Part shown: positions 1 through 64,000 of the stretch, piece after piece
Numbering within the stretch: position 1 is the stretch's first letter
Layout of the letters: every line of letters begins with the position of its first letter
Source of the DNA: Flavobacterium piscisymbiosum
GTDB lineage: Bacteria > Bacteroidota > Bacteroidia > Flavobacteriales > Flavobacteriaceae
DNA: 64,000 nt
Direction of reading: 5' to 3'
Assembly: GCF_020905295.1 (NCBI RefSeq)
Contig: NZ_JAJJMM010000001.1
Span: forward strand, 4,402,001 to 4,466,000
Made by a program: the position numbers and the translations under genes
The notes under the pieces: model-generated
Database searches by the model: none
Told to the model about the DNA's origin: nothing
Seen by the model: only the letters and a program-made list of their open reading frames with translations

Positions 1-87
1 GTAGATATCAAAAGTAAAGGTGTAGGAGCGAATGCTTTACCTCAGGCTGATTTATTAAAAGAAATGCTGTACAAAATATTTAATTAA
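1..87 (+). CDS. C-terminal end of probable DNA polymerase III delta subunit (partial)
   Basis: An open frame enters from the left edge and ends with TAA at 85-87, giving 28 residues. The tail includes DIKSKGVGANALPQADLLKE and ends MLYKIFN. This resembles the C-terminus of Bacteroidota HolA, where a DLKSKG-type motif precedes a final LLKELxxKI helix. HolA is the clamp-loader subunit that opens the sliding clamp during replication. Only the last residues are visible, so the identification rests on a short motif and could be wrong. Confidence 0.5.
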   Translation, partial: VDIKSKGVGANALPQADLLKEMLYKIFN

Positions 88-161
88 GCCGTGAAAATTC
101 ACGATATTTGCGTCTCTAAAAAAATTACTACTTTAAAAATAATAATTGCACAATTATGGGA

Positions 162-338
162 ATGAATAAAAATACCGTTTTAGGATGGGCTACTTTTATA
201 ATGGTACTTATGGGATTGTTACTTATAGGTCTTGGCGCTTTTAGATACAGAGATGTTTCTGGCTGGGGATTTGTCGCAGTAGGTGTTGGATTTTTTGCTA
301 ATGCCTGGGTTTTTAATGCGTTGAAAGGTAGAGTTTAA
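162..338 (+). CDS. small two-helix inner-membrane protein
   Basis: This encodes about 58 residues with two hydrophobic segments (about 5-25 and 34-53) separated by a short charged loop (FRYRDVSG). The end is a basic LKGRV. It resembles the small conserved flavobacterial membrane proteins that databases call CAL67264 family, whose function is unknown. I chose the second ATG (MNKNTV); an ATG two codons earlier at 156 is also possible. It lies between the holA-like end and ettA on the same strand. No function can be assigned. Confidence 0.6.
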   Translation: MNKNTVLGWATFIMVLMGLLLIGLGAFRYRDVSGWGFVAVGVGFFANAWVFNALKGRV

Positions 339-475
339 CAAAATTCAATTACAATATCAAAATTCAATTGCAATATCAAAATCAATTACAAGATCAAAAT
401 CAATTGCAATATAAAATTTGAATTGCAAGAAAAAATTAATAGAAAAATAATTAATTAAAATTAAAAATAAATAGA
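339..475 (+). repeat. AT-rich gap of repeated AATTGCAATATCAAAAT words
   Basis: The gap before ettA contains several consecutive, slightly varied copies of words such as CAATTGCAATATCAAAAT and CAATTACAAGATCAAAAT. The same word class recurs at 49,712-49,770 and, partly inverted, at 61,920-62,075. I see no coding potential. Confidence 0.6.
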
Positions 476-2167
476 ATGTCAGACGATAAGAAAGTAATTT
501 TCTCAATGCAAAAATTGAGCAAAACCTATCAGGGAGCAGACAAACCGGTGCTTAAAAACATTTATTTGAGCTTTTTTTACGGAGCTAAAATTGGTATTCT
601 TGGACTTAATGGTTCTGGAAAATCTTCTCTTTTAAAGATTATTGCAGGTGTAGATAAAAATTATCAGGGAGATGTTGTTTTTCAACCGGGGTATACTGTA
701 GGTTACTTAGAGCAAGAGCCTATTCTTGATGATTCTAAAACAGTTATTGAAATTGTTCGTGAAGGAGCTGCAGAAACTATGGCAGTTTTAGAAGAATACA
801 ATCAGATCAATGATTTATTCGGTCTTGAAGAAAACTATTCTGATCCTGATAAAATGGACAAGTTGATGGATCGTCAGGCAGCTTTACAAGACAAAATTGA
901 TGCGCTTGGTGCCTGGGAAATCGACACAAAACTAGAAATTGCAATGGATGCTTTGCGTACTCCGGAAGGAGACACGCCAATCAAAAACCTTTCAGGAGGT
1001 GAGCGTCGTCGTGTGGCTTTATGTCGTTTGTTATTGCAACAGCCTGATGTATTGCTACTTGATGAGCCTACCAACCACTTAGATGCTGAATCTGTACTTT
1101 GGTTAGAGCAGCATTTAGCTCAATATGCAGGAACAGTAATTGCGGTAACGCACGATAGATACTTCTTGGATAATGTTGCAGGTTGGATTCTTGAGTTGGA
1201 TAGAGGAGAAGGAATTCCTTGGAAAGGAAACTATTCTTCTTGGTTAGACCAAAAATCAAGCCGTATGGCACAAGAAGAAAAAGTTGCTTCAAAACGTAGA
1301 AAAACTTTAGAGCGTGAGCTTGACTGGGTTCGTCAAGGAGCAAAAGGTCGTCAGACAAAGCAAAAAGCACGTTTACAGAATTACGACAAATTATTAAACG
1401 AAGATCAAAAACAACTGGATGAAAATCTGGAAATTTATATCCCGAACGGTCCACGTTTAGGAACCAATGTTATTGAAGCGAAGAATGTTGCCAAAGCTTT
1501 TGGAGATAAATTATTGTACGATAATTTAAATTTCACTTTGCCACAAGCAGGAATTGTTGGGATTATTGGGCCAAACGGTGCTGGTAAATCTACCATTTTC
1601 AAAATGATTATGGGTGAACAGGCTACGGATAGTGGGGAATTCTCAGTTGGTGAAACTGTAAAAATCGCTTACGTAGATCAATCTCACTCTAACATTGACC
1701 CAAATAAATCTATCTGGGAAAACTTTGCCGATGGTCAGGAATTGATTATGATGGGCGGAAAGCAAGTGAACTCAAGAGCTTATTTATCACGTTTCAACTT
1801 TGGCGGTGGAGAACAAAACAAGAAAGTTTCAATGCTTTCAGGTGGTGAGCGTAACCGTTTGCACCTTGCAATGACATTGAAAGAAGAAGGAAACGTACTT
1901 TTACTGGATGAACCTACGAATGATTTAGATGTAAATACACTTCGTGCACTTGAAGAAGGTTTGGAGAATTTTGCAGGTTGTGCCGTTATTATTTCGCACG
2001 ACAGATGGTTCTTAGACAGAATCTGTACGCACATTCTGGCTTTCGAAGGAGATTCTGAAGTATACTATTTTGAAGGTGGTTTCTCTGAATACGAAGAAAA
2101 CAAAAAGAAACGTTTAGGTGGTGATTTAACTCCAAAACGTTTGAAATACAGAAAATTGATTAGATAG
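476..2167 (+). CDS. ettA: energy-dependent translational throttle protein EttA (ABC-F ATPase)
   Basis: This 563-residue cytoplasmic protein has two ABC ATPase domains and no membrane segments, as expected of ABC-F ribosome factors. The first Walker A (GLNGSGKSS) is near residue 44, with signature LSGGERRR and Walker B LLLDEPTNHLD. The second Walker A (GPNGAGKS) is near 365, with LSGGERNR and LLLDEPTNDLD. EttA family members bind the ribosomal E site and gate entry into elongation according to ADP/ATP ratio. Length and the order of motifs match EttA (about 555 residues) better than Uup or YbiT. A terminator hairpin follows the stop. Start ATG at 476 is preceded by an A-rich stretch with no Shine-Dalgarno sequence. 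Confidence 0.93.
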   Translation: MSDDKKVIFSMQKLSKTYQGADKPVLKNIYLSFFYGAKIGILGLNGSGKSSLLKIIAGVDKNYQGDVVFQPGYTVGYLEQEPILDDSKTVIEIVREGAAETMAVLEEYNQINDLFGLEENYSDPDKMDKLMDRQAALQDKIDALGAWEIDTKLEIAMDALRTPEGDTPIKNLSGGERRRVALCRLLLQQPDVLLLDEPTNHLDAESVLWLEQHLAQYAGTVIAVTHDRYFLDNVAGWILELDRGEGIPWKGNYSSWLDQKSSRMAQEEKVASKRRKTLERELDWVRQGAKGRQTKQKARLQNYDKLLNEDQKQLDENLEIYIPNGPRLGTNVIEAKNVAKAFGDKLLYDNLNFTLPQAGIVGIIGPNGAGKSTIFKMIMGEQATDSGEFSVGETVKIAYVDQSHSNIDPNKSIWENFADGQELIMMGGKQVNSRAYLSRFNFGGGEQNKKVSMLSGGERNRLHLAMTLKEEGNVLLLDEPTNDLDVNTLRALEEGLENFAGCAVIISHDRWFLDRICTHILAFEGDSEVYYFEGGFSEYEENKKKRLGGDLTPKRLKYRKLIR

Positions 2168-2189
2168 TTTCTGATGAATTTTTAAATTA

Positions 2190-2234
2190 AAAATCCCAAA
2201 TTCCAATTTAAAACTGGAGTTTGGGATTTTTTAT
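2190..2234 (+). terminator. intrinsic terminator after ettA, repeated-sequence type
   Basis: AAATCCCAAA and TTTGGGATTT form a perfect stem around a loop containing TTCCAATTTAAAACTGGAG, followed by a T run. Almost the same sequence occurs at 55,320-55,366 after the M1 peptidase, so this is a repeated terminator cassette. Confidence 0.8.
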
Positions 2235-2280
2235 TGGAAAATTTTACCCAAATGACACTCTGAGCGAAGTCTAAGACTAA

Positions 2281-2380
2281 GGAGCTATTTCCTGCTATCC
2301 GCTCGTATTTTTTATTTTTTCTAAAGAAAAAAAATAAAAGGATACCGTTTCTATCAGGGCTAGGGCACTAGGTTTCATAA
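2281..2380 (+). repeat. dispersed hairpin element, copy A1
   Basis: This starts GGAGCTATTTCCTGCTATCC, has an A/T-rich self-complementary core, and ends CTATCAGGGCTAGGGCACT plus TTTCATAAG. The two outer arms are imperfect inverted repeats. Related copies are at 6,421-6,520, 30,178-30,262, 39,015-39,116 and 55,571-55,666. It lies between convergent genes (ettA and the DCC gene). Confidence 0.8.
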
Positions 2381-2578
2381 GAATTTTTTCTATCAATCGT
2401 GTTCTATGTCAGACTGAGCTTAGTCGAAGTCCCGCAAAGAAATAATGTAAAGTATGTATTGATATTGTAGAGCTACTTACGGAGATCCCTCGTTCCTCGG
2501 GATGACATAAAATGAGAATAAAAAATAAATAAAATCTGTGTAAATCGCCTTTATCCGTAAAAATCCGTGGGCCGATTT

Positions 2579-2992
2579 TTATAAAAACTTTGCCTTCAAC
2601 TCTGGAGTTGGAATCATGCAGCTTTCTTTTTTGCCGTACCATTTGTAACGGTTTTTAGCAATATAATCGTAAACAAAATTTCGAAGTTTTTCCGGGAATA
2701 TTTTTAAAACAGAAATCAAACTATAAATTCCTCCAAGTTCTTCTGCAATTTCAATAGCTGCCGAAGATTTATAATAATAGGCTACGCGAGGATTGTATAA
2801 AATGATACTATCAATTTTAGTTTGATCAACACCTATATATTTACAAATTTCTTTTCCCAAATCTGATTGCAAAGCCACAAATCTAAAAATATCTTTTTTG
2901 TCATGTTTAATAATAAGCTGAACTGCGTCATTGCATAAATTGCAAACGCCATCGAAAAGAATTATTTTTTTGTTTTCTGGAAGGTCTTGCAT
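2579..2992 (-). CDS. DCC-family (DUF393) thiol-disulfide oxidoreductase-like protein
   Basis: This encodes about 137 residues. Near the N-terminus is IILFDGVCNLCNDAVQ, the DxxCxxC motif that names the DCC family. These are predicted thioredoxin-fold oxidoreductases whose substrates are not known. There is no signal peptide or membrane segment, so it is probably cytoplasmic. I start at MQDLPENKK; a frame five codons longer runs into the recurrent intergenic word GTTTCAAGTTT, so I treat that extension as non-coding. It stands alone, convergent with ettA and downstream of mutS2 on the same strand. Confidence 0.8.
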   Translation of the reverse strand: MQDLPENKKIILFDGVCNLCNDAVQLIIKHDKKDIFRFVALQSDLGKEICKYIGVDQTKIDSIILYNPRVAYYYKSSAAIEIAEELGGIYSLISVLKIFPEKLRNFVYDYIAKNRYKWYGKKESCMIPTPELKAKFL

Positions 2993-3318
2993 TTGGAAAA
3001 GTTTCAAGTTTAAGGTTTCAAGTTTTAAGCTTTGTCAAAGTTTAAAACTTTGACGAAGCTGATGTTGGTTTGTTATTTCTTGTTCTTAGAATTGAAAATA
3101 GTAACAATAACAGGTATAATTTTTTGCTATCTATAATGGAAAAACAATAGATTTTATGAATCAAAAATCACTTCCATAAATAAATTTTAAGCGATGTTTA
3201 TAAAATATCTATCTCCTTAATCGTCTTTTTTAAAATCCATGCTTAAAATCGCTTTATTTTAATTTTTGCTATAATTTTAGTCTTTTTACAACTGAAAACT
3301 GTCACTTAGACTAAAAAC
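2993..3318. other. AT-rich gap between the DCC gene and the MutS2-like gene
   Basis: The gap contains GTTTCAAGTTT-type words near 3,000-3,030 and a CTTTGTCAAAGTTTAAAACTTTGACGAAG inverted repeat (about 3,033-3,060) that could form a hairpin. A similar TTTGTCAAAG..CTTTGACAAAGG word occurs at 55,389-55,421. No coding potential is seen. Confidence 0.5.
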
Positions 3319-5484
3319 TTATTTTTTCCCAGCTTCAACAAACTCTAATTCATCCAAACTTACTTTCGAAGTAAATATTCCGTAATTTACTGTTGCTTTA
3401 TTTTTTTCGATTGAATCGATACTTCCAACAGATCTTCCGTCGAGCATTCTTACTCTGTCACCAACTTTTAAAATTGGTTTTGGTTTTTCAATAACAGGCT
3501 TGAGTTTCTTCTCTTTTTTCTCTTTTCGAATTTCTTCAACCTGAACCGATACTTCTGCGATAACTTCTTTTTTCTTTTCGATTATTGCTTTGGCTTCTTT
3601 TGGAGTCGCTTTTTTACGTTTCGAATTTTCGATTTCTATGATTTTCAAAAATTCTCCAATAAGTTCTTTTTTGTTTTTATTGTTGAAATATTTCTCAGAT
3701 ATATCTTCAATTTTCTGGCCAATGTAAATTGTCTTTTGATTACTATCATATAATTCCTGATAGCTTTCTAATTTTTGTTTGATTTTTACATTGATGTTTT
3801 CCATCTTTTTGCTTTCTTCACGGGCTCGCGTTTCTTCTTCTTTCAAATTGATAGAAGTTTTTTCAAGCTTCGATCTTTCTTTCTGAAGTGTTGCAATAGT
3901 TTTATCAAAACGAACTTTACCAACTTCGATTTTCTTTTTGGCACGATTGATTAATCCAAACGGAATTCCGTTTTTCAGAGCTACTTCAAAAGTAAACGAA
4001 CTTCCGGCCTGACCTAAAGCCAGTTTATACATCGGTTCCAATGATTTTTCATCAAACATCATGTTCGCATTTGTTGCATACGGCAATTCGTTTGCGAGAA
4101 TTTTTAAATTCGAATAATGCGTTGTAATAATTCCGAAAGCTTCACGATGATAAAATTCTTCTAAGAAAATTTCAGCCAAAGCGCCACCTAATTCAGGATC
4201 AGAACCGGTACCGAATTCGTCAATTAAAAACATGGTTTTCTTGTTGCATTTCTTTAAGAAATAATTCATGTTTTTTAATCGGTAACTATAAGTACTCAAA
4301 TGATTTTCAATAGATTGATTGTCACCTATATCTGTTATAATTCTATCAAACAAAAAAGTTTCACTTCGTTCGTGAACCGGAATCAACATCCCTGATTGCA
4401 ACATCAATTGTAATAAACCAACCGTTTTAAGCGAAATTGTTTTTCCTCCCGCGTTTGGTCCGGAAATTACAATGATTCGGTTATCTTGTTTTAATTCAAT
4501 AGTTTGCGGATGCGTGATTTCGTTTTTTTGTTTGTTATTCAAATACAAAATGGGATGATACGCTTCTCTAAAAAACAATCTTCTTTCTTCGGTAATTGTT
4601 GGCAGGATTCCGTTGATTCTGTTGGCATATTTTGCTTTTCCGGCAACAACATCAATATCACTCAAAAATTCCTGATATTCAACTAATAAAGGTAAATATG
4701 GTCGAATTTGATTTGATAATTGTTTTAGAATTCTGGTAATTTCTTCTTTTTCCTCGTATTCAAGATTTGCTAATTCTCTGGAATATTGTAAAGTAGCTTC
4801 AGGTTCGATATAAGCGATACTTCCGGTTTTGGAACTTCCTAAAATCGAACCTTTTACCTTACGACGATACATTGCTAAAACGGCAAGCACTCTACGATTT
4901 TGGACAAAACTTTCTTTGATGTCATCTAAATAACCAAGACTATTATTATGAGAAAGTGCCACTCCAAAACTTTGGTTTACTTTACCGCGAACAATATTCA
5001 TATTTTGGCGAATGCTCAATAAAGCTGGTGAAGCATTGTCTTTGATTTCTCCGTATTTGTCTACAATAGCATCTATGAGAGTTACAATATCTTTAGTATA
5101 TTCAACTCTTGAAGCTCTTGCGTTTAAGTTTGGATAATAGTCATCAAACTTTTTAAGGAAATTCAACAAGAAATTTGCTGTTGATGAAAGTGTTGCAATT
5201 TTTCTAAAACTTCCTACTTCCAGGAAACTATCTTCAATGGCCAGAAATTTAATTTCGTGCGTTATGGCATCAAACCCATGATTGGGAATGGCGTTGTTAT
5301 TTTCAAAAGACGAAACATATTCTGATGTTTGCATCAAAGCCCGCATCAGAGTTTCTTTATCTCTAAACGGAGTTATTTGTAAAGCTTTTTCTTTTCCTAT
5401 ATCTGTATTACAGCCAGCCGAAATAGTTTCGAGCACTGTTGGAAATTGTAAATCTTGTAATGTTTTTTCGGTAATTGATATCAT
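3319..5484 (-). CDS. MutS2-like DNA-structure ATPase lacking a C-terminal Smr domain
   Basis: This 721-residue protein has the MutS2 layout: an N-terminal all-helical core, then the MutS ATPase with Walker A GPNAGGKT near residue 345 and Walker B FLIDEFGTGSDPE. A long charged coiled coil follows (about 515-660). The last 60 residues (VGDRVRMLDGRSVGSIDSI) form a small KOW-like beta domain. The usual Smr nuclease domain that follows in many MutS2 proteins (about 780 residues) is absent, because the stop follows the beta domain directly. MutS2 proteins act on branched DNA and, in some bacteria, on collided ribosomes. Without Smr any nuclease step would need another protein. Divergent from ung. 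Confidence 0.85.
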   Translation of the reverse strand: MISITEKTLQDLQFPTVLETISAGCNTDIGKEKALQITPFRDKETLMRALMQTSEYVSSFENNNAIPNHGFDAITHEIKFLAIEDSFLEVGSFRKIATLSSTANFLLNFLKKFDDYYPNLNARASRVEYTKDIVTLIDAIVDKYGEIKDNASPALLSIRQNMNIVRGKVNQSFGVALSHNNSLGYLDDIKESFVQNRRVLAVLAMYRRKVKGSILGSSKTGSIAYIEPEATLQYSRELANLEYEEKEEITRILKQLSNQIRPYLPLLVEYQEFLSDIDVVAGKAKYANRINGILPTITEERRLFFREAYHPILYLNNKQKNEITHPQTIELKQDNRIIVISGPNAGGKTISLKTVGLLQLMLQSGMLIPVHERSETFLFDRIITDIGDNQSIENHLSTYSYRLKNMNYFLKKCNKKTMFLIDEFGTGSDPELGGALAEIFLEEFYHREAFGIITTHYSNLKILANELPYATNANMMFDEKSLEPMYKLALGQAGSSFTFEVALKNGIPFGLINRAKKKIEVGKVRFDKTIATLQKERSKLEKTSINLKEEETRAREESKKMENINVKIKQKLESYQELYDSNQKTIYIGQKIEDISEKYFNNKNKKELIGEFLKIIEIENSKRKKATPKEAKAIIEKKKEVIAEVSVQVEEIRKEKKEKKLKPVIEKPKPILKVGDRVRMLDGRSVGSIDSIEKNKATVNYGIFTSKVSLDELEFVEAGKK

Positions 5485-5593
5485 TTATATCGTAAGTTGT
5501 AAAGGTTCAAAGTTACAAAGTTTTACAACGAAATAGTACTATTAATTAGTACTTTGAAAAAAACTTTGCGTAATTTGTAATAAAATTTATTAA

Positions 5594-6262
5594 ATGAAAA
5601 TTAATCTTTCTCCTGAATGGCAAGCCGTTTTATCGGATGAGTTAGAAAAACCTTATTTTAAAGATTTGCTTTTGTCGCTGGAAGACGAATGTAATAATCA
5701 TATTTGTTATCCGCCTTTAGATTTGATTTTTTCGGCGTTCAATCATTGTTCTTTCAATGATGTAAAAGTTGTTGTTATTGGTCAGGATCCTTATCATGGA
5801 GAAGGAGAAGCAAATGGGCTAAGCTTTTCTGTTAATGACAATGTAAAAATTCCGCCTTCGTTGCGTAATATTTTTAAGGAAATAAATACAGATCTTGATT
5901 CGGTTTTTATGCCAACTTCTGGTAATCTTGAGAAATGGGCAAATCAGGGTGTGTTGCTTTTAAATGCTTCGTTAACAGTTCGAAAAGATAGTCCGAATAG
6001 TCATAAACATCTAAAATGGAATTTATTTACTGATGCGGTTATTCAGGCTATTTCTGATAAAAAAGAAAATGTTGTGTTTTTATTATGGGGAAGTTTTGCT
6101 CAGAAAAAAGGACAAAAAATTGATCGCTCGAAACATCATGTTTTAGAATCCGGGCATCCTTCGCCAATGAGTGCTAATCAGGGAAAATGGTTCGGAAATA
6201 AACATTTTAGCAAGACGAATGAATTTTTAAAATCAAAAGGTTTGAAAGAGATTGAGTGGTAA
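5594..6262 (+). CDS. ung: uracil-DNA glycosylase, family 1
   Basis: This 222-residue enzyme removes uracil from DNA to start base-excision repair. The family-1 motifs are intact: VVVIGQDPYHGEGEANGLSF with the catalytic Asp at residue 65, LLLNASLTV in the middle, and HPSPMSANQG near residue 187 with the catalytic His. The length is standard. It is divergent from the mutS2-like gene across 109 bp and convergent with the next gene, where two repeat families sit. No signal peptide is seen. The start ATG follows a TTTGTAATAAAATTTATTAA stretch without a Shine-Dalgarno sequence. Confidence 0.96.
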   Translation: MKINLSPEWQAVLSDELEKPYFKDLLLSLEDECNNHICYPPLDLIFSAFNHCSFNDVKVVVIGQDPYHGEGEANGLSFSVNDNVKIPPSLRNIFKEINTDLDSVFMPTSGNLEKWANQGVLLLNASLTVRKDSPNSHKHLKWNLFTDAVIQAISDKKENVVFLLWGSFAQKKGQKIDRSKHHVLESGHPSPMSANQGKWFGNKHFSKTNEFLKSKGLKEIEW

Positions 6263-6305
6263 ATATTAATTTTAACAATTTTCAATTTTGATTTTTACAA
6301 TCTTT

Positions 6306-6404
6306 TCATTTCGACTCAGTAGAAATCTTCGCAAGTAACTCCGTAACTATAATCAAGTCTTTGTCGAGCTTCTCGCGAAGATTTCTCCTGCGTCGAAATG
6401 ACAA
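6306..6404. repeat. dispersed hairpin element, copy B1
   Basis: TCATTTCGACTCAGTAGAAA at the left pairs with the right end (TTTCTCCTGCGTCGAAATGA). An inner GAAATCTTCGC/GCGAAGATTTC stem lies inside it. A second copy is at 55,685-55,787. Both lie between convergent genes. Confidence 0.75.
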
Positions 6405-6420
6405 ATCAGACGAATATATT

Positions 6421-6520
6421 CTTATGAAAATGATTGCGCTAGCCCCGATAGAAGTGGAAATCCTTTTTTATTTTTTTCTTTAAAAATAAAAAAGATTGGA
6501 ACGATAGCGGGATTAGCTCC
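6421..6520 (-). repeat. dispersed hairpin element, copy A3 (inverted orientation)
   Basis: Read left to right it runs CTTATGAAAATGATTGCG, CTAGCCCCGATAGAAGTGG, an AT-rich palindromic core, then GATAGCGGGATTAGCTCC. This is the reverse complement of the A family. It lies between ung and a minus-strand gene that converge. Confidence 0.8.
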
Positions 6521-6531
6521 TGACAAAAAAA

Positions 6532-6918
6532 TTACTTTTCCAGAGGTTTCTTTATAATCTCGTCTAAAACTGCTTTGTTTTCGTAGTTAATTACTTTAAG
6601 GATAATCTCTTGGTTTTTAACTGTTTTTCCTTCGATAATATAAAGTTTTCCTTTTTTGAACGGAACATTACTTTGATCAAAATCAACATCTCCAAATTTC
6701 AATGTGTTTTTAATATCAGCCGTATCGATCCATTTTTCGTTTAGAGTCTGAACTGCTTTTTCAGAATACTGAAAAGGTTTTGTGCGTAAACTATTTAAAA
6801 CTCTGGCATTAGGAAAATAGTTGCAACGGGTATCTTTTCCACTAAAAACAAGGGCTACAAAAAAGCATCCCATAACTAAACCAATCAGATAATAAGCAAA
6901 ACGATGTACGAACTTCAT
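6532..6918 (-). CDS. hypothetical membrane-anchored protein
   Basis: The protein is about 128 residues when started at MKFVHRFAYY. One N-terminal hydrophobic segment (about 7-25, LIGLVMGCFFVALVF) is followed by a soluble region of mixed alpha/beta character, for example KGKLYIIEGKTVKNQEIILKV. The single helix suggests a periplasm-facing anchored domain. It resembles flavobacterial proteins of unknown function, possibly of the DUF4258 type. It follows alanine dehydrogenase on the same strand by 36 bp, so the two may be cotranscribed. An ATG six codons upstream is an alternative start. Confidence 0.6.
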   Translation of the reverse strand: MKFVHRFAYYLIGLVMGCFFVALVFSGKDTRCNYFPNARVLNSLRTKPFQYSEKAVQTLNEKWIDTADIKNTLKFGDVDFDQSNVPFKKGKLYIIEGKTVKNQEIILKVINYENKAVLDEIIKKPLEK

Positions 6919-6954
6919 GAAATAAAATTTTTGCAAAGGTACGCTAAAGTTCCC

Positions 6955-8154
6955 TTAAAATACAAGTAAATTGATGTCGTTATCCGGTAAATCAAACCAT
7001 TCGCCAATTGCTTTGTTGGTTAAAATTCCGTGATAGAGGTAAATTCCGTTTTTTAAACCTTTATTGCATCTTATGGCGCTTTCAAGACCACCATCTTCAG
7101 CTATTTGCAGTAAGTAAGGAGTTAAAATGTTGCTTATTGATAATGAGGCTGTTTTGGAGTATCTTGACGGAATATTTGGTACACAGTAATGTAAAACATT
7201 ACTCTTGATAAAAGTTGGTTTTTCGTGAGTGGTAACTTCCGATGTTTCAAAACATCCTCCGGTATCGATACTAACATCAACAATTACGGCACCTTTTTTC
7301 ATGTGCTCTACCATTGTTTCTGTCACTATAATAGGACAGCGTTCTTTGCCACGCATAGCTCCAATAGCGACATCACAACGTCTTAATGCCTTTAATAATG
7401 CTTTTTGTTGTACTGTAGAAGTGAAAATTCTTTGATTTAAGTTGTTTTGTAAACGACGTAATTTTGTAATCGAATTATCGAAAACCTTTACATTTGCTCC
7501 CAAACCAATAGCGGTTTTAGCAGCAAATTCACCAACTGTTCCGGCACCTAAAATTACAACTTCGGTAGGAGGGACGCCGGTAATGTTTCCGAATAAAAGT
7601 CCTTTTCCGAATTCGTTTGTAATCATTAATTCTGCTGCAATAAGTACAGAAGCTGTTCCTGCAATTTCGCTTAGTGATTTTACAGCAGGATAAGATCCGT
7701 CTTCATCTTTGATATATTCAAAAGCAAGTGCAGTAATTTTTTTCTGCGCCAAAGCTTCGAAATATTCTTTCTTTTTGGTTTTTAACTGAATAGCCGAAAT
7801 AATAATCGTTTCAGGATTGATCATTTTAATTTCTGCTATAGTAGGCGGTTCTACTTTTAGCAACATCGGACATCCAAAAACTTTCTTGGTATCTTTTGTT
7901 ACTTCCGCGCCCGCATCAGAATATTCTTTGTCAGAATAACTGGAACTTTCTCCGGCTCCGGATTCAATCATAACGCGATGACCTTCATAAGTCAAAGAGT
8001 TGACGGCGTCTGGAGTTAAGCAAATACGACGTTCCTGATAACTTGTTTCTTTAGGAATTCCTATAAAAAGTTCTCTTTTGAATCGGCCAACTTCAAGTTT
8101 TTCTTCTTGTGGCAACAATTGTTGTTTCGTAAATGGAGTTAAGGTGATTGACAT
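6955..8154 (-). CDS. ald: alanine dehydrogenase / NAD(P) transhydrogenase alpha-like
   Basis: This 399-residue cytosolic enzyme would interconvert L-alanine and pyruvate with NAD+/NADH and ammonia. The N-terminal half carries FIGIPKETSYQERRICLTPDAV, the family substrate-domain start with the conserved Lys and Arg. The NAD-binding Rossmann motif is VVILGAGTVGEFAAKTAIGLGANV near residue 197. The C-terminal GIYLYHGILTNKAIGEWFDL is longer than in classical Ald (about 370 residues), which is usual for the Bacteroidota form. A transhydrogenase alpha role is less likely because no beta subunit gene is adjacent. Confidence 0.85.
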   Translation of the reverse strand: MSITLTPFTKQQLLPQEEKLEVGRFKRELFIGIPKETSYQERRICLTPDAVNSLTYEGHRVMIESGAGESSSYSDKEYSDAGAEVTKDTKKVFGCPMLLKVEPPTIAEIKMINPETIIISAIQLKTKKKEYFEALAQKKITALAFEYIKDEDGSYPAVKSLSEIAGTASVLIAAELMITNEFGKGLLFGNITGVPPTEVVILGAGTVGEFAAKTAIGLGANVKVFDNSITKLRRLQNNLNQRIFTSTVQQKALLKALRRCDVAIGAMRGKERCPIIVTETMVEHMKKGAVIVDVSIDTGGCFETSEVTTHEKPTFIKSNVLHYCVPNIPSRYSKTASLSISNILTPYLLQIAEDGGLESAIRCNKGLKNGIYLYHGILTNKAIGEWFDLPDNDINLLVF

Positions 8155-8238
8155 GGGTTGTGCGAAAAATTAAGAGTACAAATTACGTAAAAAGTTTTAA
8201 AATCAGTGTAAAAATTCTGCTAATACTATGTCATGAAA

Positions 8239-8703
8239 TTAAGGTATAATTTTTTCCATTTTAATGTCGGCTCTTTCATAACTTACATTTCCTAAAGGAA
8301 CTTCGATAAAACCGAATTTCTCGTATAGATGAATTGCGGGAAGTAATTTTCGGTTCGAATATAAGATAAGCGTTTTGATATTATTTTCTTCGGCTACAGC
8401 CAAACAATGAATGAGTAATTTGTTCCCAATTCCGAGACCTTGTGCTTTATCTGAAACTGCCATTTTACTCAATTCAAATGTATTATGATCAATTTTCATT
8501 AGAGAAACTGTTCCAATAATTTCGCTTTTATATTTAGCATAGAAAATCAATCCGCCTTTATCAATGATTTCTTCCTGCGGATTCGAAAGTACTATTTCAT
8601 CTTTTTCCTCAACTTTAAAATATTTTTGAAGCCATTCTTTGTTTAAAGTCTTGATGGGTTCTTTTAATTCTTCTGAAAAGGGAATGATTTCTACGGTATT
8701 CAT
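8239..8703 (-). CDS. GNAT-family N-acetyltransferase
   Basis: This 154-residue protein has the GNAT acetyl-CoA fold. Motif A is FELSKMAVSDKAQGLGIGNKLLIHCLAVA (about 78-106), with the Q/RxxGxG/A pyrophosphate-binding loop as QGLGIG. Motif B, YSNRKLLPAIHLYEKFGF, is at about 118-135. The substrate cannot be deduced. It lies between tsaE and ald on the same strand. Cytoplasmic; no signal peptide. Confidence 0.85.
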   Translation of the reverse strand: MNTVEIIPFSEELKEPIKTLNKEWLQKYFKVEEKDEIVLSNPQEEIIDKGGLIFYAKYKSEIIGTVSLMKIDHNTFELSKMAVSDKAQGLGIGNKLLIHCLAVAEENNIKTLILYSNRKLLPAIHLYEKFGFIEVPLGNVSYERADIKMEKIIP

Positions 8704-8829
8704 TTATATATGTATATTGTTTCACAGAGATTCATGAAGATTTTGAAAAATCACATAAAGAATTATTATAAAAGCTTTGCGAACCTTTTGCTAACCTTTG
8801 CTAAATCTTGGTGAATCTTTGCGGAATAT

Positions 8830-9237
8830 TTATTCTAATTTCAATTCTCTTTTTCCATCTGCTAATAACTCAATAGTAACGAGCGAATGTTCTTCTGGAA
8901 TTAAACTAGCAATTTTTTCAGACCATTCAATAAAACACCAATTTCCTGAATACAAATAATCATCCACGCCCATATCAAGAGCTTCAGTTTCTTTATTCAA
9001 TCTGTAAAAATCAAAATGATAAACGATCTGATTGCTAGAAGTATAGTATTCATTAACTAAAGAAAAAGTTGGGCTGCTTGTAGCATCTTCAACTCCAAGA
9101 CTTTTACAAAGTTGTTTGATTAAAGTAGTTTTTCCAACTCCCATTTCTCCATTAAAAAGAATGATTTTGTTGGGGTTTTGAGCTAAAATTTTCTCTGCTA
9201 CTTCTTTGATTTGATCTAATGAAAAAACGATATTCAT
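8830..9237 (-). CDS. tsaE: tRNA threonylcarbamoyladenosine biosynthesis ATPase TsaE
   Basis: This 135-residue ATPase supports the TsaD/TsaB complex that makes t6A at position 37 of ANN-decoding tRNAs. Walker A is GEMGVGKTT at residues 30-38. Downstream are SSPTFSLVNEY, the TsaE switch-like motif, and the terminal WCFIEWSEKIASLIP segment. Length is normal. It sits 42 bp downstream of porX on the same strand. Confidence 0.93.
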   Translation of the reverse strand: MNIVFSLDQIKEVAEKILAQNPNKIILFNGEMGVGKTTLIKQLCKSLGVEDATSSPTFSLVNEYYTSSNQIVYHFDFYRLNKETEALDMGVDDYLYSGNWCFIEWSEKIASLIPEEHSLVTIELLADGKRELKLE

Positions 9238-9279
9238 TTTTATTGCTTATTAATTATAGTCTCAATTTTGAAAACTGTC

Positions 9280-10833
9280 TTACTTAGGGTTAAATACTAA
9301 AAAAGGGATAATCATTTCTTCTAATGAAATTCCGCCATGTTGGTACGTATTTCTGTAATAACTCACATAATGATTGTAGTTGTTTACGTAGGCTAAAAAG
9401 AAATCATTTTTAGCAAAAATAAACGAACTACTCATGTTTATTGCTGGTAAACCAATATCTTTTGGTTCTTTTACGACGTAAACATCTTTTTGTTCGTATG
9501 TTAAACTACGACCTGTTTTATAGCGCAAATTTAAACTTGTATTTTTATCTCCAACCACTTTTGACGGGTTTTTTACATTAATTGTTCCGTGATCTGTAGT
9601 CAGGATCAATTTGAAACCTAAAAGTTGTGCTTGTTGAATAATTTCTAAAAGCGGAGAATTTTTAAACCAGCTTAATGTTAGTGAGCGATACGCTTTATCA
9701 TCAGAAGCTAGTTCTTTTACAACATCCATTTCGGTTTTTGCGTGAGACAGCATATCAACAAAATTGTATACTACGGTAACTAAATCATTACCTTTTAGAG
9801 CTTTGAAGTTTTCGGCTAGTTTTTTTCCGCCCGCGTAATTGGTGATTTTAAAGTAATCTTCTTTAATATTTAAACCCAAACGTTTTAATTGAGCTGAAAG
9901 AAATTCGGCTTCGTAAAGGTTTTTTCCGCCGTCTTCAACGTCATTTTTCCAGTACTGCGGAAATTGCTTTTCCATTTCTGTAGGTAATAAACCAGAGAAA
10001 ATAGCATTTCTGGCATATTGTGTTGCTGTTGGAAGTATAGAGAAATAAGGAACTTCTTTTTCTAATTTATAATAATTTGCCACGACGGTTTCGAAGGATT
10101 TCCATTGGTCGTAACGTAAATTATCAATTACAACGAACAAAATTGGTTTGTCTTTCTTTTTGATTTCAGCAACAACTAATTCCTTAAATAAATTGTGGGA
10201 CTGAATGGGTTTATCTGCTTTTGGAGCAAACCAGTCTTCATAATTTCTTTCGATGTATTTTCCGAATTGGGAATTGGCTTCAACTTTTTGAGATTCAAGG
10301 ATTTCAATCATTCCCTGATCATTGATGTTTTCTAGTTCAAGTTCCCAGAAAATTAGTTTTTTATACAATTCTACCCAATCTTCATAGGAATTAACCATTG
10401 CCATTTCCATAGCGATTTTTCTAAATTCCTTTTGATAATCCAGCGTTGTTTTTTCAGAAATCAATCTTGAATGATCGAGGTTTTTCTTTAAGCTAAGTAA
10501 AATCTGATTCGGATTTACCGGTTTTATCAAATAATCAGCGATTTTAGAACCAATGGCTTCTTCCATTATATATTCTTCTTCGCTTTTGGTAATCATAATC
10601 ATCGGAATGGCTGATTTTTTTTCTTTCATTTCAGAAAGTGTTTCCAGGCCGCTCATTCCGGGCATATTTTCATCCAAAAAAACAATATCAAAATTGTCTT
10701 CTTCGAATAAAGCAATAGCATCTAAACCGTTATTACAAGTAGTTACAGCGTAGTTTTTTTTCTCCAGAAATAATATATGTGGTTTCAAAAGATCGATTTC
10801 ATCATCGACCCAAAGTATTTTTATCTTATCCAT
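9280..10833 (-). CDS. porX: PorX: response regulator with alkaline-phosphatase-like effector domain
   Basis: This 517-residue protein has a CheY-like receiver (about 4-120) with acidic pocket DDE (10-12), phospho-acceptor Asp54 in VFLDENMPG and the Lys in LIKPVNP. A helical linker follows, then a phosphatase-superfamily effector (about 205-515) with ILFVVIDNLRYDQWKSFE and LILTTDHGTINV. This layout is PorX, the regulator that works with PorY and an ECF sigma factor to control type IX secretion genes. No DNA-binding domain is visible. The gene begins its strand's cluster (porX, tsaE, GNAT, ald). Confidence 0.92.
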   Translation of the reverse strand: MDKIKILWVDDEIDLLKPHILFLEKKNYAVTTCNNGLDAIALFEEDNFDIVFLDENMPGMSGLETLSEMKEKKSAIPMIMITKSEEEYIMEEAIGSKIADYLIKPVNPNQILLSLKKNLDHSRLISEKTTLDYQKEFRKIAMEMAMVNSYEDWVELYKKLIFWELELENINDQGMIEILESQKVEANSQFGKYIERNYEDWFAPKADKPIQSHNLFKELVVAEIKKKDKPILFVVIDNLRYDQWKSFETVVANYYKLEKEVPYFSILPTATQYARNAIFSGLLPTEMEKQFPQYWKNDVEDGGKNLYEAEFLSAQLKRLGLNIKEDYFKITNYAGGKKLAENFKALKGNDLVTVVYNFVDMLSHAKTEMDVVKELASDDKAYRSLTLSWFKNSPLLEIIQQAQLLGFKLILTTDHGTINVKNPSKVVGDKNTSLNLRYKTGRSLTYEQKDVYVVKEPKDIGLPAINMSSSFIFAKNDFFLAYVNNYNHYVSYYRNTYQHGGISLEEMIIPFLVFNPK

Positions 10834-11024
10834 AAACGTATTTAATTTTAATGCAATTTAGAGGTATAGAACTTAAAAAGTATTAAAAATAGTATAAATT
10901 TCAGAATAAGAAAAGTCGATTTTTGTATATTTTTTTTGGCTCACTTTAGTATTACATTGAAAATCACGACAATTTAATGTCAATTTTTAAATGAAAAACG
11001 CAAAGCTCTTTATAGTTATTTACT

Positions 11025-11032
11025 TATATTTG
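11025..11032 (+). promoter_or_regulatory. -7 promoter element upstream of the HD-domain gene
   Basis: TATATTTG matches the Bacteroidota -7 consensus TAnnTTTG and ends 22 bp before the GTG start. No clear -33 TTG is present at the usual spacing. Confidence 0.5.
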
Positions 11033-11054
11033 TTGACCTAAAAAGAACCAAATA

Positions 11055-12284
11055 GTGACTCAGATCAATAAGTTAAAAATATTCAATGATCCCATTTACG
11101 GGTTTATTTCTATCCCGAACGAACTTATTTACGACTTAATTCAGCATCCGTATTTTCAGCGTTTACGCCGTATTTCGCAAATGGGAATGTCGTATTTGGT
11201 TTATCCCGGAGCCAATCATACTCGTTTTCATCATGCTTTGGGTTGCATGCATTTAATGCAAAAAGCAGTTGAAACGCTTCGTTTTAAAGGAGTTGCTATT
11301 TCAAGCGATGAAGAATGTGCCTTGTTAATAGCTATTTTACTTCACGATATTGGTCATGGGCCGTTTTCACATGCAATGGAAAAAAGTATTGTCGAAGATG
11401 TCAACCACGAAGCTATTTCATTATTATTCATGAACCAGCTCAATGATGAATTTGAAGGGAAATTGAGTCTTGCAATTCAGGTTTTTAAAGGAGAATATCA
11501 CAGAAAATTTATGTTGCAATTGATTTCAAGTCAGTTGGATATGGATCGAATGGACTATCTTAAACGCGATAGTTTTTACACCGGAGTTGCTGAAGGAAAT
11601 GTCAATTCTGAACGTTTAATTCAGATGATGAATGTTGTTGATGGTGTTTTGGTAATTGAGGAAAAAGGAATTTATTCGGTAGAGAAATTTTTACTTTCAA
11701 GAAGATTAATGTACTGGCAGGCTTATTTGCATAAAACAAGTTTAGTTGCAGAGCTAATTTTGATGAATGTTCTAAAAAGAGCCAAAGAATTAACATTAAA
11801 AGGAATTAATTTGCCTTGCAGTGAGCCTCTTTTATATTTTATGCAAAATAGAGTGACTTTGGAAGATTTTGATGCTGAAAAATTGGATTTATTTTCTCAA
11901 CTAGATGATTTTGATATTATTAGCGCTTTAAAAGCATGGCAAAAGCAAGATGATTTTGTACTTTCGACTTTGAGTAAGATGCTAATAAACAGAGATTTAC
12001 TGAAAATTAAATTAAGTGCTGAGAAAATTTCGCCAGAAGAATCTCAATCTTTAAAAGAACAATTTGCTAACACGCATCATATTACGCAATTAGAAGCCGG
12101 ATATTTTATTTTTAGAGGAAAAATAAAAAATCAGGCCTACAGTAAAGAAGCTGAACCAATACGAATTTTGAAAAAAGATAAAACAATTGAGGATGTTGTT
12201 GAAGCTTCTGATCAGCTGAATTTGAAATCGTTATCTAAATTGGTAACAAAATATTACATCTGTTTCCCAAAACAACTTATCTAA
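11055..12284 (+). CDS. HD-domain phosphohydrolase (dNTPase-like)
   Basis: This 409-residue protein belongs to the HD hydrolase superfamily. Metal ligands are visible in order: TRFHHALGCMHLM (His near residue 57), LLHDIGHGPFSHAMEK (HD doublet near 97-98) and QLDMDRMDYLKRDSFYTG (Asp near 163). The YFQRLRRISQMG start is typical of the dGTPase/SAMHD1-like subgroup, so the substrate may be a deoxynucleotide; that is inference. The frame starts with GTG, and translation opens as MTQINKLKIFNDPIYGF, which fits the family N-terminus. It is divergent from porX and 39 bp before lpxD. Confidence 0.82.
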   Translation: MTQINKLKIFNDPIYGFISIPNELIYDLIQHPYFQRLRRISQMGMSYLVYPGANHTRFHHALGCMHLMQKAVETLRFKGVAISSDEECALLIAILLHDIGHGPFSHAMEKSIVEDVNHEAISLLFMNQLNDEFEGKLSLAIQVFKGEYHRKFMLQLISSQLDMDRMDYLKRDSFYTGVAEGNVNSERLIQMMNVVDGVLVIEEKGIYSVEKFLLSRRLMYWQAYLHKTSLVAELILMNVLKRAKELTLKGINLPCSEPLLYFMQNRVTLEDFDAEKLDLFSQLDDFDIISALKAWQKQDDFVLSTLSKMLINRDLLKIKLSAEKISPEESQSLKEQFANTHHITQLEAGYFIFRGKIKNQAYSKEAEPIRILKKDKTIEDVVEASDQLNLKSLSKLVTKYYICFPKQLI

Positions 12285-12310
12285 AATTAACATTTAAAAT
12301 CTATTTTTTA

Positions 12311-12318
12311 TATTTTTG
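12311..12318 (+). promoter_or_regulatory. possible -7 element directly before lpxD
   Basis: TATTTTTG matches TAnnTTTG but ends only five bases before the lpxD ATG. If used, it would give a very short or leaderless lpxD transcript. Confidence 0.35.
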
Positions 12319-12323
12319 TCGCA

Positions 12324-13367
12324 ATGAAATTTACAGCAGAACAAATAGCGGGAATTTTAGAAGGAGAAGTTGTTGGGAATCCCAATGCAGAAGTTTCTCG
12401 GCTGTCTAAAATAGAAGAAGGTGAGGAAGGATCGCTTACTTTTTTGGCTAATCCCAAATATATCAACTACATATATACTACAAAAGCGTCAGTTACTATA
12501 GTTAATGACAGTTTTATACCTGAACAGGAAATCACGACCACTTTAATAAAAGTAGAAGATGCTTATGCCTCTTTTTCTAAGCTTTTACAATTTTATAATC
12601 AGGTAAAATTGAATAAAAACGGAATAGAAGCGCAATCTTTTATAACTGAAGGTACTAAATACGGAGAGAATTTATATCTGGGAAGCTTTAGTTATATAGG
12701 GCAAAATGTGGTCTTAGGCGACAATGTAAAAATTTATCCAAACAGTTTTATTGGCGATAATGTTGTTATTGGCGATAATGTGTATATTTTTGCAGGCGCC
12801 AAAATTTATTCTGAAACTATAATTGGTAATAATTGTACCATTCATTCAGGAACCATTATTGGTGCTGATGGTTTTGGTTTTGTGCCAAATGAAGAAGGCG
12901 TCTATAGCAAGGTTCCTCAAATAGGGAATGTTGTTATTGAAGATAATGTAGATATAGGAGCAAATACCACGATAGACAGAGCAACTCTGGGTTCTACAAT
13001 AATTAGACAAGGAGTTAAATTAGACAATCAAATTCAGATTGCCCATAATGTAGAAATTGGTAAAAATACTGTAATTGCAGCTCAATCAGGTGTTGCCGGT
13101 TCTACAAAAATAGGAGAAAACTGTATGATTGGCGGGCAAGTAGGTATCGCAGGCCACTTAATTATAGGTAACAATGTAAGATTGCAGGCCCAGTCAGGAG
13201 TTGCAAGAAACATTAAGGATGATGAAATATTGCAAGGGACGCCATCTCTTGCCTATACAGATTTTAATAAATCGTATGTGCATTTTAGAAATCTGCCTAA
13301 AATTGTAGCCGAAATTGATGAATTAAAAAAACAAATAATAAACCCAAAAAATGGAAATAATGGTTAA
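12324..13367 (+). CDS. lpxD: UDP-3-O-acylglucosamine N-acyltransferase LpxD
   Basis: This 347-residue enzyme adds the second hydroxyacyl chain in lipid A synthesis. The N-terminal uridine-binding domain (about 1-100) carries [16 protein letters not shown]. The left-handed beta-helix of hexapeptide repeats runs from about 105 to 310. It includes [13 protein letters not shown] and [14 protein letters not shown], with the catalytic His. A short C-terminal helix with an Asn-rich end follows. Its stop overlaps the lpxC/fabZ start by 17 bp, so the two are translationally coupled. Confidence 0.95.
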
Positions 13368-14748
13368 ACAGAAGACCATCAAAAATGAAATTTCACTAAC
13401 AGGCGTTGGATTACACACTGGAAAAGAAGTTACAATGACTTTTAAACCAGCTCCAATTAATAATGGTTTCACTTTTGTAAGAGTTGATTTGCAAGGTCAA
13501 CCAGTCATTGAGGCTGATGCTAATTATGTTGTTAATACTCAAAGAGGAACTAACTTAGAAAAATTAGGTGTAAAAATTCAAACTCCGGAACACGTTTTAG
13601 CTGCATTGGTTGGTTGCGATTTGGATAACGTTATTATTGAATTAAATGCTTCTGAACTTCCTATCATGGATGGTTCATCAAAATATTTTGTTGAAGCAAT
13701 TGAAAATGCCGGTGTTGAAGAACAAGATGCTAAACGTAATGTTTATGTAGTAAAAGAAGTTATTTCGTTTACTGACGAAACTACAGGAAGCGAGATTTTG
13801 GTAATGCCAAGCGATGATTATCAGGTAACTGCAATGGTTGATTTTGGTACTAAAGTTTTAGGTACTCAAAATGCAACTATGAAAAGCATAGCCGATTTTA
13901 AAGATGAAATTGCTAATTCAAGAACTTTTAGTTTTTTACATGAATTAGAGTCTCTTTTAGAAAACGGATTAATTAAAGGTGGAGATTTAAATAATGCTAT
14001 TGTATACGTAGATAAAGAAATATCTGAAGGTACAATGGAAAATTTAAAGAAAGCTTTTGGTAAAGACAAGATTTCAGTTAAACCAAATGGTGTTTTAGAC
14101 AATCTTACTTTACATTATCCAAACGAAGCAGCAAGACACAAATTGCTTGATGTTGTAGGGGATTTATCTTTGATTGGTGTTAGAATTCAGGGAAAAATTA
14201 TTGCTAATAAACCAGGGCACTATGTAAATACGCAGTTTGCCAAAAAATTAGCAAAAATTATTAAAATTGAACAAAGAAATCATGTTCCGGTTTATGATTT
14301 AAATCTGGAACCATTGATGGATATTCATAAAATTATGGCAGTTTTACCACATAGACCTCCATTTTTGTTAATTGACAGAATTATAGAAATGTCTGATAGT
14401 CATGTTGTGGGAATGAAGAATGTAACGATGAATGAAAACTTCTTCGTAGGTCATTTTCCTGAAGCTCCGGTTATGCCAGGTGTATTAATTGTTGAAGCAA
14501 TGGCGCAAACAGGAGGGATTTTAGTACTAAGCACTGTTCCGGATCCTGAAAATTATTTGACATATTTCATGAAAATTGATAATGTTAAATTCAAGCATAA
14601 AGTATTGCCGGGTGATACCTTAATTTTCAAATGCGAATTGATTTCTCCTATCAGAAGAGGAATCTGTCATATGCAGGCAAATGCGTACGCAAACGGAAAG
14701 TTGGTAACAGAGGCAGAATTAATGGCTCAAATTGCAAGAAAACAATAA
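13351..14748 (+). CDS. lpxC/fabZ: bifunctional UDP-3-O-acyl-GlcNAc deacetylase / 3-hydroxyacyl-ACP dehydratase
   Basis: This 465-residue fusion joins two lipid enzymes. Residues about 1-310 are LpxC, the zinc deacetylase committing precursors to lipid A, with VGLHTG, the zinc His in [11 protein letters not shown] and the His/Asp pair in [10 protein letters not shown]. Residues about 325-465 are FabZ, the fatty-acid dehydratase, with [13 protein letters not shown] and [19 protein letters not shown] holding the catalytic His and Glu. The two draw on the same hydroxyacyl-ACP pool. The fusion is characteristic of Bacteroidota. It may also start at the internal ATG encoding MVKQKTIKN. Confidence 0.96.
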
Positions 14749-14822
14749 TAATTTAATCAAATTTATTGTTTACGTTTGTTGCCCAAATTAGACTATTTTA
14801 ATATAAAATATAAAACTCACAG

Positions 14823-15608
14823 ATGAATCAACCATTAGCATATGTTCATCCCGGCGCGAAAATCGCTAAAAACGTTGTAATTGAGCCTTTTACAACAATT
14901 CACAATAATGTTATTATTGGTGATGGTACGTGGATTGGTTCAAATGTAACCATCATGGAAGGTGCGCGAATTGGAAAAAATTGTAATATTTTTCCAGGAG
15001 CAGTAATTTCTGCAGTGCCACAAGATTTAAAATTTGGAGGAGAAGATTCTTTAGCTATTATAGGTGATAATTGTACTATTAGAGAATGTGTAACTATCAA
15101 TAGAGGTACAGTTGCTTCAGGACAAACAATTTTAGGTAATAACTGTTTAGTTATGGCTTATGCTCACATTGCACACGATTGCGAAATTGGCAATAATGCT
15201 ATTATCGTAAATGGCGTTGCTTTGGCAGGTCACGTTGTAGTGGGTAATCACGCCGTTATTGGTGGTTTAGCAGCTATTCATCAGTTTATTCATATTGGAG
15301 ATCATGCTATGATTTCTGGTGGATCATTGGTTAGAAAAGATGTTCCGCCATACACAAAAGCAGCAAAAGAACCTTTGTCGTACGTAGGAATCAATTCTGT
15401 AGGTTTGAGAAGAAGAGGATTTAGTACTGAAAAAATTAGAGAAATTCAGGAAATTTACAGAATTTTATACCAAAAGAATTACAATACAACACAAGCTTTA
15501 AGTATTATTGAAGCTGAAATGGAAGCTACTCCTGAGAGAGATGAAATTCTGGATTTTATCAGAAATTCATCACGAGGAATTATGAAAGGTTATTCAGGAA
15601 ATTATTAA
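14823..15608 (+). CDS. lpxA: acyl-ACP--UDP-N-acetylglucosamine O-acyltransferase LpxA
   Basis: This 261-residue trimeric beta-helix enzyme catalyses the first step of lipid A synthesis. Hexapeptide repeats fill residues about 5-190, beginning AYVHPGAKIAKNVVIEPF. The catalytic His lies in LVMAYAHIAHDCEIGNN. Signature stretches GGEDSLAIIGDNCTIRECVTI and the C-terminal helical domain (RRRGFSTEKIREIQEIYRIL) are present. It follows lpxC/fabZ after 74 bp in the same direction. Confidence 0.96.
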   Translation: MNQPLAYVHPGAKIAKNVVIEPFTTIHNNVIIGDGTWIGSNVTIMEGARIGKNCNIFPGAVISAVPQDLKFGGEDSLAIIGDNCTIRECVTINRGTVASGQTILGNNCLVMAYAHIAHDCEIGNNAIIVNGVALAGHVVVGNHAVIGGLAAIHQFIHIGDHAMISGGSLVRKDVPPYTKAAKEPLSYVGINSVGLRRRGFSTEKIREIQEIYRILYQKNYNTTQALSIIEAEMEATPERDEILDFIRNSSRGIMKGYSGNY

Positions 15609-15614
15609 TTTTAG

Positions 15615-15633
15615 TCCCGATAACTATCGGGAT
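15615..15633 (+). terminator. TCCCGATA-TATCGGGA hairpin after lpxA
   Basis: TCCCGATA, a 3-base loop and TATCGGGA form a short stem seven bases after the lpxA stop. There is no long T run. The same palindromic word recurs at 51,954-51,971. Confidence 0.4.
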
Positions 15634-15634
15634 A

Positions 15635-15742
15635 GATTTCTGATTTTGGATTTCTAAACTGAAATATAATGATTACGATTAATAATATAAAAATATTAAA
15701 CAATTAATGTAGACTTCTGTTTTAATCTAAAATCAGAAATCT
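15635..15742. repeat. inverted word repeat between lpxA and efp
   Basis: AGATTTCTGATTTTGGATT at 15,635-15,653 is complementary, with one mismatch, to AATCTAAAATCAGAAATCT at 15,724-15,742. Together they could form a long-loop hairpin. Related words recur at 49,793-49,828 and 51,888-51,985. Confidence 0.55.
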
Positions 15743-15761
15743 AAAATCTAAAATAAAACAA

Positions 15762-16328
15762 ATGGCATCTACATCAGATATTAGAAACGGATTGTGTATT
15801 AAATTCAATCACGATATTTATAAAATCGTTGAATTTCTTCACGTAAAACCTGGAAAAGGACCTGCTTTCGTAAGAACAAAATTAAGAAGTTTAACTACAG
15901 GAAGAGTATTAGATAATACATTCTCTGCAGGACATAAAATTGATGATGTGCGTGTTGAAACGCATAATTACCAGTTTTTATATGCTGAAGGAGATGAGTT
16001 TCATTTTATGAATACAGAGTCTTTTGAGCAAATTTCTTTGAACAAAAACATCTTAGATGCTCCGGGATTATTGAAAGAAGGTACAAGTGTAATGGTTCAG
16101 GTAAATACTGAAACTGATTTGCCTTTATCTGTAGATATGCCATCTTCTGTAATTCTTGAAGTTACTTATGCTGAGCCGGGTGTAAAAGGAAACACAGCTA
16201 CAAATGCTACAAAATCTGCTACGGTAGAAACTGGAGCTTCTGTAAACGTTCCGTTGTTCATCAACGAAGGTGATAAAATTAAAATTGATACCGCTTCTGG
16301 TAATTACATGGAGCGTGTAAAAGAGTAG
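15762..16328 (+). CDS. efp: translation elongation factor P
   Basis: EF-P (188 residues) relieves ribosome stalling at consecutive prolines. The N-terminal KOW-like domain carries the tip loop HVKPGKGPAFVRTKLRS with Lys32, the position modified in many bacteria. Two OB domains follow, ending GVKGNTATNATKSATVETGASVNVPLFINEGD. Length matches the family. It sits within the lipid A gene cluster on the same strand. Confidence 0.96.
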   Translation: MASTSDIRNGLCIKFNHDIYKIVEFLHVKPGKGPAFVRTKLRSLTTGRVLDNTFSAGHKIDDVRVETHNYQFLYAEGDEFHFMNTESFEQISLNKNILDAPGLLKEGTSVMVQVNTETDLPLSVDMPSSVILEVTYAEPGVKGNTATNATKSATVETGASVNVPLFINEGDKIKIDTASGNYMERVKE

Positions 16329-16334
16329 TTTTTA

Positions 16335-16413
16335 TAAGTTTTCAGTTTTCAGTCGCAGTTATCAGTTTTTGATATAGATTGAAAACTGAGACTGAAAACT
16401 GAGACTAAAAACT
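16335..16413. repeat. inverted word repeat between efp and the LpxD-like gene
   Basis: AGTTTTCAGTCGCAGTT on the left is nearly complementary to AAAACTGAGACTGAAAACT on the right. The same word class is seen at 31,052-31,098 and 38,920-38,945. Confidence 0.55.
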
Positions 16414-16420
16414 AATATAT

Positions 16421-17350
16421 ATGAAATTTCCAAAGATTCATTCTTTACAAGAAATTGCAAATTTGCTTCAATGCGAATTTATAGGTGACCCAAACTTTCC
16501 GGTTTCAGGCATGAACGAAATACATGTTGTTGAGCCGGGAGATATAGTTTTTGTTGACCATCCAAAATATTATGACAAAGCTTTACAATCGGCCGCTACT
16601 ATTGTTTTAATTAATAAAAAAGTAGATTGTCCGGAAGGTAAAGCTCTTTTGATTTCTGATGATCCTTTTAGAGATTTTAATACCCTGACCAAACATTTTA
16701 GACCTTTTCAGGCAACAAGCGTATCTATTGCTCTTTCTGCAACTATTGGAGAAGGAACTGTGATTCAGCCCAATTGCTTTATTGGCAATAATGTTACCAT
16801 TGGTAAAAACTGTTTGATACATCCTAATGTTACAATTTACGATCATACAGTAATTGGTGATAATGTAATGATTCATGCGGGAACAATTTTAGGGGCCGAT
16901 GCATTCTATTATAAAAAACGTCCTGATGGTTTCGATCAGTTAATTTCTGGCGGAAGAGTTGTTATCGAAGATAATGTAGGTATTGGCGCTCTTTGCACAA
17001 TCGACAAAGGTGTTACAGGAGATACAACTATTGGAGAAGGTACAAAGCTGGATAATCAGGTGCATGTTGGACACGATACGGTAATTGGTAAAAAGTGTTT
17101 GATTGCTTCGCAAACTGGTATTGCCGGTTGTGTTATTATCGAGGATGAAGTTACTATTTGGGGACAAGTTGGTACTACAAGCGGTATCACGATAGGAGCG
17201 AAGGCTGTTATTATGGGACAAACAGGCGTTACCAAATCGGTTGAAGGAGGAAAATCTTATTTTGGTACTCCAATCGAAGAATCAAGAGAAAAGTTAAAAC
17301 AATTAGCCAATATCAAAAAGATTCCTGAAATTTTAAATAAATTGAAGTAA
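16421..17350 (+). CDS. LpxD-like acyltransferase paralogue
   Basis: This 309-residue protein has the LpxD layout. An N-terminal domain (about 1-100) has [23 protein letters not shown], followed by hexapeptide repeats (about 105-285). The catalytic-type His is retained in [14 protein letters not shown]. However, GADGFGF of true LpxD reads [13 protein letters not shown] here, and the C-terminal helix is shortened. Since a canonical lpxD lies 4 kb upstream, this copy probably acts on another acyl donor or a related nucleotide sugar; the substrate is unknown. It is followed after one base by the NTF2-like gene. Confidence 0.75.
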
Positions 17351-17351
17351 T

Positions 17352-17714
17352 ATGTCTATTAAAGAATTTGTTCAAAAATTTTATAAGTCAGACGCCTTAA
17401 TTGATAGCGAAATAATGAAAACTTATTTGCATCCCGAGGTAAAATTAGACTGGCATAGTACCAAAGGATTAATCGAAATGGATTATAATTCGATGTTGGA
17501 TATGGCCAACGAACTTAGTCGCGCATACGTTCGGTCAAAAGTAAGAATAAGCCACATTTTAGCCGAAGATGATTTGGTTTCAATACGATATTCTCATTTT
17601 GTGAAAACGATTGAGAACCCAAGAGAAGAGATGTTATTGGCCCATTTTTCTACAATTTGGCAAATAAAAGATGATAAATTGTATCGCGGTTATCAAATGA
17701 GTCAATTTTCTTAA
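17352..17714 (+). CDS. NTF2-like/SnoaL-like protein
   Basis: This 120-residue cytoplasmic protein has the cone-shaped NTF2-like pattern. An N-terminal helix FVQKFYKSDALID leads to HPEVKLDWHSTKGLIEMDYNSM, then three strands including VSIRYSHFVKTIE and LLAHFSTIWQIKDDKLYRGYQMSQ. Proteins of this fold bind small hydrophobic ligands or act as isomerases. No catalytic assignment is possible here. One base separates it from the LpxD-like gene, so the two are almost certainly cotranscribed. Confidence 0.7.
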   Translation: MSIKEFVQKFYKSDALIDSEIMKTYLHPEVKLDWHSTKGLIEMDYNSMLDMANELSRAYVRSKVRISHILAEDDLVSIRYSHFVKTIENPREEMLLAHFSTIWQIKDDKLYRGYQMSQFS

Positions 17715-17755
17715 TTTTTTTGAAGACAAAAAGGTTAAAATACGTTACAAAACCT

Positions 17756-17763
17756 TACTTTTG
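17756..17763 (+). promoter_or_regulatory. -7 promoter element upstream of sucD
   Basis: TACTTTTG matches TAnnTTTG and lies 36 bp before the sucD start. No well-spaced -33 TTG is seen. Confidence 0.5.
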
Positions 17764-17798
17764 CATCACAATTTTAAAAACTACATAAAATATATATC

Positions 17799-18671
17799 AT
17801 GAGTGTTTTAGTTAATAAAGATTCCAAAATAATTGTTCAAGGATTTACAGGAAGTGAAGGAACTTTCCACGCTTCTCAAATGATTGAGTACGGTACTAAT
17901 GTTGTTGGTGGTGTTACTCCGGGTAAAGGAGGAACTAGCCATTTAGATCGTCCGGTTTTTAATACAGTAAAAGATGCTGTAGATCAAGCTGGAGCTGATA
18001 CATCTATTATTTTTGTACCACCAGCTTTTGCTGCTGATGCAATTATGGAAGCTGCTGATGCTGGAATTAAAGTAATTATTGCTATTACAGAAGGAATTCC
18101 TGTAGCAGATATGATTAAAGCAAATAATTATGTTAAAGAAAGAAATTCTAGATTAATCGGGCCAAACTGTCCGGGAGTAATTACTCCGGGTGAAGCTAAA
18201 GTTGGTATTATGCCAGGTTTCGTTTTCAAAAAAGGAACAGTTGGTATCGTTTCTAAATCAGGAACTTTAACTTACGAAGCTGCTGACCAGGTTGTAAAAC
18301 AAGGTTTAGGAATTACTACGGCTATTGGTATTGGTGGAGATCCAATTATTGGAACTACAACTAAAGAAGCTGTTGAATTATTAATGAACGATCCTGAAAC
18401 TGAAATTATCATCATGATTGGTGAAATTGGAGGTCAATTAGAAGCTGATGCTGCTAAATGGGTTAAAGCTGATGGTAACCGTAAACCAGTTGTTGGTTTT
18501 ATCGCTGGAGAAACTGCTCCTGCTGGTAGAACAATGGGTCACGCAGGTGCTATCGTTGGTGGTTCTGATGATACAGCTGCTGCTAAAAAGCAAATTATGA
18601 GAGACAACGGAATTCATGTTGTTGATTCACCTGCTGAAATTGGTAAAAAAGTAAAAGAAATATTAGGATAA
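17799..18671 (+). CDS. sucD: succinyl-CoA ligase, alpha subunit
   Basis: This 290-residue subunit of the TCA-cycle enzyme couples succinyl-CoA cleavage to ATP or GTP formation. The CoA-binding Rossmann part begins [38 protein letters not shown] is intact. The phosphorylated His is in [10 protein letters not shown] near residue 249. The beta subunit gene sucC is not adjacent and must lie elsewhere. Its own promoter and a strong terminator make this a single-gene unit. Confidence 0.96.
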
Positions 18672-18702
18672 TCTCTAATATTCAAAATAAAAAATTCCAA
18701 AA

Positions 18703-18734
18703 AAAAGTCTCAATATTTTGTTGAGACTTTTTTA
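18703..18734 (+). terminator. intrinsic terminator after sucD
   Basis: AAAAAGTCTCAA and TTGAGACTTTTTT flank a short loop (TATTTTG) and end in a T run. Confidence 0.85.
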
Positions 18735-18813
18735 CATTTTCAAAATGTACGGAACAAATTTAAAATCTTAGCAACTTAGAACCTTAGTTTCTTAGCGGCT
18801 TAAAAAAAGAAAT

Positions 18814-19239
18814 ATGTACAAAGAATTAGAAAAATTTAAAGTAAGCAATAGTTTTACTTTTACTATTGAAGATAGTTTAGAACAAGCCTGTAATGCATCT
18901 GAAGGTGCAGGAGTTTTTGTTGTTTATGCTGTTGAAGGTGATGCAAAAGAATTGATTATGGTAGGATCTACCGGAACTGTTCAGAACGACGGAACTTTAA
19001 AAAGCAAAAACGGTGGTTTATACGATAAAATCGTAAACGGACATCAATTCGCTAAAACAGGAAGAAAATATTCCTGGCCAGCACAAATGAAATTAGAAAA
19101 TATCTCTGCTCTTGAAGTGGTTTGGTACGAAACTTTTAATGCAGATGTAAAAGCGATTCCAACTGCGGTTGAAGGACAAGTTTTACAAAGTTTCTTAGAT
19201 GCGAATGCGAGATTACCTAGATGGAATGTAGCTTTCTAG
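18814..19239 (+). CDS. divergent GIY-YIG-like protein
   Basis: The protein has 141 residues. After 30 residues comes GVFVVYAVEGDAKELIMVGS, close to the paired GIY/YIG strands (GVF-VVY ... LIMVGSTG). Next is a GGLYDKIVNGHQF helix, then WPAQMKLENISALEVVWYET, and the end LPRWNVAF. It resembles a subgroup of uncharacterised bacterial GIY-YIG-superfamily proteins. The usual catalytic Arg in the helix is not evident, and a Glu near 120 (AVEGQVLQSFL) could be the metal ligand. Catalysis is therefore doubtful. It stands alone between two terminators. Confidence 0.5.
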   Translation: MYKELEKFKVSNSFTFTIEDSLEQACNASEGAGVFVVYAVEGDAKELIMVGSTGTVQNDGTLKSKNGGLYDKIVNGHQFAKTGRKYSWPAQMKLENISALEVVWYETFNADVKAIPTAVEGQVLQSFLDANARLPRWNVAF

Positions 19240-19681
19240 AAAAACATTAGATAGAAAAACCAAAAGCCTTGCTATTATTTAGTAGGGCTTTTTTTTGCAT
19301 AAAACTTTTTATAATCATACCCAGAGAAAGTAGAAGAGTAAATTTGTTTTTAATAAACAGCAAAAAAATCCAGGTATAAATTCTTTAACAAGATCTTTTG
19401 TTTAATTTGTTAAAAAAAACATAAAACAGTATCGCGGTAAAATCTGACAAATTTAAAAAATTTTGAAAGTTTTTATTTTTTATAAATAATGCTAATCCTT
19501 GGTAGATCAATAAAAGAGAGGATTTTCAATATTATAAAACAGTCTCTTTTGTGTAAAATAATTGGTTTTTAAGTTTTGCCTTTATATATTTATCGCACAG
19601 AACTAGAGGATAATGTTAAAAAACCGTATTCTTTATGTTAAAACTAAGTGATTATTTTCAAGAATTCTATTCCAATTTAAT
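19240..19681. other. AT-rich region upstream of the sigma factor gene
   Basis: After the terminator this region is very A/T-rich. It has one possible hairpin, AAAAGAGA (19,512-19,519) with TCTCTTTT (19,543-19,550). A TATATATTTATCGC stretch near 19,583-19,596 may carry the sigma-gene promoter, but no exact TAnnTTTG match sits at the expected place. No gene is seen. Confidence 0.5.
19262..19298 (+). terminator. intrinsic terminator after the GIY-YIG-like gene
   Basis: AAAAGCCTTGCTA and TAGTAGGGCTTTT form a stem with one bulge, ending in eight T residues. Confidence 0.8.
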
Positions 19682-20293
19682 ATGAAGACCAAAACTTTAC
19701 AATTCAAAACATTTGACGATATTACGCTTTGGAATAACTTGAAAGATGGAGATGAAAAATCATTCTCAATATTATTTGAGAAATATTATGGTGATTTAGT
19801 AAGCTACGGAAATTCGCTTTCTCCTTATGCTGAGAAAGTACAAGATTGTGTTCAGGATGTTTTTACGGATATTTGGGTATATCGCAACGGGCTGCAAAGT
19901 TCAGTAGTTGTAAAAGCTTATTTGTTATCAAGCGTACGTAAACGAATTGCCCGTTTGCATGAGCGTGATCATATTTTTCGTAAAGCAACGAGTACAGATT
20001 CTATAGCATTTCTTTTAGAATTTTCTGTTGAACATGATCTAATCGATGATGATTATGCAACAAAAGAAAAAGTTATTCATTTAAATAAATTATTAAACGA
20101 TTTACCTGCCCGCCAAAAAGAAGCTTTGTATTTACGCTATCATCAAGGTTTGACAGTAGACCAAATTGCAGACATGCTTGATGTTAATTATCAATCGGCA
20201 AGTAACTTGTTACATCGCGGTTTACTTACACTTCGTAAAGAATGGAAGGGTAGTATTTCATTAATCGTTGTACTATCTTCAATAGCTTGTTAA
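19682..20293 (+). CDS. ECF-type RNA polymerase sigma factor (FecI-like)
   Basis: This 203-residue sigma factor has region 2 (about 24-95), including FEKYYGDLVSYGNSL and QDCVQDVFTDIWVYR. Region 4 (about 138-190) has LPARQKEALYLRYHQGLTVDQIADML and LLHRGLLTLRKEW. These bind the -10 and -35 elements of target promoters. It is followed by a fecR gene and a SusC with an STN domain, the standard order of cell-surface signalling systems. It should therefore switch on the downstream uptake genes when ligand binds. The C-terminus ends in a short hydrophobic tail (SLIVVLSSIAC), which is unusual but of unknown meaning. Confidence 0.92.
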   Translation: MKTKTLQFKTFDDITLWNNLKDGDEKSFSILFEKYYGDLVSYGNSLSPYAEKVQDCVQDVFTDIWVYRNGLQSSVVVKAYLLSSVRKRIARLHERDHIFRKATSTDSIAFLLEFSVEHDLIDDDYATKEKVIHLNKLLNDLPARQKEALYLRYHQGLTVDQIADMLDVNYQSASNLLHRGLLTLRKEWKGSISLIVVLSSIAC

Positions 20294-20383
20294 ATTTATT
20301 TTAAAAAAATGTAAAAAAAATCACAATTTGGTGAGTATATAATAAAAGAGTTGTCCTCTATGTTTTTGTAACCTTATTTTTAA

Positions 20384-21499
20384 ATGCAAAAACGTAATAA
20401 ATATACCGAAATTGAAGATTTTTTATCTGATGAATCATTCCAAGCCTGGATTTTATCAAAAGTTGATGAAGACGGTTGGGAAGAGTGGACGTTAGAAAGC
20501 CGTCAACGTGCCAAGTTAGTAGAGAATGCAAGATTACTACTATTGGCCATGAAAGTGGAGGATTCTAATCTATCAGCTTCAGATGTTCATAATGCTTTAC
20601 AAACTACATGGATTAAAATTGAGGAGAAAGAAAATCAAACCAATCTTAATCAAGACTCTAAAATAAGATTTCTTAGCAAAAGAATTCTTAGATCAGTTGC
20701 GGCTGCAGTAGTCATTTCCTTTTTATCAATTTGGTTTTATCAAAATCAGATTAGTCCAGAAAGTAAAGTTGTAACCTACAAAGAACTTATCGATGAAAAT
20801 AATGAAGGATTGGTAGAACAAACCAATAATTCAAACAAACCGCAAATCATCACATTATCTGATGGTAGTTCGGTTTTATTACAACCCAATAGTAAATTAA
20901 GTTATCCTAAAATCTTTACCGGCAACGAAAGAAAGGTGTATTTATCCGGCGAAGGTTTCTTTGAAATTAGTAAAAATCCTAAAAAGCCTTTTTTTGTTTA
21001 TGCAAACGAAATTGTTACAAAGGTAGTTGGAACCAGTTTTAGAGTAAAAGCTTATTCTGATCAGCCTGATGTGGAAGTTCTTGTGCGTACCGGTAAAGTT
21101 AGGGTAAAATCTAATGATTTAGTTTCTAAATCAAATCAGGAAGAAGTGGTTTTGCTTCCAAATCAAGCTTTACGTTTTTTACGAAGAGATTTGAGTTTTA
21201 ATAAAATTACAAACATTACTCAGGACGAAACCTTAACCCGAAGTGTTGGTAATATAGAGCAGTTAAGCTTTGAATTTACTGATATTCCTGTATCACAGAT
21301 TTTTAGAACAATAGAACAAGCGTATTTGGTTGATATTGATTATCCTAAAAATAAACTAAATGATTGTCACCTGACGACTTCACTCAGTGATCAGCCTTTA
21401 ACGGAGAAACTTAAAATTGTCTGTAATAGCATAGGCAATAATACCAGTTTTGAAATGAATGGAAATCAAATCATTATAACATCAGATGGATGTAATTAA
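20384..21499 (+). CDS. FecR-family anti-sigma factor
   Basis: This 371-residue inner-membrane regulator has a cytoplasmic N-terminal part (about 1-100) that would hold the sigma factor. A single membrane helix lies at about 105-125 (SVAAAVVISFLSIWFY). The periplasmic FecR domain includes IITLSDGSSVLLQPNSKLSYP and VYLSGEGFFEISKNPKKPFFVYAN. A C-terminal DUF4974-type region ends ITSDGCN and would meet the STN domain of the SusC partner. It starts 90 bp after the sigma gene. Confidence 0.93.
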   Translation: MQKRNKYTEIEDFLSDESFQAWILSKVDEDGWEEWTLESRQRAKLVENARLLLLAMKVEDSNLSASDVHNALQTTWIKIEEKENQTNLNQDSKIRFLSKRILRSVAAAVVISFLSIWFYQNQISPESKVVTYKELIDENNEGLVEQTNNSNKPQIITLSDGSSVLLQPNSKLSYPKIFTGNERKVYLSGEGFFEISKNPKKPFFVYANEIVTKVVGTSFRVKAYSDQPDVEVLVRTGKVRVKSNDLVSKSNQEEVVLLPNQALRFLRRDLSFNKITNITQDETLTRSVGNIEQLSFEFTDIPVSQIFRTIEQAYLVDIDYPKNKLNDCHLTTSLSDQPLTEKLKIVCNSIGNNTSFEMNGNQIIITSDGCN

Positions 21500-21616
21500 A
21501 ATCTTTTTGTAACTGTAATTACATAGCTGATTTTAATATAAATCTATAAAAAAACCAATCAAAAACTAAACTAAAACCAATAATAAATGCCTATGTAAAA
21601 GATAAAATGCAGAAAA

Positions 21617-21651
21617 AAAGTGCCGAAATGCTGTAACATTTTCGACACTTT
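21617..21651 (+). terminator. hairpin between fecR and the SusC gene
   Basis: AAAGTGCCGAAATG and CATTTTCGACACTTT form a near-perfect stem around CTGTAA. The following T run is weak, so this may be a partial terminator separating the regulator pair from the transporter genes. Confidence 0.6.
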
Positions 21652-21740
21652 AAATTAGTTGAATTTCTCTCTGTAAAGAGCAATTCATTACGTTTCTTAA
21701 AATACACTCGAATCAGTATTAATCAAAACAATCCAAAATT

Positions 21741-24700
21741 ATGAAAAAACCAGTTGTTAAACAACGATTACTCCATCGAATCATGAAAATAACACTATTT
21801 CAGTTTGTCTTGGCGCTTGTGTTTTCAAGTGTTGCAATGGCAAATGATGTAAGTGGACAAAAAAAACTAGATACCAAAGTCACTATAAATGTTGCTAATT
21901 TAACTTTAGACAATGCATTATCCAAGTTGGAAAAGTCTGCTCATGTAAAATTTTCGTACAACTCAAGATTGCCTCAGCTTACTCAAAAAGTAACTATAGA
22001 CGCAAATGAGGAAGTACTATCAAGTATTCTAAACAGAATCTTAATACCTTTTAATATTACTTATACTGAAGTAAGCAACCAGATTGTTTTGCAAAAAAAT
22101 GCAGCATCAGATTCTTTTGCAGGATTAGATGCAAGTAATTCTTTATTTGAAATATTAACTGCGGGACCAATCATTAAGGGTATTGTTACTGACGGTACTG
22201 GTAGCCCGTTACCTGGAGCTACTGTAATGGTAAAAGGAACAAAAAACGCAGTTCTTACCGATTTTGACGGAAGATTTACTATTGAAGTACCTAGCAACAG
22301 CGACAGACTTGTAATTTCTTATGTTGGAATGGAATCTAAAGAAATTGGAGTAGGAAACACTAATCCAACAATTGTTTTAAGTGAAGAAGGGCAAAACTTA
22401 AAAGAAGTGGTAGTTACAACAGGTTACGAAAAAACATCTAAAAGAACCTTTACAGGTGCGATCAGTAAAATTTCAGGTGCTGAATTAAAAGTTGACGGTG
22501 TTGTAGATGTAAGTAGAATGATCGAGGGTAAAGCCGCCGGGGTTACGGTACAAAATGTTACCGGATCTTTTGGTTCAACGCCTAAAATTACCGTACGTGG
22601 ATCTTCTTCAATTTTTGGAGACACAAAACCTTTATGGGTTATTGACGGAGTGGTTCAGGAAGATATTATTAATGTTTCTTTTGCTGATTTGGCTTCGGGT
22701 AATTCAGCAACATTATTAAGTTCTGCTGTAGCAGGATTAAATGCTAATGACATTCAAAGTATTGAAATTCTTAAAGATGCATCAGCTACTTCAATCTATG
22801 GTTCAAGATCATTAAACGGAGTTGTTGTTGTTACAACAAAACAAGGTCGTAGGGATTCTCCTCTAAAAGTAAGTTATTCTGTAGAAAATACAGTGAGAAC
22901 TGTCCCAAGTTACACACAATACGATATTTTAGATTCTCAGGAATCCATGAGTGTTTTTCAAGAAATGAGAGCCAAGGGGTACCTTACCCAAAGTTCATCA
23001 TTGACAGCTAGATTTAGTGGTGTATACGGTATTTTGGCTAAAGAAATTAATCGTTATAACGAATCAAATGGCCAATTTGGTGTTAGAAATGAGCAACCGA
23101 ATATCAATGAATTTTTGAAAAAATACGAATTAGCTAATACAGACTGGTTCAAAGTTTTATTTAGACCCTCTATTACACAAAATCACTCGTTAAGCTTTTC
23201 AGGTGGAGGAAAAAACAACTCCTTTTATGGCTCTTTAGGATATTACACAGATCCGGGATGGACTTTGGCGGATAATGTAAAACAATTGTCATCAAACTTA
23301 AAAGGTACATTTTATATCAACGACAGATTAAATATCACTTTGTCAACACTGGCTTCTGTTCGTGATCAGGAAGCTCCGGGTACTTATGAAAGTAAAAATG
23401 ACGTTGTATTCGGTAAAGTTACTAGAGATTTCGATATTAACCCGTTTAACTATGTGTTAAGTACCAGCAGAACATTGAGACCTTATGACGAAAATGGTAA
23501 TTATGAGTACTACCAAAACAATTGGGCTCCCATGAATATCTTAAAAGAATTGAAAAATAATACTATGGGGATAAAAGTGAACGATATTCGTTTTCAAGCA
23601 GACATAGATTATAAAATTAACAAACATTTAACGTACAACTTTACAGGTTCTGCCCGTTATGCGAATACATCAAGAGAGCACAAAATTTACGAAGGCTCAA
23701 ATGTAGTAGGGGCATACAATGCAGGAGTTGGAGCCACTTTGAATACTCAAATTCAAAAAGACAATGTATTCTTATATCAAAATCCAAATGATTTAACGGC
23801 ACCAAAAGTTTCAGTGTTGGAAAACGGAGGATTCTTGAGAAAATATACTAATGACATGACTTCATACAATGTTAGAAATAGTGTTACGTACAGAAATACA
23901 TTTAACGTTAAACATGAACTTGAAGGCTTCTTTGGTACAGAGTTTAGATCAGTAGACAGAAACAATGACAACTTTACGGCTGCAGGAATTCAATACGAAA
24001 AAGGGCTTACTGCTTTTGTTGATCCTAGATTAATCGAGAAATTGATAAATGAAGGTAATTCTTATTATGATTTTGGAGCAGAGAGAGAGCGTACAGTTGG
24101 TTTCTTTGGAAAAGTAGGATACACTTACGATCGTCGTTATACAGCATCTATTACAGGTCGTTATGACGGATCAAACAGACAAGGTGATACTGGTTCTTCA
24201 AGATGGTTGCCTACCTATACAGTAAGTGGAAAATGGAATGTAAAGGAAGAAAACTTCATGAAAAATGTTGAATCTGTTAATACCTTAGCACTTAGGGCTT
24301 CATACGGTTTAACAGCAACAGCAGGCCCTGCAACAAATTCATTAGCTATTTATAAAAGTTTTATTACAAACCGTTTTAATACTAGTGACAGAGAAAATGC
24401 GATCAGAATTGAAGATTTGCAAAATGGAGATTTGACATGGGAAAAACAATATGAAACTAATATTGGTTTAGATCTTGGAATGTTCAGAAACAGAGTTCAG
24501 TTAACTACAGATGTTTACAGACGTAAAGCATTTGATCTTATTGATTATGTAATTACATCTGGAGTTGGTGGGCAAAGTGTTAAACAGGGAAATAATGCCG
24601 ACATGGAAACTAAAGGTATTGAACTTGGTTTTACTACTCAAAATATTGTTTCAAAAGATTTTAAATGGTCTACCACATTGAATTTTTCTATTTACGATCA

Positions 24701-25457
24701 GAAAATTACAAAATTAGCCAATAAACCAGCTGTATTTGATTTAATCGCTGCAAATGGAGGAAATACTGTTGGGCATCCTAGAAATTCCTTGTATTCTTAT
24801 CAATTTACTGGATTAAACAATGAAGGATTACCAACTTTCAAATTGCAAGATGGTGCTGCCAATAATATAACAGAAGCTGATTTTCAGGATACAAATGATG
24901 TTATGAAGTATTTGAAATATGAAGGATCGGTTGAACCTAATAAATCTATTGGTTTTGCTAATACCTTTACTTATAAAAGTTGGTCACTATATGTTTTCGT
25001 AGTTGGATCTGGAGGAAATAAAATAAGATTAAACCCTGTTTACAGCAACAAATACACTGATCAGACTGTTTTTACAAAAGAATTTGCTAACAGATGGATC
25101 AATCCAGGTGATGAAAACACTACAAATGTTCCAGTCATTGCAGATCAGTTGGTGAATAGAAATTACGGAGAAAGAGACTTACAAATCGCGTATAATACTT
25201 ATAATTTTTCTGATGTAAGAATAGCAAGCGGTGATTTTGTGAGATTAAAGAATATTTCTCTTGGCTGGGAATTCCCAAGTGATTTTAAGAAAAAACTAGG
25301 AGTAAGCACTTTTAATTTGAAAGCATCAGCTGTTAACCCATGGTTAATTTATTCAGATAAAAACTTACACGGTCAGGATCCTGAGTTTCGTAATACAGGA
25401 GGGGTAGCTTTTCCTATTACATCACAATACACTTTTGCAATTAACCTTTCATTTTAA
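21741..25457 (+). CDS. SusC/RagA TonB-dependent outer-membrane transporter with STN signalling domain
   Basis: This 1,238-residue protein has a signal peptide (FQFVLALVFSSVAMANDVSG). An STN domain follows (about 45-125, LTLDNALSKLEKSAHVKFSYN), then a carboxypeptidase-regulatory-like domain (about 145-225, GIVTDGTGSPLPGATVMVKG). The plug (about 230-370) contains VVVTTGYEKTSKRTF and LWVIDGVVQEDI, and a 22-strand-type barrel ends in the terminal Phe (TFAINLSF). It would import a bound ligand together with the SusD lipoprotein using TonB energy, and signal through FecR. The ligand is unknown. The neighbouring metallohydrolase and the absence of glycoside hydrolases argue against a polysaccharide locus. 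Confidence 0.93.
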   Translation: MKKPVVKQRLLHRIMKITLFQFVLALVFSSVAMANDVSGQKKLDTKVTINVANLTLDNALSKLEKSAHVKFSYNSRLPQLTQKVTIDANEEVLSSILNRILIPFNITYTEVSNQIVLQKNAASDSFAGLDASNSLFEILTAGPIIKGIVTDGTGSPLPGATVMVKGTKNAVLTDFDGRFTIEVPSNSDRLVISYVGMESKEIGVGNTNPTIVLSEEGQNLKEVVVTTGYEKTSKRTFTGAISKISGAELKVDGVVDVSRMIEGKAAGVTVQNVTGSFGSTPKITVRGSSSIFGDTKPLWVIDGVVQEDIINVSFADLASGNSATLLSSAVAGLNANDIQSIEILKDASATSIYGSRSLNGVVVVTTKQGRRDSPLKVSYSVENTVRTVPSYTQYDILDSQESMSVFQEMRAKGYLTQSSSLTARFSGVYGILAKEINRYNESNGQFGVRNEQPNINEFLKKYELANTDWFKVLFRPSITQNHSLSFSGGGKNNSFYGSLGYYTDPGWTLADNVKQLSSNLKGTFYINDRLNITLSTLASVRDQEAPGTYESKNDVVFGKVTRDFDINPFNYVLSTSRTLRPYDENGNYEYYQNNWAPMNILKELKNNTMGIKVNDIRFQADIDYKINKHLTYNFTGSARYANTSREHKIYEGSNVVGAYNAGVGATLNTQIQKDNVFLYQNPNDLTAPKVSVLENGGFLRKYTNDMTSYNVRNSVTYRNTFNVKHELEGFFGTEFRSVDRNNDNFTAAGIQYEKGLTAFVDPRLIEKLINEGNSYYDFGAERERTVGFFGKVGYTYDRRYTASITGRYDGSNRQGDTGSSRWLPTYTVSGKWNVKEENFMKNVESVNTLALRASYGLTATAGPATNSLAIYKSFITNRFNTSDRENAIRIEDLQNGDLTWEKQYETNIGLDLGMFRNRVQLTTDVYRRKAFDLIDYVITSGVGGQSVKQGNNADMETKGIELGFTTQNIVSKDFKWSTTLNFSIYDQKITKLANKPAVFDLIAANGGNTVGHPRNSLYSYQFTGLNNEGLPTFKLQDGAANNITEADFQDTNDVMKYLKYEGSVEPNKSIGFANTFTYKSWSLYVFVVGSGGNKIRLNPVYSNKYTDQTVFTKEFANRWINPGDENTTNVPVIADQLVNRNYGERDLQIAYNTYNFSDVRIASGDFVRLKNISLGWEFPSDFKKKLGVSTFNLKASAVNPWLIYSDKNLHGQDPEFRNTGGVAFPITSQYTFAINLSF

Positions 25458-25471
25458 CAATAAAATTAATT

Positions 25472-26959
25472 ATGAAAAATATAAAAATAACACTGTCATT
25501 ATTAATACTTCTTGGTGTTAGCAGTTGTGACGAATTTCTTTCAGAAGTACCAGACAACCGAACCATGATAGATACACCTGAAAAAATATCTGAATTGTTG
25601 GTTTCGGCTTATCCTAACAACTCTTATTTTGCAATTGGAGAAGTGATGTCAGATAATGTTTTCGACACAGAATTAAAACAGGCTTCGAATCTAAATAACG
25701 ATCAGAGTTTTAACTGGGAAATGCACACTCAGATTGGATACGAAACTCAAAATGGATTTTGGACGGAATCGTATGCATCAATAGCGGCAGCAAATCAAGC
25801 TTTGGTTTCTATTGAAAAGCTAGGAAACCCTGCGAGTTTGAATCCTCAAAAAGGGGAAGCATTAATTGCTAGAGCTTACAATCACTTTATGCTGGTTTCT
25901 TTTTGGTCAAATCGTTACAATCCTGCTACAGCAGCAACGGATTTAGGTGTTCCTTACATTACTAAACCAGAAACTTCATTATTGGCTCAATATAAACGAA
26001 ATACTGTTAAGGAAGTTTTCGATCTTATAGAGCAGGACATTACAGAAGGTCTGAAATATGTAACCAATAATTATAAAGAACCTAAGTTTCATTTCAATGT
26101 TGAAGCGGCTAAAGCTTTTGCATGTCGTTTTTATTTAATAAAAGGTGATTGGGATAAAGTACTGGAATATTCTGAAGGGATCGGCTCTAAACCTACAAGA
26201 ATTAGAAACTGGACTGCTTTTAATGCAGTTCCTTTTGCTCTAATGTCTTTGGAATACTCTAAAGCAGAGCAAGAAACGAATTTATTGATCGATTACCCTA
26301 ATTCTATTGCAAATAGAGCAGGTTCTTACAGATTTGCTCTTGCAGGAAATAGATCAGATGAGATATTAGGAAATCAGACAAATATGTGGAACAAACCTAA
26401 TTTAATAAGAGCTCAGGGGCAGTATTATGGGGGCGTGATGGTTGTTGTTCCAAAACTTTATGAATATTTTAAAGTTACTAATATTACAGCAGGTATTGGA
26501 GAAGCTTTTACCGCTACCGTATTATTCAGTAATGATGAATTGTATCTGAATAGAATTGAAGCTTTAGTAATGAAAAATAGGATAGCAGAAGCTAATACAG
26601 AGTTAGGATTCTTTTTAGGGACCAGAACATCAGGATATAATGCTGCAACAGATTTAATGAATGAAACAGTTGTACAAGCCAAATATCCAGTAATTGCAAA
26701 CGAGTTTACCCCATTCTATGCCTTAACTCCTCTTCAGGCTTCTTATATAAAAGCTATAGCTGAAGCAAAAAGAAAAGATTTTATACGTGAAGGGCTTAGA
26801 TGGTTTGATATTAAACGATTTAATCTTGTTGTAACACACAATACTCTGGAGTTTGGTAAAATAATTCGTAATAACGTTTTAGAAAAAGACGATAAACGAA
26901 GAGCATTGCAGATCCCGCTTAGAGCTTCAGATAATGGTATTGAAAAAAATCCTAGATAA
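25472..26959 (+). CDS. SusD/RagB-family surface lipoprotein
   Basis: This 495-residue protein starts with a lipoprotein signal peptide ending LLGVSSC, with lipid Cys19. The SusD N-terminal helices (about 20-210) include ALIARAYNHFMLVSFWSNRYNP, the TPR-like scaffold of the family. The C-terminal RagB/SusD region includes LNRIEALVMKNRIAEANTEL and AKRKDFIREGLRWFDIKRF, the conserved end motif. It caps the SusC barrel and captures the ligand at the cell surface. Fourteen bases after susC, in one operon. Confidence 0.93.
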   Translation: MKNIKITLSLLILLGVSSCDEFLSEVPDNRTMIDTPEKISELLVSAYPNNSYFAIGEVMSDNVFDTELKQASNLNNDQSFNWEMHTQIGYETQNGFWTESYASIAAANQALVSIEKLGNPASLNPQKGEALIARAYNHFMLVSFWSNRYNPATAATDLGVPYITKPETSLLAQYKRNTVKEVFDLIEQDITEGLKYVTNNYKEPKFHFNVEAAKAFACRFYLIKGDWDKVLEYSEGIGSKPTRIRNWTAFNAVPFALMSLEYSKAEQETNLLIDYPNSIANRAGSYRFALAGNRSDEILGNQTNMWNKPNLIRAQGQYYGGVMVVVPKLYEYFKVTNITAGIGEAFTATVLFSNDELYLNRIEALVMKNRIAEANTELGFFLGTRTSGYNAATDLMNETVVQAKYPVIANEFTPFYALTPLQASYIKAIAEAKRKDFIREGLRWFDIKRFNLVVTHNTLEFGKIIRNNVLEKDDKRRALQIPLRASDNGIEKNPR

Positions 26960-26978
26960 TTTTTAATTATAATATAGT

Positions 26979-27836
26979 ATGAAAATAGTAAAAACATATA
27001 AGGCAGCTTTAATAGCAGGAGTTTTGTTACTTGCTTCTTGTGCTCATGAAGACCAGCCAACAGAAAGCAGGTTAGATTTTTCGGTACCAACAAAAACTGA
27101 TTTAGATAAATGGATTAGTACGAATTTTCTGGATCTTTATAACATAAATGTATATTATGAATGGGATCAAAACACAGTCGATAATACCAGATATTTATTC
27201 CCGCCAAAAGTCGAAAAAGTGCAGCCAGCAATGGAGGTCGTAAAGAAAATTTGGATTGATAGTTATACAACTATTGGTGGAGTAAATTTTGTAAAAAAGA
27301 TAGCTCCCAGAGAGTTTGTTCTTGTTGGAGGTGTTAACTTAAATACAAACGGAACATTAACTTTAGGATTGGCAGAAGGTGGCCAAAGAATTACTCTTTT
27401 TCAAGTAGACAATCTAAATAAAAAGAGTAGAGCAAATGTTACACAATTTATTCATACTATTCAGCATGAATACGTTCATATCTTAAATCAGACTAAACCA
27501 TTTGATGAGCAGGCCTGGTCTAAATTAACTCCTGTGGGTTATACTTCAACATGGTACACAGAACCAATTGCGACTTCGAGAAATTTAGGTTTTGTAACAA
27601 GTTATGCAAGATTAAACATTTATGAAGATTTTGCTGAAACTGCTGCTGCAATATTAACGAGCTCAAAAGCTGAATATGATGCAATCCTGGCGAGTGTTAC
27701 AGATGCTACAGCTAAAGCAAATATTAAAGCAAAAGAGGCATTGGTCGTAAAATATTATAAAGATGCCTTTAATATAGATTTCTATGCATTAAGAGATCAA
27801 GCTCAAAAAAACACTGATGCCGTAGTAAATAACTAA
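26979..27836 (+). CDS. SusCD-associated zinc metallohydrolase lipoprotein (HExxH)
   Basis: This 285-residue lipoprotein has a signal peptide ending LLLASC (Cys21). The zinc motif is QHEYVHILNQ near residue 164. A downstream acidic segment, YEDFAETAAAIL near 213-224, could supply the third ligand. It matches the family described as substrate import-associated zinc metallohydrolase lipoproteins, which accompany SusC/SusD pairs. No activity has been deduced from sequence beyond the zinc site. A role in trimming a peptide or protein ligand at the surface is inference. Nineteen bases after the SusD gene. Confidence 0.82.
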   Translation: MKIVKTYKAALIAGVLLLASCAHEDQPTESRLDFSVPTKTDLDKWISTNFLDLYNINVYYEWDQNTVDNTRYLFPPKVEKVQPAMEVVKKIWIDSYTTIGGVNFVKKIAPREFVLVGGVNLNTNGTLTLGLAEGGQRITLFQVDNLNKKSRANVTQFIHTIQHEYVHILNQTKPFDEQAWSKLTPVGYTSTWYTEPIATSRNLGFVTSYARLNIYEDFAETAAAILTSSKAEYDAILASVTDATAKANIKAKEALVVKYYKDAFNIDFYALRDQAQKNTDAVVNN

Positions 27837-27865
27837 GGATAATAAAATTTATAAAAATAAATATT

Positions 27866-29248
27866 ATGAAAGCAATATATATATATAAGTATTTAATGAT
27901 TTCTTTTATAGCCTTACTTCTGGTGTCTTGTACAAGTACAGAAGTAGATGCTAAATTTGATCAAAATGCTACAGAAAGATTAAGTGCTCGTCAAAAAGAA
28001 TTAAACGACGTTTTACTTTCGTCTGCTGAAGGATGGAAAGCAGTCTATTACACAGATAGTACGCAATTAGGAGGCTGGACACATTTATTTAAATTTCTTC
28101 CAGAAGGAAAAGTAGATATGGCCTCTGATTTTACTTTAGGTACAGATACAGATACCAAAACCTACAGAAGTCAATATGAGATTCAAGCAGGAAGTACCGC
28201 AAGTTTAGTTTTTACAACAGGAAATAGAATTCATCTTTTGTCTGACGCTAATAACTATCCAACGTCGGCTCTTAAAGCAAAAGGGTATTTGGGAGATTTT
28301 CAGTTTTTTTATTATGGACAAAAAAATGGGGATATTATATTTAGAACCAATAGAAATGGGCATTTTCTTCGTTTTGTAAAAGCAACAGCGCAAGACTGGA
28401 CAGATTTACCCAAAAACACTCCAGTCATTGATGGTTTAAGAGGTAATGCAGCAAGTCCGTTGTTTAGAATAATGGAAACTAATGACGGAGTTGCAACACA
28501 TCAGTTTGATTTTGATTATAATCCGAATGCGCGTTTTGGTACGGCAACATCTTTAGATTTGGGTAGTCAAGAGGCTTATGATGTTGCATTTGCATTTACT
28601 CCGACTGGTGTTGTCTCAAAGCTTCCTGTAGTGGTTAAAGGGCAAAAATTAACAAATTTTTTATATGATAGTACTACTGCCAATTTTGTTGCCACAGGAA
28701 CAAATGGGGTTAGCGCAACGATTAAGTTCAGGAATGAACCAACTAGACTAACTGAAGACTACAAATTATTAATGCCACAAAGCGGTAATAATGTATATGC
28801 TTACATCTATAGTATAACAAAAGCTGAATCTGCAAATTCGGCTCTATTTCTATCTTTACTAGCGAGTACTGAAGCTGCTGCTGGTACAGGTTTATTTATT
28901 AATAGAATACAACCATGGTTTAATAATGCTGACGGAACAAGTTATATAGAGTATAGATTCTCTACTGTAGCAAATCCAACTGTTGTAGCAGCTAGAGTTT
29001 ATCATTATTTTACTATAAAGACAGATGCTACAGCTAAAACAGTTACTTTACAACCCGGTGTTTGGAAATCAACTGCGACTGCAGCTTCTCCAGCAATCGC
29101 TGCACCTGCATTTATGAAGGCGTTAGACGATCAATTTATGAATCCTAGTGGGCTTTATTTTGCCAGAACGCAAGTTTCGGGTTATACAGGTTATACATTA
29201 ACAAGTACAACAACCCCTTTTAGATTGGTTTTATACTCATTTCAATAA
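27866..29248 (+). CDS. DUF4302-like surface lipoprotein
   Basis: This 460-residue protein has a lipoprotein signal ending LLLVSC (Cys22). The mature part starts with a short helix (RLSARQKELNDVLLSSAEGWKAVYYTD) followed by beta-rich sequence to the end. It matches the DUF4302 proteins that occur with SusC/SusD and HExxH lipoproteins. The function is unknown; an accessory ligand-binding role at the outer surface is likely from its context. It is the last gene of the locus and is followed by two terminators. Confidence 0.75.
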   Translation: MKAIYIYKYLMISFIALLLVSCTSTEVDAKFDQNATERLSARQKELNDVLLSSAEGWKAVYYTDSTQLGGWTHLFKFLPEGKVDMASDFTLGTDTDTKTYRSQYEIQAGSTASLVFTTGNRIHLLSDANNYPTSALKAKGYLGDFQFFYYGQKNGDIIFRTNRNGHFLRFVKATAQDWTDLPKNTPVIDGLRGNAASPLFRIMETNDGVATHQFDFDYNPNARFGTATSLDLGSQEAYDVAFAFTPTGVVSKLPVVVKGQKLTNFLYDSTTANFVATGTNGVSATIKFRNEPTRLTEDYKLLMPQSGNNVYAYIYSITKAESANSALFLSLLASTEAAAGTGLFINRIQPWFNNADGTSYIEYRFSTVANPTVVAARVYHYFTIKTDATAKTVTLQPGVWKSTATAASPAIAAPAFMKALDDQFMNPSGLYFARTQVSGYTGYTLTSTTTPFRLVLYSFQ

Positions 29249-29264
29249 CATTTAAAAAAATAAG

Positions 29265-29293
29265 AAAGCAGTCCGTTTTGGACTGCTTTTTTA
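29265..29293 (+). terminator. first terminator after the SusCD locus
   Basis: AAAGCAGTCC and GGACTGCTTT form a perfect stem with a short T-rich loop and a T run. Confidence 0.88.
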
Positions 29294-29324
29294 CTATATA
29301 ACTATTAGCATTTATTTTGAATAC

Positions 29325-29357
29325 AAAAGCAACTCATTTTTCGAGTTGCTTTTTTTG
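29325..29357 (+). terminator. second terminator after the SusCD locus
   Basis: AAAGCAACTC and GAGTTGCTTT form a stem followed by seven T residues, about 30 bp after the first terminator. This tightly insulates the downstream peptide genes. Confidence 0.88.
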
Positions 29358-29439
29358 TTTTACTTAATTGAGATAAAATCTTATAAAAATTTTTTTTAAT
29401 AGAAGTTTTTTCGTATTTTTATTCTGAAGATCAGGTGGT

Positions 29440-29447
29440 TATATTTG
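29440..29447 (+). promoter_or_regulatory. -7 promoter element upstream of the tandem peptide genes
   Basis: TATATTTG matches TAnnTTTG and lies 68 bp before the first peptide start, leaving a leader of about 60 nt. No convincing -33 element is seen. Confidence 0.55.
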
Positions 29448-29515
29448 ATTTTCTGTCTGAAACTCAACAGATAAAAAAGGATTGAGATACAAAAACATCA
29501 AACAATTTAAACACT

Positions 29516-29728
29516 ATGTTAAAAACAATTTTAAATTTTTCCGGAGTTAAAATGTTAAGTAAAGAGGAACAAATAAACATCCTAGGAAAAGGAGATTCTT
29601 ATCAAGTTCCCAGATGTGATCGTTATGCACCACCAGGCTCAAATCCTGTTGATTACCCACATTATCCATGTGCTGATCCGCAGCCAGATTGCAGGATTAC
29701 AATTGACGGCACTGTAATTTGCGGTTAA
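29516..29728 (+). CDS. small peptide precursor 1 with double-glycine-like leader
   Basis: The peptide has 70 residues. The leader MLKTILNFSGVKMLSKEEQ is nearly identical to that of the next gene. It is followed by INILGKGDSY, where the cleavage site would be GKG rather than a plain GG. The core is rich in Pro and has four Cys (RCDR, PCAD, DCRI, ICG). This layout is that of peptides exported by C39-type peptidase ABC transporters, or of Bacteroidota natural-product (RiPP) precursors. No exporter or modifying enzyme is in the window. It has its own promoter and is insulated upstream by two terminators. Function unknown. Confidence 0.75.
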   Translation: MLKTILNFSGVKMLSKEEQINILGKGDSYQVPRCDRYAPPGSNPVDYPHYPCADPQPDCRITIDGTVICG

Positions 29729-29790
29729 AACAAAGATTAAAAAATAAAAAAATAATTGAATACATATAAACATTAAACAACCTAATTATT

Positions 29791-30012
29791 ATGTTAAAAA
29801 CAATTTTAAATTTTGAAGGAGTTGAAGTTCTAAGCAGAGAAGAACAAAAGAGTTTAATTGGTGGTAGTTATCGCGGGCCAGATCAGCATATCTGCACAAC
29901 ACCTTGTGCAATGATTATTTCTCCAAATAATCCATGTTTTATAGATGGTTGCGAAACTATTCCTTTTCCGGATACAGACCCATTTGTAGGGCCTATTCAA
30001 ATTGTAGGATAA
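29791..30012 (+). CDS. small peptide precursor 2 with double-glycine leader
   Basis: The peptide has 73 residues. The leader MLKTILNFEGVEVLSREEQ ends SLIGG, a canonical double-glycine processing site. The core after it (about 47 residues) begins SYRGPDQ and carries four Cys (HICT, PCAM, PCFI, GCET) with many Pro and Gly. The first 24 coding bases are identical to those of the preceding gene, and the upstream sequence is similar too, so the pair arose by tandem duplication while the cores diverged. A terminator follows. Bacteriocin, signal or other secreted peptide are all possible. Confidence 0.75.
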   Translation: MLKTILNFEGVEVLSREEQKSLIGGSYRGPDQHICTTPCAMIISPNNPCFIDGCETIPFPDTDPFVGPIQIVG

Positions 30013-30040
30013 AAAATAAAATAAAAAGCATAATAGAATT

Positions 30041-30070
30041 ACCAGTAGAAAATCACTACTGGTTTTTTTG
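30041..30070 (+). terminator. terminator after the peptide genes
   Basis: ACCAGTAG and CTACTGGT form a stem with a 7-base loop, followed by a T run. Confidence 0.85.
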
Positions 30071-30177
30071 TTTTTATTAGAATTATCGATAATTGGTCGT
30101 TATCTCTTAAATTTGAAATTTAAATGAATTGCAAATGTAATTTTTTTAAAAAAAGAATTATCATATATTTGACAAGT

Positions 30178-30262
30178 CATTCATAGCCCTGATAGAAATG
30201 GAAATCCTTTTGTTTTTTTCTTTAAAAAACAAAAGATTGAAATGGATAGCAGGATTAGCTAC
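30178..30262 (-). repeat. dispersed hairpin element, copy A4 (inverted orientation)
   Basis: This reads CATAGCCCTGATAGAAATGG, then a CTTTTG..CAAAAG core, then GATAGCAGGATTAGCTA. It lies directly upstream of fabG, the only copy not between convergent genes. Confidence 0.75.
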
Positions 30263-30289
30263 AAATAAATATTAAAATTAATTTTGAAT

Positions 30290-31036
30290 ATGAAATTACT
30301 AGAAGGAAAAGTTGCCATTATTACAGGTGCTAGCCGTGGAATTGGAAGAGGAATTGCCGAAGTTTTCGCTAAACATGGTGCAAATGTTGCATTTACATAC
30401 AGCTCGTCTGTAGAGTCTGCACAGGCTTTAGAGGCTGAGTTAAATGGTTTAGGAATTAAAGCAAAAGGATACCAATCGAATGCAGCCGATTTTAATGAAG
30501 CGCAAACTTTTGTTGATGCTGTTTTAGCTGATTTTGGAACAGTAGATATCTTAATAAACAACGCCGGAATTACAAAAGATAATTTGTTGATGCGTATGTC
30601 TGAAGCTGATTTTGATCAGGTTATAGATGTAAACCTGAAGTCAGTATTTAATATGACAAAAGCAATTCAGAAAACTTTTCTAAAACAACGTGCTGGTTCT
30701 ATAATCAATATTAGTTCTGTAGTAGGAGTTTCAGGAAATGCAGGACAAACAAATTACGCAGCTTCTAAAGCAGGTGCAATTGGTTTTACAAAATCTGTTG
30801 CATTAGAGTTAGGGTCTCGTAATATTCGTTGCAATGCAATTGCTCCGGGATTTATTGAAACCGAAATGACAGCAAAATTAAGCGAAGATGTAGTAAAAGG
30901 ATGGAGAGAAGGAATTCCGTTAAAACGTGGCGGAACTGCTGAGGACGTTGCAAATGCTTGTCTTTTCCTTGCTTCTGATATGAGTGCTTACGTTACCGGG
31001 CAAGTACTTAATGTTTGCGGAGGAATGTTAACCTAA
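30290..31036 (+). CDS. fabG: 3-oxoacyl-ACP reductase FabG
   Basis: This 248-residue short-chain dehydrogenase uses NADPH to reduce 3-oxoacyl-ACP in fatty-acid elongation. The nucleotide motif is TGASRGIGRGIAE near residue 13. NNAGITKDNLLMRM and the Ser-Tyr-Lys triad (SSVVGVSGNAGQTNYAASKAG) are typical of FabG. The end reads GQVLNVCGGMLT. The frame extends two codons upstream to a TTG, but the ATG giving MKLLEGKVA fits the family. It is probably expressed alone or with the vWA gene 67 bp downstream. Confidence 0.93.
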   Translation: MKLLEGKVAIITGASRGIGRGIAEVFAKHGANVAFTYSSSVESAQALEAELNGLGIKAKGYQSNAADFNEAQTFVDAVLADFGTVDILINNAGITKDNLLMRMSEADFDQVIDVNLKSVFNMTKAIQKTFLKQRAGSIINISSVVGVSGNAGQTNYAASKAGAIGFTKSVALELGSRNIRCNAIAPGFIETEMTAKLSEDVVKGWREGIPLKRGGTAEDVANACLFLASDMSAYVTGQVLNVCGGMLT

Positions 31037-31103
31037 GAATAAATCCCAGTTTAAGTTTTCAGTAGCACTGATTACTGAAAACTGTCACTGAAAACTATAA
31101 AAT

Positions 31104-33131
31104 ATGACTACAAACACGATTCTATTATTATTACTTTCTTTAGTAATAGCGGGTGGGTTATCGTATTTTCAATATTTTTTTAAAGCCAAAAACAAATCCA
31201 GTGTGGTTTTGTTTTTGGCTTTTTTACGTTTTTTAGCCATTTTTGGGTTATTGATTTTGCTAATAAACCCAATAGTAACTAAAAATTCGCTTCAAATAAC
31301 CAAAACCCCTTTAGCGATTGCAGTCGATAATTCGAGCTCGATTTCCGTTTTAAAATCTGATAAAAAAGCTGAAGAACTTTATCAAAAAATAATTTCGAAT
31401 CCAGCTCTTAAAGAAAAGTTCGAAATTCAGTCCTATCAGTTTGATGCTGATTTCAAGCCTTCGGACAAATTTGATTTTAAAGGAAAACAAACCAATCTTG
31501 ACGAAGTCGCGAAGAATCTTAAAAGCATTAATAAAAATCTGATCTTCCCAACGGTTATTATTACCGACGGAAATCAAACTACAGGAAACGATTATGTATA
31601 TCGTTTTGATCCTGTTAATAAAGTTTATCCTTTGGTTGTGGGAGATACAACTACGTTTCTTGATCTTAAAATCAATCAGCTTAACGTAAACAAATACGCT
31701 TTTCATAAAAATAAATTTCCTGTAGAAGTTTTTCTGCAATATTCAGGAGATAAAAATGCAAATGCCGATTTTACAATTTCGCAGGGAAATACTGTTGTAG
31801 CCAAAGAGAAAGTTTCTTTTTCGGCATCAAAAAAAACAGCCACTTTAAACTTGCTTTTGCCTGCCGACAAAGTAGGATTGCAAATTTTTAAAGCAAGTAT
31901 TTCATCAGGTTCAAAAGAAAAAAACAGTTACAATAATACCAAGAATTTTGCCGTTGAAGTTATCGATCAAAAGTCAACTATTGCAATCGTTTCGGCTATA
32001 AATCATCCCGATATTGCGGCATTGAAACGATCGATAGAAGTTAATGCACAACGTAAAGTAATATTGGTTAAACCAAATGATATTAATCAGTTACAAGAAG
32101 TTTCGGTTTTAGTTTTATATCAGCCAACATCGGCTTTTAAAGCTATTTTTGATAATAACAAATTAGCTGGAACAAATACCTTTATCATTACCGGAAACAA
32201 CACCGATTTTAATTTTCTAAACCAACAACAAAATAGTCTGGTGTTTAAAATGAGCGGACAAAGAGAAGATTATTTATCAGAGTTTCAATCGCAGTTTAAT
32301 CTTTTTGCAATAGAAAATATTGGTTTTGAAAATTTTCCTCCGCTGCAAAATTTATTCGGAACTATTACAACAAACGGAAATGTATCTGTTTTACTTTCAT
32401 CCAAAATAAGAAACGTTGCTACAAATGCGCCTTTATTGGCTTTCGCCGAAAACCAAGGCAAGAGAACTGCTTTTCTTTTAGGAGAAAATAGCTGGAAATG
32501 GCGTTTGCAAAGTCATATCGACAATCAGTCGTTTGAGAAATATGATGTTTTTATAGACAAAATCATTCAGTATCTTGCTTCGACAACCTCAAGAAAATCA
32601 CTAGTAGTAACGCACGAAAGCTTTTATAATTCAGGAGAAGCAATTGTAATTAATGCACAATACTTCAATAAAAATTACGAGTTCGACGAAAAAGCCAATC
32701 TTACCATTACAGTTACAAATACCGAAACGAAGCAGGCTAAAAACTACGATCTATTAAAAGGAAATAATTCATTCTCAGTAAACTTAGACGGATTAGCGAC
32801 AGGAAAATATAATTTTACAGTAAAAGAATTAAATACAAATACGTCTTATTCAGGTCATTTTGAAATTTTGGATTTTGATATCGAAAAGCAATTTGTAAAT
32901 CCAGATGTTGTGAAACTAAAGCAATTAGCCCTGCAAACCAACGGAAAAGCTTTCTTCGAAGATCAGGCCGATGATTTGATTGAACAACTTTTAGAAAACA
33001 AAGATTACAAATCAATAGAGAAAAATGTCTCCACCAAAACACCTTTAATTGATTGGGTTTGGTTGCTGATTTTGATTGCTATTGTATTAACTACAGAATG
33101 GTTTATTAGAAAATACAATGGATTGTTGTAA
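31104..33131 (+). CDS. membrane protein with vWA-like domain
   Basis: This 675-residue protein has two N-terminal membrane helices (about 4-24 and 34-58). A vWA-like domain begins TPLAIAVDNSSSISVLKS, with a DxSxS metal-ion motif, and continues with VIITDGNQTTGNDYVY. A long beta-rich periplasmic region follows. A C-terminal helix (about 650-668, WVWLLILIAIVLTTEWF) closes the protein. It resembles Bacteroidota proteins related to BatA/BatB but lacks their exact layout. A scaffold or chaperone role in the envelope is possible. I cannot give a specific function. Confidence 0.7.
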   Translation: MTTNTILLLLLSLVIAGGLSYFQYFFKAKNKSSVVLFLAFLRFLAIFGLLILLINPIVTKNSLQITKTPLAIAVDNSSSISVLKSDKKAEELYQKIISNPALKEKFEIQSYQFDADFKPSDKFDFKGKQTNLDEVAKNLKSINKNLIFPTVIITDGNQTTGNDYVYRFDPVNKVYPLVVGDTTTFLDLKINQLNVNKYAFHKNKFPVEVFLQYSGDKNANADFTISQGNTVVAKEKVSFSASKKTATLNLLLPADKVGLQIFKASISSGSKEKNSYNNTKNFAVEVIDQKSTIAIVSAINHPDIAALKRSIEVNAQRKVILVKPNDINQLQEVSVLVLYQPTSAFKAIFDNNKLAGTNTFIITGNNTDFNFLNQQQNSLVFKMSGQREDYLSEFQSQFNLFAIENIGFENFPPLQNLFGTITTNGNVSVLLSSKIRNVATNAPLLAFAENQGKRTAFLLGENSWKWRLQSHIDNQSFEKYDVFIDKIIQYLASTTSRKSLVVTHESFYNSGEAIVINAQYFNKNYEFDEKANLTITVTNTETKQAKNYDLLKGNNSFSVNLDGLATGKYNFTVKELNTNTSYSGHFEILDFDIEKQFVNPDVVKLKQLALQTNGKAFFEDQADDLIEQLLENKDYKSIEKNVSTKTPLIDWVWLLILIAIVLTTEWFIRKYNGLL

Positions 33132-33197
33132 TCGAAATATAATCTAATTCCTTCTAGCCTTTTGTAATCTTGTGGTTATGAATTAAAAGTCCAAATT

Positions 33198-34031
33198 ATG
33201 AAAGTTAAATTCTTGTTTATTGTAGCAATTTCGATAGTGTTTTTTTGTTTTTTTTCATTTTCAAAGACAAATAATACTAACAAAAGCAATCTTTGGGGAA
33301 ACACGATTCAGCAACGTTTCCAACTACCTCAGGGATATGTGAGAGAAGAGGAATCTAAAGGTTCGTTTGCATTTTTTTTGCGAAATATTCCATTAAAACC
33401 TTTAGGTTCAGATGTTTTGTATTTTGATGGAACTATAAAATCAAATCGAAACGTTTATGAAGCAGTTGTGGATTTACCCATTGGGAAACAGGATTTGCAT
33501 CAATGTGCTGATGCCGTGATGCGTTTGCGAGCGGATTATTTTTATAGCCAAAAACAGTACGATAAAATACATTTTAATTTCACAAATGGTTTTCGTGTTG
33601 ATTTTAGCAAATGGGTCGAAGGTTACAGAATTGCAATTAAAGGCAACAAAACCAGTTGGGTTAAAACTTCAAAACCATCTGACAGTTATCAAACCTATTG
33701 GAAATATTTAGAGACGGTTTTTATGTACGCAGGAACTGCTTCTTTAGAAAAAGAACTGAAATCAATTAATGCTTTAGACATAAAAATTGGAGATGTTTTT
33801 ATAAAAGGAGGCTTTCCAGGTCACGCTGTTATTGTTGTTGATGTAGCTGTGAATCCAAAAAACAACCAAAAAATTATGCTTTTAGCACAAAGCTATATGC
33901 CAGCACAGGAAATTCAAATATTGAAAAATCCAAATAATAGTTCGTTGAGTCCTTGGTACGCTGTCGATTTCGGAACCTCTCTCAAAACACCCGAATGGAC
34001 TTTTAGTTCTTCACAATTAAAACGTTTTTAA
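33198..34031 (+). CDS. DUF4846-like secreted protein
   Basis: This 277-residue protein has an N-terminal hydrophobic signal (FLFIVAISIVFFCFFSFS). The sequence ..RFQLPQGYVREEESKGSFA, DLPIGKQDLHQCADAVMRLR and GDVFIKGGFPGHAVIVVDVA matches the DUF4846 pattern. The conserved Cys-Ala-Asp and the GHAVIVVD segment with His recall a papain/NlpC-like fold, but this is not proven. Its stop is immediately followed by the M15 peptidase start, so the two are coexpressed and may both act on cell-wall material. Confidence 0.75.
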   Translation: MKVKFLFIVAISIVFFCFFSFSKTNNTNKSNLWGNTIQQRFQLPQGYVREEESKGSFAFFLRNIPLKPLGSDVLYFDGTIKSNRNVYEAVVDLPIGKQDLHQCADAVMRLRADYFYSQKQYDKIHFNFTNGFRVDFSKWVEGYRIAIKGNKTSWVKTSKPSDSYQTYWKYLETVFMYAGTASLEKELKSINALDIKIGDVFIKGGFPGHAVIVVDVAVNPKNNQKIMLLAQSYMPAQEIQILKNPNNSSLSPWYAVDFGTSLKTPEWTFSSSQLKRF

Positions 34032-34778
34032 ATGAAACGATTCCTTTTTTTATTCCTTATATTTCAAAATGTTTTTTCTCAAGAAATTCCATTGAATATT
34101 CAAAAATTAATGAAAGCATACCCGGATCAAGTTGTTGGTTTTAAGGATAATAAAATTATTTTTAGTGATAAATCAAATTTGATTTATGATGATTTTAAAA
34201 ATAAAACGAATCAAGAATTGTTAGAAAATCCAGATATTGAGGATCAATTTAGGTTTGTTTATAACAAAGCAAATAAGAATTTAATTCCAAAGGATGATGC
34301 AGGAAGAATTCGAAATGAAGCTTTTTTTAAGAAAATTTACGGAAATTCAAAATCAGAAGTTGAATCAAAAATGACTGAAATTATTTGGTGCCCAAAATTA
34401 GTCAATCAAAAAATAAAAGTAACAACCGTAAATGGAATTGATAAAATTGTAAAAAAACTCTCGGCAGAATTAGATAATAATCCAGAATTTAAAAAATATA
34501 TTAATGATATTGGAGGTACATTTAGTTGGAGAAAAATTTCAGGAACAAACCGATTGAGTATGCATAGTTATGGAATGACTATAGATATTAATGTCAAAAA
34601 TTCCAATTATTGGCAATGGGATTGTAAATGTAAAAATGAAGAATCTAATCTTTCATATAGAAATCAAATTCCCCTGAAGCTAGTTTCAATTTTTGAAAAA
34701 TACGGCTTTATTTGGGGAGGAAATTGGAAACATTATGACACAATGCATTTTGAGTATCGACCTGAACTTTTTTTATAA
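34032..34778 (+). CDS. M15-family metallopeptidase (probable D-Ala carboxypeptidase)
   Basis: This 248-residue secreted protein has a short signal peptide (FLFLFLIFQNVFSQ). The zinc site is SMHSYGMTIDINV near residue 175, an HxxxxxxD motif, and the third ligand is in HFEYRPEL near the end. GFIWGGNWKHYDTMH is typical of VanY-like carboxypeptidases that trim peptidoglycan stems. It is directly coupled to the DUF4846 gene. Substrate specificity is inferred from family only. Confidence 0.85.
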   Translation: MKRFLFLFLIFQNVFSQEIPLNIQKLMKAYPDQVVGFKDNKIIFSDKSNLIYDDFKNKTNQELLENPDIEDQFRFVYNKANKNLIPKDDAGRIRNEAFFKKIYGNSKSEVESKMTEIIWCPKLVNQKIKVTTVNGIDKIVKKLSAELDNNPEFKKYINDIGGTFSWRKISGTNRLSMHSYGMTIDINVKNSNYWQWDCKCKNEESNLSYRNQIPLKLVSIFEKYGFIWGGNWKHYDTMHFEYRPELFL

Positions 34779-34839
34779 ATTATTTTATTCCAAGAAATAT
34801 TGTGCAGGAAAGTGGATTACGAATTAAAAATTTATGATT

Positions 34840-35736
34840 ATGGATTTTAGGCTAAAAGTATTTTCTGCTGTTGCAAATAGGCTGAGCTTTACTAAAGCGG
34901 CTACGGAACTATATATTTCGCAGCCAGCGGTTTCTAAACACATTCAGGAACTTGAAGAAACCTATAAAACCAAACTTTTCGAACGCAATGGCTCTAAAAT
35001 CGCCTTAACTCCAGCCGGAGAAATTCTGCTAAAACATACCAAAAACATCTTCGAAATCTATCGCGAAATCGACTTTGATATGAGTTCATTTATCAACGAA
35101 CGTCAGGGATTATTAAGGTTAGGAGCAAGTACAACAATTTCGCAATATATTATTTCTCCAGTTTTAGCACGTTTTCATCAAAAACAGCAAGAAATCAAAG
35201 TCAATTTGTTGAACGGAAATACAGAACAAATCGAAAATGCATTAATCAATAAAGAAATCGAAATAGGAATTGTCGAAGGACAATCAAAAAATCAATCCAT
35301 AAAATATATTCCGTTTTTAAAAGACGAATTGGTTTTAGTTTGCAATACCGAAAATCCTTTGGTAAAACAAAACGAAATCTCCCTTGAAGATTTAAAAGCA
35401 ATGAAATTCATAACACGAGAACGTGGTTCAGGAACACTTGAAGTTATTGAATTTGCTTTAAAACAAGTTGATGTGAAAATTACCGATTTGCAAATCGAAA
35501 TGCGATTAGGATCTACAGAAAGCATAAAATCGTATTTGCTAAACTCAGATTGTTTTGCCTTTATGTCAATACACGCGGTAGATAAAGAGCTTAAAAATAA
35601 TGAGTTGATTGTTTTAGATGTAGAGAACTTATCAATAGAAAGGTATTTTTATATCATCACTTTATTAGGTAAGCCTGATTCTTTATCAGAGCTGTTCATT
35701 CAAAATATTGCCACTTATTATAACTTAGGGTTATAG
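34840..35736 (+). CDS. LysR-family transcriptional regulator
   Basis: About 298 residues. The N-terminal winged helix-turn-helix reads FTKAATELYISQPAVSKHIQELEETYKTKLFER (about 14-50). The C-terminal periplasmic-binding-like effector domain (about 88-295) includes LRLGASTTISQYIISPVLARF. It precedes a YeiH-type transporter in the same direction, a pairing seen for the YeiE-type regulator and the yeiH transporter. Regulation of that transporter by a sulfur compound is therefore plausible. I take the second ATG (MDFRLKVF); an ATG two codons earlier is possible. Confidence 0.88.
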   Translation: MDFRLKVFSAVANRLSFTKAATELYISQPAVSKHIQELEETYKTKLFERNGSKIALTPAGEILLKHTKNIFEIYREIDFDMSSFINERQGLLRLGASTTISQYIISPVLARFHQKQQEIKVNLLNGNTEQIENALINKEIEIGIVEGQSKNQSIKYIPFLKDELVLVCNTENPLVKQNEISLEDLKAMKFITRERGSGTLEVIEFALKQVDVKITDLQIEMRLGSTESIKSYLLNSDCFAFMSIHAVDKELKNNELIVLDVENLSIERYFYIITLLGKPDSLSELFIQNIATYYNLGL

Positions 35737-35809
35737 ACGATTGCAATTTACGATTGGTGATTACCGTATAAAGGGCAGACCTTTGTAAGGAAATATCAAA
35801 TTCCTTATT

Positions 35810-36775
35810 TTGAAAACGAAACAACATACCGCATCACATTTATTCGAAATTAATCTTTATCTGCAACAAGCGATTTTTGCCTTAATAATTGTATTGTGTT
35901 TATTTTCGATTATTTCTCCGCCAATCGCCTTATTGTTAGGTGTTGTTATGGTAAATGTTTTCGGGAATCCATTTGTAGCATTCAACCACATTGCGATTAC
36001 ATATTTATTACAATTCTCAGTAATTGGTTTAGGCTTCGGAATGAACGCCACAGCAGCAATTTCAGCCGGAAAAGAAGGTTTTTTGCTTACAATATTCTCA
36101 ATTTTCAGTACATTGATAATAGGAACATTTTTAGGAAAATGGCTTAAAACCGATAAAAAAACATCGCATTTAATCTCGTGCGGAACAGCCATTTGTGGCG
36201 GAAGTGCTATTGCAGCGATTTCTCCCGTAATCAAATCAAACGAAAATCAGACCTCAATAGCTTTGGGAGTTATTTTTATTCTCAATTCAATCGCATTATT
36301 TGTTTTCCCGTTTATTGGGCATCAGCTCGATTTGTCTCAAAAAGAATTTGGTTTATGGTGTGCCATTGCCATTCACGACACGAGTTCAGTTGTAGGCGCG
36401 GCCAATAAATATGGAGCCGAAGCCTTGCAAATTGCCACAACCGTAAAACTGGCAAGAGCATTATGGATCATTCCAATTTCGCTTTTAACAGCTTTTATTT
36501 TTAAAAATAAATCTCAAAAAATTAAGATTCCGTATTTTATTGGTCTGTTTATTTTAGCCATGCTTTTTAATTCTTATGTACCGCAAACTGCTGTTATTGC
36601 GCCATATATTGTTAATATCGCCAAAATTGGTTTAACAATCACTTTGTTTTTAATAGGAGCAACTTTAAATATAAATACCTTAAAAGCAGTAGGAGTAAAG
36701 CCTTTACTTCAGGGAGTTTTCCTTTGGATATTTATTGCAGGTTTAGGTTTGGCATCGATTTTATATCTGAACTAA
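35810..36775 (+). CDS. YeiH-family putative sulfate/anion exporter
   Basis: This 321-residue inner-membrane protein has about nine to ten hydrophobic helices, starting FALIIVLCLFSIISPPIALLLGVV. Family marks are FGMNATAAISAGKEG, SCGTAICGGSAIAAISPVI and CAIAIHDTSSVVGAANKYG. YeiH (UPF0324) proteins are predicted to export sulfate or related anions, though the substrate is not firmly known. The start must be the TTG at 35,810 because no ATG precedes the first helix. It follows the LysR gene by 73 bp. Confidence 0.85.
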   Translation: MKTKQHTASHLFEINLYLQQAIFALIIVLCLFSIISPPIALLLGVVMVNVFGNPFVAFNHIAITYLLQFSVIGLGFGMNATAAISAGKEGFLLTIFSIFSTLIIGTFLGKWLKTDKKTSHLISCGTAICGGSAIAAISPVIKSNENQTSIALGVIFILNSIALFVFPFIGHQLDLSQKEFGLWCAIAIHDTSSVVGAANKYGAEALQIATTVKLARALWIIPISLLTAFIFKNKSQKIKIPYFIGLFILAMLFNSYVPQTAVIAPYIVNIAKIGLTITLFLIGATLNINTLKAVGVKPLLQGVFLWIFIAGLGLASILYLN

Positions 36776-36785
36776 ATAATAAAAT

Positions 36786-37742
36786 TTATTTTACATTGGT
36801 AAACTTCACAATTGGCTTGTCGATCATTTTGTAAAATTTACCTTTAAATGAAAAGCGTTTTTCAATCTCAAAATTAAATTGTTTTTTTGATTTCGCCATT
36901 GCAGCTATTTCTTCGGGCGGATCTGCCTCAAATTCGTCATTCGCTTTCGCTGCCTTGCTAAACGTGCCATTTGTTTTTATAATAATATCTCTAAAATGTT
37001 TCTTACCGTTATCATTTACAACTTTATACGAGCTCGACCATTTTAAACTTGCCACATTGGTAAGTTGATAGTTGTTAACCTCCATAATAGGCTGATATTT
37101 ACCGTCAAGTCCGGCAATAAGATAAAGAGTTCCTTCAAAAGGTCCGCCGCCGCCGCCATTTACATGCAATAAGGTAAAAGCATATTGGTCTTCGCCAATT
37201 TCTACAAGCTTAGGTTTTGGAGCCTGAGCAAAAGCACCGAAAGCAGCAACTCCGGGCTGAAAAGATCTCATTTGCCAAACATTATCTTTTTTTGCAAATT
37301 TAGCAACACCTACAAGACCACCGGAAAATCTTCCTGTTTGCAGTCCGTCCTCATCATAATAGGAATGGTTAAAAAACAACAACCTGAATTCATTTCCCTT
37401 AGAGTCTTTATAAGCGATATTGTCAAGGATTCTCGTCGCAACACCTCTTTCATAAGGGAACATTTGGTCGCCTTCAACGCCATTAACATCAGTATAAGCA
37501 ACAGGTTTGCAGTTTTTGCACTTCCAGCTTAAAAAAGTATTGTTGTCAGAAAGGTTATAAAGTTTGCCGGGAAAAAGCTTTTGCAAAGCTTTTAATCCAT
37601 CAAAAGGATCCGCGAACTGCAACGTTCTTTTAGTATTTAAGATTGTATCATTAATATTTTTAAGTTGCACAATGTCTTGATCCTGAGCGGTACAAATAGT
37701 AGTAAATAACAAAAAAAGAATGCTAAAACGAATCAGGCGCAT
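36786..37742 (-). CDS. secreted protein of unknown function
   Basis: This 318-residue protein has a clear signal peptide (RFSILFLLFTTICTAQ). I recognise no catalytic motif. Features include a FLSWKCKNCKPVAYTDVNG segment with a CxxC pair, and a glycine-rich LLHVNGGGGGPFEGTLYLIAG. The C-terminus is Lys-rich (KSKKQFNFEIEKRF). It is convergent with the YeiH gene and divergent from the phospholipase-like gene. Periplasmic or surface location is likely; there is no T9SS C-terminal domain that I can see. Confidence 0.65.
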   Translation of the reverse strand: MRLIRFSILFLLFTTICTAQDQDIVQLKNINDTILNTKRTLQFADPFDGLKALQKLFPGKLYNLSDNNTFLSWKCKNCKPVAYTDVNGVEGDQMFPYERGVATRILDNIAYKDSKGNEFRLLFFNHSYYDEDGLQTGRFSGGLVGVAKFAKKDNVWQMRSFQPGVAAFGAFAQAPKPKLVEIGEDQYAFTLLHVNGGGGGPFEGTLYLIAGLDGKYQPIMEVNNYQLTNVASLKWSSSYKVVNDNGKKHFRDIIIKTNGTFSKAAKANDEFEADPPEEIAAMAKSKKQFNFEIEKRFSFKGKFYKMIDKPIVKFTNVK

Positions 37743-37867
37743 AGTTTAAGATTAAAATTTAGAATAAAAAACAAAACGAATTTACAAAGAAACTTTTAAT
37801 ATAAACTTATGTCAGTAGAATGGTTTAAAAATTAAAAGAAATTAAATTATCACAATAATTAGCACTA

Positions 37868-37901
37868 TTGTTTTAAATTATCTTTAAATGAGATAAATTT
37901 G
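37868..37901 (+). promoter_or_regulatory. promoter of the phospholipase C-like gene
   Basis: TTG at 37,868-37,870 and TAAATTTG at 37,894-37,901 are separated by 23 bp. They match the flavobacterial -33/-7 consensus and lie just before the start. Confidence 0.6.
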
Positions 37902-37920
37902 CATCCTCAAATAAAAACAA

Positions 37921-38919
37921 ATGAAAAACTTTAAAATGAAACCGTTGTTAATCGCAATATTTGCATCAGCAATTGGTTTTTTGACATTATCATGGGGAAT
38001 CGTTGGCCATGAGCGTATTAATAAAGCTGCAGTAATGGCCTTGCCACAGTCGCTACAGGTATTTTTTTACAATCATATCGATTTTATTACCCAGGAAGCT
38101 TCTGTGCCGGATATTCGAAAATATGCTTTAAACTATAAAGATGAGAATCCAAGGCATTATTTCGACATGGAAAATTTTGGAGCCGTAGACAGTATTCCGC
38201 AGACTTTAGAAGCTGCAAAGAAAAAATACGATGCTAAATTCCTGAATGATAATGGTATTTTACCTTGGTATATCGAAGATATGATGGTAAAATTAACCAA
38301 AGCTTTCAAAGATAAAAACAGAGCAGAAATCTTGTTTCTTGCTGCAGACTTAGGACATTATATAGGCGATGCGCACATGCCATTGCATACTTCTGCCAAT
38401 CATGACGGTCAATTAAGTGATCAAAAAGGAATTCATTCACTTTGGGAAAGTAGATTACCTGAATTGTTTGCTAAAAATTACAAATTAAACGTTCCTCAGG
38501 CTCAATATTATCAGGATGTTCATAAGGCAACCTGGGACATGATCAATGATACACATAGTTTAGCTCAACCGTTATTAGACATCGACAAAAAACTAAGAAC
38601 AGGTACTCCGGAAGGTCAGGTTTTTAAAATGGACGCTGAAGGAAAAGTGCTAAAAAGCAAATATAACACAGCTGTTTTCTCTGATGAATATGCTAAAAAA
38701 TTACACGAACAATTAAACGGAATGGTAGAAAGCCAAATGAGAAAAGCCATTACTGCTACAGCAAGTTTTTGGTATACTGCATGGGTAAATGCCGGAAAAC
38801 CTGATTTAAGTGATTTAGATGCGCCATCGGTTACACAAAGAAACTACCAATTTTTAAGAGACGATTTAAAGTTATTCCAACAAGGAAACTTATTCGGAAT
38901 GAAAAATCAAAACGACTAA
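37921..38919 (+). CDS. zinc-dependent phospholipase C / S1-P1 nuclease-like protein
   Basis: This 332-residue secreted protein has a hydrophobic signal (PLLIAIFASAIGFLTLS). Mature sequence starts near the Trp of WGIVGHERINKAAV, the trinuclear-zinc N-terminal motif. Further ligands are in VPDIRKYAL, HYFDMENF, AADLGHYIGDAHMPLH and GIHSLWESRLPEL. This set is shared by zinc-dependent phospholipase C and S1/P1 nucleases, so the substrate (phospholipid or nucleic acid) is not settled. It is extracytoplasmic. A strong terminator follows. Confidence 0.8.
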   Translation: MKNFKMKPLLIAIFASAIGFLTLSWGIVGHERINKAAVMALPQSLQVFFYNHIDFITQEASVPDIRKYALNYKDENPRHYFDMENFGAVDSIPQTLEAAKKKYDAKFLNDNGILPWYIEDMMVKLTKAFKDKNRAEILFLAADLGHYIGDAHMPLHTSANHDGQLSDQKGIHSLWESRLPELFAKNYKLNVPQAQYYQDVHKATWDMINDTHSLAQPLLDIDKKLRTGTPEGQVFKMDAEGKVLKSKYNTAVFSDEYAKKLHEQLNGMVESQMRKAITATASFWYTAWVNAGKPDLSDLDAPSVTQRNYQFLRDDLKLFQQGNLFGMKNQND

Positions 38920-38948
38920 GACAGTTTTCAGTCTCAGTTTTCAGATCA

Positions 38949-38983
38949 AAAGCCTCAGATTCATTTGAATTTGAGGCTTTTTT
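38949..38983 (+). terminator. terminator after the phospholipase C-like gene
   Basis: AAAGCCTCAGATT and AATTTGAGGCTTT form a stem with one mismatch, followed by a T run. Confidence 0.82.
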
Positions 38984-39014
38984 AATGTTTTATATAAGCA
39001 AAGTTGAAGTTTTA

Positions 39015-39116
39015 GGAGCTATTTCCTGCTATACGCTTGTATCTTTTATTTTTTTCTAAAGAAAAAAAATAAAAGGATACCGCTTCTATCAGGGCTATGG
39101 CACTCGTTTTCATAAG
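39015..39116 (+). repeat. dispersed hairpin element, copy A2
   Basis: GGAGCTATTTCCTGCTATAC, an AT-rich palindromic core, and CTTCTATCAGGGCTATGGCA plus TTTTCATAAG. Nearly identical to copy A1 and again between convergent genes. Confidence 0.8.
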
Positions 39117-39270
39117 ATATTTAATTTTAAACCAAGAGATAAAAACAGGCATTATAAAAAAATAAAACCAGCGTAAATCAGTTAAATCCGTATCATCCGC
39201 GTGCCATCACCAATTTTGGAATTTACTCGAGGCTTTTAGAATTTAAATTTTGGAATTTTTTAAGTTCAAT

Positions 39271-41361
39271 TTACTTTTGATATTTCTTACTTTTCAACAT
39301 ATCCGAAGCTGTCTGGTAAAAAGAAATCGTTTCATTTACCAAATCAGTTCTTTCCTTTTTCATGCATTTTTCACTATACTCAATTTGATATTCAGGTGCG
39401 ATTCCTGGTTTTGAGTTCACTTGCAAATCAAATTGTTTCACTTGCTGTTTAGGCGATAAAATCGTTAGAACATTATCTTTTATCAATCCCAGATCCTGAT
39501 AAGTCGCAATAAAAGCGCGTGGTTTGTAATCCGGTTTCAAAACGTCCTGACCAAAAAACTTACTTTCATAACTAAAATGCAATAAACCAAAAAGCGTTGG
39601 CATAAGATCAATTTGCGACATCAGCTTATTACATTTTTCAGGTTGAGCTGTTGGGTCATAAATAAAAGCCGGAATTCTGTACTTGTCTAACGGAAGTTGT
39701 GTTTTACCTGCGCTCGACGCGCAATGATCTGCAACAATAACAAAAACAGTATTCTTAAACCAAGGTTGTTTGCTCGCCATTGCAAAGAATTTTTTTAGCG
39801 AATAATCAGTATATTTTACACCGCCATCACGTGATTTTATATCTCCCGGAATATCAATTTTATTATTTGGGTAGGTAAAAGGCCTGTGATTGCTCACTGT
39901 CATAATATGATTAAAGAAAGGTTTGTTTTCCTTCGCTTCGGCATTCATTACCTTAATTGCTTTGTTGTACATGTCCTCATCACAAACTCCCCAAACATTC
40001 TCGAAAGTAACTTCTTCAGGAGAAAAACTAGATTTGTCTACAATCTCATAACCATTTCCGGAATAGAAATCCTGCATGTTATCAAAAAAAGCATCTCCGC
40101 CATACATGAATTTTACATTGTAATTGCGTTTTTTGAAAATAGCTCCAGTCGAAAATTTGTTTTTATTGTCTTCTCTTTTCAAAACACTTTCGCCGGCAGT
40201 TGGAGGCAAACAAAGTGTAACTGCTTCAAGCCCGCGAACGGTTCTGTTTCCGGCAGCATAAAGATTGGTAAATTGCAAACTTTTTTGAGCCAAACTATCC
40301 AGAAAAGGTGTTATATTTTGTTGATTCCCATAAGCTTTCATGTATTCAGCACTTAAACTTTCTATTGTAATCAATACCACATTTTTATGATTTTCAATAG
40401 AATCGCTTGTTATAGAACGAGTGGTGTTTTCGCCTGAGATAGCCGGATATTGTTGTTTTAGTAAAGTATAAGCTTCTTTATTTGATAGCGTTTTATAAAA
40501 TTTGAAGTAATCTAATTTGTTATTTTCAAAAGCCAAATAAAATTTATACAATCCGTTAGCTTGTAATTCATTAACAAAAACATTTCTGGAATTTTCTGTT
40601 TTTGCTAAGGACGGAATAGCAATTAGTGAGATTAAAAATAGACCAATATAAAGCACGGAAATTTTCAATTTCTCAACTAAAGAAGGAATAGCATCAATAT
40701 AATTTCTGGATCTTTTTAAAATAAAATAAGTAATAATCGCCGTTACCAGAAACAAAACAGAAAATATAGGAATCACAGGATAAGATTGCATAATATTACC
40801 GATAACTTCATTGGTGTAAATCAGATAATTAACAGCAATGAAATTGTATTTTACCCCAAACTCATTCCAGAAGAAGTATTCGCTTATTCCGTTTTGCAGG
40901 ATTAGTAAAACATATAGGAAAATGACAAAAGCAAATAACCAATACCTGATTTTGTCCCTTAGTTCTGGAAGAAAAAGCAGCAAAGCAAAAAGCCCCGTTT
41001 TAATTCCGATAAAAATTAAAATAATTCTTGGCAAAGCACCTCCGTATTCATCAAAAATACTTTTTCCTGATGCGACATAAAGAAACAGCGCAACAAAAAT
41101 ACCCAGAATAATATAGCCTGATGGTTTGTTGTATTTAGCATTAGAAATAAAAATCAAATACAGCCATAAAAAAACACTTGCCACTATAAAAGTGAATATA
41201 TCTGAAATAAATCCTAAACAAAAGATTTTCAGGCTCTCAAGAATCGTAAAAGAACTTTGTGTTATTGGATGAAATAATAAGATGATTCTTAATATAAAAC
41301 TGATGATACAATAAAATAACGCTAGATTGTAAAAAGGAGAAAGCTTCTTATAAAAAGTCAT
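39271..41361 (-). CDS. LTA synthase-family sulfatase-fold membrane enzyme
   Basis: This 696-residue protein has about five N-terminal membrane helices (first ~260 residues) and a sulfatase-like periplasmic domain. The nucleophile region is GNRTVRGLEAVTLCLPP, with the Thr in the LtaS position. Metal ligands are expected in VVLITIESLSAEYM and FVIVADHCASSAGK. Gram-negatives lack lipoteichoic acid, so the likely reaction is transfer of a phosphoglycerol or phosphoethanolamine head group onto a periplasmic or outer-membrane acceptor; the acceptor is unknown. A CAAAATTA at 41,377-41,384 (TAATTTTG on this strand) could be its -7 element. Divergent from the two-component genes. Confidence 0.85.
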   Translation of the reverse strand: MTFYKKLSPFYNLALFYCIISFILRIILLFHPITQSSFTILESLKIFCLGFISDIFTFIVASVFLWLYLIFISNAKYNKPSGYIILGIFVALFLYVASGKSIFDEYGGALPRIILIFIGIKTGLFALLLFLPELRDKIRYWLFAFVIFLYVLLILQNGISEYFFWNEFGVKYNFIAVNYLIYTNEVIGNIMQSYPVIPIFSVLFLVTAIITYFILKRSRNYIDAIPSLVEKLKISVLYIGLFLISLIAIPSLAKTENSRNVFVNELQANGLYKFYLAFENNKLDYFKFYKTLSNKEAYTLLKQQYPAISGENTTRSITSDSIENHKNVVLITIESLSAEYMKAYGNQQNITPFLDSLAQKSLQFTNLYAAGNRTVRGLEAVTLCLPPTAGESVLKREDNKNKFSTGAIFKKRNYNVKFMYGGDAFFDNMQDFYSGNGYEIVDKSSFSPEEVTFENVWGVCDEDMYNKAIKVMNAEAKENKPFFNHIMTVSNHRPFTYPNNKIDIPGDIKSRDGGVKYTDYSLKKFFAMASKQPWFKNTVFVIVADHCASSAGKTQLPLDKYRIPAFIYDPTAQPEKCNKLMSQIDLMPTLFGLLHFSYESKFFGQDVLKPDYKPRAFIATYQDLGLIKDNVLTILSPKQQVKQFDLQVNSKPGIAPEYQIEYSEKCMKKERTDLVNETISFYQTASDMLKSKKYQK

Positions 41362-41511
41362 GTGATAATTTTTTTACAAAATTAATTCTCATTCATTAGT
41401 TCCAGATGAAGTTATGCTTTAACCTTGCTTAGTGTTAACTTAATGTTTTCTTAAGATGATGTTTTTTAGGTATTCTCATGATTTTAAGCATTTTCAGAAT
41501 TTTAAAATATT

Positions 41512-41519
41512 TATCTTTG
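41512..41519 (+). promoter_or_regulatory. -7 promoter element upstream of the two-component operon
   Basis: TATCTTTG matches TAnnTTTG, 44 bp before the response regulator start. No -33 TTG at the right distance. Confidence 0.4.
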
Positions 41520-41563
41520 ACTAATTCAAAAAAGAAATCTTAAATAAAAAAGATAAAAAATCC

Positions 41564-42229
41564 ATGCATATTCTAATAGTTGAAGATGAGTTAGGTATTG
41601 TTCAGTTTTTGCAACAAGGTTTGCAGGAAGAAGGATATCAGGTTACCACCGCAAATGATGGTTCAAAAGGTTTTGAGTTGATTCAGAATCAGAAATTCGA
41701 TTTAATTTTACTCGATTGGATGCTGCCCAAGATCAACGGATTAGACTTATGTAAAGCCATTAGAGTTAAAGATCAAACGACTCCAATTATTTTTTTAACG
41801 GCAAAAGATACAGTTCAGGAAACAATAGAAGGTCTAAAGGCTGGAGCAAATGATTATATCAAAAAGCCTTTTAGTTTTGAAGAATTAGTAGAGAGAATAA
41901 AGATTCATTTTAGAAATCAAAAACGCTCAGAAATTCTGACTTTAGGAACCATAAAAGTCGATTTATCGAAACATATTGTATTAAAGAACGATGAAGAAGT
42001 GTCTCTTACACAACGCGAATTTGAATTGCTGACTTATTTAATACAAAATAAAGGAAAAGTTTGTACCCGAAATCAGATTTTAAAAGATGTTTGGGAGATT
42101 AATTTTGAATACGATACCGGCGTAATTGATGTTTTTATGAATGCCATTCGCAAAAAACTCAACTTAAAAATTGAAGAAGATTATATAAAAACAATTCGCG
42201 GCATTGGTTATATCGCTAACGATCTATAA
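41564..42229 (+). CDS. OmpR-family response regulator
   Basis: This 221-residue protein has a receiver domain with acidic pocket VEDE (7-9), phospho-acceptor Asp51 in LILLDWMLPK, and Lys in YIKKPFSFEEL. The winged-helix DNA-binding domain (about 125-220) includes LTQREFELLTYLIQNKGKVCTRNQIL and IRGIGYI. CusR/PhoB-like. The histidine kinase starts at the next base after its stop, so they form one operon and a cognate pair. Confidence 0.95.
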   Translation: MHILIVEDELGIVQFLQQGLQEEGYQVTTANDGSKGFELIQNQKFDLILLDWMLPKINGLDLCKAIRVKDQTTPIIFLTAKDTVQETIEGLKAGANDYIKKPFSFEELVERIKIHFRNQKRSEILTLGTIKVDLSKHIVLKNDEEVSLTQREFELLTYLIQNKGKVCTRNQILKDVWEINFEYDTGVIDVFMNAIRKKLNLKIEEDYIKTIRGIGYIANDL

Positions 42230-43630
42230 ATGATACAACTTTCTTTTAAAAATAGAATTGCATTAAACTACATTATCACAACCGGTTTACTTATTGTTGC
42301 TGTTTTTTCGGTTATTTATTCGATAGTAAAACACACAGTTTACAGTCATATTGATGAGAAAATTAAGGTTGAAATTCAGAATCATCTCGATGAAATCAAA
42401 GAAGTAAACGGGAAAGTGATCCTTATAGATGAAGAGGAATGGAAAGAACGCGAACATAATACGGTAGATGTAAATCCTGTTTTTGTGGAGTTTTTAGATG
42501 TAAATAAAAAAATCACGGATAAAGCGCCAAATCTTAAAACACAAATACTTGAATTTAATGATTCAGTACAGGATTTTGAATTGTTTGATGCTAAAATGGG
42601 CGATCATGCTATCAGGCAAATTCAGGTTCCGCTTCATATTAGAGATAAAAAAATAGGATATGTGATCGTGGCCATGTCACTTGCTGATTCTAAATTGGTA
42701 TTAAATAATTTATTCGATATCATGTGCTTGTCCTTTTTAGGGATTTTGGTATTGTTATTTTTCATTGCCCGTTTTTTTGCCGGACGAAGTATAAAACCAA
42801 TAAATGCCATAATTAATACTTCGAAAATTATTACCAAAGACAATCTGAAAACCCGTATTACATTGCCCAAAACCCGTGACGAATTATATACGCTTTCTAA
42901 AACCATAAATAATTTATTAAACCGTATTGAAGATGCAATCGAACGTGAAAAACAATTCACATCTGACGCTTCACACGAATTAAGAACGCCTTTAACAGTT
43001 ATTAAAGGAACTCTGGAAGTTTTAATTCGTAAACCTCGTGATAATAAGGAATATGAAGAAAAAATAAATTATTGTATTAAAGAGGTGGATCATCTCAATA
43101 TGTTAGTCGATCAGCTTTTATTAATGGCTAGATTTGAGAATCAAAAGAAGAATATAAATACGGAATCTGTTTATTTGAATGCCTTGATTCTGGATGTTTT
43201 AACACTAAATTCAGAGAAGATAAACAGTCGGAATATTAATGTCAAATTGAATGCTCAGGAAGATTATTATATCGAGTCAGATAACTTTTTGGTAATTACA
43301 ATTCTAAGAAATATTATTTCGAATGCTATTAAATACACTAATGAAAATGGCGAGGTGATGATTTTGCTTTCTAAACAAAATGATAAAATAATATGTAAAA
43401 TTTCAGATACTGGAATTGGGATTGCTAAAGAAGATTTAGAGGCTATTTTTAATCCTTTCTTTAGATCCAATTCAACAGATCATCCTGAAATTAAAGGAAC
43501 TGGTTTAGGATTGTCGATTGTAAAAAGAATTACAGAATTGCTTCATATTAAATTTAAAATTGAAAGCGAAATAGAAGTAGGAACGACTGTGACGTTGAGT
43601 TTTAATGAGAATATGAAATCGTTATCGTAA
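42230..43630 (+). CDS. sensor histidine kinase
   Basis: This 466-residue membrane kinase has TM1 at about 13-35, a periplasmic sensor loop (about 36-160) and TM2 at about 165-185. HAMP follows, then a HisKA domain with FTSDASHELRTPL (His near 248). The HATPase has N box ILRNIISNAIKYT, G1 ISDTGIGIAKEDL and G2 GTGLGLSIVKRI. CusS-like layout. The signal is not evident from sequence. It is the second gene of a two-gene operon with the response regulator. The neighbouring divergent LTA-synthase-like gene could be a target, but this is only proximity. Confidence 0.94.
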   Translation: MIQLSFKNRIALNYIITTGLLIVAVFSVIYSIVKHTVYSHIDEKIKVEIQNHLDEIKEVNGKVILIDEEEWKEREHNTVDVNPVFVEFLDVNKKITDKAPNLKTQILEFNDSVQDFELFDAKMGDHAIRQIQVPLHIRDKKIGYVIVAMSLADSKLVLNNLFDIMCLSFLGILVLLFFIARFFAGRSIKPINAIINTSKIITKDNLKTRITLPKTRDELYTLSKTINNLLNRIEDAIEREKQFTSDASHELRTPLTVIKGTLEVLIRKPRDNKEYEEKINYCIKEVDHLNMLVDQLLLMARFENQKKNINTESVYLNALILDVLTLNSEKINSRNINVKLNAQEDYYIESDNFLVITILRNIISNAIKYTNENGEVMILLSKQNDKIICKISDTGIGIAKEDLEAIFNPFFRSNSTDHPEIKGTGLGLSIVKRITELLHIKFKIESEIEVGTTVTLSFNENMKSLS

Positions 43631-43703
43631 ATTTAAAAAATCTAATAAAACAAGGTCTCGGACTTTTTTTTAACAATAAACTATCGTTAAGTTAAATTAA
43701 AAA

Positions 43704-43735
43704 TTGCTTTTTTATGAAATTAACTAGTATATTTG
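43704..43735 (+). promoter_or_regulatory. promoter of the histidine operon
   Basis: TTG (43,704-43,706) and TATATTTG (43,728-43,735) are 21 bp apart, a good match to the flavobacterial consensus. They sit about 34 bp before the His-rich leader peptide. Confidence 0.7.
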
Positions 43736-43769
43736 CAACCGAATCAAAGAATAAAACACAACACAAATC

Positions 43770-43829
43770 ATGATTTCAATTCAATTACATCATCATCATT
43801 TTCATTATTGCTCTCAGGCGATGTGTTAA
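43770..43829 (+). CDS. hisL: histidine operon leader peptide
   Basis: A 19-codon frame encodes MISIQLHHHHFHYCSQAMC, then TAA. It holds five His codons (all CAT), four of them consecutive. It lies between the his promoter and an intrinsic terminator, upstream of hisG. This is the classic arrangement for ribosome-mediated attenuation: a ribosome stalling at the His codons when histidyl-tRNA is scarce would prevent terminator formation. I could not identify a convincing antiterminator pairing by eye. The start lacks a Shine-Dalgarno sequence, as is normal here. Confidence 0.85.
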   Translation: MISIQLHHHHFHYCSQAMC

Positions 43830-43856
43830 TGGTATGCATGTAAATCATCATATTTT

Positions 43857-43890
43857 AAAACCCGTTTGAGTACATCAAACGGGTTTTTTT
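43857..43890 (+). terminator. attenuator terminator of the histidine operon
   Basis: AAAACCCGTTTGA and TCAAACGGGTTTT form a perfect stem around GTACA, followed by a T run, 27 bp after the leader stop and 49 bp before hisG. Confidence 0.88.
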
Positions 43891-43938
43891 ATACCAATTC
43901 TTTGTACTCAAACTATTAATCCAACAAAAACTAAAAAA

Positions 43939-44796
43939 ATGAGTACGTTAAAAATTGCAATTCAAAAATCAGGTCGTTTAAACGAAGACAGCATTCAAAT
44001 CTTAAAAGATTGCGGTATTTCGATTAACAACGGAAACGATCAGTTAAAAGCTGAAGCTTCAAATTTTCCTCTAGAAGTTTTGTATCTGAGAAATTCAGAT
44101 ATTCCTCAATATTTAATTGATGGAGTGGTAGATCTTGCGATCGTTGGTGATAATCTTTTGGTAGAAAAAGGAAAGCATATAGAAGTGATTCAAAAGCTTG
44201 GATTTTCAAAATGCAAGGTTTCTGTAGCCGTTCCTAAAACCTTCGAATACAATTCGATTCAGGATTTAGCAGGTTTGCGTATTGCGACTTCTTACCCAAA
44301 TACAGTAAATGAATATTTTAGCTCTTTCGGGCTATCTGTCGATATTCACCAAATTTCAGGTTCTGTAGAAATCGCCCCAAATATTGGCCTTGCTGATGCT
44401 ATTGTAGATATCGTTTCCAGCGGCAGCACTTTATTCAAAAACAATTTAAGAGAAGTAGAAGTAATCCTGAAAAGCGAAGCTGTTTTAGCCGTTTCTCCAA
44501 AAGTTTCTCCTGAAATTCAGAAACACATCGATACTCTAAAATTCAGAATACAATCTGTTCTAAGAGCCAGAAATTCAAAATACATTTTAATGAATGTGCC
44601 AAACGATAAAATCGACGAAATTGGAAAAATCTTACCTGTTTTAAGAAGTTTAACCGTTTTGCCATTGGCACAGGAAGGGTGGAGCAGCGTTCACTCGGTA
44701 ATAGACAAAGACACTTTCTGGGACGTAATCGATAAACTAAAAGAAGCCGGAGCCGAAGGAATTTTAGTTTGCCCAATTGAGAAAATGGTACTTTAA
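43939..44796 (+). CDS. hisG: ATP phosphoribosyltransferase (long form)
   Basis: This 285-residue enzyme catalyses the first step of histidine synthesis, joining PRPP and ATP. The opening KIAIQKSGRLNEDSIQIL and DGVVDLAIVGDNLLVEKG are family marks. DIVSSGSTLFKNNL is the PRPP-binding loop. The C-terminal regulatory domain (about 212-285, ending EGILVCPIEKMVL) identifies the long, His-feedback-inhibited form that needs no HisZ. First gene of the operon. Confidence 0.97.
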   Translation: MSTLKIAIQKSGRLNEDSIQILKDCGISINNGNDQLKAEASNFPLEVLYLRNSDIPQYLIDGVVDLAIVGDNLLVEKGKHIEVIQKLGFSKCKVSVAVPKTFEYNSIQDLAGLRIATSYPNTVNEYFSSFGLSVDIHQISGSVEIAPNIGLADAIVDIVSSGSTLFKNNLREVEVILKSEAVLAVSPKVSPEIQKHIDTLKFRIQSVLRARNSKYILMNVPNDKIDEIGKILPVLRSLTVLPLAQEGWSSVHSVIDKDTFWDVIDKLKEAGAEGILVCPIEKMVL

Positions 44797-44954
44797 AAGA
44801 AATTCCAATATAAAAATTCCAAATTCCAAAAGAGTCAAAATTTCAATGTAAAAAATCCAAATTCCAAACTTCAACAACAGCTTTGCGAACTTAGCGTTTT
44901 TAAAGACAAAGAATAGTAAAAAAACCTTGCGCCTTTGCGGTAAAATTATACAGC
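44797..44954. repeat. hisG-hisD gap with AATTCCAAATTCC and TTTGCG words
   Basis: The gap contains repeated AAATTCCAA words and the GCTTTGCGAAC / GCGCCTTTGCGG words that recur in other gaps at 8,772-8,825, 46,287-46,316 and 51,020-51,071. No coding potential. Confidence 0.5.
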
Positions 44955-46241
44955 ATGAATAAGATAGACAATCCAAAACCAGATACCTGGTCAGAAATAT
45001 TAAAAAGACCAACCAAAACCATCGATGATATCGAAGTTACGGTGAAAGAAATATTCAAAGAAGTACAGAAAAAAGGAGATGAAGCCGTTGCAAAATACAC
45101 TTCGATCTTTGACGGAATAGCTTTAGAAAACTACGAAGTTTCCTCAGAAGAAATTCAGGAAGCCGTTAATTCAATTTCTACTGAATTAAAAGAGGCAATT
45201 CAATTAGCAAAAGCAAATATTTATAAATTTCATACTGCTCAAAAAACAGATAGAATTTCAATAGAAACTACTGAAGGCGTAAATTGCTGGCAAGAGAAAA
45301 GACCGATTCAAAAAATTGGTTTATACATTCCGGGCGGAACCGCACCTTTGTTCTCAACGGTTTTAATGTTGGCAGTTCCTGCTGAAATTGCGGGTTGTAA
45401 GGAAATTGTTTTATGTTCACCACCGGATAAAACCGGAAAAATAAATCTTGCCATTTTATATGCTGCTAATTTGTGTGGTGTAACCAAAATATTAAAAGTA
45501 GGAGGAATCCAGGCGATTGCGGGAATGACATTTGGTACAAAATCAATCCCAAAAGTATACAAGATTTTCGGACCTGGAAATCAGTTTGTAACGGTGGCAA
45601 AACAATTGGCAACACAATTTGGAGTAGCAATTGATATGCCGGCGGGTCCTTCAGAATTGTTGGTTGTGGCTGATGATACAGCGGTTCCGGCTTTTGTAGC
45701 TTCTGATTTATTGTCTCAGGCAGAACATGGAACAGACAGTCAGGTGATTTTAGTTTCGACTTCAAAAAAACTAATTGATGCTGTAGAAAAAGAAGTTCAA
45801 ATTCAGGTTGAAGCGCTTCCGAGAAAAGAAATTGCTAAAAAAGCCATTGAAAATTCAAAACTGATTTATGTAAAAAATGATCAGATTGCTTTGGATTTAA
45901 TCAACGAATACGGACCGGAACACTTTATTATATGTTCAGAATTTGATGATTTCTATTGTAACGGAATCGTAAATGCGGGTTCTGTTTTTATTGGAAATTA
46001 CACTCCTGAAAGTGCCGGAGATTATGCTTCGGGAACGAATCATACATTGCCAACAAACGGATATGCAAAGAATTACAGCGGAGTAAATCTGGATAGTTTT
46101 ATGAAATCAATGACATTCCAAAAAATCTCAGAAAAAGGAATTCAAAACATAGGAAAAGCAATTGAAGTTATGGCTGAAGCCGAAGGTTTGCAAGCGCATA
46201 AAAATGCTGTTACTTTGAGATTAGATTCTTTAAAGGCTTAA
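44955..46241 (+). CDS. hisD: histidinol dehydrogenase
   Basis: This 428-residue zinc enzyme makes the last two oxidations from histidinol to histidine with NAD+. Conserved stretches are GLYIPGGTAPLFSTVLMLAVPA, PGNQFVTVAKQLA, LLSQAEHGTDSQVILVS (zinc and catalytic residues) and NEYGPEHFII. The C-terminal SGVNLDSFMKSMTFQKIS and final EAEGLQAHKNAVTLR are standard. Length is normal. Confidence 0.97.
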   Translation: MNKIDNPKPDTWSEILKRPTKTIDDIEVTVKEIFKEVQKKGDEAVAKYTSIFDGIALENYEVSSEEIQEAVNSISTELKEAIQLAKANIYKFHTAQKTDRISIETTEGVNCWQEKRPIQKIGLYIPGGTAPLFSTVLMLAVPAEIAGCKEIVLCSPPDKTGKINLAILYAANLCGVTKILKVGGIQAIAGMTFGTKSIPKVYKIFGPGNQFVTVAKQLATQFGVAIDMPAGPSELLVVADDTAVPAFVASDLLSQAEHGTDSQVILVSTSKKLIDAVEKEVQIQVEALPRKEIAKKAIENSKLIYVKNDQIALDLINEYGPEHFIICSEFDDFYCNGIVNAGSVFIGNYTPESAGDYASGTNHTLPTNGYAKNYSGVNLDSFMKSMTFQKISEKGIQNIGKAIEVMAEAEGLQAHKNAVTLRLDSLKA

Positions 46242-46328
46242 TTTTTTGCCATGAATGTCACGAATTAGCACGAATTAATTTAAATCTAAGCTTTGCGCCT
46301 TTGCGTCTTTGCGAGAAATATATAAAGA

Positions 46329-47375
46329 ATGGACTTTAATATAGATACAATAACAAGAGAAAATGTAAAAAGATTAAAACCTTATTCATCTGCCAGAGAT
46401 GAGTTTGAAGATTTTGATACTGCCGAAATGATTTTTTTGGATGCCAATGAAAATCCGTTTCAAAATGGCGTGAATCGTTATCCGGATCCTCAACAGAGTT
46501 CGGTTAAAGCGATTTTGGCGAAGAATAACAATGTTAAGTCAAGTCAGATTTTATTAGGAAACGGAAGCGATGAAGTTTTAGATTTGCTTTTTAGAGCTTT
46601 CTGCGAACCAAAAACAGACAATATTATTTCCTTGCCGCCAACTTACGGAATGTATAGCGTTCTGGCGAATATCAATGCGGTAGAAAATAGAGAAGTGTTG
46701 CTTTCAACCGATTTTCAGCCACAGGTTGATAAGATTTTAGATGCTGTTGACGAGAATACAAAAATCATCTTTTTATGCTCGCCAAATAACCCAACAGGAA
46801 ATTCTTTCTCTGATGAAAGCGTGGTGAAATTACTTCAAAATTTTAAAGGTTTAATTGTAATCGACGAAGCGTATATCGACTTTTCGGACAAAGAAAGCTG
46901 GTTAACAGAAATCGATGAATATCCAAATTTGGTCATCACACAAACGCTTTCAAAAGCCTATGGTTTGGCAGGAATTCGTTTGGGAATTTGTTATGGTTCT
47001 GAAGCTGTGATTTCGGTTTTAAACAAAATAAAACCTCCGTATAATGTAAACGAATTAACACAACAAAGAGCTATAGTTCGCTTGAAAGATTCGGATAAAA
47101 TAAAACAGGAAATAGCTTCTATTATTGAGCAAAGAGAAGAGTTGCTTAAAGTTTTACTGGAAGTAATTTTTGTAGAGAAAATTTATCCAACAGAAGCTAA
47201 TTTTGTTTTGGTAAAAGTAGATGACGCTAATAAAAGATACGATCAATTAATTGCAAAAGGGATTGTGATTCGTAACAGAACAACTCAGCCTTTATGCGAA
47301 AATTGCCTGCGTTTTACGATTGGAATTCCGGAAGAAAATGCAGTTTTGATTAGAGAATTGAAGTTATTGAAATAG
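46329..47375 (+). CDS. hisC: histidinol-phosphate aminotransferase
   Basis: This 348-residue PLP enzyme transfers amino groups to imidazole-acetol phosphate. Motifs are FLDANENPF at the N-terminus, LLGNGSDEVLDLLFRAF, FLCSPNNPTGNSF, VIDEAYIDF, and the PLP Lys in TQTLSKAYGLAGIRLG near residue 207. The end LRFTIGIPEENAVLIREL fits HisC. Confidence 0.97.
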   Translation: MDFNIDTITRENVKRLKPYSSARDEFEDFDTAEMIFLDANENPFQNGVNRYPDPQQSSVKAILAKNNNVKSSQILLGNGSDEVLDLLFRAFCEPKTDNIISLPPTYGMYSVLANINAVENREVLLSTDFQPQVDKILDAVDENTKIIFLCSPNNPTGNSFSDESVVKLLQNFKGLIVIDEAYIDFSDKESWLTEIDEYPNLVITQTLSKAYGLAGIRLGICYGSEAVISVLNKIKPPYNVNELTQQRAIVRLKDSDKIKQEIASIIEQREELLKVLLEVIFVEKIYPTEANFVLVKVDDANKRYDQLIAKGIVIRNRTTQPLCENCLRFTIGIPEENAVLIRELKLLK

Positions 47376-47381
47376 GAAAAT

Positions 47382-47478
47382 AGAATAAAGAATATAGAGA
47401 AAAGAACGAATAAAAAAAATGTAACAACTTTAGATATAGAATGAAAAGTCTATTCTCTTTACTCTATATTCTTTATTC
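47382..47478. repeat. inverted word repeat in the hisC-hisB gap
   Basis: AGAATAAAGAATATAG (47,382-47,397) is the exact complement of CTATATTCTTTATTCT (47,463-47,478). A long-loop hairpin could form between the two genes. Direct copies of the word occur at 51,841-51,870 and 58,755-58,800. Confidence 0.65.
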
Positions 47479-47492
47479 TCAAAATATAATAT

Positions 47493-48629
47493 ATGAAAAA
47501 AGTACTTTTTATCGATCGTGACGGAACGATTGTTTTAGAACCTGAAAATTTACAATTGGACGCTTTAGAAAAAATTGAATTTTATCCAAAAGCGTTTCAA
47601 TATTTGGCTAAAATTGCTAATGAATTAGATTACGAATTAGCGATGGTAACCAATCAGGACGGGTTGGGTACGGATAGTTTTCCGGAAGATACGTTTTGGC
47701 CAACGCAGAATTTTATCTTAAAAGCCTTTGAAAATGAAGGCGTTTTATTCGATGAGATTTTTGTAGACCGATCTTTTCCTGAAGATAATGCGCCAACACG
47801 CAAGCCTAGAACGGGAATGTTGAATAAATATTTGAATAATCCTGAATATGATTTAGAGAATTCTTTTGTTTTAGGTGATCGTTTGACAGATGTTGAACTG
47901 GCTAAAAACCTGGGAGCAAAAGCGATTTTCATGAATATGACAGACGGAATTGGAAGTAATGAAATTTCGTCGAAACGTGAGGAATTAAACGACACAATTA
48001 TCTTGCAAACGACAGATTGGAAACGTATTTATGAGTTTTTAAAACTGGAAGCACGTTCGGCATCAATTACGCGTAAAACCAATGAAACGGATATTTTTAT
48101 CGATTTGAATCTTGACGGAACGGGAAAAAGTAAAATCGAAACCGGAATTGCTTTTTTTGATCATATGTTAGATCAAATTGCGCGTCACGGTCAGATGGAT
48201 TTAGAAATCCTTGTAAAAGGTGATCTTGAAGTCGATGAACACCACACGATTGAAGATACGGCAATTGCTTTGGGCGAAGTCTTTGCAAAAGCGTTAGGAA
48301 ATAAATTAGGAATCGAACGTTACGGATTCTGTTTACCAATGGACGATTGTTTATCTCAAGTGGCAATTGATTTTGGCGGTAGAAACTGGCTGGTTTGGGA
48401 AACCGATTTCAAACGCGAAATGGTGGGTAAAATGCCAACAGAAATGTTTTATCATTTCTTTAAATCATTCTCTGACGGTGCCAAAGCCAATATCAACATC
48501 AAAGCTGAAGGAACAAACGAACACCACAAAATTGAGGCTATTTTTAAAGCTTTCGCGAAAGCCATAAAAGTAGCGGTGAAAAGAGATACAGAAAAAATGA
48601 TTTTGCCAAGTACAAAGGGAATGTTGTAG
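47493..48629 (+). CDS. hisB: bifunctional histidinol-phosphatase / imidazoleglycerol-phosphate dehydratase
   Basis: This 378-residue fusion catalyses two non-consecutive steps. Residues about 1-165 form a HAD phosphatase with [22 protein letters not shown] and [18 protein letters not shown]. Residues about 185-378 are the manganese dehydratase with [31 protein letters not shown] and [17 protein letters not shown]. The phosphatase lacks the Cys/His zinc loop of the E. coli protein; that position reads [19 protein letters not shown]. The same loop type is, as far as I recall, usual in Bacteroidota. Confidence 0.95.
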
Positions 48630-48663
48630 TAAATATGCATATAAGATTTTTATTATAAGAAAA

Positions 48664-49128
48664 ATGGAGAATATTAAAGAATTACAAAGATTAGCTGATG
48701 AATTGTTTAATGGTGCTAGAATTGAATTAAAAAGCGATCCTAATTTTTGGAAAGAGAGATTTCGCGGGAAAGAAAGTTGTGCTGGAGTTTATATTTTAAG
48801 AGATCAATTAGATAGAATTGTTTATGTTGGTGAAACAAGAACAATACAACACAGAGTTAAAGATCTCCTTAATACACATAATCATAGTTTTCGGCGAACT
48901 GTTTTTAAAGAGTTTATTTTAAATAATGAAAATTATGATTTTGAAATACGTAACGATTATAAAAAAGCTAAAGAATTAATACGGGAATATATTTGTAATG
49001 AATTTACGTACTCCTATTTGGAAGTTTTGCTTGGACGAAAAGAACTAGAAGAGTATATCATCCTTGAAAAAAAATCAGAAAATCTCTTTAATAAAATAGG
49101 CAATAAAAAGATTTTAATAAAAACTTAG
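48664..49128 (+). CDS. GIY-YIG domain protein inside the his operon
   Basis: This 154-residue protein has a GIY-YIG-type core: CAGVYILRDQLDRIVYVGET (GVY-x9-YVG) followed by RTIQHRVKDLLNTH with the catalytic-type Arg. A Glu near 127-129 (GRKELEEYIIL) may serve as metal ligand. Other domains are not evident, so it is a stand-alone GIY-YIG module. It lies between hisB (34 bp) and hisH (1 bp), and cotranscription with histidine genes is likely. It has no known role in that pathway. The target could be DNA, RNA or none. Confidence 0.75.
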   Translation: MENIKELQRLADELFNGARIELKSDPNFWKERFRGKESCAGVYILRDQLDRIVYVGETRTIQHRVKDLLNTHNHSFRRTVFKEFILNNENYDFEIRNDYKKAKELIREYICNEFTYSYLEVLLGRKELEEYIILEKKSENLFNKIGNKKILIKT

Positions 49129-49129
49129 A

Positions 49130-49711
49130 ATGAAAATAGTAATTATAAATTACGGAGCAGGAAATATTCAGAGCATTATGTTTGCTATTGAAAGACTGGG
49201 TTTTAAAGCTGTTTTGAGTAATAATCCGGAAGAAATTCTAGCGGCTGATAAAGTGATTTTTCCAGGCGTTGGCGAGGCGAGTTCGGCTATGGCTAAACTT
49301 CGTGAAAGCGGTTTGGATAGTTTGATTCCGACTTTGAAACAGCCAGTTTTGGGAATTTGTCTTGGTATGCAATTGATGTGCAATTCATCTGAAGAAGGAA
49401 ATACGAAAGGTTTGGGGATTTTTGATGTTGATGTAATTAAATTTACATCGAAAGTAAAAGTGCCACAAATGGGATGGAATCAGATTTATGATTTAAAATC
49501 GGATTTGTTTAAAGGAATTGCTGAGAATGAATTCATGTATCTGGTGCATAGTTTTTACGCTCCAAATTGTACTGAAGCCATTGCTACAACGAATTATGAA
49601 TTGGAATATGTTTCGGCTTTACAAAAGGATAATTTTTACGGAACTCAATTCCATCCGGAGAAAAGCGGGGCGGTTGGGGAAAAGATTTTAGAAAATTTCT
49701 TAAAAATGTAA
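49130..49711 (+). CDS. hisH: imidazole glycerol phosphate synthase, glutaminase subunit
   Basis: This 193-residue class-I glutamine amidotransferase supplies ammonia to HisF. INYGAGNIQSIMFAIERLG opens the protein. The nucleophile Cys is in LGICLGMQLMC, and the His/Glu pair in GTQFHPEKSG near residue 178. KVPQMGWNQI is a HisH mark. Its start is one base after the GIY-YIG gene, indicating coupling. Confidence 0.97.
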   Translation: MKIVIINYGAGNIQSIMFAIERLGFKAVLSNNPEEILAADKVIFPGVGEASSAMAKLRESGLDSLIPTLKQPVLGICLGMQLMCNSSEEGNTKGLGIFDVDVIKFTSKVKVPQMGWNQIYDLKSDLFKGIAENEFMYLVHSFYAPNCTEAIATTNYELEYVSALQKDNFYGTQFHPEKSGAVGEKILENFLKM

Positions 49712-49831
49712 AATTTTAAAATTTCAATTGCAATAACAATATCAAAAATCAATTTCAATTTAAAAAACAATTTAGAGTAATCGTTTTTCAATAATCTAAA
49801 ATCTGAACTCTAAAATCTAAAATATCAAAAA
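49712..49831. repeat. hisH-hisA gap with recurrent AT-rich words
   Basis: The gap carries CAATTGCAATAACAATATC and AATCTAAAATCTGAACTC words that recur elsewhere. No coding potential. Confidence 0.5.
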
Positions 49832-50557
49832 ATGAGAATAATACCAGCCATAGATATCATAGACGGAAAATGCGTTCGTTTGTCAAAAGGCGATTATGAT
49901 ACTAAGATAATTTACAACGAAAATCCACTTGAAGTAGCGAAATCATTTGAAGCGCACGGAATAGAATATTTGCATTTAGTAGATCTTGATGGTGCAAAAT
50001 CAAGTAAAATTGTGAATTATAAAATTCTGGAACAAATTGCTACGCAAACCACTTTAAAAATTGATTTTGGTGGTGGTTTAAAATCCGATGAAGACTTGAA
50101 AATTGCTTTCGAAAGTGGTGCAAACCAAATTACTGGAGGAAGTATCGCTGTAAAAAACAGAGCTATTTTCGAAAAATGGATTTCAGAATATGGTTCTGAT
50201 AAAATTATTCTTGGGGCTGACGCCAAAGACGAAAAAATAGCGGTTTCAGGATGGTTAGAAGATTCAGATGAAGATTTGATTCCGTTCATTCAGGATTATC
50301 AAATTAAAGGAATTCAATATGTTATCTGCACTGATATTGCAAAAGACGGAATGTTGGAAGGCCCGAGTTTTGATTTGTATGAAAAAATATTAAAAGAAGC
50401 TATTGGAGTAAAACTAATTGCATCCGGAGGAATTTCAACTTTTGATGAATTGCCTAAATTAGCTGAATTAGGCTGCGAAGGAACAATCATTGGAAAAGCA
50501 ATTTATGAAGGAAGAATAACTTTGAAACAACTGGAGGATTATATAATTAGAAAATGA
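49832..50557 (+). CDS. hisA: phosphoribosylformimino-AICAR ribotide isomerase
   Basis: This 241-residue TIM-barrel isomerase opens with [21 protein letters not shown], holding the catalytic Asp8. Phosphate-binding glycines are in [11 protein letters not shown] and [12 protein letters not shown], and the second Asp region reads [17 protein letters not shown]. Its product feeds HisFH. Standard length. Confidence 0.97.
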
Positions 50558-50635
50558 GATAATTAGTCATTAGATAATTCTCTGCATCGCGTTTTAAATT
50601 ATCTAATTATCAAATTTTCTAATTGGCACATTAAA
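50558..50635. repeat. inverted word repeat after hisA
   Basis: GATAATTAGTCATTAGATAATT on the left and AATTATCTAATTATCAAATT on the right are complementary over most of their length and can form a stem. Confidence 0.55.
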
Positions 50636-50660
50636 AGAATATCACATTAAACAACAGATT

Positions 50661-50972
50661 ATGATAACATGTCACTTAAAATACGTTATAGATCCTTATC
50701 AATTAGCTGTTTTTGAAGATTACGGTAAAAGATGGATTAAAATCGTAAACCGTTTGGGAGGTCAGCATCACGGTTATTTTATGCCTTCGGAAGGGGCAAA
50801 TAATATTGCTTATGCTTTGTTTTCTTTCCCAAGTTTAACAGATTATGAAAATTACCGAAAACAAATGTTTTCAAAAGACGATCAAGAGTGTGTAGAAGCT
50901 TTTAAACTTGCAGAAGACACAAGATGTATTATAAGTTACGAAAGAACTTTTTTAAGTCCTTTATTTGAATAA
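50661..50972 (+). CDS. NIPSNAP-like small protein inside the his operon
   Basis: This 103-residue cytoplasmic protein has a ferredoxin-like (dimeric alpha-beta barrel) pattern. MITCHLKYVIDPYQLAVFEDYGKRWIKI is followed by GGQHHGYFMPSEGANNIAYALFSF and YENYRKQMFSKDDQECVEAFKL, typical of NIPSNAP/DUF1330-like proteins. These bind ligands or form dimers, and few have known reactions. It lies between hisA and hisF on the same strand. No role in histidine synthesis is known. Confidence 0.75.
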   Translation: MITCHLKYVIDPYQLAVFEDYGKRWIKIVNRLGGQHHGYFMPSEGANNIAYALFSFPSLTDYENYRKQMFSKDDQECVEAFKLAEDTRCIISYERTFLSPLFE

Positions 50973-51011
50973 ATAAAATTAGAGTCTTCCGCAAAGCTGC
51001 ATAAAGTAAAA

Positions 51012-51046
51012 CACAAAGATTCACAAAAAAATCTTTGCGAATCTTT
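51012..51046. repeat. hairpin-forming word before hisF
   Basis: ACAAAGATTC and GAATCTTTGT flank a 15-base loop. Repeats of the TCTTTGCGAATCTTTG word continue to 51,071, overlapping an upstream GTG codon that should not be taken as the hisF start. Confidence 0.5.
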
Positions 51047-51084
51047 GTGAAATCTTCGTGAATCTCAGTGAAACAACTAAAAAA

Positions 51085-51840
51085 ATGTTAGCAAAAAGAA
51101 TCATTCCTTGTTTGGATATAAAAAACGGAAGAACCGTAAAAGGCGTTAATTTTGTAGATTTACGCGATGCCGGCGATCCTGTTGAATTGGCCGAAATTTA
51201 TTCGGCTGAAGGTGCAGATGAATTGGTTTTTCTGGATATTTCGGCTACTGAAGAACGTCGTAAAACGTTGGTAAATATGGTACGAAGTGTGGCGGAGAAA
51301 ATTAATATTCCGTTTACGGTTGGCGGCGGAATCTCATCTGTAGAAGATGTTGAGATCCTTTTGAATAATGGTGCTGATAAAGTTTCGATTAATTCATCGG
51401 CGGTAAAAAATCCGCAATTGATTAATGATTTGGCACAGAAATTCGGAAGTCAGTGCGTTGTTGTCGCGATTGACGCCAAACAAATAAACGGACAATGGAT
51501 TGTGCATTTGGTTGGAGGAAAAGTTCCAACAGAGCTAAATCTGTTCGATTGGGCTGTTGAAGTCGCAGAACGAGGAGCAGGAGAAATTCTATTCACCTCA
51601 ATGGACAATGATGGAACCAAAAATGGCTTTGCAAACGAAGCTTTGGCTAAATTATCAACGTTAATCAATATTCCAATTATTGCTTCGGGAGGTGCCGGAA
51701 ACATTCAGCATTTTGTAGATTCTTTCAAAGTAGGAAAAGCTGATGCGGCTTTGGCTGCGAGTGTTTTTCACTTTAAGGAAATTGAGATTAAGGCTTTAAA
51801 AGAAGAATTGAGAAGCAATGATATTGAGGTTAGACTTTAG
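51085..51840 (+). CDS. hisF: imidazole glycerol phosphate synthase, cyclase subunit
   Basis: This 251-residue TIM-barrel closes the imidazole ring and releases AICAR, using ammonia from HisH. It starts [22 protein letters not shown], with the catalytic Asp. The [23 protein letters not shown] (second Asp) and [13 protein letters not shown] motifs are intact. A nine-codon upstream extension to a GTG consists of repeat words and is not counted. Confidence 0.97.
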
Positions 51841-51988
51841 AAAATAGAGTAAAGAATAAAGAGAATAGAGTTAGAAAAGATGTTAAGAATCTAAAATCTG
51901 AACTCTAAAATCTAAAATAAAATAACCATAGAGTGCAGAAAAATCTAAAATCTTCCCGATAGCTATCGGGACTAAAATCTAAAATAAC
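51841..51988. repeat. hisF-hisIE gap with stacked words and a CCCGATAGCTATCGGG palindrome
   Basis: The gap holds AATAGAGTAAAGAATAAAGAG (51,843-51,863), AATCTAAAATCTGAACTC words, and the perfect 16-bp palindrome CCCGATAGCTATCGGG at 51,955-51,970. Confidence 0.6.
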
Positions 51989-52585
51989 ATGAACGTAGAT
52001 ATAAAAAGCGCACACGGATTGATTCCGGCAATTATTCAGGATTCTGAAACAAAGAATGTTTTGATGTTGGGATATATGAACGAAGAGTCGCTTCAGAAAA
52101 CAATAGAAACTCAAAAAGTAACTTTTTTCAGCCGATCCAAACAAAGACTTTGGACAAAAGGCGAGGAGAGCGGTAACTTTTTGAATCTTGTAGATATCAA
52201 AAATGATTGCGATGGCGATACACTTTTAATTCAGGCAAAACCGGTTGGACCAACTTGCCATACTGGTGCTGATACTTGTTGGCAGGAAGAAAATAAGGAA
52301 AACTATGGTTTTATTTCTCAATTAGAAAATACCATCAAAACCCGAAGAGAAAATGCTGATTCAGAGAAAAGTTATGTGGCTTCATTATTCGAAAAAGGAA
52401 TCAATAAAATTGCTCAAAAAGTAGGTGAAGAAGCTGTAGAAGTGGTTATTGAAGCAAAAGATGATAATGACGATTTATTCCTTAGCGAAAGCGCTGATTT
52501 ATTGTTTCATTATTTGATTTTACTGCAAGCAAAAGGCTTTCAGTTGAATGATGTGGTAGATGTTTTGAAGAAACGTCAGAAGTAG
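51989..52585 (+). CDS. hisIE: bifunctional phosphoribosyl-AMP cyclohydrolase / phosphoribosyl-ATP pyrophosphatase
   Basis: This 198-residue fusion catalyses the second and third histidine steps. HisI (about 1-105) has VLMLGYMNEESLQKT, TFFSRSKQRLWTKGEESGN and the zinc site DCDGDTLL plus CHTGADTCW. HisE (about 112-198) has YVASLFEKGINKIAQKVGEEAVEVVIEA, with the acidic pyrophosphatase residues. It is the last his gene, followed by a strong hairpin. Confidence 0.96.
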   Translation: MNVDIKSAHGLIPAIIQDSETKNVLMLGYMNEESLQKTIETQKVTFFSRSKQRLWTKGEESGNFLNLVDIKNDCDGDTLLIQAKPVGPTCHTGADTCWQEENKENYGFISQLENTIKTRRENADSEKSYVASLFEKGINKIAQKVGEEAVEVVIEAKDDNDDLFLSESADLLFHYLILLQAKGFQLNDVVDVLKKRQK

Positions 52586-52608
52586 TTTAAGATATTTTTT
52601 ATACAATC

Positions 52609-52683
52609 TTGTCAGGCTGAGCGAAGTCGAAGTCCCGTTTATTGAATCACTTTGCGGGACTTCGACTTCGCTCAGTCTGACAA
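52609..52683. repeat. 29-bp-stem inverted repeat after hisIE
   Basis: The left arm (52,609-52,637, TTGTCAGGCTGAGCGAAGTC...) and right arm (52,655-52,683) pair over 29 bp with one mismatch around a 17-base loop. Half-copies of the arm are at 2,255-2,275 and 2,411-2,439. Between the convergent hisIE and CBM9-like genes; probably also a bidirectional terminator. Confidence 0.85.
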
Positions 52684-52763
52684 AAATTGAAATTAATAAA
52701 AAAGAATAAAAAATCCGTGTTTTCCCGTAAGCGAATCCGCGTCATCCGCGTGCGATCTTAACG

Positions 52764-53462
52764 CTATTCCACAAACTCAAAAACCGCAAATTCTTCCGGT
52801 TGATGAAATCCATATTTTAAACTCTTATAATATTGTAATGCAAGATATTCTGTTGCATCACCGTAATCAATTCTAAAAGCATTTCCTCTCCATTTTGTTC
52901 CGCTTTTTGGTTGGGTAAAATTACCGTTTTTAATGTTTTTTAAACTCGAAAAAGGAATTTTAATTTCGGTATTATAACCTTCAGGAGTTATTTTGCTTAC
53001 GCTTTCTAATCCTGCAATATCAAAACTCATAGCGGTATTCCAACCGCCACAATTTGGTGAAATACATTTTAGCAACAAATCATAATTAGACGAAAAAGCA
53101 TTCACTCCAATTTCGATATAGTTTTGACTATCGCCATCAGGATCAATAAAAAACTCTACCAAATCATCGGTATTAAAAATTGGTGCATCTTTTTTTTGAG
53201 GTTTTCCAATTATCTTAGAATCTGCAGAACGATAGGCGACGTATAAGTTTTCATCATTCCACACAAGTGAAACAAAAGTACTCTGAGTAGCGTTTTCTCC
53301 CGAATTATGAATAACAAACGGGCCTAAAAATGGAGTTTTCCAATCCGTTAAATCTCCATCAATTTTTATCTCGTCATTAGTTTTGTGAATGGCAATATTT
53401 TGCGAATAATTTGTTATCGAACACATAAAACTTAAAAACACGACGATTGGACTGATTTTCAT
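52764..53462 (-). CDS. secreted CBM9-like carbohydrate-binding protein
   Basis: About 232 residues with a signal peptide (ISPIVVFLSFMCSITNYS). The body matches family-9-like carbohydrate-binding modules: IKIDGDLTDWKTPFLGPFV, then VSLVWNDENLYVAYRSADSK, and DDLVEFFIDPDGDSQNYIEIGV with acidic residues that could bind calcium. It ends AVFEFVE. No catalytic domain is attached. The role is likely surface or periplasmic sugar binding, inferred from fold only. An ATG three codons upstream is possible. Confidence 0.78.
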   Translation of the reverse strand: MKISPIVVFLSFMCSITNYSQNIAIHKTNDEIKIDGDLTDWKTPFLGPFVIHNSGENATQSTFVSLVWNDENLYVAYRSADSKIIGKPQKKDAPIFNTDDLVEFFIDPDGDSQNYIEIGVNAFSSNYDLLLKCISPNCGGWNTAMSFDIAGLESVSKITPEGYNTEIKIPFSSLKNIKNGNFTQPKSGTKWRGNAFRIDYGDATEYLALQYYKSLKYGFHQPEEFAVFEFVE

Positions 53463-53642
53463 AACTAACATAAATGAATTTGATTGGCTAAAATAAAGAA
53501 GAATAAATGAATTTTAACATTAAATTTTCCGAATCGGGAATATAAAATCATTTAATACTTGATTCGAATGTTTACATTTGTTGAAGCTTAAAGAGGTTGA
53601 AAAGCCTTTTTTATTTCGATTAAAAGCAAATATTTATTTTGT

Positions 53643-55298
53643 ATGAAAAAATACTTTGGTGGCGTTTTTATCGCCTTTTTAATTGGTTTTAATGCCAATG
53701 CACAAGGACTTTTGAATAAGTCTGAAACGGTTTTTACACATCAGGATACTTTACGCGGAAGCATTACAAAAGAGCGCGCCTGGTGGGATTTAAAATCTTA
53801 TCATTTAGATGTAAAAGTAGATCCAAAAGAAAAAACGATTAAGGGTTCAAATACTGTTCGTTATACTGTTTTGACAGCGTATAATAAAATGCAGATTGAT
53901 TTGCAGGAACCTATGCAAATTTATAAAGTGACTCAGGATGGCAAAGAACTGAAATTTGAAAGAGACGGAAATGCCTTTATTATTCAGTTAACCGCAGCCC
54001 AAAAAGTAGGCGAGACTAAAGAAATCGTAATTTCATTTGGAGGAAAACCAAAAGAAGCCGTAAATCCACCGTGGGATGGCGGAATTACCTGGAAAAAAGA
54101 CAAAAACGGAAAAGATTTTATTGCTTCATCCTGTCAGGGTCTTGGCGCCAGCGTTTGGTGGCCAAACAAAGACCATATGTATGATGAAGTCGAAAATATG
54201 CTGATCAGCGTGAATGTTCCCGGACATTTAACGGATGTTTCAAACGGAAGATTACAGAGTGTTAAAAAGGAAAAAGACGGAACCAAAACCTTTAATTGGT
54301 ATGTTTCTAACCCAATTAATAATTATGGTGTAAACATTAATGTTGGCGATTATGTAAATTTCTCAGAAAAATTTAAAGGAGAAAAAGGAGATTTAGATTG
54401 TAATTATTATGTTTTGAGTTATAATTTGGCTGTAGCCAAAGAGCAATTCAAGGATGCCCCGAAAATGCTTAAGGCATTTGAAAACTGGTTTGGACCGTAT
54501 CCTTTTTACGAAGACAGCTATAAATTGGTTGAAGCTCCTTATTTAGGAATGGAACATCAAAGTAGCGTAACTTACGGAAATGGTTATAAAAATGGTTATT
54601 TAGGCCGTGACTTAAGCGGAACGGGCTGGGGATTAAAATTTGATTTTATCATTATTCACGAATCAGGACACGAATGGTTTGCTAATAATATTACATACAA
54701 AGATATCGCTGATATGTGGGTACACGAAAGTTTTACCAACTATTCTGAAAGTCTTTTCCTTGAATATTATTACGGAAAAGACGCTGCTGCAGAATATATT
54801 ATTGGCTGCAGAAAAGGTATCAAAAACGATAAGCCAATTATAGGTAATTATGATGTAAATAATGAAGGATCGGGCGATATGTATCCAAAAGGAGCAAGTA
54901 TGCTGCACATGATGCGCCAGATTATCAATGATGATGTAAAATGGAAATCTATTTTAAGAGGTTTAAACAGTACTTTTTATCATCAAACCGTTACCGGAAA
55001 ACAAATCCAGGATTACATCAATACACAATCGGGAATTAACTTCAACAGGGTTTATGCACAATATTTGACTACAACTCAAATTCCTGTTTTTGAATACATG
55101 TTCAAAGACGGATCTTTTGGGTACCATTGGACAAATTGTGTAGCTAAGTTTGATATGCCTGTAAAAGTGAATTTGAATGGTCAAGATACTTGGTTAAAAC
55201 CAACAACAGAATGGAAATCAGAAAAGACAAATAATGAAGATAGAAAAGTTATAGTTGATAAGGATTTCTATGTTACGACTTCTAATATTGTAGAGTAA
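53643..55298 (+). CDS. M1-family metallopeptidase (aminopeptidase)
   Basis: This 551-residue secreted protein has a signal peptide (YFGGVFIAFLIGFNANAQG). After an N-terminal beta domain (DVKVDPKEKTIKGSNTVRY) comes the gluzincin catalytic core. It contains YLGMEHQSSVTYG (the GxMEN-like exopeptidase motif, here GMEH), the zinc motif HESGHEWFANN near residue 340, and the third zinc ligand Glu in WVHESFTNY. It would release N-terminal amino acids from peptides outside the cytoplasm. It is shorter than classical 850-residue M1 enzymes and lacks their C-terminal helical domain. A terminator follows. Confidence 0.9.
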   Translation: MKKYFGGVFIAFLIGFNANAQGLLNKSETVFTHQDTLRGSITKERAWWDLKSYHLDVKVDPKEKTIKGSNTVRYTVLTAYNKMQIDLQEPMQIYKVTQDGKELKFERDGNAFIIQLTAAQKVGETKEIVISFGGKPKEAVNPPWDGGITWKKDKNGKDFIASSCQGLGASVWWPNKDHMYDEVENMLISVNVPGHLTDVSNGRLQSVKKEKDGTKTFNWYVSNPINNYGVNINVGDYVNFSEKFKGEKGDLDCNYYVLSYNLAVAKEQFKDAPKMLKAFENWFGPYPFYEDSYKLVEAPYLGMEHQSSVTYGNGYKNGYLGRDLSGTGWGLKFDFIIIHESGHEWFANNITYKDIADMWVHESFTNYSESLFLEYYYGKDAAAEYIIGCRKGIKNDKPIIGNYDVNNEGSGDMYPKGASMLHMMRQIINDDVKWKSILRGLNSTFYHQTVTGKQIQDYINTQSGINFNRVYAQYLTTTQIPVFEYMFKDGSFGYHWTNCVAKFDMPVKVNLNGQDTWLKPTTEWKSEKTNNEDRKVIVDKDFYVTTSNIVE

Positions 55299-55319
55299 AA
55301 TTTTAAAATTACAAATTTT

Positions 55320-55366
55320 TAAAATCCCAAATTCCAATTCTTAACTGGAGTTTGGGATTTTTTTTA
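55320..55366 (+). terminator. intrinsic terminator after the M1 peptidase, repeated-sequence type
   Basis: AAATCCCAAATTCCAATT, then TTAACTGGAG, then TTTGGGATTT and a T run. It is almost identical to the ettA terminator at 2,190-2,234. Confidence 0.82.
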
Positions 55367-55570
55367 TTCGATAACTTTACGCAAAGACCTTTGTCAAAGT
55401 TTAAAACTTTGACAAAGGTTGGGACGCAAACCATTTAGGATTTGGGATCTTTTTATTGGATTTGAATTGTATGCGAATAGTAAACCCGACAGGTTTTTAA
55501 AACTTGTCGGGTTTGTTGTTTATAGACAATCTTGTCATTTCAATTTCTGTGATAAAACTATTCTTTTTTA

Positions 55571-55666
55571 GGAGCTAATCCCGCTATACGTTCCAATCTT
55601 TTGTATCCGCGGCGGCGGACACAAAAGGATTTCCACTTCTATCGGGGCTAGGGCAATCATTTTCAC
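55571..55666 (+). repeat. dispersed hairpin element, copy A5 (GC-rich core)
   Basis: GGAGCTAATCCCGCTATACG begins it. The core here is CTTTTGTATCCGC...GCGGACACAAAAGG, and the end is CTATCGGGGCTAGGGCAATC. Unlike the other copies the core is GC-rich, yet it is still self-complementary. Confidence 0.82.
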
Positions 55667-55684
55667 AACACTATTTCCGTGCAG

Positions 55685-55787
55685 TTTGTCATTTCGACAG
55701 AGGAGAAATCCTCGCAAGTAACTCCGCAACGAAAACTCAATCTTTGTCGAGCTTCTCACGAGGATCTCTCCTGCGTCGAAATGACAA
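55685..55787. repeat. dispersed hairpin element, copy B2
   Basis: TTTGTCATTTCGAC and GTCGAAATGACAAA are the exact inverted outer arms. The middle (CTCGCAAGTAACTCCGCAAC ... TTGTCGAGCTTCTC) matches copy B1 at 6,306-6,404. Confidence 0.8.
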
Positions 55788-55789
55788 AA

Positions 55790-55820
55790 GCCTGAAAAGA
55801 TTAAGATCTTTTCAGGCTTT
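55790..55820. terminator. bidirectional terminator
   Basis: GCCTGAAAAGA and TCTTTTCAGGC flank TTAAGA. An A run precedes and a T run follows, so it may act for both converging genes. Confidence 0.75.
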
Positions 55821-55871
55821 TTTATTGGAATTTGTCCCCGATGTTTCGAGATCAAATTTGAAATTTAATTT

Positions 55872-57416
55872 CTATCGACTATTCAATTTTGCTTTTTCCT
55901 TAATAATATCAGCAATTTTTCTATTCTCGATTTTACTTTCAAGCCACGAAATAATATCTAAATAAAGAAAAGCTCTTTTCTCATAAGTATTCTTTTCTAA
56001 TTCAATAAAACGCAAACGCATTTTGATGAATTCTTTTTTGATATCTGCAGGATATAAGTTGTTTAGGTTCCTTAAAAACTTGATAATTTCTTTTTGAACT
56101 TCATGAAGATCATTCATTTTTATTAGAAACTTATACGTGTTTTTAAGGTGATTTTCAAGATAATAATCTTTTCCAAGCTCATAATGCGCAATTAAAGACA
56201 ATAGTCTCGCAAAACACATTAAATCCTCTCGCATCGATAAGTTCTTATTGTTGATTATTTTATCTAAATAAAAAATACATTCTGTGTACTTTTCACTTCC
56301 AAAATAGATCGAAGCAATTTTATAGAAAAACAACATTTCGTGGTGTTCATCAAGATGTTCGCTGTGAATTTTAATTTTTTCCAGAATTTCAGGAATCAAA
56401 TATTCGCTTTCAGCAAAAGTACCTTCCAGAATGTGCAGATTTAGTTTGTTATTATAAACGTATAAAAATGACAGCGATGCAATATTGTCATTTACAGGAA
56501 ATTTTGGATCCTCAATCGTTTCTTCTAAAAGTGTTAGATATTTCTTGAAATTCGATTTGTATTTCAACATATATAAAGACTCCAGAAAATAATGATTTCC
56601 TTTTAAAAAGAAAACAGGATTCTGAATAATCATATTGGGATTATCATAAAATAATCTTACCCACTTATAAGCGTATTTATAGCTTGCGAGGAAATCCTGA
56701 ACAAGGAAACTTCTCCATAAATTAGCATTGTAAAACCAGTATTTCTCACGGAAACCAAATTTACTTTCGTCAAGTTTCGCAATATGTTTATTGAAATAAT
56801 CGTCTATATATTTGTATTCTTCATCACTTTTTACGTAACCGGTTTTTAGCATGATTCCGTATAACTGGAGCGATAAATTCGATAATTTGCTTGAAATCGT
56901 ATTTCTGTAATTCAATTCTTTGGCCTGAATAACCAATTCATCGGCGCGACCTTGAATACTACGGGTAATATATTGAGATTCGATTAGTTTTTCGAACTCA
57001 ACAATTTCATATGCCATATATTTTTCATCATTTTCCAGCGCAATGATTTTTGTCTTGTCCAGAATTTTCAAACTCTGTTTATATAGTCCTTTATTATATA
57101 GTATAACAGCAAAATCTATTTGTTCGCGCAATTGATAACGAATGTTCTGACTCGGAATATTCAATCGAATACTTACCAGAATTTGCTTGTATAAGTATGA
57201 TTTTAAATTAGATAGCTGTACTTTTTTAATGATTCCGCTTTTCAGAATAAGCTTTTCATCGTAGTTTTCCGACTTGTCTAAAATATTAAATAATTCGATG
57301 AATTTAGTATTTGAACTAGTCTCCAACCGGCTTGCAAAAATCTTAAACTGTCTTTTTTCGGATTTAGAAAGTGATTTTATTAATACAAATAAGAAATCTT
57401 TTTGATGGTTAGCCAT
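55872..57416 (-). CDS. large helical protein of unknown function
   Basis: The protein has 514 residues with no signal peptide or membrane helix. It is rich in Leu, Lys and Tyr and looks all-helical, with TPR-like stretches such as FAVILYNKGLYKQSLKILDKTK (about 105-126) and FFYKIASIYFGSEKYTECIFYLDKI (about 360-384). The N-terminal LIKSLSKSEKRQFKIFASR is strongly basic. No enzyme motif is recognised. It resembles conserved flavobacterial hypothetical proteins. Divergent from leuA, convergent with the M1 peptidase. Confidence 0.65.
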   Translation of the reverse strand: MANHQKDFLFVLIKSLSKSEKRQFKIFASRLETSSNTKFIELFNILDKSENYDEKLILKSGIIKKVQLSNLKSYLYKQILVSIRLNIPSQNIRYQLREQIDFAVILYNKGLYKQSLKILDKTKIIALENDEKYMAYEIVEFEKLIESQYITRSIQGRADELVIQAKELNYRNTISSKLSNLSLQLYGIMLKTGYVKSDEEYKYIDDYFNKHIAKLDESKFGFREKYWFYNANLWRSFLVQDFLASYKYAYKWVRLFYDNPNMIIQNPVFFLKGNHYFLESLYMLKYKSNFKKYLTLLEETIEDPKFPVNDNIASLSFLYVYNNKLNLHILEGTFAESEYLIPEILEKIKIHSEHLDEHHEMLFFYKIASIYFGSEKYTECIFYLDKIINNKNLSMREDLMCFARLLSLIAHYELGKDYYLENHLKNTYKFLIKMNDLHEVQKEIIKFLRNLNNLYPADIKKEFIKMRLRFIELEKNTYEKRAFLYLDIISWLESKIENRKIADIIKEKAKLNSR

Positions 57417-57528
57417 TGTAAAATATAATAGTGTAACTTATTGGTTTTTAGTTATTTAATACGTTATAAATTGCTTTATGAACAGTATAATTTCATTAAA
57501 ATGAATTTCATACTGAAGAAGTACAATA

Positions 57529-57536
57529 TATATTTG
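57529..57536 (+). promoter_or_regulatory. -7 promoter element upstream of leuA
   Basis: TATATTTG matches TAnnTTTG and lies about 30-35 bp before the leuA start. No leader peptide is seen here. Confidence 0.5.
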
Positions 57537-57565
57537 TTATCAAGATGTGAAATTACATTAAATAA

Positions 57566-58747
<1,182 letters not shown>

Positions 58748-58854
58748 TTGAAAAAAGAAAATAGAGCAAAGAAAATAGAGCAAAGAGAATAGAATAAAGA
58801 CGAAAGAACAAAGACAAAAAAATAAGGATTTAAATACATAAAGAACGAGACGTT
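58748..58854. repeat. leuA-leuB gap with AAAATAGAGCAAAGA words
   Basis: Tandem imperfect copies of GAAAATAGAGCAAAGA occupy about 58,755-58,815. The same word class is seen in the hisC-hisB and hisF-hisIE gaps. Confidence 0.55.
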
Positions 58855-59973
58855 ATGAATTTGAAAATAGCAGTTTTACCAGGAGACGGAATTGGGCCGG
58901 AAGTAATTGCACAAGCCAAAAAGGCTTTGTATGCAATTGGAGAAGTGTACAATCATGAATTTGTTTTTGAAGAGGCTCTCATGGGAGCGATTGCTATTGA
59001 CAAAACGGGAAATCCATTGCCGGAGCAAACACTGAATTTGTGTTTAAATACAGATGCAGTTTTATTTGGCGCCATTGGAGATCCTAAATATGACAATAAT
59101 CCAAATGCAAAAGTTCGTCCGGAGCAGGGATTATTAAAACTACGTAAAGAATTAGGATTGTTTGCTAATATTCGTCCTATAAAACCTTATAAAGCATTAA
59201 TTGATGCTTCTCCTTTAAAAAGAGAAATTATCGATGGAGCTGATTTTACTATTTTCAGAGAATTAACAGGTGGTGCTTATTTTGGAGCTAAAACATTAAA
59301 TGAAGAAGGTACACACGCTTCGGATTTATGTGAATATTCAGAAGAAGAAATTACCAGAATTGCACATTTAGCTTTTAAATCAGCACAAAACCGACGCAAA
59401 AAGCTGACAATGGTAGACAAAGCAAATGTTTTGGAAACCTCAAGATTATGGAGAAAAGTAGTTCAGAAAGTGAGTGCTAATTATCCTGATGTAGCTTTAG
59501 ATTTTTTATTTGTGGATAATGCAGCAATGCAATTGATTTTGAATCCAAAACAATTTGATGTGATTTTGACAGAAAATTTATTTGGAGATATTTTATCAGA
59601 TGAAGCAAGTGTTATTACGGGTTCTATCGGATTATTAGCTTCAGCATCTTTAGGAGAAAAAAATGCTTTGTTTGAGCCAATTCACGGTTCATATCCTCAG
59701 GCAAAAGGAAAAAATATTGCCAACCCAATTGCTTCGATTTTATCTGCTGCAATGTTGTTAGAGCATTTTGGTTTATTCAAAGAAGCAAATATAATTTATC
59801 AGGCGGTTGAAAAAGCAATCGAATATAAAGTTGTTACAATTGATTTAAAACCAGATTCAAAATTCGGTACAAATGAAGTAGGGGAGTTTGTTTCAAATTT
59901 TATTTTCAGCAAGGATGATCTGTTATATTTTAGAAATGACAACGTTCATATAGGACAGTCGACGATTGTTTAG
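58855..59973 (+). CDS. leuB: 3-isopropylmalate dehydrogenase
   Basis: This 372-residue NAD-dependent enzyme oxidises and decarboxylates 3-isopropylmalate. LPGDGIGPEVIAQAKKAL opens it. FRELTGGAYFG, the Tyr/Lys active-site region and LTENLFGDILSDEASVITGSIGLLASASLG are intact, and EPIHGSYPQAKGKNIANP is a family mark. leuC and leuD are not between leuB and ilvD and must lie elsewhere. Confidence 0.96.
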   Translation: MNLKIAVLPGDGIGPEVIAQAKKALYAIGEVYNHEFVFEEALMGAIAIDKTGNPLPEQTLNLCLNTDAVLFGAIGDPKYDNNPNAKVRPEQGLLKLRKELGLFANIRPIKPYKALIDASPLKREIIDGADFTIFRELTGGAYFGAKTLNEEGTHASDLCEYSEEEITRIAHLAFKSAQNRRKKLTMVDKANVLETSRLWRKVVQKVSANYPDVALDFLFVDNAAMQLILNPKQFDVILTENLFGDILSDEASVITGSIGLLASASLGEKNALFEPIHGSYPQAKGKNIANPIASILSAAMLLEHFGLFKEANIIYQAVEKAIEYKVVTIDLKPDSKFGTNEVGEFVSNFIFSKDDLLYFRNDNVHIGQSTIV

Positions 59974-60055
59974 TTTTTTTATTAAAATAATGTAATAAAT
60001 AACAAGAAGTATGTGAAATGTTGAGATTTTATTTTTTTAGTCCTTTAAGTTTTCA

Positions 60056-60063
60056 TACTTTTG
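60056..60063 (+). promoter_or_regulatory. -7 promoter element of the ilv operon
   Basis: TACTTTTG matches TAnnTTTG and lies 16 bp before the leader-peptide ATG. The -33 element is unclear. Confidence 0.5.
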
Positions 60064-60079
60064 TGACACTAAAAAATAA

Positions 60080-60157
60080 ATGATGCAAATCTCAATTATT
60101 ATTACTTCTGTCGTTGTTGTCAATGTGATTCACACATATGCATCGGGAATGGTATAG
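60080..60157 (+). CDS. Ile/Val-rich leader peptide of the ilv operon
   Basis: A 25-codon frame begins MMQISIIITSVVVVNVIHTY and ends ASGMV before TAG. It holds five Ile and six Val codons, with runs of three Ile and four Val, but no Leu. An intrinsic terminator follows after 24 bp and ilvD after 84 bp. This fits ribosome-mediated attenuation by isoleucyl- and valyl-tRNA supply. The first two codons are both ATG, so either may start it. The antiterminator could not be resolved by eye. Confidence 0.85.
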   Translation: MMQISIIITSVVVVNVIHTYASGMV

Positions 60158-60181
60158 ATATAATTGAAAAAATATATTAGA

Positions 60182-60211
60182 AACCTTCCAAATACTGGAA
60201 GGTTTTTTTTT
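60182..60211 (+). terminator. attenuator terminator of the ilv operon
   Basis: AACCTTCCA and TGGAAGGTT pair perfectly around AATAC and are followed by a T run, upstream of ilvD. Confidence 0.88.
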
Positions 60212-60241
60212 GAATAAAAATTAAAATAAAATAATACAATA

Positions 60242-61915
60242 ATGGAATTAAATAAGTACAGCAAAACCATCACCCAAGATCAAACACAACCTGCGGCACA
60301 AGCCATGTTGTACGGAATTGGTTTAACTGAAGAAGATTTGAAAAAAGCACAAGTTGGTATTGTGAGCATGGGTTACGATGGTAATACTTGCAACATGCAC
60401 TTGAATGATTTAGCAAAAGATGTAAAGAAAGGTGTTTGGGATGCAAATCTGGTCGGACTTATTTTTAATACCATTGGTGTTAGTGACGGAATTTCAAACG
60501 GTACTGAAGGAATGCGTTTTTCTTTGGTTTCCCGCGATGTAATAGCAGATTCTATAGAAACAGTTGTAGGAGCGCAGTGGTACGATGGTGTAATTGCAAT
60601 TCCTGGTTGTGATAAAAATATGCCGGGAGCACTGATCGCAATGGGACGCTTAAACCGCCCGGCGATGATGGTTTATGGAGGTTCAATTCACTCCGGAAAA
60701 TGGAAAGGTGAATCTTTAAACATTGTTTCTGCTTTTGAAGCTTTAGGAAAAAAAGTAAAAAACGAAATTACTCCGGAAGATTTTAAAGGAGTTATTCAAA
60801 ATGCATGTCCGGGAGCGGGTGCTTGTGGAGGTATGTATACTGCAAATACTATGTCTTCTGCAATTGAAGCATTAGGAATGAGTTTGCCTTACAGCTCTTC
60901 TAATCCTGCTTTAAGTCAGGAAAAAAGAGACGAATGTCTTGCTGCGGGAGAAGCGATTAAGATATTATTAGAAAAAGATATTAAGCCAAGAGATATCATG
61001 ACTCGTAAAGCTTTCGAAAACGCTATTACAATTGTAGCAGTTTTAGGAGGTTCTACAAATGCGGTTATGCACTTAATTGCAATGGCTCATGCTGTTGATA
61101 TCGAAATTACTTTAGATGATTTTCAGGCAATTAATGACAGAACACCAGTATTGGCTGACATGAAGCCAAGTGGTAAATATATGATGGAAGATATTCATGA
61201 AGCTGGAGGAATTCCTTCAGTAATGAAATATTTATTGAAAGTAGGATTGATTCACGGAGATTGTTTAACCGTAACAGGAAAAACAGTAGCGGAGAATTTA
61301 GCGTCTACTCCGGATTTACAAGATGGACAACAAGTAATCCACGAAATTCAAAAAGCCTTGAAACCAACAGGAAATATTCAGGTTTTATACGGAAATCTTG
61401 CTTCTGAAGGTGCTGTTGCAAAAATCAGCGGAAAAGAAGGAGAATATTTTGAAGGACCAGCTGTAGTTTTTGAAGGTGAATTTGAAGTAATTCCAGGTCT
61501 TGAGGCCGGAAAAATAAAACCGGGTAATGTAGTCGTCATCAGGTATTGTGGACCAAAAGGTGGTCCGGGGATGCCTGAAATGCTAAAACCAACATCGGCT
61601 ATTATTGGAGCCGGATTAGGAAGCAGCTGTGCTCTTATTACAGACGGAAGGTTCTCTGGAGGTTCACATGGCTTTGTCGTAGGACACATTACACCAGAGG
61701 CTTATGATGGTGGCGGTATTGCTTTAGTAAAAGATGGTGATTTGATCGCGATCGATGCAGTAAAAAATACAATCGACCTGAAAATTTCCGACGAAGAATT
61801 TGCAGCTAGAAAAGCGGCTTGGGTTCAACCACCGTTAAAAGTTACAAAAGGAGTTTTGCTTAAATACGCAAGATCGGTTTCAAGCGCTTCTACAGGTTGC
61901 GTTACCGATAAATAA
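60242..61915 (+). CDS. ilvD: dihydroxy-acid dehydratase
   Basis: This 557-residue iron-sulfur enzyme dehydrates dihydroxy acids in Ile and Val synthesis. Cluster and metal motifs are [37 protein letters not shown] and [25 protein letters not shown]. The C-terminal domain has [15 protein letters not shown] and [21 protein letters not shown]. Standard length. First structural gene after the attenuator. Confidence 0.97.
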
Positions 61916-62082
61916 TTTTACAATAACAAATAACAAAGTCAATTACAATAACAATATCAAAAATCAGATAGCAATAAAATATAAAAAGATCAATTTAGAA
62001 TTTGTCATTAAAATTGATTTCTGCCATTGCTATTGAATTTTGATATTGAAATTGATTTTTGACATTGAATAAAAGATATACT
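61916..62082. repeat. ilvD-ilvB gap with inverted AAAATCAATT words
   Basis: CAATTACAATAACAATATCAAA on the left matches the complement of TTTGATATTGAAATTG on the right across the gap. A TTG codon at 62,059 within this repeat is in frame with ilvB but is unlikely to be its start. Confidence 0.5.
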
Positions 62083-63771
62083 ATGAAAATATCAGGGGCA
62101 GAAGCCGTTATAAGATGTTTATTAGCAGAAGGAGTAGATTTGGTTTACGGATATCCCGGAGGAGCCATAATGCCTGTTTACGACGAATTATATAAATTTC
62201 AGGATCAATTACACCATGTTTTAGTACGTCACGAACAAGGTGCAACACATGCAGCTCAGGGATATGCAAGAGCTACAGGAAAAGTAGGTGTCGCAATTGC
62301 TACTTCCGGACCTGGAGCAACTAATTTAGTTACAGGAATTGCAGATGCTCAGATTGATTCAACGCCAATGGTTTGTATTACAGGCCAGGTAGGGAAACAC
62401 TTACTGGGTTCTGATGCTTTTCAGGAAACTGATATTATCGGAATTTCGACTCCGGTGACTAAATGGAATTATCAGGTTACTGAGGCTTCAGAAATTCCTG
62501 AAATCATTGCAAAAGCATTTTATATTGCACGTTCCGGTCGTCCGGGGCCTGTATTGATTGATATTACTAAAAACGCTCAGTTTGATGAGTTCGAATTTAG
62601 TTATGAAAAATGTACAGGAATCAGAAGTTATACTCCAGTCCCTAAATTAAACGTAGATAAAGTAGCCGAAGCTGCTGCTTTAATCAATAGCGCTAAAAAA
62701 CCATTTATCGTTTTTGGTCAGGGAATTATTCTTGGTCAGGCCGAAGAGCAGTTAAAAGCGCTTATCGAAAAGTCAGGAATTCCTGCAGGATGGACAATTT
62801 TAGGACTTTCGGCTTTACCAACAGATCATCCTTTAAACGTAGGAATGTTGGGGATGCATGGAAATTATGGACCAAACATGCTGACTAATCAATGTGATGT
62901 TCTAATTGCATTGGGAATGCGTTTTGATGACCGTGTAACCGGAAGTTTAAAAACGTATGCAAAACAAGCAAAAGTAATTCACTTTGAAATTGATCCTGCA
63001 GAAGTTGATAAAAACGTAAAAACAGAAGTAGCAGTTTTAGGAGATGTAAAAGAAGCGTTGAATGCTTTATTACCTCTAATCGAAAAGAATTCTCATGAAT
63101 CATGGCACAATGAATTTAAGGAATTGCATAAAATCGAAGTAGAGACTGTTATAAACGAAGAGTTGAATCCAACAAATGGTAAAGGTATTTCGATGGGTGA
63201 AACCATGGAAATGATCAATAAACACTCAAAAGGTGATGCTATTATTGTTTCAGATGTTGGACAACACCAAATGTTTGCTTGTCGTTATGCTAAGTTTAAT
63301 TCGACCAAAAGTAATATTACTTCAGGAGGTTTAGGAACTATGGGATTCGCCTTGCCAGCTGCAATTGGAGCTAAAATGGGAAGACCGGATCGTGAAGTGG
63401 TTGCTATTATTGGAGATGGTGGTTTTCAGATGACAATTCAGGAATTAGGAACTATTTTCCAGACAAAAGTGCCGGTAAAAATTGTCATCCTAAACAATGA
63501 ATTCTTAGGAATGGTTCGCCAATGGCAGGAATTGTTTTTTGATAACAGATATGCTTCAACAAATATGATCAATCCAAATTTTGTTGCTATTGCTGAAGGA
63601 TATTATATTAAATCTAAAAAAGTAACACAAAGAGAAGATCTTGATGCAGCTGTCGCAGAAATGATGGCTTCAAAAGATTCTTATTTCTTAGAAGTTATGG
63701 TTGAAAAAGAAAACAATGTTTTCCCAATGATTCCAACAGGAGCTTGTGTTTCTGAAATTAGATTAAGCTAA
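62083..63771 (+). CDS. ilvB: acetolactate synthase, large subunit
   Basis: This 562-residue ThDP enzyme joins two pyruvates, or pyruvate and 2-oxobutyrate. The ThDP Glu is in VRHEQGATHAAQGYARATG, followed by TSGPGATNLVTGIADAQID. The ThDP/Mg motif is IIGDGGFQMTIQELGTIFQ near residue 445. I start at MKISGAEAVIRCLLAEGVD. The regulatory subunit gene follows after 95 bp. Confidence 0.97.
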   Translation: MKISGAEAVIRCLLAEGVDLVYGYPGGAIMPVYDELYKFQDQLHHVLVRHEQGATHAAQGYARATGKVGVAIATSGPGATNLVTGIADAQIDSTPMVCITGQVGKHLLGSDAFQETDIIGISTPVTKWNYQVTEASEIPEIIAKAFYIARSGRPGPVLIDITKNAQFDEFEFSYEKCTGIRSYTPVPKLNVDKVAEAAALINSAKKPFIVFGQGIILGQAEEQLKALIEKSGIPAGWTILGLSALPTDHPLNVGMLGMHGNYGPNMLTNQCDVLIALGMRFDDRVTGSLKTYAKQAKVIHFEIDPAEVDKNVKTEVAVLGDVKEALNALLPLIEKNSHESWHNEFKELHKIEVETVINEELNPTNGKGISMGETMEMINKHSKGDAIIVSDVGQHQMFACRYAKFNSTKSNITSGGLGTMGFALPAAIGAKMGRPDREVVAIIGDGGFQMTIQELGTIFQTKVPVKIVILNNEFLGMVRQWQELFFDNRYASTNMINPNFVAIAEGYYIKSKKVTQREDLDAAVAEMMASKDSYFLEVMVEKENNVFPMIPTGACVSEIRLS

Positions 63772-63866
63772 AAAGAAAAAAGTTTCAGGTTTCAGATTTC
63801 AAGTTTCAAGTTCTCAGCAACGTGAAACATGAAACTTGAAACAAGAAAAACTTTAAACAAAACAAC
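63772..63866. repeat. ilvB-ilvN gap with GTTTCAAGTTT inverted words
   Basis: TTTCAAGTTTCAAG and ATGAAACTTGAAAC are complementary. The same word is found near 3,000-3,030. Confidence 0.55.
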
Positions 63867-64000
63867 ATGGAAGATAAAACATTTACCATATCGGTATATT
63901 CAGAGAATAACGTGGGATTGCTAAATAGAATATCAGGAATATTCTTAAAGCGACACATTAATATATTAAGTCTAAACGTTTCAGAATCAGAAATAGAAAA
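63867..64000 (+). CDS. ilvN: acetolactate synthase, small regulatory subunit (partial, cut by right edge)
   Basis: The 44 visible residues start MEDKTFTISVYSENN and continue VGLLNRISGIFLKRHINIL, an ACT-domain N-terminus typical of IlvN, which binds valine for feedback control of IlvB. It continues beyond the window. Position after ilvB supports the call. Confidence 0.88.
   Translation, partial: MEDKTFTISVYSENNVGLLNRISGIFLKRHINILSLNVSESEIE

Follow-up and report, generated by a model that had tools for sequence, protein, structure and literature searches.

Two adjacent precursor-peptide genes of Flavobacterium piscisymbiosum, here called ORF1 and ORF2, are preceded by a compact H-type RNA pseudoknot, and the same element recurs before genes for peptides with comparable leaders at unlinked loci in Flavobacterium and related genera. 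The pair lies in a 64,000-nucleotide stretch of DNA (the window, C1:4402001-4466000 of a 6.49-Mb genome). Our preferred account, held as a whole with a confidence a little above even, is that a two-gene unit would yield two secreted peptides from an mRNA with this 32-nt pseudoknot at or near its 5' end. The peptide leaders would be recognised in trans by a C39-peptidase ABC transporter/HlyD pair encoded some 2.84 Mb away, which would cut at or near the Gly pair and export the core, while a VKOR-thioredoxin protein would form the disulfides of the four-Cys cores, possibly recruiting the precursors by their leaders. The cores would most likely act on competitors outside the cell in the bacteriocin-like manner of bacteroidetocins, and the pseudoknot would be a common cis-regulatory RNA setting translation or stability of unlinked precursor genes, which it would thereby join in one regulon. 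The features of the window that bear on this account are as follows.

19682..20293, + strand, ECF sigma factor of the neighbouring operon; any role in the peptide system is putative
20384..21499, + strand, FecR-type anti-sigma factor, from its domains
21741..25457, + strand, TonB-dependent receptor with STN domain, from its domains; we take it to be of the SusC type
25472..26959, + strand, SusD-type lipoprotein, from its domains
26979..27836, + strand, zinc metallohydrolase lipoprotein, from domain matches (PF15890, TIGR04549)
27866..29248, + strand, DUF4302 protein; its gene is the 5' neighbour of the peptide gene in each of the 20 locus-A genomes read
29325..29353, + strand, terminator-like hairpin in the gap between the DUF4302 gene and the peptide unit, from a terminator scan
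29440..29447, + strand, candidate -7 box TATATTTG, picked by eye on the consensus TAnnTTTG
29455..29486, + strand, H-type RNA pseudoknot of 32 nt, from sequence comparison, ending 29 nt before the first ATG
29516..29728, + strand, ORF1, 70-aa precursor peptide with a four-Cys core; leader 29516-29590, ending in GK
29791..30012, + strand, ORF2, 73-aa precursor peptide with a four-Cys core; leader 29791-29865, ending in GG
30041..30063, + strand, intrinsic-terminator-like hairpin 3' of ORF1/ORF2, from a terminator scan

A short-chain dehydrogenase gene, presumably fabG-like, lies downstream of the pair, and a Flavo-1 RNA (RF01705; window 30181-30260, 79.7 bits, E 8.9e-18) is found upstream of that gene.

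The sequence-only reading of this DNA had described ORF1 and ORF2 as small tandem genes with a common leader, and the description is borne out in its particulars: the two share a 25-aa leader (pattern MLKTILNFxGVxxLSxEEQ...G-G/K) and, in the DNA, their first 24 coding bases; there are four cysteines in each core, and the leader ends in GG in ORF2 and in GK (GKG) in ORF1. The same 24 start bases occur in five named records, all from Flavobacterium, and protein searches with ORF1 and ORF2 returned four and five clusters, respectively, with same-leader relatives in other species. Comparison of orthologues (ORF1 against L026, dN 0.031 and dS 0.229; ORF2 against L062, dN 0.186 and dS 0.642) marks both ORFs as real genes under purifying selection. 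The cores had been taken to be freely diversified, which the low dN/dS values and the recurrence of cores across species rule out; in our own grouping there are about four conserved types, CxIPWxP, WAPxG...YPNYPC, CTTPCAMIISP and DC.KGDGAVM. Cysteine numbers are even in 161 of 167 distinct peptides (four of these with none) and are mostly four or six, a pattern that fits disulfides, and the peptides are probably both exported and disulfide-bonded.

The leader end is less uniform. Read by eye, 25 locus-A peptides (those at the place of the window pair) end in GG 11 times, GK 7, GS 4 and GR 3; an automatic site pattern gives 9 GK/GR against these 10 of 25, with two sites read one residue early. 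A Gly followed by a basic residue, the arrangement in ORF1, departs from the normal C39 site. The pocket of the peptidase LahT narrows near the cut, which that study, in its consulted sections, says explains the small residues found there (PMC6363468). The leader of ORF2 bears a weak similarity to the leader families TIGR04149 and NF047798, under their cut-offs (13.2 bits against 25 and 10.2 against 23.5), and ORF1 matches neither. An rSAM-modified RiPP precursor of the TIGR04149 kind was accordingly set aside, there being no match over the cut-off in the own genome either. Searches of Pfam, PHROGs and solved structures gave nothing meaningful for the peptides beyond one below-cut-off match. 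For the earlier suggestion of a RiPP there is no sign of RiPP-type modification and no model match over cut-off, and the companion enzyme at the transporter locus is an oxidoreductase of the disulfide type. Class IIb bacteriocins, defined by two peptides that always occur together, were also considered and rejected, as pairs are exceptional: two intact peptides were seen in 4 of the 23 locus-A loci read (window, L022, L026 and L072), a count that omits L024, identical in sequence to L063, and the degenerate L080.

A profile built from 12 peptides matched at least 65 of 299 Flavobacterium genomes at E <= 0.001, many of the matches being precursors of other clusters, so that the homologous leaders predicted for other genomes exist and the reading of the pair as exported-peptide precursors with a common leader is supported. 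Locus counts from the peptide-profile, transporter and pseudoknot-model (R2) searches refer to the matches listed and fetched. Among the first twenty fetched profile matches, 19 stand at the place of the window pair (locus A) and one (L081) in a transporter cluster. At least 20 of the 299 genomes, the own genome included, have a locus-A peptide, of a type and number that vary between species; the copy in G218 (L080) is start-less and truncated, and L190, a second copy in G276, no longer has its ATG.

The genomic setting of locus A would suit another role for the peptides, as ligands of the adjacent sigma/FecR/SusC-SusD/metallohydrolase/DUF4302 system or as lures for it: once secreted, they would be sensed or taken up, as a species-specific autoinducer or a peptide chelator. 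The peptide follows the SusC/SusD/metallohydrolase/DUF4302 operon in all 20 locus-A genomes, across two chromosomal contexts (flanked by fabG, or by other genes without a fabG match in L072, L074 and L075); the SusC protein has an STN domain and sigma/FecR genes lie upstream; and core similarity correlates with metallohydrolase similarity (rho 0.38 over 19 loci, 0 of 500 permutations as high; 0.33 after SusC). However, the correlation of the cores with SusD and SusC is weak (rho 0.26 and 0.20; partial 0.18 and 0.08) and that with DUF4302 slight (rho 0.12; partial 0.03), and peptides of this kind, and the pseudoknot, are also present at transporter loci that showed no SusCD gene. Moreover, the metallohydrolase is present in 78 of 299 genomes (81 matches), and the peptide profile at E <= 1 found nothing in the 60 metallohydrolase loci fetched outside locus A (60 of 61 such matches, a partial match in G270 being left out). 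Because these 60 loci lack the peptide, it is an accessory of the operon's neighbourhood and not a constant part of it. We regard a ligand or lure as unlikely, if the least unlikely of the alternatives; the related idea of a SusCD pherotype was dropped on the mostly weak correlations. As an observation in its own right, similarity of the metallohydrolase (26979-27836) tracks core similarity more than the similarity of its neighbours does.

For the preferred account, in which the peptides are exported, the transporter has to be sought elsewhere in the genome. The sequence-only reading had noted no exporter nearby, which holds within the window, and had proposed reliance on a transporter encoded elsewhere; C39-type transporters are present in the same genome (four C39 matches, one below the cut-off), and one adjoins precursors with similar leaders. 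This locus, L027 (C1:1584650-1591597), lies 2.84 Mb from the window pair. Besides the C39-ABC transporter and an HlyD protein it encodes five Cys-rich precursors and a VKOR-thioredoxin protein, and the gene of an AraC-type TPR regulator precedes the cluster. Its precursors have the same kind of leader, the fifth (start MKKLKDLIG) being less alike, and an own-genome search with ORF2 returned ORF1 and then three peptides at C1:1586309-1586905 beside the transporter (E 0.005-0.05). The L027 C39-peptidase ABC transporter is thus the likely exporter of the window peptides. At least 119 of the 299 genomes, among them all 20 with locus A, have a relative of it, a co-occurrence confounded by kinship; within the 20, the genes of G276 and G284 look interrupted, and those of G218 and G279 meet contig ends. 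In 15 of 21 further precursor loci (L081-L101) VKOR, precursors, transporter and HlyD stand together, the transporter of L083 being in two pieces; one or more components are absent from L087, L094, L096, L097, L100 and L101, partly at contig ends.

Three further observations concern these clusters. The C39 domain of the L027 transporter (L027 10072-12303) lies upstream of the first ATG of its frame, and the start codon is therefore probably not ATG. Divergent from the VKOR gene, on the minus strand at L027 5426-6390, stand five GG-leader peptides in tandem that contain no Cys and have cores resembling DPSKGNGKGNG. The own genome also has a second copy of the C39 transporter/HlyD pair (L029, C1:2606000-2624000; transporter 95% identical), with a GG-leader peptide near it, and nearby genes resemble, on our assumption, lanthipeptide enzymes.

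The VKOR proteins carry CxxC motifs near positions 261 and 375 in 20 of 20 cases, shifted where the N-terminus is longer. The N-terminus of the own VKOR protein aligns with positions 46-132 of the 133-position C39 model at 18.8 bits, below the cut-off of 22, and its first 120 residues are free of Cys (one Cys there in 6 of 20 relatives), suggesting a non-peptidase domain that may recruit leaders.

As far as the consulted sections of PMC6671954 describe them, bacteroidetocins are Bacteroidota peptides made as GG-leader precursors and associated with an ABC transporter bearing a double-glycine peptidase; like the peptides here they have a GG leader, with four Cys in the two described first, and a thiol oxidoreductase gene in most regions. 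They differ in leader length (15 aa in PMC6671954 against 25 aa here), in that the transporter does not adjoin the window pair, and in that the Flavobacterium precursors often form arrays (18 in L086); the likeness is one of leader, Cys content and accompanying genes. Of the combination that marks such regions, a GG-leader precursor with at least two Cys together with a C39 ABC transporter, ORF2 has the leader and the cysteines, with its likely transporter 2.84 Mb off, and the L027 cluster has the whole. A Flavobacteriales strain appears in the same sections only as a non-susceptible test strain (PMC6671954). Because of this resemblance to bacteroidetocins, the peptide system is less undescribed than had been claimed.

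A second point of comparison is the AMS/PCAT C39 transporters and LahT, which, in the consulted sections of PMC6363468, likewise combine a conserved leader with diverse cores and serve many precursors with one transporter. Degenerate C39-like domains are proposed there as recruiters, similar to our reading of the VKOR N-terminus; here, however, such a domain is fused to VKOR-thioredoxin and not to the exporter. Also unlike LahT systems (PMC6363468), no lanthipeptide synthetase was seen at the window or at L027, and GK/GR site variants occur.

Transcription of the pair is outlined by less certain signals. Two terminators had been placed upstream; the hairpin at 29325-29353 stands, on the plus strand, whereas the inverted repeat at 29265-29289 scored as a terminator on the minus strand only. 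The 62-nt gap between ORF1 and ORF2 has no predicted terminator and so suggests that the two are co-transcribed. Of the promoter claimed for the pair, a box of the form TAnnTTTG, whose published position is -12 to -5 in the consulted sections of PMC9723704, can be picked out by eye, and from its position the transcript would start near 29452; against this, a sigma-70 scan of the plus strand from 29353 to 29516 listed no promoter (4 sites across the region against 6.7 in shuffled sequence, that is, fewer), and a loose TAnnTTTG box 13-16 nt upstream of the pseudoknot was present in only 5 of 54 elements.

The pseudoknot lies outside the interval given by the sequence-only reading (29516..30012). 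When 23 locus-A upstream DNAs were aligned, a block GTCTG-AAA-CTCAA-CAGAC-A-rich-TTGAG emerged some 60 nt before the ATG, with arms that pair crosswise, GTCTG with CAGAC and CTCAA with TTGAG; no such block was found upstream of the intact peptide of L074. In the window, stem 1 joins 29455-29459 (GTCTG) to 29468-29472 (CAGAT), stem 2 joins 29463-29467 (CTCAA) to 29482-29486 (TTGAG), an A-rich loop occupies 29473-29481, and an A/T-rich leader of 29 nt separates the element from the ORF1 start codon. Nested folding of this leader is no better than in shuffles (z 0.55), such folding being unable to model a knot. ORF2 has no strict pseudoknot upstream, and the single knot before ORF1 would therefore serve both genes if they are co-transcribed.

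Covariation was assessed in three sets of elements. In 22 locus-A elements (19 distinct), picked for their position and a first arm reading GTCTG or GTCTA, without regard to pairing, and omitting L074, L080 and L024 (same sequence as L063), 96.8% of cells are paired, and three pairs are changed on both sides against 0.7 in shuffles and 0 or 1 in slid registers; the four unpaired cells of pair 6-15 likely reflect one stem-1 base that MAFFT misplaced in L071, L073, L076 and L077. A larger set of 54 elements (the 56 strict-scan positives minus L087 and L094, unlike the motif) has 8 of 10 pairs changed on both sides over 86 cells and a covariation of 0.515 against 0.187 shuffled and at most 0.134 slid, although these elements were selected for pairing and the pairing count is therefore partly circular. 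The third set escapes this selection as regards stem 2: 29 held-out elements were found with a model pairing stem 1 only, and their unmodelled second stem is paired in 144 of 145 cells (129 Watson-Crick, 15 G-U and 1 A-C), a fraction of 0.993 that none of 5000 shuffles equalled (shuffle mean 0.906). Crossing helices with compensatory changes identify the element as an H-type pseudoknot, and the excess of G-U on the coding strand supports its acting as RNA. From the end of the element to the ATG the distance is 28.4 +/- 1.7 nt (54 elements).

Searched for as a pattern of its arm and loop letters, the element has a single match in the own genome; its wider distribution emerged from models of stem 1 alone. 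The first, R1, matched 42 of 299 genomes at E <= 0.5; among 30 loci fetched, 28 have an intact ORF of the GG-leader type starting 55-63 nt after the element start, and the other two are the start-less copy L190 and L192, without a peptide ORF. Peptide genes at unlinked loci are among the R1 matches, the transporter cluster L084 (G195) being one example. At E <= 1, R1 found nothing in the 60 operon loci without peptide. The second, R2, matched at least 69 of 299 genus genomes (E <= 0.05), 13 of 249 genomes in a family sample (E <= 0.05) and 12 of 236 in an order sample (E <= 0.01). Of 28 newly fetched genus loci, 27 precede an ORF with such a leader (that of L220 lacking the Gly pair), and L203 is cut by a contig end. 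In the family search 10 of the 17 matches, including three from the own genome, stand before such peptides, and the false ones (L223, L226-L229, L231 and L232) all have E >= 0.004; in the order search 13 of the 14 first-fetched rows (L237-L250) precede GG-type peptides, and the miss, L242, is in the only matching genome outside the family. Five genera besides Flavobacterium (g78, g143, g103, g19 and g131) thus have the element before such peptides, with new paired forms of the second stem in L222, L224, L225, L230, L235 and L250, for example CTTGA/TCAAG and CCCGG/TCGGG. The own genome has three model matches at two loci, all upstream of such peptides, G004 has 12 among the matches listed, and in L184 and L243 the element precedes peptides with other leaders.

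Loose pseudoknot criteria are passed by 605 of 1200 shuffled upstream stretches, and strict criteria were used afterwards because half of the shuffles pass. The strict scan is positive for 31 of 133 peptide genes that are neither at locus A nor motif-fetched. Its controls gave 63 positives among 6650 shuffles and 17 among 962 large ORFs from the same loci; 13 of the latter 17 lie outside -68 to -54. Locus A gives 17 of 25 and the motif-fetched loci 8 of 10, and the pooled 56 of 168 mixes in both locus A, where the motif was discovered, and the motif-fetched loci; a relaxed scan gives 109 of 168 against 241 of 1680 in its own control. Separately, a fully paired knot at L232 1501-1533, in another genus, stands 88 nt before a 481-aa ORF and is either a chance occurrence or a non-peptide user. 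Short palindromes, whose halves change together, are also seen about 3 nt before the knot (TCTTGCGCAAGA, TCCTGGCCAGGA, TCTTGATCAAGA, ACTTGGCCAAGT), at L091 about 5456-5467 (minus strand) and before elements in L084, L086, L097 and L191; they would be either an operator or a small extra hairpin.

The compact size of the knot recalls preQ1-I and SAM-II, the size class of compact pseudoknot riboswitches, and its A-rich third loop (consensus near TTAAAATGA) is kept while the stems vary, which would fit a ligand-binding, riboswitch-like element. The first loop is variable, however, and the downstream genes encode many kinds of secreted peptides and not one metabolic pathway. There is also no Rfam match: nothing exceeds the gathering score at the window element, where two snoRNA models overlap far below cut-off (E 1.7 and 1.8), and 16 elements from six loci gave nothing at E <= 1. 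With no covariance-model match at the element, an identity with preQ1-I, SAM-II or another Rfam cis-regulatory RNA was rejected, and a riboswitch-like element seems improbable, more so than the ligand or lure. Further down the scale is the proposal that the element acts as DNA, as two interleaved operator dyads for a transcription factor: its arms are inverted repeats, and at some locus-B genes another palindrome stands directly before it, but the dyads cross with the second arm abutting the first, the distance to the start codon is near-constant, and the unmodelled stem has 15 G-T against 1 A-C cells on the mRNA-like strand; we consider an operator quite improbable. That ORF1 and ORF2 are decaying copies or spurious ORFs is scarcely credible, for although decayed relatives exist (L080 in G218, L190 in G276), dN/dS lies below 1 and orthologues in several species keep their Cys.

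Under the preferred account of an RNA regulator, the near-constant distance would set the knot just upstream of the footprint of an initiating 30S subunit on the mRNA, and control of initiation is for that reason the simplest idea. The leader of phage T4 gene 32 has the same layout, with an unstructured stretch between the pseudoknot and the start codon; it serves one autogenous gene, whereas several genes are involved here. As reader of the knot, a trans-acting RNA-binding protein would be the first guess and a small ligand the second. No description of the pseudoknot was found in titles and abstract openings of open-licence papers. The element is not mentioned in the consulted sections of a 2010 motif paper (PMC2864571) or of a Flavobacterium psychrophilum transcriptome study (PMC9723704), which tabulates 64 structured 5' regions.

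With these peptides, the GG-leader, Cys-rich, C39-exported kind known from Bacteroidota comes to include large sets of core types in Flavobacterium, and the pseudoknot is a structured RNA that covaries strongly and has no match in Rfam. We put at about even the proposition that this H-type pseudoknot, some 28 nt before the start codon, represents a cis-regulatory RNA of a new class that would tie many secreted-peptide genes of Flavobacteriaceae into one post-transcriptional regulon under a common protein or ligand, and that would mark such genes whatever their leader type. The pseudoknot finds peptide genes through the mRNA leader rather than through their variable cores, and two matters become testable now: which short ORFs are secreted peptides, and how secreted peptides from separate loci are co-regulated.
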